Of a stretch of DNA of 33,075 bases, positions 1-33,075 are shown piece by piece. A model generated the notes under the pieces. It was not told the origin of the DNA, made no database searches, and saw nothing but the letters and a program-made list of their open reading frames with translations. The position numbers and the translations under genes are program-made. Source of the DNA: Erysipelotrichaceae bacterium (lineage in GTDB: Bacteria > Bacillota_I > Bacilli_A > Erysipelotrichales > Erysipelotrichaceae); assembly GCA_017431405.1 (NCBI GenBank), contig JAFRLB010000008.1, positions 1 through 33,075 of the forward strand, read 5' to 3'. Position 1 is the first letter of the stretch, and the number at the start of each line of letters is the position of its first letter.

Positions 1-51
1 ATCGATTCTTGGCGTCTAAATCATATGTGATAGTTTTCTGCTATTTATCTG

Positions 52-1464
52 CTAAATATCATATAGGTCTTTGAGAGTTATCAAGGTTACCTCTCCCCTT
101 TCTTGGGCATCAAGAAGAGACTGAGTAAATCCTGACTTTGAGAAAGCATAATAGTGACAGGTGTCATTATTGGTAGTGAAAGCGGAACTGTAATCTTTTA
201 TCAGTTCTAATTCATCCAACCCAATTTTCTTATTAGTGTATTTACATGAGCCAATCAGGTATTCATACCCTATTGTATTGTTTTCTTTTGGAGCCAATGC
301 AACGATATCCAACTCAATTTCCTTTTTCAAAGCATAATGCGTTCCCCACCATTTTCCGATTTCACTGAACACAAATGGAAGTGAATCCATATTTCTCAGA
401 AGATACTGTCTGCATATGTCTTCAAAAACAAAACCCATATAATCAGAAAGATAACTGCCTACCGCCTTATCATAAACCAGCTGCATTTTATCAGCACTGA
501 TGACTGAAATATTAGCAGGTACGAATCTGTACCAGAAACGGAAGAAGTTATCAGAAATACGGTAAATAACCCTTCTGGAATTCTTATTGACAATTGGTTC
601 TGCTTTCTCTACTATGCCCAATTCCATAAGAGGCTTAATGTATTTCATACAGTTATTGCTTTCCATCCCTACCTTTGCGGCTATTTCGTTTAGTTTAGTA
701 GCGCCGTTGGCGATAGCTGTAATAATCGAATTATAAACAGCAAGTTCTCTCAGCTCCTGTTTGAGCAGATTATCAGGCTCCTCATAAAGATAAGATGAAG
801 TATCAAAGAAATTCTCCAGCAAAGCTGATTTGACAGTGGTTTTTACATCAAGTTTATTGATGTAATGCGGAATGCCTCCTGTAATACCGTAAATCAGAGC
901 ACTGTCTTCTTCACCAAGATCAGGATTCATTTTTCTGGAGTCATAATAGTCCAATGGCTGAATATGAAACTGAGCTGTTCTTCTTCCAAACAAAGGACTC
1001 TTTTCACTTAGCACTTCTTTTTCCATAAAACTGATAGATGAACCGCATACTATGAAAAACAATTTTGTATTTTTCCATTGGTAATCCAACAGGTGCTGTA
1101 ATCTTGAAGTTATCGATTCATCGGCTTTTGCCAGATATGGCAATTCATCAATGACAAATGCAACCCTTTCATTTTGAGCAATTCTTCCTATTTCATTGAA
1201 GGCTGCATCAAAAGATCCGAATACCGGATTCTCAGTTGCATCAGGATAACTGTACAGATAGATAGCTTTAGACAGCATCTCCAGATTATCTTTGGCATTG
1301 GCGTTGATTGCTGAAAAATAGATTACCGGTTTGTCTTTTACAAACTCATTAATCAACGCTGTTTTGCCTACCCTTCTTCTGCCATAAACCACAATAAACT
1401 CCATGGTATCTGACTGATATCTTCTATTCAGCTTATCCAGTTCTTTTTCTCTTGCAACAAACAT
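52..1464 (-). CDS. AAA-type ATPase with DUF234-like C-terminus
   Basis: This 470-residue protein belongs to the archaeal-type ATPase group often annotated as ATP-binding protein with a C-terminal DUF234 (nuclease-like) region. The sequence shows a Walker A motif (GRRRVGKT, residues 28-35), a Walker B motif (VAFVIDELPYL, 101-111) and a sensor-like FIVCGSS near 137-143. A winged-helix-like stretch lies around residues 250-290. The C-terminal third contains the WWGTHY and ELDIVAL signatures typical of the DUF234/PD-(D/E)XK-like tail. Members are common in accessory DNA and their cellular role is poorly defined; some are proposed to act in defence or as DNA-dependent ATPases. The start at 1464 follows a GAAGGG site about ten bases upstream. 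It is transcribed alone from a promoter at 1515-1543 and lies in the putative integrated block. The family call is solid; the function is not. Confidence 0.85.
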   Translation of the reverse strand: MFVAREKELDKLNRRYQSDTMEFIVVYGRRRVGKTALINEFVKDKPVIYFSAINANAKDNLEMLSKAIYLYSYPDATENPVFGSFDAAFNEIGRIAQNERVAFVIDELPYLAKADESITSRLQHLLDYQWKNTKLFFIVCGSSISFMEKEVLSEKSPLFGRRTAQFHIQPLDYYDSRKMNPDLGEEDSALIYGITGGIPHYINKLDVKTTVKSALLENFFDTSSYLYEEPDNLLKQELRELAVYNSIITAIANGATKLNEIAAKVGMESNNCMKYIKPLMELGIVEKAEPIVNKNSRRVIYRISDNFFRFWYRFVPANISVISADKMQLVYDKAVGSYLSDYMGFVFEDICRQYLLRNMDSLPFVFSEIGKWWGTHYALKKEIELDIVALAPKENNTIGYEYLIGSCKYTNKKIGLDELELIKDYSSAFTTNNDTCHYYAFSKSGFTQSLLDAQERGEVTLITLKDLYDI

Positions 1465-1480
1465 ATTAATATACCCTTCT

Positions 1481-1504
1481 TTCAGGGAATCGTGTTTCCC
1501 TGAA
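1481..1504 (-). promoter_or_regulatory. 5' UTR hairpin of the ATPase gene
   Basis: A perfect 9-bp inverted repeat (TTCAGGGAA / TTCCCTGAA, 6-base loop) lies between the predicted promoter and the ATPase ribosome binding site. There is no T-run, so it is not a terminator. It could modulate mRNA stability or bind a protein; its role is unknown. Confidence 0.4.
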
Positions 1505-1514
1505 TTACGATTCT

Positions 1515-1543
1515 ATTATATTCTTGGTGGATTAGTTTTTCAA
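1515..1543 (-). promoter_or_regulatory. Sigma-A type promoter for the ATPase gene
   Basis: On the minus strand, TTGAAA and TATAAT are separated by 17 bases. The predicted start of transcription falls about 45 bases upstream of the ATPase ATG, leaving a leader that contains the 1481-1504 hairpin. Confidence 0.6.
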
Positions 1544-1621
1544 GCATTTAATTGTTGTCATTTTTATGAGGTAAATTGAGCATAGTTTTGACAAAATGCC
1601 CTTTTTCTCTATTTCAGATGA

Positions 1622-2071
1622 TTAAATGCTATTTCTGAGATGCTGTAATGCCTTTACTGCAGCAACCGCATGATTACCCCAGTGAGCATGATGTAGCAGT
1701 TTCCATTCAAATACAGCGTTGTTAATGAACCCTGCTTCATAATCGCAGATACCTTCCAAAAGATCATCTCTGATGTCAGACAGATCATCCAGCAGGTCAC
1801 CGCATATCGGTTCTTCTTCTGTGAATGGATCGAAGATCTCCCAATATGTAGTTGGCAGTTCTATTCTGACAGGATTAGGTTTTTCTCCCTTTACAGGATC
1901 GTTATCATCAGGCTCTACATCCGGTAACAACAATCCCTTGGCAAAGGAATCCAGCATCAGATACATCAGCTCTTCGACATTTTCGTTTGTGATAACGTTA
2001 TTGCTGACGAAAGCGCAGTTTTTTTTGGCAGATTCATAAAACTCTGTTATTTCTTTTGTTGCCATATCCAT
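1622..2071 (-). CDS. Unknown acidic protein downstream of the integrase
   Basis: This 149-residue protein has no family that I recognise. It is acidic, with an Asp/Glu/Pro-rich middle (around residues 50-110, including DDNDPVKGEKPNP and DLLDDLSDIRDDLLEG). It has no signal peptide or membrane segment and ends in a short segment with two His (LLHHAHWGNHA). A GGAGG site six bases before the ATG lies inside the last codons of the integrase gene. The integrase stop ends two bases before this ATG, so the two genes are almost certainly translated from one mRNA. That coupling suggests a role tied to the integrated element, but nothing in the sequence identifies it. No clear terminator follows the stop codon. 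Confidence 0.7.
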   Translation of the reverse strand: MDMATKEITEFYESAKKNCAFVSNNVITNENVEELMYLMLDSFAKGLLLPDVEPDDNDPVKGEKPNPVRIELPTTYWEIFDPFTEEEPICGDLLDDLSDIRDDLLEGICDYEAGFINNAVFEWKLLHHAHWGNHAVAAVKALQHLRNSI

Positions 2072-2072
2072 A

Positions 2073-3623
2073 TCATGCCTCCAACTCGAACTTGATCTTG
2101 TCCTTGAACTCAGGATGTTCCTGCATTGCCTGAATGATCATGTCTGCATGTGCCAGGTCATAATAGTATACCGGCTGCTTTCTCTTGATTGCCTGCCTGA
2201 TCTGCGCCAGTTCACGCATGTAGCTGGCAAATCTCTGCTTCTTGCGGTTTTCTTCAGTATCAGAGATATCTACTTCCTGTACCTTAGGCAATTCAAAGTC
2301 CGGTTTCTCAGTAATCAGATCCTTTAACGCCCTGTCTACTCTTACCCTCTTCTGCCTTTGATTAGCCTTGGCATATACTTCTCTGATCATTTCAGAGTCC
2401 TGATGTCCAAAGTAATCATGGGCTTCTTCAGCTGATATATGTTTCACGTCACACAGGAAATGAGCACAGCCATGTCTGAACATCTGACAGTCAAGTTTCT
2501 TCATTTCAAGTTTCTCAGTAACTTTATCCAGTTCTCTTAAGGCATTAGCCTGCCTCTGATAACCAACCTTTTCCTTAGGGTCTCTGGCATTAATGTTAGG
2601 GAATACGAACATGTTATCCATCTTCTTCTCTGATACATTGAACTCATATTTATAAGCGTATTTATAATCCACCAGGATCTGTTTATAGTATGCCCAGATG
2701 GTTATTTCTCTTTCACTGTTACTGTTCTTTAAAGCCAGGTTATTGGCCTTCAGACGTCTCATAACATTCTCTCTGGACTCTTTATGATTTATGGCATTGA
2801 CAACATAGATAACACCGGTACCGTAATCACCGCCGTCAAAGTCGATATTCTTCCATTGGAGAGCGATCAGTTCTCCAACTCTCATACCGGTAAAGTAAAG
2901 AGTTGTCCAGAAAGTATACCAGTACAGATTAGTAAATTCACCGATCTTATCCTTATCGGTCCCCTTGCCCCTGTAGTAATCCATCAGCTTTCTGAGATCT
3001 TCGAATTCCGGATAGTTCCTGTCATTTCTTCTTCCAACTTCAAGTCTTTTAGTCTTGACAAACAGAATGGCATTCTCGTTAAGAATAGCCTGTTCAGCAT
3101 TGATATATCCCTTCAACTGCAGATAACGGTTGAACTTCTTCACTACTCCCTTATACTTCTTTACGGTGGCTCCAGAGAGGTTCTTATGGCCTTTTACCGG
3201 GGAGTTAATATAATCGATCCACTTACTCCAATCTTCTGTCTTAAGCTCTTTAACAGCCTTATCCTTCATGCCTGGATCAAAGTAATTCTTTAATCCGGAA
3301 GCATTATCAAAGTTATTCCTGTCACCGGAGATCTTGACATTGGCATCACGATGAGAAAGCTTGCTTAATTCTTCCAGCCATTCTTCGTAGATGTCGTAAA
3401 CAGTTCTCTTTCTGTTTTCTTTTTCTACATACTGGCCTTCAGCAATTATTTCCTTAGCTTCATCTTCACATTCATCGATAGTCCAGTGCCACTTGGTAGT
3501 TGTATCAACTTTTTTGCCTTCAGCATTAACATAGCGAACTTTTTTACGGAATCTCCACTCTTTTACGTCTTCTTTCCACTCTTTCTGATATCTTGGCGGT
3601 ATGTTTCTAGGCAACCTTTTCAT
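2073..3623 (-). CDS. Tyrosine-type site-specific integrase
   Basis: This is a 516-residue tyrosine recombinase that would catalyse integration and excision of a mobile element. I chose the ATG at 3623, preceded by AGGGGG seven bases away, over an in-frame GTG at 3644. With that start the catalytic set is Arg248 (TGMRVGELIALQW), Lys299 (LKNSNSER), Arg383-His384 (QMFRHG), His407 (FGHQD) and nucleophile Tyr417 (REVYAKA). The first His of the usual HxxR box is replaced by Gln380. The N-terminal ~90 residues resemble an arm-binding domain and residues 90-200 a SAM-like core-binding domain. The last ~90 residues extend past the usual C-terminus. The gene lies downstream of a tRNA-Ala gene, a common integration target. 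Its ribosome binding site overlaps the first of six TTGACCCC repeats, so binding of Int or another factor there could repress it. Confidence 0.92.
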   Translation of the reverse strand: MKRLPRNIPPRYQKEWKEDVKEWRFRKKVRYVNAEGKKVDTTTKWHWTIDECEDEAKEIIAEGQYVEKENRKRTVYDIYEEWLEELSKLSHRDANVKISGDRNNFDNASGLKNYFDPGMKDKAVKELKTEDWSKWIDYINSPVKGHKNLSGATVKKYKGVVKKFNRYLQLKGYINAEQAILNENAILFVKTKRLEVGRRNDRNYPEFEDLRKLMDYYRGKGTDKDKIGEFTNLYWYTFWTTLYFTGMRVGELIALQWKNIDFDGGDYGTGVIYVVNAINHKESRENVMRRLKANNLALKNSNSEREITIWAYYKQILVDYKYAYKYEFNVSEKKMDNMFVFPNINARDPKEKVGYQRQANALRELDKVTEKLEMKKLDCQMFRHGCAHFLCDVKHISAEEAHDYFGHQDSEMIREVYAKANQRQKRVRVDRALKDLITEKPDFELPKVQEVDISDTEENRKKQRFASYMRELAQIRQAIKRKQPVYYYDLAHADMIIQAMQEHPEFKDKIKFELEA

Positions 3624-3625
3624 AT

Positions 3626-3781
3626 TTGACCCCCTTGACCCCACTAATAAGCATTATGTACCGTTTTCTGAGATCATAATCAGTATTATCGGTATCGATT
3701 TGACCCCACTTTGACCCCATTATACACCATTTTTGGCGGCATGGAAGAGAAACAGCCATTTTGACCCCAAAATTTGACCCC
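3626..3781. repeat. Six TTGACCCC direct repeats in three pairs upstream of int
   Basis: TTGACCCC occurs six times in the same orientation at 3626, 3635, 3700, 3711, 3761 and 3774. The copies form three pairs with centre-to-centre spacings of 9, 11 and 13 bases. They fill the leader of the integrase gene, and the first copy provides its ribosome binding site. Arm-type binding sites for the integrase or excisionase are the most natural reading, but this is inferred from position and repetition only. Confidence 0.75.
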
Positions 3782-3818
3782 ACGATATTGTTATTTTCAC
3801 GAATTAAGTTTGATCTCA

Positions 3819-3834
3819 TTTTCAATATTGAAAA
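3819..3834. promoter_or_regulatory. 16-bp palindrome in the int upstream region
   Basis: TTTTCAATATTGAAAA is a perfect palindrome located about 195 bases upstream of the integrase ATG. It could be an operator for an element-encoded repressor. The 3624-3928 interval has no convincing gene: it holds the TTGACCCC repeats, this palindrome and the tRNA-Ala terminator. Confidence 0.35.
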
Positions 3835-3892
3835 ATATTCAAAAGTGCCAAAAACCCTTATAAATACGTCACTTTTTGCACTTTATAGGTAC

Positions 3893-3918
3893 AAAAAAAG
3901 CCTCCTTTTGGAAGCCTT
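3893..3918 (-). terminator. Intrinsic terminator after tRNA-Ala(TGC)
   Basis: Read on the minus strand, AAGGCTTCC, a four-base loop and GGAGGCTTT form a nine-pair stem with two G-U pairs, followed by a run of T. It ends the tRNA-Ile/tRNA-Ala transcript and insulates the integrase from tRNA transcription. Confidence 0.8.
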
Positions 3919-3928
3919 GATTTTCATA

Positions 3929-4004
3929 TGGTGGAGCATAGGGGGTTCGAACCCCTGACCTCCTGCGTGCAAGGCAGGCGCTCTCCCAGCTAAGCTAATG
4001 CCCC
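3929..4004 (-). tRNA. tRNA-Ala (TGC)
   Basis: A 76-base cloverleaf with an encoded CCA. The acceptor stem GGGGCAT/ATGCTCC contains the G3-U70 alanine identity pair, and the anticodon loop is CTTGCAC (anticodon TGC). It follows tRNA-Ile by nine bases in the same transcript, and its 3' end faces the integrase, making it the likely attachment site. I did not find a second copy of its 3' end in the window. Confidence 0.97.
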
Positions 4005-4013
4005 ATTTGTACA

Positions 4014-4090
4014 TGGTGGGCCTGAATGGACTTGAACCAACGACCTCGCCCTTATCAGGGGCGCGCTCTAACCACCTGAGCTACAGGCCC
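4014..4090 (-). tRNA. tRNA-Ile (GAT)
   Basis: A 77-base cloverleaf with acceptor GGGCCTG/CAGGCCC, anticodon loop CTGATAA (GAT) and an encoded CCA. The T stem GTTGG/CCATT has an apparent U-U mismatch at its second pair. The Ile-Ala pair resembles the tRNAs usually found in rRNA spacers, but here it stands alone with no rRNA nearby. Confidence 0.96.
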
Positions 4091-4108
4091 AACACCAAAT
4101 GCTTAATT

Positions 4109-4137
4109 ATCTTATCATTTAATAAGCAGTATGTCAA
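4109..4137 (-). promoter_or_regulatory. Promoter of the tRNA-Ile/tRNA-Ala operon
   Basis: On the minus strand, a perfect TTGACA is followed after 17 bases by TAAGAT. This is a strong sigma-A promoter starting transcription just upstream of tRNA-Ile. Confidence 0.8.
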
Positions 4138-4178
4138 ACACATTTTTGTTAAAAAATACTTTTTTTATAACTATTTTA

Positions 4179-4207
4179 TTTCAACATTTTAAACTGCATA
4201 ATATAAT
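4179..4207 (+). promoter_or_regulatory. Promoter of acyP with -10 box six bases before ATG
   Basis: A perfect TATAAT at 4202-4207 lies six bases before the acyP ATG, with a weak TTTCAA 17 bases further up. No Shine-Dalgarno sequence fits between, so the transcript is predicted to begin at or next to the start codon. Confidence 0.6.
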
Positions 4208-4213
4208 AATTTT

Positions 4214-4492
4214 ATGAAAAGATATTATGTCATTTTTACCGGTAGAGTTCAGGGTGTTGGGTTCAGATGGACTGTATTATCCTTAGCCCAGAGATATAAT
4301 TACAGTGGCTGGATCAGGAACATGTACAATGGAAATGTTGACATGGAAATACAGGGAGACAACCTTAACATCCATTCATTTATTCAGGAAATCAATAAGC
4401 ATGCCAGGTGGGCAATGATTGATGACTACAGCATCAAGGAGTTGCCTGTCGAAGAACATGAATATGGCTTTGATGTCAAAGGATACTATTAA
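4214..4492 (+). CDS. acyP: Acylphosphatase
   Basis: A 92-residue cytoplasmic acylphosphatase that hydrolyses carboxyl-phosphate bonds such as in acyl phosphates. The signature GRVQGVGFRW near residues 10-19 carries the phosphate-binding loop and the catalytic Arg. The second motif GWIRNMYNGNV around 32-42 supplies the catalytic Asn. Length and order match the family (about 90 residues). No Shine-Dalgarno sequence precedes the ATG; instead a TATAAT box sits six bases upstream, implying a leaderless mRNA. The gene is a single transcription unit, divergent from the tRNA-Ile operon, and its stop codon overlaps the first arm of a large hairpin shared with the convergent peptidase gene. Confidence 0.95.
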   Translation: MKRYYVIFTGRVQGVGFRWTVLSLAQRYNYSGWIRNMYNGNVDMEIQGDNLNIHSFIQEINKHARWAMIDDYSIKELPVEEHEYGFDVKGYY

Positions 4493-4568
4493 CCCGCTGT
4501 TTGTGAAGTGAACCCCTCCATTAGGTTTTGTCCTAATTTCGGGGTTCACTTCATCGATACAGCGGGTT
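4491..4568. repeat. Nested 78-base inverted repeat between convergent genes
   Basis: Three nested perfect stems are visible. The outer one is AACCCGCTGT (4491-4500) with ACAGCGGGTT (4559-4568). The middle one is GAAGTGAACCCC (4505-4516) with GGGGTTCACTTC (4541-4552). The inner one is ATTAGG (4520-4525) with CCTAAT (4532-4537). It fills the gap between acyP and the DUF885 gene and overlaps the acyP stop. It could serve as a bidirectional terminator, although T-runs are absent. The middle and inner stems look like an inserted MITE-like or insertion-sequence-end remnant inside an older hairpin; that part is inference. Confidence 0.8.
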
Positions 4569-4572
4569 ATTC

Positions 4573-6321
4573 TTATTTATTCTTTTCTACAAAAGCAGCT
4601 ACCTGCTCTTCAAGTACATCTAATGGACATTCACCGGCATCAAGGATCATCTTGTTATAAGCCTTGAAATCGAACTTCTTACCAAGAGTATCTTTTGTAT
4701 CTGTGTACATCTTCCACATCTTATACAAGCCAACTGAGTATGGTAAGAACATGCCAGGATCACCGATTACAGTATCATAAATAGCTTCTGCATTTTCTCT
4801 GGCGGCACTTTCATAGAAGTATTGAGAGAAGTAGTCTGTAAGATCATCAACACTCCAGCCGTTATAGTGGATCTGTAAGTCAGCGTAGGCGTACATGCAA
4901 TATGAGAAGATGTTGTTATACTGCATGTATTCTACTTCCTTCTTATTGTTGAGGAAATAATTGTAAGCGTATGTTTCAACATACTGTGCCCAGCCTTCAG
5001 CGTAGCCTAAGAAACTCATTACATATCTGTATTCGTTATCAGGATGGTTAGTGAAGTAATATGTATTCTGATACAAGTGTCCAGGATATCCTTCATGGGC
5101 AAGGGTAATGCACATGCCATTTGGATCTGCATCTGAGAATGCCGGATTTACCTTAACAACGTTCTTCTTCAGATTGTCGATAGGAGCAATCAGATAATAA
5201 GCAGATACATTTGGTGAGGTAATGCTTGGATCCAGGAAATCAATTGTATATTCAACATCAGGATACTGTGGGAAGTCATTGGTCATCTTTCCCTTAATGT
5301 GTTCCAGGATCTTATATGGATCATCGAAGCCATAATCCTCAGTCAGTTCAACTTCATTCATGACATCAAGAATACCAAGAATGTTTTCATAGATGGCTGT
5401 ATCCATTAAGTCAATGAGTTCATCAATTGATGCTACGGTACTTGCCTTGCTTCTTACTATCAGCTTGTATAAATCAGCGCCGTCATCGCCATATTCGCAT
5501 AATCTGCCACTGTATGTACCTGTTCCCTTCAGACTCTGATAATAATCAATTATCTTCTGGTAGGCAGGAATGAGCACTTCCTTTACAGCCTTTTCAACCT
5601 GTGCCTTGTATTCAGCGGCACCAGCATTGTTGATCTTATCGATCTTAGCATTGATGATTTTAATTACTTCATTATTATCATAATTGGCAATGAAGGTCTG
5701 ACAGCCTTCAATTACCTGGTCAATGACTGAGTCTGGCTGAATGATGCCCTTTGAAGCCTGTTCCTTTGTATAATCAATACCCTGAGTAATGTATCTGTCG
5801 GAATCATTTAAAAGTGTAATGATATCCTTAATATCCTGCTCATTTCTGATGTCAAGTTCAGTATAAATAGTCTGCAGGTTATTGTTTATGCCTGAATTTG
5901 GTGTAAAGGCAAAGGTATAATCATTTTCAAAATCATTGAATTCCTGCATGAGCTGGAAATAGAATTCCATGCTCTTATAAGCAATCTGCTGATCACTGGT
6001 TAACTTGGTTACATCATATTTCTTAAGTTCAGCCAGTCTGTCAGCGTAAGTAGTATCATCTTCTTCAGTTTCAATATCACCAAGGGTTACTTCGACATCC
6101 TTGATGCCTAAGGCACTTGGATCTTCCAAACTGAAACGCATGTCAGAATAGTCAGATGAAATATCTTCAATGAACCAGCTCTTCTGTAATTCATGGAATT
6201 CCTTCTGAACATCAGTTTCAATTGGTTCAGGATCAACTGAAGGCTCAGGATCTTTCTTAGTACAGCCAAATGAACTCAAGACCATCATTACTGATAGCAG
6301 AGCTATTAATATTTTTTTCAT
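4573..6321 (-). CDS. DUF885-family lipoprotein, putative metallopeptidase
   Basis: A 582-residue predicted secreted lipoprotein. The N-terminus has Lys residues, a hydrophobic stretch and a lipobox-like SSFGC with the modified Cys at position 20, followed by an acidic Pro/Glu linker (residues 24-36). The body matches the DUF885 family, with the zinc-site motif HEGYPGH (His409, Glu410, His415) and a downstream GYAEGWAQYVE containing the likely third ligand Glu442. DUF885 proteins are related to M3/M32-like helical metallopeptidases, but substrates are mostly unknown. An AGAGG site precedes the ATG by seven bases. The gene follows a 50-residue ORF whose terminator sits just upstream, so it may be transcribed by read-through or from an unseen promoter. 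The family call is firm; the substrate is unknown. Confidence 0.9.
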   Translation of the reverse strand: MKKILIALLSVMMVLSSFGCTKKDPEPSVDPEPIETDVQKEFHELQKSWFIEDISSDYSDMRFSLEDPSALGIKDVEVTLGDIETEEDDTTYADRLAELKKYDVTKLTSDQQIAYKSMEFYFQLMQEFNDFENDYTFAFTPNSGINNNLQTIYTELDIRNEQDIKDIITLLNDSDRYITQGIDYTKEQASKGIIQPDSVIDQVIEGCQTFIANYDNNEVIKIINAKIDKINNAGAAEYKAQVEKAVKEVLIPAYQKIIDYYQSLKGTGTYSGRLCEYGDDGADLYKLIVRSKASTVASIDELIDLMDTAIYENILGILDVMNEVELTEDYGFDDPYKILEHIKGKMTNDFPQYPDVEYTIDFLDPSITSPNVSAYYLIAPIDNLKKNVVKVNPAFSDADPNGMCITLAHEGYPGHLYQNTYYFTNHPDNEYRYVMSFLGYAEGWAQYVETYAYNYFLNNKKEVEYMQYNNIFSYCMYAYADLQIHYNGWSVDDLTDYFSQYFYESAARENAEAIYDTVIGDPGMFLPYSVGLYKMWKMYTDTKDTLGKKFDFKAYNKMILDAGECPLDVLEEQVAAFVEKNK

Positions 6322-6333
6322 AAACTTACCTCT

Positions 6334-6359
6334 AAAAAAAGTAGCGAAAATCCGCTACT
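6334..6359 (-). terminator. Terminator overlapping the end of the 50-residue ORF
   Basis: On the minus strand AGTAGCG, a six-base loop and CGCTACT are followed by seven T. The 5' arm includes the stop codon of the small ORF. Confidence 0.8.
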
Positions 6360-6507
6360 CTTCAATTTCTTTTTCTTCGACTTCTTCAGTCTCTAATTCG
6401 ATTAGCTTTTTTTCTTCCTCATCTGCATCAAGGATATCTTTTACCACTTTTACACCTAAAGCTGCGATAGCGGTAGCTACAGCCGTTCCAAATAGTCTCT
6501 TAAACAC
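6355..6507 (-). CDS. Small 50-residue protein with GTG start
   Basis: This short gene begins with GTG, eight bases after a strong AAAGGAGG site, and ends at a TAG inside an intrinsic terminator, so gene boundaries are well supported. The product starts VFKRLFGTAVATAIAALG, a short amphipathic/hydrophobic N-terminal helix. It continues through a Lys-containing segment to a highly acidic tail with 14 Glu in the last 21 residues and none of Cys, His or Trp. The hydrophobic stretch is short for a full membrane span; peripheral membrane association is possible. A TATAAT-like box occurs in the AT-rich region upstream (about 6530-6540). I do not recognise a family. Confidence 0.75.
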   Translation of the reverse strand: MFKRLFGTAVATAIAALGVKVVKDILDADEEEKKLIELETEEVEEKEIEE

Positions 6508-6573
6508 GATAAAGTCCTCCTTTAATATCATTATTATATTATCATATTTATTATTTATATAGCAAATCCTAAT

Positions 6574-7755
6574 TTAAACGCTTTCAGGCTCATTTAAGCG
6601 GTATCGTACCACTTCTTTGATAAGAGCCTGAATGACTGCCATTGCCGGTACGCCAAACAACAAGCCGACTACGCCAAACAGAGACCCAAACATCGTTACG
6701 GCACATAATACCCAGATTGGCGGTAAGCCTACTGAAGAGCCGACGACATTAGGATAAATGAAGTTGTTTTCGATCTGCTGAACTACTTCAAACAGAACGA
6801 TGAATACCAGCATTCTGGTAAGAGAAGTATCCGCAAAGATCAGTATTGCCCCAAATACCAGAGCTATTGCGGCACCGAAATATGGTATGATGCTGGTTAT
6901 GCCGATCAGAACGCTTATCAACAAGGCGTATGGCATGCCGGCGATGCTCAGTACAACGAAGAATATGGAGCCTAATATCATCATTTCCGTTAACTGTCCG
7001 GTAATAAAATCACCGAATATGGTATTAACCTTATGATAGATGTAGTTCATGATGTAATACATTCTTTCTGACAAGAATGCTCTTGATACATTCTTAACCT
7101 GCATCTTGAAGGTTTCCTTGGAAAGTAACAGATAGACGCTTAATACGATTGCTAAGAAAATGTCTACGATTACACCGATGATCCTTACTGCGCTGTTACC
7201 AATGTCACTTACGACACCAAAGTCAAGTGAGGCCAGCCAGTCAAGGAAACTCTGGCTATCCTTTAATGGAATGAAGCTTTCAATTATGCTCTTTAAGCCT
7301 GATAATAAATCACTGTCTATCATGGCCGTAGAGATCTGATAATCAAGGCCGGCATTCTTCAGCAGATTATTGATGACTTCGATTACGGTAGCCAGGTACT
7401 TGCCGATGTTATTTGACAACATGGTAATACTGTCGACCAGCTGAGGCACGATAATCGATAAAATGATGACGATCAATAACAGTGCTCCCAAGTAAGTAGA
7501 AACAACGGCGACAGGTCTTATCCACTTCTTTCTTTCTCCATTTGTCCTCTTCATTAAAAACTTTTCCACTTTCTTCATTGGAATGTTAAGAATGAAGGCG
7601 ATCACGATGCCGACAAGTAATGGTGATATGGCACTGATGACTGTGGCTATTCCCTTTACTATTAATTCTCTCTCCAGAACGATCAGGGTTCCTAACAGGA
7701 CTATTCCTACGGTAACCGCAACCTTCTTGGTATATGTCTTTAAATCATTTTTCAT
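6574..7755 (-). CDS. AI-2E family transporter (YtvI/PerM-like)
   Basis: A 393-residue integral membrane protein of the AI-2E family (PF01594). About eight hydrophobic segments are visible: two near the N-terminus (residues 11-30 and 35-56), one near 85-105, one near 187-210 and a C-terminal cluster from about 255 to 380. The family is named for E. coli TqsA, but many members are Na+/H+ or osmolyte-linked exporters, so an autoinducer role should not be assumed. A GAGGAAATCAA site precedes the ATG. The start overlaps the stop of the LOG-family gene by four bases (ATGA), indicating translational coupling and one operon. Confidence 0.9.
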   Translation of the reverse strand: MKNDLKTYTKKVAVTVGIVLLGTLIVLERELIVKGIATVISAISPLLVGIVIAFILNIPMKKVEKFLMKRTNGERKKWIRPVAVVSTYLGALLLIVIILSIIVPQLVDSITMLSNNIGKYLATVIEVINNLLKNAGLDYQISTAMIDSDLLSGLKSIIESFIPLKDSQSFLDWLASLDFGVVSDIGNSAVRIIGVIVDIFLAIVLSVYLLLSKETFKMQVKNVSRAFLSERMYYIMNYIYHKVNTIFGDFITGQLTEMMILGSIFFVVLSIAGMPYALLISVLIGITSIIPYFGAAIALVFGAILIFADTSLTRMLVFIVLFEVVQQIENNFIYPNVVGSSVGLPPIWVLCAVTMFGSLFGVVGLLFGVPAMAVIQALIKEVVRYRLNEPESV

Positions 7756-8309
7756 TTGATTTCCTCTTCGCGCTGGTATGTATTTAATATGCTTATCAGT
7801 TCCTCAGCTGTATTTGCGATGTGGCACAGTTCCAGTCCAAGCGTACTGATGAAGCCCTCATCATGAGCCTGATTAATGAACTGCCATAACTTATCGTAAT
7901 AACCGTCAATGTTAAAGAGTATCAAAGGTTTACGGTAATAGCCAAGCTGACTCTGGGCATATACTTCAAACAGTTCATCAAATGTTCCTATTCCACCTGG
8001 AGCTGCGACGAATATGTCCGAAAGATCAAGCATAAGCTGTTTTCTCTCAATAAGATCCTTGGTCAGATACAGTTCATCAAAGCGCTCGTAAAGTATGCCG
8101 TCTTCATTGAAGATGAAAGGACTGATGCTGATGATGTAGCCATTGCCCTTACTGACGCCTCTGGCTGCCGCACCCATTAAGCCGTGAGCACCACCGCCAA
8201 AAACCATGCTGTGACCACTACGGCCCAGTAATTCACCAAGCTTTTCCGTTTCACTGATGTAAACAGGTTTAATCCTGTCACTGCTGGCACCGAAAACACA
8301 TACTTTCAT
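7752..8309 (-). CDS. LOG-family protein (TIGR00730 Rossmann fold)
   Basis: A 185-residue member of the LOG/lysine-decarboxylase-like family. The hallmark motif PGGIGTFDE lies around residues 104-112 and the N-terminal nucleotide-binding segment FGGGAHGLMGAAARG around 37-51. Members such as plant LOG cleave cytokinin riboside monophosphate to free base and ribose 5-phosphate. In bacteria the physiological substrate is often AMP-like nucleotides. An AGGTAGG site precedes the ATG and a TATAAT lies about 20 bases further up. The stop overlaps the start of the AI-2E transporter gene. Family certain; precise activity inferred. Confidence 0.9.
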   Translation of the reverse strand: MKVCVFGASSDRIKPVYISETEKLGELLGRSGHSMVFGGGAHGLMGAAARGVSKGNGYIISISPFIFNEDGILYERFDELYLTKDLIERKQLMLDLSDIFVAAPGGIGTFDELFEVYAQSQLGYYRKPLILFNIDGYYDKLWQFINQAHDEGFISTLGLELCHIANTAEELISILNTYQREEEIK

Positions 8310-8368
8310 ACTTTTACCTACCTACGAAAAATTATACTAAATCAAAAAAAATAAATAAACATTTTGTC

Positions 8369-8397
8369 TTGATTTCCCAATTATATTGTGCTATATT
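8369..8397 (+). promoter_or_regulatory. Promoter of tRNA-Asn
   Basis: TTGATT and TATATT with 17-base spacing end nine bases before the first base of tRNA-Asn. Confidence 0.7.
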
Positions 8398-8406
8398 ATT
8401 TTCGCT

Positions 8407-8482
8407 GCCTAAATAGCTCAGTCGGTAGAGCAATCGGCTGTTAACCGATCGGTCATAGGTTCGAGTCCTATTTTAGGCGCCA
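8407..8482 (+). tRNA. tRNA-Asn (GTT)
   Basis: A 76-base cloverleaf with acceptor GCCTAAA/TTTAGGC, discriminator G, encoded CCA and anticodon loop CTGTTAA (GTT). It is a single-gene unit with its own promoter and terminator. Its GTT anticodon reads Asn codons, and its G34 is a queuosine target of the tgt product encoded downstream. Confidence 0.97.
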
Positions 8483-8492
8483 TTGAAAAAAC

Positions 8493-8520
8493 AGTAAGCA
8501 GGTAACTGCTTACTTTTTTT
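8493..8520 (+). terminator. Intrinsic terminator of tRNA-Asn
   Basis: A perfect nine-pair stem, AGTAAGCAG and CTGCTTACT around a GTAA loop, is followed by seven T. Confidence 0.9.
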
Positions 8521-8565
8521 GTTCCTAAGACAAATAAAAAAACGGAATTGATCCGTTTGTCATAC

Positions 8566-8928
8566 TTATTTCTTGATGTCAGCGTGTAACAGATGAAACA
8601 GTGTTCCCATTAATGCGGTTAAACCGTCAACGACTATCATGGTTACTATGGATATCGTATTAAGTTTAAATGGAGCAGTCAGATAAACTATGATATCACC
8701 AAGAGCACACAGGCCAAACAGAATGACCGGGAAACTCCAGTAATAAGGATAGGTGAAGAAGTTCATAACAAAACCGGCCAGCATCGCAAGTCCAGGTACC
8801 AGCAACAGTACCAGGGAAATGTTTCTCACTGTGTCGGTTCCATTTGTTTCAAGCATAATTCCAAACACTATAAGTATGAATGCCATCATCAGCTGTAAAG
8901 CATTAGTTCCAAAATCCTTTTTCTTCAT
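8566..8928 (-). CDS. Small four-helix membrane protein, unknown
   Basis: A 120-residue protein with four predicted membrane segments (approximately residues 8-25, 32-52, 60-80 and 88-108), a basic N-terminus (MKKKDFG) and a basic end. I do not recognise a family. A longer reading could begin at an ATG at 8967, but neither ATG has a Shine-Dalgarno site. The internal ATG at 8928 has a TATTAT box exactly six bases upstream with TTGCAT 17 bases beyond, so I favour it as a leaderless start. The gene is divergent from the DUF5131 gene, and the two promoters overlap in the 57 bases between their ATGs. Confidence 0.65.
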   Translation of the reverse strand: MKKKDFGTNALQLMMAFILIVFGIMLETNGTDTVRNISLVLLLVPGLAMLAGFVMNFFTYPYYWSFPVILFGLCALGDIIVYLTAPFKLNTISIVTMIVVDGLTALMGTLFHLLHADIKK

Positions 8929-8934
8929 GCAATC

Positions 8935-8963
8935 ATAATAAACTGATTTATTGTTATATGCAA
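8935..8963 (-). promoter_or_regulatory. Leaderless-type promoter of the membrane protein gene
   Basis: On the minus strand TTGCAT (8958-8963) and TATTAT (8935-8940) are spaced by 17 bases, with six bases between the -10 box and the ATG at 8928. It overlaps the divergent promoter at 8951-8979, so the two polymerases should exclude each other. Confidence 0.5.
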
Positions 8964-8979
8964 ACATAAATGATAAAAT
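8951..8979 (+). promoter_or_regulatory. Leaderless-type promoter of the DUF5131 gene
   Basis: TTGTTA (8951-8956) and TAAAAT (8974-8979) are spaced by 17 bases, with six bases between the -10 box and the ATG at 8986. Confidence 0.55.
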
Positions 8980-8985
8980 TTGCTC

Positions 8986-9726
8986 ATGAATTCATTCATA
9001 TATAATCCCTGGCATGGCTGCCATAAATACTCGGAAGGATGCGTAAACTGCTACGTTTACCGTCGTGATGAATCAATCGGCAAAGATGCCAGTATCGTTA
9101 CCAGAACTTCATCCTTTAATGCTCTGAAGTCCAGAAACCGCAAGGGCGAATACAGGCTCCCTTCAGGAACCCATGTTTTCTGCTGCATGACTTCTGACTT
9201 TTTCATTGAGGAGGCAGACGAATGGGGTGAAGAAGTATGGAAAATGATAAGGGAAAGAAGTGATCTTACCTTCACCATCATCACCAAAAGAATAACAAGA
9301 TTCATGGATTGTGTTCCTGATGACTGGAATGATGGCTACGACAACGTATGTATCTGCTGTACGATGGAAAACCAGCGTCAGGCAGATCTCAGGCTTCCAC
9401 TGCTTTTAAGTTTGCCAATTAAGCACAAGGAGATCATATGTGAGCCATTGTTAGGGCCAATCGACTTTAAGGGAAGACTCGATGATTCAATTGAAGAAAT
9501 AACCTGCGGTGGGGAAAGCGGAAACAGAGCCAGATTATGTGACTATGACTGGATATTGGACATCCGCAGACAGTGTATTGAAAGTAATATTTCATTCTAT
9601 TTCAAGCAGACAGGAGCCAATTTCAGGAAAGGAAACACTGTTTATAAAATAGAACGCTACAATCAGATGAAACAGGCCAGAAAAGCCAATATCAATTATG
9701 TCAGACAGTTTAAAACAAAATCGTAG
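8986..9726 (+). CDS. DUF5131 (phage Gp37/Gp68-like) family protein
   Basis: A 246-residue protein of the DUF5131/Gp37-Gp68 family, predicted to be radical-SAM-like. The N-terminal signature NPWHGCHKYSEGCVNCY has Cys12, Cys19 and Cys22 in a CX6CX2C pattern that could hold an iron-sulfur cluster. Later family signatures include TKRITRF near 100-106, CEPLLGPID near 152-160, CGGESGNRAR near 171-180 and the C-terminal FKQTGA. The biochemical role of the family is not established to my knowledge. The ATG at 8986 is preferred over an upstream in-frame TTG because a -10 box lies six bases before it. It lies 34 bases upstream of tgt, so read-through into the queuosine genes is possible and a link to tRNA modification is conceivable but unproven. 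Confidence 0.85.
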   Translation: MNSFIYNPWHGCHKYSEGCVNCYVYRRDESIGKDASIVTRTSSFNALKSRNRKGEYRLPSGTHVFCCMTSDFFIEEADEWGEEVWKMIRERSDLTFTIITKRITRFMDCVPDDWNDGYDNVCICCTMENQRQADLRLPLLLSLPIKHKEIICEPLLGPIDFKGRLDDSIEEITCGGESGNRARLCDYDWILDIRRQCIESNISFYFKQTGANFRKGNTVYKIERYNQMKQARKANINYVRQFKTKS

Positions 9727-9728
9727 TA

Positions 9729-9737
9729 TGTTAGAAT
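9729..9737 (+). promoter_or_regulatory. Possible extended -10 promoter before tgt
   Basis: TGTTAGAAT matches an extended -10 (TGnTAnAAT) in the 34-base gap before tgt, with no good -35. It may allow tgt-queA-queH transcription independent of the DUF5131 gene. Confidence 0.35.
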
Positions 9738-9748
9738 ATTTTGGCTGA

Positions 9749-10905
<1,157 letters not shown>

Positions 10906-10906
<1 letters not shown>

Positions 10907-11931
10907 TGAGAACAGAAGATTTTGATTTTGAACTGCCTCAGCGCCTGATAGCTCAGACTCCGCTTAAGGACCGCAGCTCTTCAAGACTGCTGGTAGTAAA
11001 TAGAAAAGAAAAGACATTTGAAGATCATCATTTCAATGAAATAATTGATTTTCTGCGTCCTGATGACATCATTGTAAGAAACAATACCAGAGTAATACCT
11101 GCCCGTCTGTTTGGCGTAAAGGAAGTAACGGGTGCTCATGTTGAGGTACTGTTACTAAGAGATACGGGTAATGATGTCTGGGAAACCTTGGTCGGTAACG
11201 CAAAGGTCGTCAAGCCTGGAACAGTCATTGATTTTGGTGACGGCATCCTAAAGGCTGAATTCGTTGAATACGGTGAAAACGGCGTCAGATATCTGAAGAT
11301 GAAGTATGACGGAATCTTCATGGAAGTACTGGATAAATTAGGTGAAGTTCCATTACCGCCATACATCAAGGAAAAGCTTTCTGACCCGGAAAGATATCAG
11401 ACAGTCTATTCAAAAATTGAAGGCAGTGCCGCTGCACCAACAGCCGGTCTGCACTTTACAAATGAGCTGATAAAGAAGATTGAAGAAAATGGCTGCAAGT
11501 TTGTGGACATTACCTTACACATTGGTTTGGGTACATTCAGGCCGGTACAGGTTGATGACATAAATGACCACCACATGCACTCAGAACATTATGAGATTTC
11601 CAAGGAAGCAGCCGAAATACTGACAAATGCCAGAAACAATGGTCAGAGGATCATCTGTGTTGGTACGACATCAGTAAGAACACTTGAATCAGTCTGGCAG
11701 AAATATGGCTGTTACAAGGCTGTAACTGATGAAACAGACATCTTCATTTATCCAGGTTATGAATTCAAGGCCGTTGATGCCATGATTACTAATTTCCACT
11801 TGCCAAAGTCAACGCTCATCATGATGATTTCAGCCTTTGGCGGCAAGGATCTGATCTGGCAGGCCTACCATCATGCAATTGAGGAGGAATATCGCTTTTT
11901 CTCATTTGGCGACAGCATGTTTATCATATGA
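10906..11931 (+). CDS. queA: S-adenosylmethionine:tRNA ribosyltransferase-isomerase
   Basis: A 341-residue QueA that transfers and isomerises the ribosyl group of SAM onto preQ1-modified tRNA to form epoxyqueuosine. Family signatures include the N-terminal FDFELPQRLIAQTPLKDR, LPPYIKE (residues 145-151), SAAAPTAGLHFT around 172-183, HIGLGTFRPV near 205-214 and TNFHLPKSTLIMM near 294-306. Length matches the family (about 340-350). The first A of its ATG is shared with the tgt stop, and its stop overlaps the queH start by four bases, giving a tight tgt-queA-queH operon. Confidence 0.97.
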
Positions 11932-12599
11932 AAGAACAGAGTAAGAAATACTATTACAATCTGCAGTTAGAGGAAGTGGAAAGAATAAAGGCCTCTGGTA
12001 AGAGACCTGCTTTACTGATGCATACCTGCTGCGCAGTCTGTGCCTGTTATCCTATCGGCTATCTGGCAGAAGTATTTGATCTTACTCTTTTTTATTACAA
12101 CGATAACATTTATCCGGAAAGCGAATATGAAAAAAGATATCAGGAACTAAGACGCTACGTTGATATCTACAATAACAATTCAGGTAATGACGTAAAACTC
12201 ATCAAGTGCCCTTATAACGGCAAGGAATACATGCAGAAGATGTTGCCGTATAAGGATTCCCCGGAAGGCGGGGAAAGATGCACGGTCTGTTTTGACTTAC
12301 GCATGGATAAGGGCATGCAATACGCTGAAGAAAACCACTATGATTACTTCACTACCGTCATGACCGTTTCAAGACAGAAGGATTCAAAGAAACTGAACCA
12401 GATTGGTGAACAGTTACAGAAAAAATATCCTGGAGTTAAATACTTCTATTCTGACTTCAAGAAAAACGGCGGCCTGGAAAAAGGCGCCGAATTAGTTAAG
12501 CAATACGACATCTACCGTCAGAATTACTGCGGTTGCGTATACAGCTATAATGAAATGTTACAGCGAGCCAAAGCTGACTATAAGCAGGCTTCGGAATAG
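11928..12599 (+). CDS. queH: Epoxyqueuosine reductase QueH
   Basis: A 223-residue DUF208/QueH protein, the non-cobalamin enzyme that reduces epoxyqueuosine to queuosine in tRNA, replacing QueG. Cys-rich signatures are visible: MHTCCAVCACYP near residues 26-37, GGERCTVCFDLRM near 114-126 and NYCGCVYS near 198-205, matching an iron-sulfur and second metal site. It ends the three-gene queuosine operon. Its last 22 bases overlap the end of the convergent nnrE gene, and no hairpin terminator lies between them. Confidence 0.95.
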   Translation: MKEQSKKYYYNLQLEEVERIKASGKRPALLMHTCCAVCACYPIGYLAEVFDLTLFYYNDNIYPESEYEKRYQELRRYVDIYNNNSGNDVKLIKCPYNGKEYMQKMLPYKDSPEGGERCTVCFDLRMDKGMQYAEENHYDYFTTVMTVSRQKDSKKLNQIGEQLQKKYPGVKYFYSDFKKNGGLEKGAELVKQYDIYRQNYCGCVYSYNEMLQRAKADYKQASE

Positions 12600-13219
12600 A
12601 CATCTTCAGGAATGCCGATGTCACATACTATTATCTTTCCACAGTATTCTGGTCCCTGGTCATTGACCATACCAGTTTTTATTTTGCCGAATGTCACGGT
12701 AACATCAGCCTTCAAGCCAATTCCCATGATCTGGCCATTATCACCATTTAAGCCGCTGGGTACATCTATGGCTACCTTCCTGCTTGGATAATAATTTAAC
12801 TTTTCTATTACCTCTGCGTAGATTCCTTCAACATCTCTCTTTAGTCCTATGCCAAACAAGCCATCCACGAGGATGTCATGGTCAGGTATTTCAGTCTCAT
12901 TGTAGTTAATGACCGCCTTCAATTCATTAAGTAATGAAAGCTGATGTCTGAATTCCCAGGTGGCCTTATCAAGATTACCGATTATTAAAGTTTCTGCTTC
13001 ATAGCCCTCATTGATCAACAGTCTGGCCACACAAAGTCCATCTGCCCCATTATTGCCTACTGAACTTATTACCTGAACCTTACCTTCATAATGTTCAGAA
13101 ATGTATTCAGCGACGGCTCTTGAAGCATTCTCCATCAGCCATAAGGAATCAATGCCTCTTTCTTCAATGGCAATGATGTCGGCCTTCTTACTCTGGGAAG
13201 CTGTAAGATATTCAATCAT
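12578..13219 (-). CDS. nnrE: NAD(P)H-hydrate epimerase (YjeF N-terminal domain)
   Basis: A 213-residue stand-alone YjeF_N/NnrE domain that epimerises damaged NAD(P)HX, the partner of the ADP-dependent dehydratase NnrD (not in this window). Signatures are MENASRAVAEY near residues 30-40, the glycine-rich SVGNNGADGLCVARLL near 55-70, VDGLFGIGL near 107-115 and DVPSGLNGDNGQI near 142-154. It follows rpiB by 18 bases. The interval contains a hairpin whose T-run touches the ATG, and the only Shine-Dalgarno sequence lies on the far side of that hairpin, so expression may be conditional. Its 3' end overlaps queH convergently. Confidence 0.93.
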   Translation of the reverse strand: MIEYLTASQSKKADIIAIEERGIDSLWLMENASRAVAEYISEHYEGKVQVISSVGNNGADGLCVARLLINEGYEAETLIIGNLDKATWEFRHQLSLLNELKAVINYNETEIPDHDILVDGLFGIGLKRDVEGIYAEVIEKLNYYPSRKVAIDVPSGLNGDNGQIMGIGLKADVTVTFGKIKTGMVNDQGPEYCGKIIVCDIGIPEDVYSEACL

Positions 13220-13252
13220 AAAAAGGAGTAGGCTAACCTACTCTACTCCTTT
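13220..13252 (-). promoter_or_regulatory. Terminator-like hairpin between rpiB and nnrE
   Basis: On the minus strand AAAGGAGTAG and CTACTCCTTT can form a ten-pair stem followed by a five-T run that ends directly at the nnrE ATG. An alternative inner stem, AGTAGG/CCTACT with a TTAG loop, would leave AAGGAG free and bring it about ten bases (outside the stem) from the ATG. The element could attenuate nnrE or simply terminate rpiB. Confidence 0.6.
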
Positions 13253-13699
13253 CAAACTCTGAGTTTCTTCAATTTCCGTGATCATATCAACGCGCCTCTG
13301 ATGTCTGCCTCCTTCATATTCAGCGTTCAGCCATTCATCAACGATGTTCTTGGCTACTTCAATGCCGACGACTCTTGCTCCAAAGGCAATGATGTTGGCA
13401 TTATTGTGCATCTTGGTTAATCTGGCACTGTATGGTTCAGAAACTACGGCTGCTCTGATTCCCTTTACCTTATTGGCTGCTAATGAAATTCCGATGCCTG
13501 TACCGCAGATACAGATACCACAGTCAACTTCGCCATTAACGATGGCCTTGGCTACCTTATAGCCGGCTACAGGGTAGTCAAAACTTGCGGTTGAATCTGT
13601 GCCATAGTTAACGATTTCATATCCCTTGTCTTCAAGATACTTTTTGATTTCATTCTTCATTTCTACTGCTGTATGGTCATTTCCAATTCCTATTTTCAT
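13238..13699 (-). CDS. rpiB: Ribose-5-phosphate isomerase B
   Basis: A 153-residue RpiB/LacAB-family sugar-phosphate isomerase interconverting ribose 5-phosphate and ribulose 5-phosphate in the pentose phosphate pathway. Visible features are the N-terminal IGNDHTAVEMK with Asp8-His9, the active-site Cys65 in GICICGTGIGIS, His98 in KMHNNANI and the phosphate-binding GGRHQRR near 130-136. LacB (galactose-6-phosphate isomerase) is a related possibility, but there are no lac or tagatose genes nearby. An AGGAGGAG site inside the end of the preceding gene and a TAATG overlap show coupling with the DUF4153 gene upstream. Confidence 0.92.
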   Translation of the reverse strand: MKIGIGNDHTAVEMKNEIKKYLEDKGYEIVNYGTDSTASFDYPVAGYKVAKAIVNGEVDCGICICGTGIGISLAANKVKGIRAAVVSEPYSARLTKMHNNANIIAFGARVVGIEVAKNIVDEWLNAEYEGGRHQRRVDMITEIEETQSLKGVE

Positions 13700-15279
13700 T
13701 ATTCTCCTCCTATTAACAGATACCCTTCGATGTAGAAATAGCCGATTTCACTTTCATCAATTATTTCCATTGATAATTCCTGAACCAGGAAGGCTCTGTT
13801 TTCATCTATTTCTACCATAAGTATACTATCATTTATCGGGCTTTCTCCATATTTTTTATATATTTCCAGCATTCTGCCCTTCAGATCAACCTCATTTACA
13901 TTAGTGCAGTCATATGAAACAGTATATATGGCTTTCTGATAGTTACTGATGTCAGCCTCGATCTGTTGCGGGTAATAGGATACCCACTGATACTTGTGAC
14001 TGCCACTTTCCGAAGTATTTCCTACCAAAGCATCATGGTCAAGTTGTGTGATCATAGTTACCTGATCAGACTTCTTTCCATCACTGTACTTGAGGTAATC
14101 ATAACTTCCTAACAGTATTTCTCTGTCTTCGGCACTGACGGTTTCCTTATAGTGATATTGACCGTTTTCAATTAAGCCGTACTTGTTTATGACTTCAAAC
14201 ATTCTGGCTTCCTGATTGCGATTCGGCAAGTCAATGAAATTAAGCGGTCCAATGCAACTTACTAAGGCAATTACACAGCCGGCCACAAACATCCAACTGT
14301 AATTCTTTCTGATGACGCTGTTGATCACAAACATCACCGCAAACAGTATCAGCAGTAATGATATGTATCTTAATGAAGTTAAGCCATAGGCACTGACTCT
14401 GATGTATATTGCGTAAAGCTGTACGGCAAGGATTGGAACTAATACTAAGCCGCCATATCTGACAAACCACTTCTGAATTTTTCCCTCTTCATTAGTAAGG
14501 TTAAGATAGAACAGGACATAGAACAATAGGGCTAATGAACCAAACCAGTTCAGTCTTCCTACCGGGAATTGCCAGGTTATTATGATCTTACCAATGTATA
14601 CATATAAAACACCGATAAGCAGCAGATAAACACTGAAGCCAACCTTATTGAAGATGTTTCTGTAGGATTTGGAAGCGATTATCCTTGTGTCCTTATCAGG
14701 AACATATGACAGTAACATTATCGCAAATGCCGCACCAGCTAAGTCAGTCAGACTTAATACAAGTTCCATCAGGTTGTCAAAGCTGTATACAAGATAGTAA
14801 AAGGCCAATACGCAGATTATTATGCCAACATAACCTACGGCAACCGTAAAGCCGCAATACAGCCCTGACTGAACTAAAAAGCCAAATAGCGGCTTATCAC
14901 TGTTATCCTTATAAAGAACTGCCAGTATTAGTGCAAATAAAGCCAGTATCAGGCCAAAACATGCTATTACGACATAGTCTTCCAGGTCGACAAAATGAAG
15001 CACCAGGAAGGATATTAACGCAACAACCACAGATGAAACATTGGCAATCAGCTTACTGATTCCCAAGCCTTTTTCCTGACAAAGTGTCAGTAATAAACCG
15101 GTCTCAGCTGACAGAATAAAACTTATCAACAACTCAGGATATATCTCATCTATTACGTTATGTATTAATAATATGTTTAATATTGCGACGGCCAGGATCA
15201 TTAATACCGTTACCGGAAATCTCATGAAGGATTCCGTAAAGCTTCTGATCCTGCCTTCTATAAATTTTCTAATTTTCAT
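13699..15279 (-). CDS. DUF4153-type polytopic membrane protein
   Basis: A 526-residue membrane protein with roughly eleven hydrophobic segments across residues 20-350, followed by a soluble C-terminal domain of about 170 residues. It looks like a DUF4153-family protein of unknown function. The C-terminal region is mostly polar (for example HKYQWVSYYPQQIEADIS) and is likely extracytoplasmic. An AGAGGTGA site precedes the ATG and a TATAAT lies about 20 bases beyond. The stop overlaps the rpiB start, so it is the first gene of a DUF4153-rpiB(-nnrE) unit. The family assignment is moderate; function is unknown. Confidence 0.75.
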   Translation of the reverse strand: MKIRKFIEGRIRSFTESFMRFPVTVLMILAVAILNILLIHNVIDEIYPELLISFILSAETGLLLTLCQEKGLGISKLIANVSSVVVALISFLVLHFVDLEDYVVIACFGLILALFALILAVLYKDNSDKPLFGFLVQSGLYCGFTVAVGYVGIIICVLAFYYLVYSFDNLMELVLSLTDLAGAAFAIMLLSYVPDKDTRIIASKSYRNIFNKVGFSVYLLLIGVLYVYIGKIIITWQFPVGRLNWFGSLALLFYVLFYLNLTNEEGKIQKWFVRYGGLVLVPILAVQLYAIYIRVSAYGLTSLRYISLLLILFAVMFVINSVIRKNYSWMFVAGCVIALVSCIGPLNFIDLPNRNQEARMFEVINKYGLIENGQYHYKETVSAEDREILLGSYDYLKYSDGKKSDQVTMITQLDHDALVGNTSESGSHKYQWVSYYPQQIEADISNYQKAIYTVSYDCTNVNEVDLKGRMLEIYKKYGESPINDSILMVEIDENRAFLVQELSMEIIDESEIGYFYIEGYLLIGGE

Positions 15280-15388
15280 CGAGTCACCTCTGATTACTAT
15301 TATATTCCTTTTCCTTCAGCAGACACCATTTTGACAGTCAATAATATAATTTCACATATTACCAAGAACAATTACCCTTTTTTCCAAC

Positions 15389-15412
15389 AAAAAACCATGG
15401 CATAAGCCATGG
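15389..15412 (-). terminator. Intrinsic terminator of dut
   Basis: On the minus strand CCATGGC, a TTAT loop and GCCATGG form a perfect seven-pair stem followed by six T. Confidence 0.85.
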
Positions 15413-15436
15413 CATTAAATCATGTATAAACAATAA

Positions 15437-15913
15437 TTATTTATTGGTTGAACCAAAGCCGCCGGTTCTTTCCTCGTTTGATTCATCATCAACTGTAATG
15501 CCATAGGGAATGAATATGCCCTGGGCAAAACGGTCACCCTGTTTTAATTCAAGAACCCTGTCACTGTTATTGGTTACCTTTATGATGATGTGTCCTTCAT
15601 TGTCCGCATGATAATAATCAGAATCAATGATGCCAACGGTATTATCAAGCTGCAGTTTGTACTTGAAGCCTAATGAGCTTCTTGGAAATATCTGCAATAC
15701 CCAGCCATCAGCTATCTCACTTCTGATTCCGGTAGGGATCTTATAGGTTTCCCCAGGATTAATTGTCAATTCAAACGGCATGTGAAAATCATAGCCGGCT
15801 GAACCCTTCGTTGCCCTTTTCGGCAATTCGATAGAGTCATAGGCAACACGGTCATTACACATCTGGCTGAACTGTTCAAATGATACTTTTTCAAAGCGAG
15901 CAATCTTATTCAT
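15437..15913 (-). CDS. dut: dUTP diphosphatase (trimeric dUTPase)
   Basis: A 158-residue dUTPase that hydrolyses dUTP to dUMP and pyrophosphate, keeping uracil out of DNA and feeding dTMP synthesis. All five family motifs are present in order: motif 1 GSAGYDF (Asp42), motif 2 PRSSLGFK (77-84), motif 3 GIIDSDYY (94-101, Asp97 and Tyr100), motif 4 GDRFAQG (126-132) and the C-terminal motif 5 RTGGFGS (149-155). The YYHADNEGHI insertion after motif 3 is typical of the Gram-positive/phage type. A weak GGTGATG site precedes the ATG, and an extended -10 (TGTTACAAT) lies just upstream, giving a short leader. Confidence 0.95.
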   Translation of the reverse strand: MNKIARFEKVSFEQFSQMCNDRVAYDSIELPKRATKGSAGYDFHMPFELTINPGETYKIPTGIRSEIADGWVLQIFPRSSLGFKYKLQLDNTVGIIDSDYYHADNEGHIIIKVTNNSDRVLELKQGDRFAQGIFIPYGITVDDESNEERTGGFGSTNK

Positions 15914-15943
15914 TTTTCATCACCAGTTTCATTGTAACATGAA

Positions 15944-15963
15944 ACCCGGCTGTTTAGCCGGGT
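15944..15963 (-). terminator. Hairpin after the DUF362 gene
   Basis: On the minus strand ACCCGGCT, an AAAC loop and AGCCGGGT form a perfect eight-pair GC-rich stem, with only a short T-run. It probably ends the DUF362 transcript before dut. Confidence 0.7.
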
Positions 15964-15968
15964 CATTA

Positions 15969-16976
15969 TTATTTTTCAAATGGCTTTAAGTTCTGAACAC
16001 AATCCTTAGGGAAGATTCTGACTTCATTATTATCCAGGTCAATGAGGATGTACTTGTCATTACCCATGCCAAGTTCCTTCATGTAGCTTAACTGACGTAA
16101 GCCGTGACGTGATTCAATTCTTTCCTTCAGAGCGTGATTTTCTTCAGCACTCATGGCATATACGATGTCTACGCATGCCTGGTCAATGGCCAGGATGTCT
16201 GTAGAAGCTAAGATACCAACGTTAGGTGTAACAACTGGTGCTGCTTCAACGCCTGCACAGTCACAGTCAACTGACATGTTACGCATTACGTTAACGTAAG
16301 TAACATTCTTGCCAAAGTAATCAATGGTAGCCTTTGTTGATTCAGCGATCTTTTCCATTAATTCTTCTTCGTTTACACCCCACATGTCTGCTTCGCCTTC
16401 ATGAGAGTGAATCCACTTTTTACCGATTCTGCCGTCTGCACAGCCGATACCGATATTCTTGTTGGAGCCACCGAAACCGCCCATTGTATGGCCTTTAAAA
16501 TGGGTCAGAACAACTAAGTTGTCATACTTTGTCATGTGACTTCCTACTGACATGTTTTCAAACCATTTGCCGTCTTTTACAGGCAACAGTGTTGTGCCAT
16601 CTTCATCTGTAATGTCAACAGAGCAGAAATTCCAGCCGTTGATTTCCAGTGTCTTTCTGTGACGTTCTGTAGTGTAACGGTCACCCTTGTAGTAAGTGTT
16701 GGTTTCAATGATCGTTGCGTCAGGAAGCTCCTCTTCAACAAATTCCTTGATCCATGTTGGAGGAATGATATTTGGGCCATGAGGCTCACCTGTATGCAGC
16801 TTGATGGCTGTCTTACCGCATTCACAGATGTTTCCATCAACTTTTTCGTACGCTTTCATTAATCCGGCAGGTGATAAATCTCTGGTAAAATATACGATTG
16901 ATTCATTACCTGTTCTCTTTTCGAATGGAACATAAACGTTTCCGTTCTTTCCTGCTTTTACTTCAACATCTGACAT
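15969..16976 (-). CDS. DUF362 domain-containing protein
   Basis: A 335-residue cytoplasmic DUF362 protein. Family signatures include AIKLHTGEPHGPN near residues 57-69, VVLTHFKGHTMGGFGGSNKNIGIG near 155-178 (two short blocks), and a Cys cluster DCDCAGVEAAPVV near 238-250. The C-terminal ILASTDILAIDQACVD is also typical. Longer DUF362 proteins carry a 4Fe-4S ferredoxin domain; that classical CxxCxxCxxxC module is absent here. The biochemical role is unknown. A strong AGGAGGG site precedes the ATG and a TATAAT lies about 30 bases upstream. It appears to be a single-gene unit bounded by hairpins on both sides. Confidence 0.88.
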   Translation of the reverse strand: MSDVEVKAGKNGNVYVPFEKRTGNESIVYFTRDLSPAGLMKAYEKVDGNICECGKTAIKLHTGEPHGPNIIPPTWIKEFVEEELPDATIIETNTYYKGDRYTTERHRKTLEINGWNFCSVDITDEDGTTLLPVKDGKWFENMSVGSHMTKYDNLVVLTHFKGHTMGGFGGSNKNIGIGCADGRIGKKWIHSHEGEADMWGVNEEELMEKIAESTKATIDYFGKNVTYVNVMRNMSVDCDCAGVEAAPVVTPNVGILASTDILAIDQACVDIVYAMSAEENHALKERIESRHGLRQLSYMKELGMGNDKYILIDLDNNEVRIFPKDCVQNLKPFEK

Positions 16977-17018
16977 AAGAACCCTCCTTTTGTTTAGTAA
17001 TATAATTATATAATGAAT

Positions 17019-17046
17019 AAAACGAGTTTAAAATATTTAAACTCGT
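17019..17046 (-). terminator. Terminator after tRNA-Leu
   Basis: On the minus strand an eleven-pair stem (ACGAGTTTAAA/TTTAAACTCGT) with a three-base loop is followed by TTTT. It ends the veg/tRNA-Leu transcript. Confidence 0.85.
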
Positions 17047-17057
17047 CTTTTTCTTAT

Positions 17058-17142
17058 TGGTGCACCAGGTGAGACTTGAACTCACACGACTCTCATCATA
17101 CGCGTCTGAGACGTACGCGTCTGCCTATTCCGCCACTGGTGC
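17058..17142 (-). tRNA. tRNA-Leu (CAG)
   Basis: An 85-base class II tRNA with acceptor GCACCAG/CTGGTGC, discriminator A, encoded CCA, a long variable arm and anticodon loop CTCAGAC (CAG). It begins three bases after the veg stop codon with no promoter of its own in between, so it appears to be released by processing from the veg mRNA. Confidence 0.95.
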
Positions 17143-17145
17143 TTC

Positions 17146-17406
17146 TTACTCATCAGCAGGTGCTAAGCTGATTCCACCGGTCATGACATCTGAGTACGTA
17201 AATGAAGATTTAAACTTCTGTCCCTTACGTTCATATTCAAATGTAAAGATGTTACCGAAGGCAGCGGTTATTACACCGACATCACTTATTTCCCTACCCC
17301 TGTTATGATACGTGATTTTTACTGTCTTGTAAAGTAAATTCTTCACTTGTTCTTGCGTAACACTCAGATTATTTGCCTTAACACTCTTATTCCCTCTTGG
17401 GCTCAT
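17146..17406 (-). CDS. veg: Veg family protein
   Basis: An 86-residue protein matching the Veg family (PF06257) in length and pattern. After a polar N-terminus it shows KTVKITYHNRGREISDVGV, ITAAFGNIFTFEYE and FKSSFTYSDVMTG, corresponding to the basic GRR turn, GV strand and SYxDV motif of B. subtilis Veg. Veg is a small beta-barrel protein that promotes biofilm formation in B. subtilis and is strongly expressed; its molecular target is unclear. A GTGAGGA site lies seven bases before the ATG. The leader contains a promoter, a 17-bp inverted repeat and a 15-codon upstream ORF. tRNA-Leu follows in the same transcript. The family call rests on pattern memory and is fairly strong. Confidence 0.8.
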   Translation of the reverse strand: MSPRGNKSVKANNLSVTQEQVKNLLYKTVKITYHNRGREISDVGVITAAFGNIFTFEYERKGQKFKSSFTYSDVMTGGISLAPADE

Positions 17407-17416
17407 CTGTCTGTCC

Positions 17417-17464
17417 TCACAATCTAAGGGTTAATAAATAAGCATGAATTACTGAGTAATTCAT
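17417..17464 (-). CDS. Candidate leader peptide upstream of veg
   Basis: A 15-codon ORF with the product MNYSVIHAYLLTLRL starts eight bases after a GGAG site, and its TGA overlaps the veg Shine-Dalgarno sequence. Four of the last six residues are Leu. Its start codon lies within the long inverted repeat at 17437-17471, so folding would hide it. It could couple veg translation to initiation or leucyl-tRNA supply; this is inference from layout only. Confidence 0.4.
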   Translation of the reverse strand: MNYSVIHAYLLTLRL

Positions 17465-17471
17465 GCTTATT
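17437..17471. repeat. 17-bp perfect inverted repeat in the veg leader
   Basis: AATAAGCATGAATTACT and its exact complement surround a single central base, giving a long hairpin in the veg 5' UTR. There is no T-run after it on the minus strand, so it is not a standard terminator; it may stabilise the mRNA or control the leader ORF. Confidence 0.8.
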
Positions 17472-17491
17472 CTCCAGTAATCCTTGTTAAT

Positions 17492-17520
17492 ATTTTAACA
17501 AACATTACTTTTTTAGTCAA
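17492..17520 (-). promoter_or_regulatory. Promoter of veg/tRNA-Leu
   Basis: On the minus strand TTGACT (17515-17520) and TAAAAT (17492-17497) are spaced by 17 bases. The -35 box begins just after the stop codon of the vWA gene. Confidence 0.75.
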
Positions 17521-17522
17521 TT

Positions 17523-18146
17523 TTAATGCCTTTTTGCGTAGTCTTCGTCAATTTCCCTGGACCAGCCGGCATCAATTTTTCTGGTTTCCCTGAATTCCTT
17601 GATAGCCTTATCAAGAGTGACGTAGTTGTTCATGATGCCCTGGGAGTCATTCATGAAGTTGGCTGCTCTCTCTGGGTTTACGCCAAACTTTCCAGCGGTT
17701 TCCTTAGCATCAATGTTGGCACCCAGGAAGATGAATTCCCAGCCTTCCTTCTTCTGCTTTTTAATCAGTTCTTTCAGTTTTGCGTAGGTGTATTCATGGC
17801 TGGAGTTTTCATAGCCATCAGTAGTAATCACAAAAATCACATTACTGCCTTCTGCCTTTTCATGCTTTATTTTCTGAATGGTATAGCCTACGGCATCCAA
17901 TAAGGCCGTAGCGCCTCTGACATAATACTGATCCTCAGTAATAGGACGGGCCTTGGCCAAGTCGATTCTGTTATAGAGCAGTTCATACCTGTCATCAAAG
18001 AGGACTGTTGTCAGATAGGCCATTCCTTCATTTTTCTTCTGCTTGGCAAGCATGCTGTTGAAACCACCGATGGTATCCTTTTCCAAACCGGCCATTGAAC
18101 CGCTGCGATCTAAGACAAATACTAATTCCGTTACATTGTTTTTCAT
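17523..18146 (-). CDS. von Willebrand factor A domain protein
   Basis: A 207-residue cytoplasmic protein made almost entirely of one vWA domain. MIDAS metal-binding residues are visible: DRSGS near residue 13, the Thr of RGATALLD near 80 and TTDGYEN near 112. The C-terminus, with FLGANIDAKETAGKFG and RAANFMNDSQG, resembles the small TerY-like/vWA proteins of Firmicutes. Its partner and role are unknown. I place the start at 18146 (MKNNVTELVFV) because GGAGG lies eight bases upstream; a longer frame to 18185 lacks a better site. The ribosome binding site is part of an inverted repeat (18151-18182). A macro-domain gene lies 75 bases upstream on the same strand. Confidence 0.9.
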   Translation of the reverse strand: MKNNVTELVFVLDRSGSMAGLEKDTIGGFNSMLAKQKKNEGMAYLTTVLFDDRYELLYNRIDLAKARPITEDQYYVRGATALLDAVGYTIQKIKHEKAEGSNVIFVITTDGYENSSHEYTYAKLKELIKKQKKEGWEFIFLGANIDAKETAGKFGVNPERAANFMNDSQGIMNNYVTLDKAIKEFRETRKIDAGWSREIDEDYAKRH

Positions 18147-18150
18147 TAAA

Positions 18151-18182
18151 ATATCCTCCATTTCTTTACAAACAGAGGATAT
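18151..18182 (-). promoter_or_regulatory. Inverted repeat covering the vWA ribosome binding site
   Basis: On the minus strand ATATCCTC and GAGGATAT, separated by 16 bases, can pair so that the GGAGG of the vWA gene is sequestered. This could repress translation until the stem is opened, but no ligand or trans-factor is evident. Confidence 0.45.
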
Positions 18183-18221
18183 CATTTATTCATTATCTAA
18201 CGGTCGCCGGTGAAGCGACAT

Positions 18222-19205
18222 TTACAAAGTTGCGCCGGTAAAGTGGAACAGCGTTTCATTCAGATCATATATATCATAGTTTCTCTCAATAAGGAAATAT
18301 TCTACGATGAGATCTGTCTTATTACTGCGTGACAAGGCAAAACCGGCTGTTTCCAGCAAGTCAATTGCTTCATCTCTGGAAAGCCTAAGAGCAATGCAGA
18401 AAGAGAGAACCGTTGCCTTGGAAGGCTTGTAGTCATTGTTGCTCCTGATCTTGGAAAAGAGTTTTCTATCAATGTTGGCTCTTTTATATGTTTCAACATC
18501 ACTCATGCCCTTCTCATCGATCAGCCTTAATAACATGTGAGAGAATGACTCATCAACGTCATTGACCAGATCCTTCAGCTTACGCTCATATGGTATAGCC
18601 TGATCAATAACCAGTTCCCTCTTTTTTTGCTTAATGCTTAACAAAGGAGCCGGGATACTTTTAAGACCTTCGTTGTATTCTACAAAATTACTGTCCAGAT
18701 ACCTTTTAACTGCTACGATTGATTTTGAGCTGCTTATAAAGTTTTTGGCATCATAGAAGACCAGATAAACGGTCATTTCATTATCATTAAGAAACTGCTC
18801 TATTTCACTGCTGGCAACACTTATTGCCTCATCCTTAGGATAGCCATATATGCCTGAGGAAATGACCGGGAAGGCAATGGAGTTTACTCCTTTTTCCTTA
18901 GCCAGTTCCAAAGCACTGCGGTAACAGCTTCTTAAAAGTTCCTCTTCACCATTATTACCACCCTGATAAATTGGGCCTACCGCATGAATGATGTATTTGC
19001 TCAGATCAAAACCAGGTGTTATGACAGCTTTGCCGGTATCACAGTGGCCAATCTTATTACAGGCTTCCGTAAGCTTGGCTGAGCCTGCCTTATCAAAAAT
19101 GGCACCACAAACCCCGCTACCCTCACGTAGCCATTCATTGGCAGCGTTAACGATGGCGTCGCACTTCATCTTCGTAATGTCACCACGTACCAGTTTTAAT
19201 GTCAT
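18222..19205 (-). CDS. Macro-domain (ADP-ribose-binding) protein with C-terminal helical domain
   Basis: A 327-residue protein with an N-terminal macro domain (residues 1-150). The ADP-ribose-binding features are GDITKMKCDAIVNAANEWL (8-26), GSGVCGAIFDKAG (29-41), HAVGPIYQGG (74-83) and PVISSGIYGYP (108-118). Such domains bind or hydrolyse ADP-ribose adducts or O-acetyl-ADP-ribose. The remaining half is a conserved helical region (DEKGMSDVETYKRANIDR, then KIRSN, then SFCIALRLSRDEAIDLLE) that resembles a helix-turn-helix-like module often seen fused to signalling domains in Firmicutes. Its start overlaps the stop of the HAD gene by four bases, indicating an operon with gph and perhaps the vWA gene. 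Confidence 0.88.
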   Translation of the reverse strand: MTLKLVRGDITKMKCDAIVNAANEWLREGSGVCGAIFDKAGSAKLTEACNKIGHCDTGKAVITPGFDLSKYIIHAVGPIYQGGNNGEEELLRSCYRSALELAKEKGVNSIAFPVISSGIYGYPKDEAISVASSEIEQFLNDNEMTVYLVFYDAKNFISSSKSIVAVKRYLDSNFVEYNEGLKSIPAPLLSIKQKKRELVIDQAIPYERKLKDLVNDVDESFSHMLLRLIDEKGMSDVETYKRANIDRKLFSKIRSNNDYKPSKATVLSFCIALRLSRDEAIDLLETAGFALSRSNKTDLIVEYFLIERNYDIYDLNETLFHFTGATL

Positions 19206-19846
19206 TGTTCAATCACCTTCAATATGTCAGCCGGTTCATCACAGAGCACTGTTGCCCCATTCTTCTTCAGAGATTCAACGCTTCTGAACCCCCAGGTTAC
19301 TGAAATACAGTCAATTTTACAGTTCTGCGCCGTAAGGATGTCAACTTCTGAGTCACCCACATAGACGCAGTCTTTAAGCTTAACACCTAATTGCCGGCAA
19401 GCTTCTTCGACAGTATCAGGAGCAGGCTTTTTTCTGATGCCCTCTTTTTCTCCTATGGCAACATCCAGTATGCCCTTAAAATACAGTTCCTTTAATTCAT
19501 CAACCGCAAACTGGGCTTTATTGGAAACTATGGCACAGCTGATGTCTCTCTTCTTAAGTTCGTCTATTAATTCAAATATGCCCGCATACGGTTTGGTAAA
19601 GTCATTACAGTGGATGGCATAGTGCTGTTTAAAGTCATTAAATACCTTTTCAAAATCAGTTTCATTATCCCCGACTGCCAGTTCCATTAATCTTCTCACC
19701 CCGTTACCAACAAACTGCCTTACCTCATCCAGACTTCTTTGCGGTAAACCGTTTACTTTCAATGCATAATTGGTACTGTTTGCCAGATCCTGCAAGGTAT
19801 CTAATAATGTTCCATCCAAATCAAATATGACTGCCTTATACTTCAT
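19202..19846 (-). CDS. HAD-family phosphoglycolate phosphatase-like hydrolase
   Basis: A 214-residue HAD hydrolase of the phosphoglycolate phosphatase type. HAD motif I FDLDGTLLDT starts at residue 7, motif II is near CAIVSNKAQ, the Lys is in GIRKKPAPD, and motif III/IV is YVGDSEVDIL. The cap region is helical, as in Gph/PpaX. Pyrophosphatase PpaX is a possible alternative. The start at 19846 is chosen because AGGAG lies seven bases upstream; a longer frame would run into tRNA-Arg. The ribosome binding site abuts the CCA end of that tRNA, so tRNA 3' processing should leave an mRNA with a leader of only about ten bases. The stop overlaps the macro-domain gene. Confidence 0.88.
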   Translation of the reverse strand: MKYKAVIFDLDGTLLDTLQDLANSTNYALKVNGLPQRSLDEVRQFVGNGVRRLMELAVGDNETDFEKVFNDFKQHYAIHCNDFTKPYAGIFELIDELKKRDISCAIVSNKAQFAVDELKELYFKGILDVAIGEKEGIRKKPAPDTVEEACRQLGVKLKDCVYVGDSEVDILTAQNCKIDCISVTWGFRSVESLKKNGATVLCDEPADILKVIEQ

Positions 19847-19856
19847 TGTTAACTCC

Positions 19857-19933
19857 TGGCGCGCCAGACAGGACTTGAACCCGCAACCTTTTGAATCGGA
19901 ATCAAATGCTCTATCCAATTGAGCTACTGGCGC
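19857..19933 (-). tRNA. tRNA-Arg (CCG)
   Basis: A 77-base cloverleaf with acceptor GCGCCAG/CTGGCGC, discriminator G, encoded CCA and anticodon loop TTCCGAT (CCG). It is directly followed by the ribosome binding site of the HAD gene, with which it appears co-transcribed. Confidence 0.96.
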
Positions 19934-19944
19934 ATTTTCAATTT

Positions 19945-19950
19945 AGTATA
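19945..19950 (-). promoter_or_regulatory. -10 box for tRNA-Arg and downstream genes
   Basis: TATACT preceded by TG one base upstream (extended -10) lies eleven bases before tRNA-Arg; no clear -35 is visible. Confidence 0.5.
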
Positions 19951-19992
19951 ACACATTTTTAAGGTGACCTTGTAGAAATCAAGGTTCAATAA

Positions 19993-20001
19993 TGCTAAAA
20001 T
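19993..20001 (+). promoter_or_regulatory. Extended -10 promoter of mscL
   Basis: TGCTAAAAT matches an extended -10 element, 25 bases before the mscL ATG; the -35 region is weak. Confidence 0.5.
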
Positions 20002-20026
20002 CAAAATATAGTTAAGGAGGAAAATT

Positions 20027-20425
20027 ATGAAAAAGTTTTTTGAAGAATTCAAAGAATTCGCAATTGGCGGTAATTTAATTGATATGGCTGTTGGTGTTAT
20101 CGTAGGCGGCGCCTTCAACAAGATCGTTGGATCTTTAGTAGCTGACATTTTCACACCAGCTCTTGGCTTGTTATTCGGTGGCACTATTGACTTCTCAGAA
20201 ATGAGAATCGGTGGCGAAAACGGCATCTTGATCGGTAACTTCATTAACGCAGTCATCACATTCTTATTAACAGCTTTATGCTTATTCACTTTGATTAAGT
20301 CAATCAACGCTGCTAAGAGAAAAATGGCTAAGCCTGAAGAACCAGCAGAAGAGCCAGCTCCAGCTGAACCAAGTGATGAAGTTAAGTTATTAACTGAAAT
20401 CAAGGATTTATTAGCTAAGAAGTAA
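20027..20425 (+). CDS. mscL: Large-conductance mechanosensitive channel
   Basis: A 132-residue MscL, the homopentameric channel that opens under membrane tension to release solutes during osmotic downshock. The conserved N-terminal FKEFAIGGNLIDMAVGVIVGGAF (two short blocks) includes the amphipathic helix and the pore-lining TM1 with its GxxxG-like pattern. TM2 lies near residues 74-95. The C-terminal helix contains a Pro/Glu/Ala-rich linker (about 102-116) before the LLTEIKDLLAKK bundle. An AAGGAGG site precedes the ATG. It is a single gene, ended by a perfect palindromic terminator shared with cls. Its sequence is unusually rich in A-ending codons, consistent with high expression. Confidence 0.97.
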   Translation: MKKFFEEFKEFAIGGNLIDMAVGVIVGGAFNKIVGSLVADIFTPALGLLFGGTIDFSEMRIGGENGILIGNFINAVITFLLTALCLFTLIKSINAAKRKMAKPEEPAEEPAPAEPSDEVKLLTEIKDLLAKK

Positions 20426-20433
20426 GAAAGTAC

Positions 20434-20457
20434 AAAGGACCGGTTAACCGGTCCTTT
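20434..20457. terminator. Bidirectional terminator between mscL and cls
   Basis: AAAGGACCGG, TTAA and CCGGTCCTTT form a perfect ten-pair stem with A and T edges, suitable for both convergent genes. Confidence 0.85.
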
Positions 20458-20460
20458 ACT

Positions 20461-21987
20461 TTACATTAATGGAGCAAACAGCTTTATTACTGAAATAATG
20501 AATTCTGCAAACAGCCCCATCTTGAAATCTTCTGCTCCAACATACTTGCCCTTTGCCATGGTATCAAGCATGTCTTTTTTAATGTCCAGAATCTTTCTGG
20601 AACCATACAGATATGTTCCGTTTTCAAAGTGCAGATAAAGACTGCGGTAATCCAGATTGATGGTGCCTACCGTCGCGATGGCATCGTCACTGACAAATAC
20701 CTTACAGTGTACAAAGCCCGGTGTATACTCAACTATCTTTACCCCACCGTTTATAAGTTCATCATAGTATGATCTGGTAATTCGCCATACGATTTTCTTA
20801 TCAGGTACACCAGGTGTCAATATCCTGACGTCAACACCTCTTTGAGCTGCCAATATGAGAGCATTGACCATTTCCGTATCAATTATCAGATATGGCGTAG
20901 CGATGTATACGTAATCATTAGCCTGATTGATGATGTTAAGATAGATGTTCTGACTGGTCAGATCGTTGTCCAGTGGTGTTTCACCATAAGGAGCTATGAA
21001 ACCGTCAGTTTCAACATTCTCATTGGAAAAGCCATGCTTAAATACAGTATAGTCCTCATCTTCATGGCGTAAGGCATTCCAGTTGGTTAAGAACATGACT
21101 GTATATGACCAGACTGCTCTGCCCCTTACCATGATGATATTGTCTTTCCAATGGCCGTGCTTTTCATAGGCATTAATATATTCATCTGCCAGATTTACAC
21201 CGCCTGAGAAAACGACCTTGCCGTCAATGACCATAATCTTACGGTGATCGCGGTGGTTCATGATGATGTTAATGATTGGGTTTATTCTGTTGAAGGTGAC
21301 TGCCTTTATACCAACACTTTCAAGCTGCCTGGTATAACTGGCTGACAAGGTTCCAATTGAACCCAGGTCATCATACATTACCCTGACCTCAACCCCAGCT
21401 TTGGCTTTTTTCTTTAAGATCTCAAGAATGGAATTCCACATCTTTCCTTCTTCAATGATGAAGTATTCTAGGAAGATGAATTTTTCGGCCTTTCTTAATT
21501 CCTCCAGCATTACCGGAAAGCCATCATCACCTAATGGATAATAGTCAAAACCTTCATTACGGTAAAACGGAAAGTTATTACTTTCCGCAATATATTTGAA
21601 CTGCCCCTTGTATTCAGGAGCCTCCTTATACATTTCATCAAGCACGCTTCTGTCCTGAACATAGTTCTTTTCCGCCTTCTGAGTCTCAAACATTATGTTT
21701 CTGAAAGTCTGACTTATGAACAGATCAGCTCCTAAAAACAGATATAATGCCGTGCCAAATACCGGTTCAATTATTATAAGCAGGATCCAGATCATGTCAC
21801 TTGAAAGATGCTGGCTTCTGGTTACAAGTAATAAGACTATGATAATGCTCAGTAATCTTAAAACAGTCTCGATCCAGGCAGCCTGTTCATTGAAGAATCT
21901 GAAAACGTATATTAAGGCAATGATTTCTACTAAGGCAGAAACAATCATTAAGACTGTTCTGTTAAATACCTTTTTCAATAACTTCAT
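20461..21987 (-). CDS. cls: Cardiolipin synthase
   Basis: A 508-residue membrane-bound cardiolipin synthase of the phospholipase D family, condensing two phosphatidylglycerols to cardiolipin and glycerol. Three hydrophobic segments lie in the first ~95 residues (about 13-33, 38-57, 66-86). The two HKD motifs are HRDHRKIMVIDG (near 243-254) and HCKVFVSDDA (near 423-432). The second is followed by TINLDYRS. Between them, AEKFIFLEYFIIEEG is also typical. An AGGTAG site precedes the ATG. The stop lies next to the terminator shared with mscL. The zinc-ribbon gene ends four bases upstream of this ATG, so the two may be co-transcribed. Confidence 0.95.
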   Translation of the reverse strand: MKLLKKVFNRTVLMIVSALVEIIALIYVFRFFNEQAAWIETVLRLLSIIIVLLLVTRSQHLSSDMIWILLIIIEPVFGTALYLFLGADLFISQTFRNIMFETQKAEKNYVQDRSVLDEMYKEAPEYKGQFKYIAESNNFPFYRNEGFDYYPLGDDGFPVMLEELRKAEKFIFLEYFIIEEGKMWNSILEILKKKAKAGVEVRVMYDDLGSIGTLSASYTRQLESVGIKAVTFNRINPIINIIMNHRDHRKIMVIDGKVVFSGGVNLADEYINAYEKHGHWKDNIIMVRGRAVWSYTVMFLTNWNALRHEDEDYTVFKHGFSNENVETDGFIAPYGETPLDNDLTSQNIYLNIINQANDYVYIATPYLIIDTEMVNALILAAQRGVDVRILTPGVPDKKIVWRITRSYYDELINGGVKIVEYTPGFVHCKVFVSDDAIATVGTINLDYRSLYLHFENGTYLYGSRKILDIKKDMLDTMAKGKYVGAEDFKMGLFAEFIISVIKLFAPLM

Positions 21988-21991
21988 AATA

Positions 21992-22339
21992 CTACCTGTC
22001 TTTATCCGTTACTTCTTCATATTCCATTACCCCACCCGGTACAAAGCGGAATAACAGATATCCGACCACAAAGTTCCCAATTAATAACAGTCCAACAAGG
22101 GCAAGTGAATTCAGCATGGCATCGCCTTCAAAGTAGTTGCCATTCCAGAACAGCTCTGAAAGTCCCAGAAACATGAAAACTATTACGACAACACTTATGA
22201 ACTTGCGCTTAACAAAATACTCCTTACCGCAGTTTTCACATTTCATTACGCCATAGCGCACATTAACTTCCTTACCGCAGTTAGGACACTCATAAATATT
22301 TTTAAATGTCTTTAAATAACTATTCAAATCTTTTTTCAT
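21992..22339 (-). CDS. Zinc-ribbon membrane protein, unknown
   Basis: A 115-residue protein with an N-terminal zinc ribbon (CPNC near residue 17 and CENC near 33, a CxxC-x12-CxxC arrangement) and two membrane segments (about 45-62 and 75-98). I do not recognise a named family. The start at 22339 (MKKDLNSYLK) is chosen over a longer frame that would run through the preceding terminator and small gene. No Shine-Dalgarno sequence precedes this ATG. A perfect extended -10 (TGTTATAAT) ends six bases upstream, predicting a leaderless mRNA. It directly precedes cls and may be its operon partner. Confidence 0.75.
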   Translation of the reverse strand: MKKDLNSYLKTFKNIYECPNCGKEVNVRYGVMKCENCGKEYFVKRKFISVVVIVFMFLGLSELFWNGNYFEGDAMLNSLALVGLLLIGNFVVGYLLFRFVPGGVMEYEEVTDKDR

Positions 22340-22345
22340 ATAGTG

Positions 22346-22354
22346 ATTATAACA
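22346..22354 (-). promoter_or_regulatory. Extended -10 promoter of the zinc-ribbon gene
   Basis: On the minus strand TGTTATAAT ends six bases before the ATG at 22339, so the first transcribed base should be at or next to the start codon. It begins immediately after the T-run of the feo terminator. Confidence 0.65.
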
Positions 22355-22355
22355 T

Positions 22356-22386
22356 AAAAGTAACAGGGTACTGTATCCCCTGTTAC
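22356..22386 (-). terminator. Terminator of the feo operon
   Basis: On the minus strand GTAACAGGG and CCCTGTTAC pair around a nine-base loop and are followed by TTTT. The stem begins directly after the stop codon of the small Cys-rich gene. Confidence 0.75.
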
Positions 22387-22554
22387 CTACTGATTTCTTT
22401 TCTGCATCATTAAGGCACAACTGCCGCTGCACCCTGAGCACCCTTTGGGTCCACACGAAGGAATGCCGCTTTTCTTAGCCTTAAGCAAACTGTTTGCACA
22501 TGCATAGACAAGCAGCAGTACCAAGGCAATTATAACGATGTCTATTAATTTCAT
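22387..22554 (-). CDS. FeoB-associated Cys-rich membrane protein
   Basis: A 55-residue protein with a single N-terminal membrane helix (residues 3-22) and a Cys-rich tail, SCGPKGCSGCSGSC, containing four Cys. This is the layout of FeoB-associated Cys-rich proteins (PF12669) found at the end of many Firmicutes feo operons, which may assist ferrous-iron delivery. An AAGGAGG site lies upstream of the ATG. The gene follows feoB by 25 bases and ends in the operon terminator. Confidence 0.85.
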   Translation of the reverse strand: MKLIDIVIIALVLLLVYACANSLLKAKKSGIPSCGPKGCSGCSGSCALMMQKRNQ

Positions 22555-22579
22555 TTACATTCCTCCTTCAGAATGATTA

Positions 22580-24739
22580 TTACTTAATCTTAACTTCCTG
22601 AGTCAGTTTTTCTGATTCATGGTAAGGCTTAAACAGCATGTAAACTGTAAATGCGATGATTGCGATTGCGGCGATCAAGCCAATGATATTCAGATTGCCG
22701 GTTAAAGCTGAACCGATCTGGTAGATGCATAATGCTACGGCATAGGCAAATACACACATGTAACCGATAGCGAATGCGGTCCACTTGGCATTGTTCATTT
22801 CACGCTTGATGGCACCCATTGCTGCGAAGCATGGAGCACATAACAGGTTGAATACCATGAATGAGAATGCTGCGATTGCACTTCCATTGAAGAATACATC
22901 AAGAACACCCATGATTTCTTCACCTGCATCTACTAAGTCAGGCAGGTCTTCCATTGAGATAAGAGTACCGATAGTACCTACTACATCTTCCTTGGCAACA
23001 AGACCTAAGATTGTTGATACTGCAGCCTGCCATGTACCGAAGCCTAATGGAGCGAATACCCAGGCAAATGCTGAACCGATGTTTTCGAGGATTGAAGCAC
23101 CTTCACCATCTTCGCCTAAGTAATGGAATCCACCTTCAAATGACAGTGAGTTCAATAACCAGATTACGATTGAAGATAATACGATTACGCTGCCGGCACG
23201 CTTGATGAAGCTCCAGCCTCTTTCCCATGTTCCTCTTAATACGTTAGTAACTGATGGTACATGGTATGCTGGTAATTCCATTACGAATGGTGCTGGGTCA
23301 CCGGCAAACATCTTAGTCTTCTTAAGAATGATACCGGAAATGATGATAGCGGCAACACCGATGAAGTAAGCACATGGAGATACCCACCATGCCTTATTGA
23401 ATACGGCACCGGCAATTAAAGCGATAATAGGTAATTTGGCACCACATGGAATGAAACATGTTGTCATGATCGTCATACGACGGTCTCTTTCATTTTCAAT
23501 TGTTCTGGTAGCCATTACACCAGGAACGCCGCATCCTGAACCGATTAACATTGGGATGAATGACTTTCCTGATAAACCAAACTTACGGAAGATACGGTCC
23601 ATTACGAAGGCAACACGTGCCATGTAACCACAGTCTTCCAATACACATAACATTAAGAATAATACGAGCATCTGCGGTACGAAGCCTAATACGGCACCTA
23701 CACCGCCAACGATACCATCTGAAACTAAGCTTGTCAGCCATTCAGAAGCGCCTAAGCTTTCCATGATGCCTGCGGCACCATCTGTTAACCAACCGCCAAA
23801 TACATCATTTGTCCAGTCTGTCAGGAATGTTCCGAATGGACCCATTGCCAGCCAGTATACTGCAAACATTACCAGTGCAAAGATAGGCAAGCCTAAGATA
23901 CGGTTGGTAACGATCTTATCGATTCTGTCAGAAGTTGTCAATTGACCTGCAGATTTCTTATTATATACGCCTTTCAGGATACTGCCGATATAAACATATC
24001 TTTCATTGGTAATGATGCTTTCTGCATCATCATCAAGTTCTTCCTCACAGGCCTTGATGTCTGCTTCGATGTGAGACTTTGTGGTTGAATCAAGCTTTAA
24101 CTGTTCAAGAACCTTTTCATCTCTTTCAAACAGTTTTACAGCATACCATCTCTGCTGTTCTTCAGGCAGATTATGAACTGTAACTTCCTCAATGTGAGCT
24201 AAAGCATGTTCTACAGGACCTGAGAATGTATGCATTGGTACTGTCTTTGTACCCTGAGCAGCCTTTACAGCTTCTTCAGCGGCCTTGTCAACGTTGGTTC
24301 CCTTTAATGCTGAAATGTTAACGATCTTGCAGCCTAACTGTCTTGATAATTCTTCAACATTAATGAAGTCACCTTTCTTATCAACTAAATCCATCATGTT
24401 GATGGCGATTACAACTGGAATTCCCAATTCTGTTAACTGTGTTGTCAGATACAGGTTTCTTTCCAGGTTAGTACCGTCAACAATGTTTAAGATTGCATCC
24501 GGTCTTTCCGTAATCAGATAGTTTCTGGCAACTACTTCTTCCAAAGTATATGGAGAAAGTGAATAGATACCAGGTAAGTCAGTAATGATTACATCATCAT
24601 GACCTTTCAATTTTCCTTCTTTTTTCTCTACTGTAACACCAGGCCAGTTACCGACAAACTGATTTGAACCTGTTAAGGCATTGAATAAGGTTGTCTTACC
24701 ACTGTTAGGGTTACCTGCTAAAGCAATTCTAATGCTCAT
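22580..24739 (-). CDS. feoB: Ferrous iron transporter FeoB
   Basis: A 719-residue FeoB importing Fe2+ across the cytoplasmic membrane. The N-terminal G domain shows G1 GNPNSGKT (residues 9-16), G3 DLPGIYSL near 54-61, G4 NMMD near 114-117 and G5 SALKG near 142-146. A helical spacer follows (about 170-260). The membrane domain from about 280 to 710 has the two gate regions with conserved Cys (GSGCGVPGVMATRT and IPCGAKLPI) and the second-gate region (LLCAPCFAAMGAIKRE). Length matches the Gram-positive form. A GGGGGAT site precedes the ATG. It is the third gene of feoA-feoA-feoB-Cys-rich and is controlled by the shared promoter at 25260-25287. Confidence 0.97.
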   Translation of the reverse strand: MSIRIALAGNPNSGKTTLFNALTGSNQFVGNWPGVTVEKKEGKLKGHDDVIITDLPGIYSLSPYTLEEVVARNYLITERPDAILNIVDGTNLERNLYLTTQLTELGIPVVIAINMMDLVDKKGDFINVEELSRQLGCKIVNISALKGTNVDKAAEEAVKAAQGTKTVPMHTFSGPVEHALAHIEEVTVHNLPEEQQRWYAVKLFERDEKVLEQLKLDSTTKSHIEADIKACEEELDDDAESIITNERYVYIGSILKGVYNKKSAGQLTTSDRIDKIVTNRILGLPIFALVMFAVYWLAMGPFGTFLTDWTNDVFGGWLTDGAAGIMESLGASEWLTSLVSDGIVGGVGAVLGFVPQMLVLFLMLCVLEDCGYMARVAFVMDRIFRKFGLSGKSFIPMLIGSGCGVPGVMATRTIENERDRRMTIMTTCFIPCGAKLPIIALIAGAVFNKAWWVSPCAYFIGVAAIIISGIILKKTKMFAGDPAPFVMELPAYHVPSVTNVLRGTWERGWSFIKRAGSVIVLSSIVIWLLNSLSFEGGFHYLGEDGEGASILENIGSAFAWVFAPLGFGTWQAAVSTILGLVAKEDVVGTIGTLISMEDLPDLVDAGEEIMGVLDVFFNGSAIAAFSFMVFNLLCAPCFAAMGAIKREMNNAKWTAFAIGYMCVFAYAVALCIYQIGSALTGNLNIIGLIAAIAIIAFTVYMLFKPYHESEKLTQEVKIK

Positions 24740-24758
24740 AATATATCCCCCTATATTT

Positions 24759-24983
24759 CTAGTCTGCTACTTCAATCATTTCAGCATCTGCTTTACGGAT
24801 TGATAATTCATAGTTGCGAACTGTTACTTCGATTGGATCTCCCAATGGAGCAACCTTACGTACATAGATCTCTACGTTCTTTGTTACGCCCATATCCATG
24901 ATTCTACGCTTGATTGCGCCTTCACCATGAACTTTTTTGACAGTAACTGTTGAGCCGATTGCGGCATCTCTTAATGTTTTCAT
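24759..24983 (-). CDS. feoA: FeoA domain protein (second copy in operon)
   Basis: A 74-residue FeoA, an SH3-like small protein that works with FeoB. Typical features are the N-terminal TLRDAAIGSTVTVKKV, the turn RRIMDMGVTKNVEIYV and the C-terminal DPIEVTVRNYELSIRKADA. An AGGAGG site precedes the ATG. It lies between a second FeoA-domain gene and feoB with short spacers, so all are one operon. Confidence 0.92.
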   Translation of the reverse strand: MKTLRDAAIGSTVTVKKVHGEGAIKRRIMDMGVTKNVEIYVRKVAPLGDPIEVTVRNYELSIRKADAEMIEVAD

Positions 24984-24996
24984 GCTATCCCTCCTG

Positions 24997-25209
24997 TTAA
25001 ATCATTATTTTCTGCGCCATTTCCTTACTAATGGCGATTCTGGATTCCTTTACGTTTACGATGACGTTTCCGGAAACCTCGTTGATAACCATTACATCAG
25101 CACCTACGACAAATCCCAGATTAGCCAAATGCTGTTTGACTTCCTGGCTGCCTCCTACTCTTTTGATGATGTTTGCTTCTCCAACAGGAGCAAATACCAA
25201 TGGCATCAT
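24997..25209 (-). CDS. FeoA domain protein (first gene of feo operon)
   Basis: A 70-residue FeoA-like SH3 domain with the pattern FAPVGEANIIKRVGG, HLANLGFVVGADVMVINEV and NVIVNVKESRIAISKEMA. I place the start at the first of two consecutive ATG codons (25209), nine bases after AAGGAG. A longer frame to 25287 crosses the promoter and operator and is rejected. It differs clearly from the second FeoA, so the two are not a recent duplication. It is the promoter-proximal gene of the iron operon. Confidence 0.9.
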   Translation of the reverse strand: MMPLVFAPVGEANIIKRVGGSQEVKQHLANLGFVVGADVMVINEVSGNVIVNVKESRIAISKEMAQKIMI

Positions 25210-25233
25210 AACTAACAACTCCTTCAATAAATG

Positions 25234-25249
25234 GTTAGCGAGCGCTAAC
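25234..25249. promoter_or_regulatory. DtxR-type operator 1 (downstream of feo promoter)
   Basis: GTTAGCG-AG-CGCTAAC is a near-perfect 16-bp palindrome, lying just downstream of the predicted feo transcription start. It shares its arms with operator 2 and fits the TTAG/CTAA core of DtxR/IdeR-type sites. Confidence 0.75.
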
Positions 25250-25259
25250 TTACTTATAA

Positions 25260-25287
25260 ATTTTACTATTATTTGTCGAGTTGTCAA
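25260..25287 (-). promoter_or_regulatory. Promoter of the feo operon
   Basis: On the minus strand a perfect TTGACA (25282-25287) and TAAAAT (25260-25265) are spaced by 16 bases. Palindromic operators flank the promoter on both sides. Confidence 0.8.
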
Positions 25288-25304
25288 TGGCTAACTGAAA
25301 AATA

Positions 25305-25320
25305 GTTAGCATTTGCTAAT
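25305..25320. promoter_or_regulatory. DtxR-type operator 2 (upstream of feo promoter)
   Basis: GTTAGCA-TT-TGCTAAT is a 16-bp palindrome of the same design as operator 1. A single half-site (GGCTAAC) occurs at 25289-25295, next to the -35 box. It lies between feo and the divergent repressor gene. Confidence 0.7.
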
Positions 25321-25374
25321 AATATATGTTTTCCCATTTATGCAGTTCACTTGATTTATCTTTAGCCTTAAATC

Positions 25375-25383
25375 TGCTATAAT
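25375..25383 (+). promoter_or_regulatory. Extended -10 promoter of the DtxR-family gene
   Basis: TGCTATAAT is a perfect extended -10 element 33 bases before the ATG; no strong -35 is present at the standard spacing. Confidence 0.6.
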
Positions 25384-25416
25384 GAAACAGAGCATAAAAC
25401 ATAAGGAGATTTGATA

Positions 25417-25779
25417 ATGCATTTACAGGAATCAGGTGAAATGTATCTGGAGACCATTCTTATTCTTTCTCAGAAACAGGATTATGTCAGAGCTATTGAT
25501 GTAAGTGAGGAAATGAATTATTCCAAGCCTTCAGTTTCAAGAGCCCTTAAGATCTTAAGAGAAAACAGTTATATTAATATAGATAAGGATGGACATATAA
25601 CTCTCACTAAGACAGGTAATGAAGTAGCAGAAAAGATTTATGAAAGGCATCAGGTATTGAGTGAAATTCTGATCAGACTTGGAGTAGATCCGGAAATTGC
25701 AACAGAAGATGCCTGCCGCATGGAACATGTAATATCAGACACAAGTTTCGCTGCAATAAAGAAATCAATTAACAAATAA
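25417..25779 (+). CDS. Short DtxR-family iron-dependent repressor
   Basis: A 120-residue DtxR/MntR-family repressor with an N-terminal winged helix (residues 1-62) and a dimerisation/metal domain (63-120). It lacks the C-terminal SH3-like domain of full-length DtxR. The metal-site residues line up with DtxR/IdeR rather than MntR: Met9 (EMYL, where MntR has Asp), Cys100, Glu103 and His104 (DACRMEHVISD), with His78 and Glu83 as possible ancillary ligands. That points to Fe2+ sensing. I chose the ATG at 25417, eight bases after AAGGAG, over an upstream TTG. It is divergent from the feo operon, and two matching palindromes lie between, so it is the likely feo regulator. Confidence 0.92.
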   Translation: MHLQESGEMYLETILILSQKQDYVRAIDVSEEMNYSKPSVSRALKILRENSYINIDKDGHITLTKTGNEVAEKIYERHQVLSEILIRLGVDPEIATEDACRMEHVISDTSFAAIKKSINK

Positions 25780-25784
25780 TAAAC

Positions 25785-25810
25785 TGCCCGGAATCAAACC
25801 GGGCAATATT
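25785..25810 (+). terminator. Terminator after the DtxR-family gene
   Basis: TGCCCGG and CCGGGCA pair around a seven-base loop and are followed by ATATTTT. It separates the repressor gene from tRNA-Ala(CGC). Confidence 0.65.
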
Positions 25811-25812
25811 TT

Positions 25813-25888
25813 GGGGAATTAGCTCAGCTGGGAGAGCATCTGGTTCGCAATCAGAGGGTCGCGGGTTCGAGTCCCGTATTCTCCACCA
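25813..25888 (+). tRNA. tRNA-Ala (CGC)
   Basis: A 76-base cloverleaf with acceptor GGGGAAT/ATTCTCC carrying the G3-U70 alanine identity pair, anticodon loop TTCGCAA (CGC) and encoded CCA. This isoacceptor is often absent from low-GC Firmicutes. It lies 64 bases before the aminopeptidase gene. Confidence 0.95.
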
Positions 25889-25952
25889 GAAAAACCAGCC
25901 TTTTCTGTTGTACCGGAAGAGGCTTATCATGATATAAACAAGGAGACTTATT

Positions 25953-27176
25953 ATGAAACAAACCATATTACGCAAGTATGCCCGTCTCATTGCCAGAAAG
26001 GGTGCCAATATTCAGAAGGGTCAGGAAGTACTGATCACCTGCGGCATTGAACAGCCAAAGTTCACCGAAATTCTCGTTGACGAGTGCTATAAGGCCGGAG
26101 CCAGAAAAGTAACTGTCAAGTTCTACTATCAGCCGCTTGAAAAGATTCACGTACGCCACCAGAGTGTTACGACAATGGCCAAGATCGAAGAATGGGAAAA
26201 AGCCCGTCTGCAGCACTACGTTGACATACTGCCTTGCCGCATCTACCTTGAGTCAGATGACCCAGATGGATTAAAGGGAATCAATCAGGCCAAGATTGCC
26301 AAGGCCAACCAGAAGAGCTGGCCGATTATCAAGCCATATTCAGACGCTGCAGAAAACAAGTATCAGTGGACTATCGCTGCGGTACCTGGTGTTGCCTGGG
26401 CTAAGAAACTGTTCCCTGATTTACCAAAAGGACGTGCTGTTGAAAAACTATGGGAAGCCATTCTGTTCACCTCACGTGTAACGGAAGATCCGGTAGCCGC
26501 ATGGGATGCTCATAACCAGGACCTGCATGACCGCTGTGCATATCTCAACAACATCGGCATCAAGGAACTTCATTATAAAGGCAAGAACGGTACCGACCTG
26601 ACTGTCGGCATGATTCCGGAAGCTCAGTTCAAGGGCGGTGGCGACACCAGTTTACAGGGCATCTTCTTCAATCCGAACATCCCTACCGAAGAATGCTTCA
26701 TCTCTCCGATGAGGGGTAAGGCTGAAGGTATCGTATATGCTACCAAGCCGTTATCATATCAGGGTGAACTGATTGAGAACTTCTCAGTACGCTTTGAAAA
26801 CGGTAAGGCTGTAGAAGTAAAGGCCGAGAAAAACCAGGCTCTGTTGGAACAGATGATCTCAATGGACGAAGGTGCTTCATACCTTGGTGAATGTGCACTT
26901 GTACCAGTCAACTCACCTATTTCAGAATTCAACATGCTGTTCTATAATACGCTGTTTGACGAGAACGCTGCCTGCCATCTGGCCTTAGGCATGGGCTTCG
27001 CTGATACCATTAAGGGATTTGAAGACAAGACACTGGATGAATGCCGGGCATTAGGAATAAACGACTCCATGATCCATGTCGACTTCATGATCGGTTATGA
27101 AGGACTTGACATCGATGCCGTCACCTTTGACGGCAGAACCGCAGCCATTTTCCGTAATGGCAAGTGGGCATTCTGA
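25953..27176 (+). CDS. M29-family aminopeptidase
   Basis: A 407-residue thermophilic-type aminopeptidase (M29; AmpS/PepS/AmpT group), a cytoplasmic dimetal enzyme that removes N-terminal residues from peptides. Family signatures are KGQEVLITCGIEQPKF near residues 22-37, GTDLTVGMIPEAQFKGG near 209-225, PNIPTEECFISPM near 236-248 (metal-ligand Glu), YLGECALVP near 309-317, and the metal-site region HLALGMGFADT near 336-346. The C-terminal IHVDFMIG supplies another ligand Asp. An AAGGAG site precedes the ATG. It is a single gene with its own terminator. Confidence 0.94.
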   Translation: MKQTILRKYARLIARKGANIQKGQEVLITCGIEQPKFTEILVDECYKAGARKVTVKFYYQPLEKIHVRHQSVTTMAKIEEWEKARLQHYVDILPCRIYLESDDPDGLKGINQAKIAKANQKSWPIIKPYSDAAENKYQWTIAAVPGVAWAKKLFPDLPKGRAVEKLWEAILFTSRVTEDPVAAWDAHNQDLHDRCAYLNNIGIKELHYKGKNGTDLTVGMIPEAQFKGGGDTSLQGIFFNPNIPTEECFISPMRGKAEGIVYATKPLSYQGELIENFSVRFENGKAVEVKAEKNQALLEQMISMDEGASYLGECALVPVNSPISEFNMLFYNTLFDENAACHLALGMGFADTIKGFEDKTLDECRALGINDSMIHVDFMIGYEGLDIDAVTFDGRTAAIFRNGKWAF

Positions 27177-27191
27177 ATCAATAATGAAAAC

Positions 27192-27210
27192 AAGGGCGTA
27201 AGCCCTTTTT
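27192..27210 (+). terminator. Terminator of the aminopeptidase gene
   Basis: AAGGGC, GTAA and GCCCTT form a six-pair stem followed by a T-run. Confidence 0.8.
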
Positions 27211-27255
27211 CATTTGCGATTGTGATAAAAAAATATGAATGTGAACTAAAAGGAG

Positions 27256-27261
27256 TATAAT
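27256..27261 (+). promoter_or_regulatory. -10 box of tRNA-Val
   Basis: A perfect TATAAT lies eleven bases before tRNA-Val; no convincing -35 at standard spacing. Confidence 0.5.
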
Positions 27262-27272
27262 AATCAGTAAGC

Positions 27273-27348
27273 GGAGAATTAGCTCAGTTGGGAGAGTGCG
27301 CTCTTCACAGGGGTGAGGTCATGGGTTCGAGCCCCATATTCTCCACCA
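27273..27348 (+). tRNA. tRNA-Val (CAC)
   Basis: A 76-base cloverleaf with acceptor GGAGAAT/ATTCTCC, discriminator A, encoded CCA and anticodon loop TTCACAG (CAC). The anticodon stem CGCTC/GGGTG uses two G-U pairs. Outside the anticodon arm it closely resembles tRNA-Ala(CGC) 1.4 kb upstream; position 3 is A instead of G, which removes the alanine identity pair. Confidence 0.9.
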
Positions 27349-27358
27349 TTACAAATCC

Positions 27359-27383
27359 AAAGGCTCCTGATCAGAGCCTTTTT
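27359..27383 (+). terminator. Terminator of tRNA-Val
   Basis: AAAGGCTC and GAGCCTTT pair around a seven-base loop with a following T-run. Confidence 0.85.
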
Positions 27384-27406
27384 CATTTATTCATAACACA
27401 ATATTA

Positions 27407-27434
27407 AAGCTCCGTTTCCTTTGAAACGGAGCTT
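27407..27434 (-). terminator. Terminator hairpin after rpoC
   Basis: On the minus strand AAGCTCCGTTTC and GAAACGGAGCTT form a perfect twelve-pair stem around a four-base loop. It is followed by an AT-rich tail and ends the rpoB-rpoC transcript, convergent with tRNA-Val. Confidence 0.8.
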
Positions 27435-27442
27435 CCTTTTTC

Positions 27443-30400
27443 TTATTCAGCAACTGTCTCTTCAATGTCGTCACTGTCAGCTTCAATTGCACCAGGAATT
27501 GTTACCATTTCCTGCATGCGGCTGTTGCTTTCAGATTCTTCATTTGCAAGTCTCTGTGCCTTTAATTCACGAGCTCTTTCAGCTCTTTCTCTGATGATTA
27601 CAGTGCTTTCACGGTCTGCATCACAGCCTGTACCGGCCGGAATCTTTTTACCGATAATGACGTTTTCCTTCAAACCTCTTAATGTATCAACCTTAGCCTT
27701 AACAGCTGCATCTGTTAATACCTTTGTTGTTTCCTGGAATGAAGCAGCAGACAGCCATGAGTCTGTTTCAACAGATGACTTAGAAATACCTAATAAGGTT
27801 GGTGTGAATTTTGCAGGGATTCCACCGTTTAACAGTACTTCCATGTTAAGCTCAGTAATTCTTGGCTTACTGATCTGTGTACCAGCTGATAAGCCTGTAT
27901 CGTTACCTTCGGTAATGATTACCTTTCTTAACATCTGGCAAATCATGATTTCAAGGTGCTTGTCTGAGATATCAATACCCTGAGCCTGGTAAACTTTCTT
28001 TACTTCCTTCAGGATATAGTTCTGAACAGCTTCAACACCGGCAACTTCGATTAACTCCTTAGGGTTAACCTGACCTTCAGTGATCTTATCGCCAGCTTCG
28101 ATGGTGCTGCCAACCTTTAACCATGAACGGATGACCTGAGTCATGTCAGCCTTATGTTCGATACTTTCAGTTTCGTTTGTTACAACGACCTTGGTACCGT
28201 TGTTATCTTCTAATGGTTCGATGGCTGTGATCTCACCAGTGATCTTGGCAAGTAATGCCGGATGCTTTGGACAACGTGCTTCAAACAGTTCTTCTACACG
28301 AGGTAAACCCTGAGTGATGTCACCTTCGGCATTCGCAACACCGCCGGTATGGAAGTTACGCATTGTCAGCTGAGTACCAGGTTCACCAATTGACTGGGCA
28401 GCCATGATACCGATAGCTTCACCGTTTTCAACCATCTTACCGGTTGCCATGTTACGGCCGTAGCACTTACGGCAGACACCATGTTCGCTCTTACATACGA
28501 AGGCGTTTCTAATCAGCATCTGTTTAACGCCTGTAGCTACGATTCTTGAGGCCTTGTCTTCATCAATGAATTCATCATCAGCGACGATCAGTTCACCGGT
28601 CTTTGGATCAACGATGTCCTGCTTAGAATATCTGCCGACGATTCTTTCATATAATGATTCGATTACTGTATTGCTCTTTCTGTCAACGATTGCTTCGATC
28701 AGATAACCGTTATCTGTTCCACAGTCATCTTCTTCAACAACAACGTCCTGAGCAACGTCAACCAATCTTCTTGTTAAGTAACCTGATGATGCAGTCTTTA
28801 AGGCTGTATCGGTCAGACCTTTACGAATACCGTGTGAGGCAATGAAGAACTCACTTACGTTCTGGCCTTCACGGAAACATGAATAAATTGGTACTTCGAT
28901 GATTGATCTCTGATAACCCTTGGCACTCTTAGCCTGAGTAGGCTTACTCATAAGTCCACGGATACCAGCTAACTGAGTAAAGTGTGACTTGTTACCACGG
29001 GCACCGGAAACAGCCATCATGTTAATAGGATTCTTCTTTGGTAATGAAGCCATCAGCTCATCACCGATCTTATCCTTGATGCCGCCCCATAAGTCTACTA
29101 ACTGTCTTTCCCATTCAGGTTCAGTTAATAAACCACGGCGATACAGTCTCATTAACTGATCAGCCTTAGCTCTGCCTTCTTCAACATATTCCTGCTTGTT
29201 TGGAGCAACCTTGATGTCGTCCAGAGAAATAGTCATTCCGGCTACGGTTGAGAACTTGAATCCGTTATCCTTGATTCTGTCAAAGTATACGAATGTCTGG
29301 TCTTCACCGTGATATGGCTCACCTTCAATGTCACCTGCCTGGTTTTCAGGCTTGTTGGCATATCTGGCATATACTTCTGCGATAACTTCTCCCAGAGCCT
29401 TCTTGCTGACGGCCTTATGTTCAGGCATTGCAGCGATGTAAGCTGGGATATCTGTACCCATTTCAACAAAGTATTCATCAGGCAGCTTTACGTTCCAACC
29501 GCTCTTAACTTCATTGATGTATGGGAAATCTGATGGGAAGACTTCGTTAAAGATGATCTTACCGACAGTTGTAATTAAATATTTCTGATTCTGTTCTTCT
29601 GTGAAGAATGACTTCTTCATGCTGCTGGCCTTGATTGCCATACGTGTATGCAGATGGATCTGCTTTTCATCGTATGCCATCATGACTTCATCAACATCCT
29701 TGAAGACTCTGCCTTCACTGGCAGCGTATGTTTCCCATAACATTGCAGACTGTTCATCACCTAATTCTCTTAAGTGAGCAGCTTCCTGCAGGAATTCTTC
29801 CTTGGTTTCTTCCATTGTCAGATAGAAGTTACCGAGTACCATGTCCTGAGATGGGGTTACGATAGGCTTGCCATCCTTTGGAGACAGAATGTTGTTAGAA
29901 CCTAACATTAATACCTTGGCTTCGGCGCATGCTTCTTCGCTAAGTGGTACGTGTACGGCCATCTGGTCACCATCAAAGTCAGCGTTGAATGCTGTACATA
30001 CTAATGGGTGCAGACGGATTGCACGACCTTCAACTAACTTAGGCATGAATGCCTGGATACCTAAACGGTGCAATGTAGGAGCTCTGTTCAGCAGTACTGG
30101 ATGATCCTTAACTACTTCTTCAACAATGTCCCAAACTCTAGGGTCAACTCTGTCAATCAGCTTTTCAGCTGTCTTAGGATTGCCAGCGATTCCCTGATAT
30201 ACGATTTCATTGATTACGAATGGTTTGAATAACTGTAAAGCCATTTCTCTTGGGATACCACACTGATACATCTTCAGGTTAGGTCCTACAGCGATAACTG
30301 AACGTCCTGAGAAGTCAACACGCTTACCTAACAGGTTCTGACGGAATCTACCCTGCTTACCCTTTAAACTGTGTGATAATGACTTTAACGGACGGTTACC

Positions 30401-31324
30401 TGCACCTGTTACCGGCTTGCTACGACGGCCGTTATCAATTAAGGCGTCAACAGCTTCCTGTAACATACGTTTTTCGTTCTGAACGATGATTGCAGGAGTA
30501 CCTAATTCCAGAAGTTTATTCAGACGGTTATTACGGGTAATGATTCTACGATATAAGTCGTTTAAGTCACTTGTCGCAAATCTGCCGCCATCCAACTGTA
30601 ACATTGGTCTTAAATCTGGTGGTATGACTGGTAATACTGTTAATACCATCCATTCAGGCTTCTGACCTGATTCTCTGAAGGCATTTACTGTATCCAGACG
30701 TTTGATTAATTTCTTACGCTTTTCACCCTGAGCAGTTTCAAGTTCAGCAATCAGGTCCTTATATTCCTTTTCAACATCTACCTGTTCAAGTAATGTCTTG
30801 ATTGCTTCTGCACCGATCTTGGCTGTGAATGAGCCAACACCGTATACAGCTACCTTTTCAGCATATTCTCTTGGTGATAATACCTGTTTGTATTCCAGGT
30901 CTGTATTCTTAGGATCTGTTACGATCCATGAAACGAAGTAAACTACTTCTTCCAGTGCCTTTGGAGCAACGTTCAATAACAGAGCCATTCTGCTTGGAGT
31001 ACCCTTCAGATACCAGATATGTGTAACTGGAGCAGCCAGCTGAATGTGACCCATACGTTCACGTCTTACAGCACTTCTGGTGATTTCTACGCCGCAACGG
31101 TCGCAGACAACACCTTTATATCTTACCTTCTTGTACTTACCACAGTAACATTCCCAGTCCTTGGTAGGTCCGAAGATACGTTCACAGAATAAGCCGTCAC
31201 GTTCTGGCTTCTGAGAACGGTAGTTAATTGTTTCAGGTTTCTTAACTTCACCATGTGACCATTCCAGAATACGTTCTGGAGAGGCTAATCCGATTTGTAT
31301 AGAAGCTACATCATTAATATTCAT
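27443..31324 (-). CDS. rpoC: DNA-directed RNA polymerase subunit beta'
   Basis: A 1293-residue complete beta' subunit. Visible landmarks are the N-terminal zinc ribbon (CYCGKY...CDRCGVE, residues ~59-78), the active-site Mg-binding [12 protein letters not shown] with its three Asp, the second zinc site [15 protein letters not shown] and the trigger-loop region [11 protein letters not shown]. The C-terminus carries an acidic tail ([13 protein letters not shown]). Length fits Firmicutes beta' (about 1200-1300). A GGGAGGT site precedes the ATG, which begins 14 bases after the rpoB stop. The gene is intact. Confidence 0.98.
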
Positions 31325-31338
31325 CTTTAAGTACCTCC

Positions 31339-32943
31339 CTACATATCTACATAATCATAGAAGTCATCTACACCGACTACTGCTGCTTCAGGAGCATCCT
31401 CAGCATTTTCGTTCAGTAAGAGATCTTCATCTTCCTTGGTTGCGACTGTTTCACTCTGACTGTTGGCTGCTGGCTTATTGTCTTCATCATGCTGAGACAG
31501 ATCAATTTCGCCGCCATTCTTGTCAAAGATCTTAACATCCAGTGCCAGGGCCTGTAATTCATGAGTTAATACTCTGAATGATTCACCGATGCTTGGCTCT
31601 GGAATTGGCTTGCCCTTCAGGATTGCTTCATAAGTTCTTGTACGGCCTGTGATATCATCACTCTTAACAGTCAGGATTTCTGACAGTGTGTATGCTGCAC
31701 CGTAAGCTTCAAGAGCCCAAACTTCCATTTCACCGAAACGCTGACCACCATTCTGAGCTTTACCACCCAATGGCTGCTGTGTAACTAATGAATATGGACC
31801 TGTAGCTCTGGCATGTAACTTATCGTCAACCATGTGAGCCAGCTTAATCATGTACATGACACCAACGGCAACTCTTTCGTCAAATGGTTCACCTGTCTGA
31901 CCATCGTAAAGAACGGTCTTTCCATCCGGTGAAGCATTTGTAGCTTTTAAGATGCCCATTAATTCCTCATTGTTAATACCGTCAAATACAGGAGTAGCGA
32001 ACTTACAGCCTAACTTTTCAGCAGCTAAGCCTAAGTGTACTTCCAATACCTGTCCGATATTCATACGGCTAGGTACGCCGAATGGGTTTAACATGATGTC
32101 AATCTTTGTGCCATCTGGTAAGTATGGCATATCTTCTTCAGGCAGGATCTTGGCGATAACTCCCTTGTTACCGTGACGGCCAGCCATCTTGTCACCTTCA
32201 GAAATCTTACGTTTCTGAACGATGTATACCTTAACAACTTCATTTACACCCGGAGACAGTTCATGTCCGTCCTTACGGGTGAAGATCTTGATATCCTGTA
32301 CAATACCGGCACCGCCATGAGGAACCTTCAATGAGTTGTCTCTGACTTCTCTGCTCTTTTCGCCGAAGATAGCTAACAGCAGTTTTTCTTCAGGTGATAC
32401 TTCTGACTGTCCCTTTGGAGTTACCTTACCAACTAAGACATCGCCTTCCTTAACTTCAGCACCGATCATTACGATACCTCTTGAGTCAAGGTTACGGCAG
32501 CTTTCAGATGAAACGTTAGGAATGTCTCTGGTGATTTCTTCAGGTCCTAACTTTGTATCACGACATTCAATTGAGTATTCTTCAATGTGAACTGAAGTGA
32601 AGATGTCATCCTTAACCATACGTTCTGACATGATGACAGCGTCTTCATAGTTATAGCCGTGCCATGTCATGAATGCGATCTTAACATTCTGACCTAAGGC
32701 CAGTTCGCCGTTTTCCATAGATGGTCCATCTGCCAGGATGTCACCCTTGTCGATCTTTTCGCCTAATTCAACGATAGGTCTCTGGTTAACACATGTACCG
32801 GCATTTGAACGACGGAACTTAGATAACTTATATTCATGTTCATGTCCGTTTTCATCAACAACGATTCTTTCGGCATCAACATATGTAACAACACCGTCAG
32901 CAGCAGCTACTACGGCACTGCCTGAGTCCTTAGCTACACCCCT
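31339..32943 (-). CDS. rpoB: DNA-directed RNA polymerase subunit beta, 3' half only
   Basis: The C-terminal ~535 residues of the beta subunit. Recognisable blocks in order are [119 protein letters not shown] and [17 protein letters not shown], ending in an acidic tail. The N-terminal half is missing because sequence similarity stops near 32943, where unrelated GC-rich DNA begins. The apparent Met at 32961 that opens the frame is an accident of that junction and not a real start. Upstream genes usually found here (rplL) are therefore not visible. Confidence 0.95.
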
Positions 32944-33062
32944 TACCGAGAAACGACACAAGGCTCACTACCCAGCCGGGAGACGTCATCCTTTACTCCG
33001 GCAATCAGATGGTCGTGTTCTACGGCTCCAACACATGGGAGCCCCGACCTGGCCCGCCGTAA
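32943..33062 (+). pseudogene. C-terminal fragment of a cyclophilin-like protein, foreign to this contig
   Basis: The plus strand encodes about 39 residues, including [21 protein letters not shown] and then SNTWEPRPGPP, before a TAA stop. I split the peptide here to keep it short; the blocks match the end of cyclophilin-like-fold proteins (the family with the DVILYxGNQxVxFYGSNSW signature). The fragment has no start and abuts rpoB in opposite orientation. By my count 78 of the 129 bases from 32947 to 33075 are G or C, far above the neighbouring rpoB. It most likely comes from another genome joined by misassembly. Confidence 0.7.
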
Positions 33063-33075
33063 TGCATCGGCCACC

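Follow-up and report, generated by a model that had tools for sequence, protein, structure and literature searches.

Results

A doubly leaderless divergent pair is the likely reading of a 57-base gap

In the window (the whole 33,075-nucleotide stretch of Erysipelotrichaceae DNA that was analysed), two divergent genes, one for a small membrane protein and the other for a DUF5131 protein, are separated by only 57 bases (8929-8985, between the ATGs at 8928 on the minus strand and 8986 on the plus strand), and this gap holds almost nothing besides two overlapping promoters (Table 1). Judging from the sequence and its relatives, both genes are likely to be leaderless and to be transcribed from two back-to-back sigma-A promoters that could not be occupied simultaneously. 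The leaderless reading is well supported by comparison, but unproven.

Table 1. Coordinates (in the window) of the promoter elements and of the surrounding genes
Feature	Position	Strand	Basis
-35 box TTGTTA of the DUF5131 promoter	8951..8956	+	Sequence and consensus scan
-10 box TAAAAT of the DUF5131 promoter	8974..8979	+	Six bases from ATG, TG upstream
-35 region TTTGCAT of the small-protein promoter	8958..8964	-	Sequence and consensus scan
-10 box TATTAT of the small-protein promoter	8935..8940	-	N6 to ATG(8928)
Bases common to both core promoters	8951..8963		From coordinates; 13 bases
Small four-helix membrane protein gene, 120 aa, predicted leaderless	8566..8928	-	14 homologous loci, two genera
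DUF5131 gene, radical-SAM-like, 246 aa, predicted leaderless	8986..9726	+	PF07505, E 1.4e-44
tgt, tRNA-guanine transglycosylase, next gene after DUF5131	9761..10906	+	TIGR00430, 531 bits
queA	10906..11931	+	TIGR00113, 441 bits
queH	11928..12599	+	PF02677, E 9.6e-59
tgt promoter-like site, TAGAAT -10, TG upstream	9709..9737	+	At the DUF5131 3' end
tRNA-Asn(GUU), downstream of the small-protein gene	8407..8482	+	Also in 13/13 further loci
Terminator-like hairpin after the small-protein gene	8540..8558	-	Sequence scan

The plus-strand promoter has the layout TTGTTA-N17-TAAAAT-N6-ATG(8986). On the minus strand, the -35 box can be taken either as TTTGCA (8964-8959) with N18, which matches the consensus at 4/6 positions, or as TTGCAT (8963-8958) with N17, which matches at only 3/6. 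The two core promoters, on opposite strands, share bases, and they are interleaved in the relatives too. An earlier note on this DNA had described the gap length, both -10 boxes with their six-base spacers, the overlap at 8951-8963 and the lack of Shine-Dalgarno (SD) sites, and we found all of these as claimed; no SD site was detected upstream of either ATG (filter: fewer than 4 SD-like bases in a row). In a consensus scan of 8300-9900, both promoters were picked up independently, with a score of 9/12 for the plus promoter, which has a TG ahead of its -10 box, and of 9/12 for the minus promoter when taken as TTTGCA-N18. Single matches of this kind are weak evidence, since the scan returned 9 promoter-like sites versus 5.2 expected, and it is their placement that constitutes the signal. 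Dinucleotide shuffling of the gap (100,000 replicates) gave 37 replicates with both -10 boxes at spacer 6 and 2 with both complete promoters; the full promoter on the plus side alone was found in 422. In a comparison with known RNA families, only tRNAs reached the gathering score in the window, indicating that the gap contains no known riboswitch.

The geometry of the gap is conserved in relatives

Nine genomes of the genus of the window were compared. The congeneric records are Erysipelotrichaceae or Firmicutes metagenome-assembled genomes whose stated sources, where given, are ruminants, and the genome of the window (G000) is a draft of 83% completeness. DUF5131 was found in 8 of the nine genomes and the small protein also in 8. 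They are adjacent and divergent in five species (G000, G004, G005, G006 and G003), with gaps of 57, 57, 59, 59 and 58 bases, respectively. The exact gap length, for which the earlier note had suggested a conservation check, is thus not kept, but the length stays within 2 bases in all five pairs. Both -10 boxes passed the same check, a -10-like hexamer being present 6-7 bases before both ATGs in 5/5 pairs. The position of the DUF5131 ATG is likewise conserved in all five, and no SD site was found at either ATG of any of them.

The plus-strand -10 box is TAAAAT in four species and TACTAT (4/6) in G003, and is always six bases from the ATG; its -35 box TTGTTA is retained in G004, G005 and G006 and is replaced by TTGTCC in G003. 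On the minus strand, the -10 box is TATTAT at spacer 6 in G000 and G004, TAATAT (4/6) at spacer 7 in G005 and G006, and GATAAT at spacer 7 in G003, where the -35 box is a perfect TTGACA. The gap of G004 is identical to that of the window, and those of G005 and G006 are identical to it at 46/59 (78%) and 44/59 (75%) positions; in the comparison with G005 and G006, fourfold sites of the two flanking genes are 36-46% identical. For G003, identity with the window falls to 31/58 in the gap (40% at DUF5131 fourfold sites), so that in this species it is the elements and their places that are conserved, not the whole gap. These data amount to essentially three independent lineages (G000/G004, G005/G006 and G003), the identical G004 adding little.

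A 25-base block containing 8951-8963 is identical in G000, G004, G005 and G006. Such identity between species that differ so much at fourfold sites could speak for a regulated switch, with a repressor or activator acting on 8951-8963, perhaps in response to queuosine precursors, and the neighbouring tgt, queA and queH genes and a tRNA of the kind that is a queuosine substrate would be in keeping with this. We consider such a switch very improbable. The block holds the two -35 boxes, which together with the minus-promoter spacer account for its conservation, and tgt has a promoter-like site of its own, so that the queuosine genes need not depend on the promoter pair. Furthermore, no second copy of the 18-base core block was found in the genome with up to 2 mismatches, and profile searches of the neighbouring genes disclosed no regulator gene adjoining the promoter pair.

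The small membrane protein looks leaderless in two genera

The small protein contains four hydrophobic, predicted membrane helices. It had no Pfam or NCBIfam match, and a fold search gave no significant match. A -10-like hexamer is present 6-8 bases before its ATG in 14/14 loci (8 in this genus and 6 in genus g26), the spacer being 6 in 8 loci, 7 in 5 and 8 in 1. The latter is G002, in which a leader of a base or two would therefore remain. The hexamer matches TATAAT at 5/6 positions or better in 12 of the 14 loci and at 4/6 in the remaining two (G005 and G006), and its position is kept even where the neighbouring gene differs. A fifteenth match (L145), broken by internal stops, was left out of these counts. 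The position of the AUG is conserved in the 14 loci as well, and from the sequence the gene looks leaderless in all of them. The small protein is the stable part of the locus.

The earlier note had mentioned 8967 as a possible alternative start. It was rejected: the resulting extension is not common to the relatives, in which in-frame stops occur just upstream of the homologous ATG, and the relatives' proteins align from the methionine at 8928. The start is fixed in four loci (G002 and 3/6 g26 loci) by an in-frame stop two or three codons ahead of the ATG.

DUF5131 starts inside and outside the pair

That both genes lack a 5' UTR, as proposed in the earlier note, agrees with the geometry kept in five pairs, but DUF5131 copies that are unlinked to the small-protein gene, in G001, G002 and G008, are preceded by a strong GGAGG-type SD site. 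SD-bearing homologues, which the note had regarded as evidence against its reading, thus do exist among these three congeneric copies; they belong to another branch of the family, and the linked pairs are devoid of SD sites. In a DUF5131 tree, the paired copies cluster with two outside sequences, apart from the G001, G002 and G008 copies.

A -10 box with at least 5/6 matches ends six bases before the DUF5131 ATG in 11 of the 30 loci for which the upstream sequence was read: 4/8 in this genus (5/8 if the 4/6 box of G003 is counted too), 7/7 in genus g25 and 0/15 in other genera. When all 92 DUF5131 rows were taken together, whatever the taxon, spacer 6 again counted 11 boxes at this threshold and every other spacer at most 3. 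As the g25 copies form two clades separate from the paired clade, the spacer-6 arrangement probably arose more than once. A TTG codon at 8980 was also considered as a start for DUF5131 and discarded, because it directly adjoins the -10 box and is not matched by a start codon in G005 and G006.

These observations bear on the possibility that only the small-protein gene is truly leaderless, DUF5131 being mainly expressed from another start or barely at all, and its -10 box being an AT-rich leftover. The SD sites of the unlinked copies, the poor plus-strand box of G003 and the AT-richness of the gap, in which the full plus promoter arose in the 422 shuffles mentioned above, would fit with this. 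We nevertheless find it unlikely, because four species share an unaltered TAAAAT at spacer 6 despite the divergence of the coding sequences, because the g25 genes have their -10 box at the same distance in all 7 loci examined, and because no upstream ATG fits the start of the DUF5131 protein. The reading that we prefer remains that both genes of the pair are leaderless.

In four g25 loci (L020, L022, L023 and L036), a leaderless-looking DUF5131 gene lies about 40 bases from the apparent start of a divergent gene, which has an SD site, a layout that recalls the arrangement in the window. One could imagine that DUF5131 genes travel as minimal cassettes, the first codon of which lands six bases past a -10 box, and that they are expressed leaderless wherever they are inserted. 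The spacing is indeed found in the tgt-linked clade described here and in two separate g25 clades, in some cases beside a divergent gene start; in the present locus, the cassette would have settled on an existing leaderless promoter, thereby creating a doubly leaderless bidirectional promoter before the queuosine operon. We think that this scenario is improbable.

DUF5131 is a predicted radical-SAM-like protein with a noncanonical motif

The DUF5131 protein scored 152.8 bits with the PF07505 profile, well above the Pfam gathering cut-off (28.9). An alignment of 28 DUF5131 sequences showed that cysteines 12, 19 and 22 are invariant. They form a CX6CX2C motif, while the canonical motif for the radical SAM cluster, CX3CX2C, is absent from the protein. 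The structure model had a pLDDT of 95. Foldseek placed it closest to spore photoproduct lyase (prob 0.99, E 0.012) and to viperin, with no match reaching an E value of 0.001. Because of the three cysteines and of these nearest folds, the protein is best described as a predicted radical-SAM-like protein with a noncanonical CX6CX2C motif and without assigned activity. The earlier note had called it a DUF5131 enzyme; the family membership holds.

The score with the profile for radical SAM mobile pair protein A (TIGR04471) was 31.7 bits, to be compared with an NCBIfam cut-off of 355. No solved structure similar in sequence was found (best E 1.1). The protein is not QueE either, as it matches PF07505 and not QueE, and the QueE profile was above its cut-off in 0/21 genomes. 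A role in queuine salvage, similar to that of QueL, was considered; the accessible part of the paper on QueL (PMC11130926) gives no family accession for it. A search of the available literature with the term DUF5131 retrieved no paper.

The queuosine locus and the probable order of events

The small-protein gene and tgt are immediate divergent neighbours in G002 and G008, with gaps of 94 and 91 bases, respectively, and no DUF5131 in between, and tgt has its own SD site there. The tgt promoter-like site of the window corresponds to a TATAAT box 20 bases before tgt in these two genomes, and a TAGAAT box is present just before tgt in 4/5 paired species. The small-protein gene is separated from tgt by other genes in G007 and in four g26 loci. 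The simplest reading of these layouts is that DUF5131 was inserted into an older divergent gap, between the small-protein promoter and tgt. This reading leans on the second genus and on G007, which have no DUF5131 at this place, and the DUF5131 tree agrees with it; alternatively, DUF5131 may have been lost in the G002/G008 lineage. With an insertion, the small-protein promoter would predate DUF5131 and would originally have faced tgt, and DUF5131 would have come to lie between the two later, its first codon six bases past a -10 box and its -35 box inside the older promoter.

Unlike in the other species, the tgt ATG of G003 has a TAAAAT box and a T-run hairpin directly in front of it (L042, ~1360-1409), reminiscent of a terminator or attenuator separating DUF5131 from tgt.

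The tRNA-Asn(GUU) gene and the small-protein gene are found together in two genera (window 8407-12599; L011-L016, L139-L144), with tgt nearby in most loci. The tRNA gene was present in 13/13 further loci from both genera (two of which are second copies of records, so that eleven genomes are represented). tRNA-Asn is a substrate for queuosine modification, and the small membrane protein may therefore have a link with queuosine, for example a putative role in precursor uptake.

Proposed mechanism and comparison with known systems

We propose that the gap consists of back-to-back sigma-A promoters, the cores of which are interleaved by 13 bases. With six bases between each -10 box and its ATG, transcription would start at the first codon on each side, most likely at its A, or within a base or two of it, and both mRNAs would be translated as leaderless messengers, i.e. 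without a ribosome binding site. In leaderless mRNAs, the 5'-terminal AUG is bound by the 70S ribosome or by the 30S subunit with IF2. RNA polymerase bound to either promoter would cover the -35 box of the other, so that only one promoter would be occupied at a time, and this steric geometry suggests that transcription of the two genes is mutually exclusive. Occlusion would couple the two rates weakly, rapid rebinding resulting in a mild coupling rather than in a stable switch.

Possible precedents are tetR of Tn1721 and ermE of Saccharopolyspora. Searches of the literature on leaderless genes with divergent or overlapping promoters, which returned mostly titles and the beginning of abstracts, did not lead us to recognise a doubly leaderless overlapping pair. 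In the EcoRV restriction-modification system, overlapping divergent core promoters likewise couple the transcription of two genes; however, according to the available text (PMC5333194), the transcript of its C gene is not leaderless and is regulated by the C protein, whereas in the present case both transcripts look leaderless and no regulator was seen. The leaderless C gene mentioned in the same text belongs to AhdI, a convergent system. Overlapping divergent promoters are also described in the consulted portion of a paper on lysG-lysE of Mycobacterium tuberculosis (PMC5648196), where a second lysE promoter yields a leaderless transcript; this system differs from ours in that it is regulated by LysG, has a central inverted repeat, and that only lysE is called leaderless. 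In Mycoplasma gallisepticum, nine transcripts were mapped as leaderless, eight of them with peptides, and the part of the report at hand describes no divergent leaderless pair (PMC4245973); a title in its reference list ties the origin of Mollicutes to Erysipelotrichia. The arrangement described here looks like a tidy, conserved combination of known parts rather than a new mechanism.

Leaderless-type starts elsewhere in the genomes

Leaderless translation is usually treated as rare in low-GC Gram-positive bacteria. To estimate how common such starts are, we sampled 595,101 bases of G000, including the window (522 ORFs), and 375,958 bases of G002 (330 ORFs). SD-less ATGs preceded by a -10 box with at least 5/6 matches showed a peak at spacer 6, with 12 cases in G000 and 12 in G002, while none of the other spacers from 0 to 40 exceeded 6 counts in either sample. 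The spacer-6 candidates represent 2.3-3.6% of the sampled ORFs (about 2-4%), a figure that includes a background of a few per spacer. This peak in both samples suggests that leaderless starts form a minor standing class in these genomes, at about the level published for Firmicutes. As far as can be seen from the part of the article of Zheng et al. (2011) that was accessible (PMC3160421), leaderless genes of Firmicutes have a TANNNT motif about 12 bp before the start codon and make up a mean of 4.2% in the 56/209 Firmicutes genomes showing the signal. The genes described here appear to belong to this class, as the first T of the box is 12 bases before the ATG, SD sites are lacking and the share of genes is similar. 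The Firmicutes clades named in this part of PMC3160421 are Lactobacillales and Mycoplasma, and it contains no word beginning with Erysipelo-; a leaderless use of roughly 2-4% in the present Erysipelotrichaceae would thus add a family to those named there. The pair also offers a clean natural comparison, consisting of a leaderless-type gene present across two genera and a partner with SD-bearing congeneric relatives, in which one could ask what leaderless starts cost or buy.

The sample contained 97 divergent pairs, 4 of which have a -10 box at spacers 5-8 on both sides, with gaps of 57 (the window), 224, 56 and 85 bases. The frequency of these pairs and of leaderless spacing in general, as well as the 91-94 bases found in the layout without DUF5131, would suit an explanation by packing: the genes would have closed up until there was room for minimal promoters only, the arrangement would be a by-product of this, and occlusion would be without biological effect. 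We give this explanation slightly less than an even chance. Against it, conservation of the gap far exceeds that of fourfold sites, which promoter function would however suffice to explain, and the 56-base case is probably only half leaderless. Packing is compatible with the anatomy that we propose for the doubly leaderless pair; all it denies is that the overlap has a role.

The 56-base gap, in G002, separates the gene of a DEAD-box helicase from ispH (L166 8016-8073; also L187, L188 and L190). The helicase gene has TATAAT six bases before its ATG, and ispH has a short leader with a GGTGAT site. It was not retained as a second doubly leaderless pair, because ispH of the relatives aligns from a later ATG preceded by GGTGAT, so that only the helicase gene looks leaderless.

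In the window, the acylphosphatase gene (PF00708, 4214-4492, plus strand) lacks an SD site and is preceded by a TATAAT box at spacer 6. The same layout is seen at the start of a similar protein in G002 (L178, 15886, minus strand), and the acylphosphatase gene therefore looks like another conserved leaderless gene.
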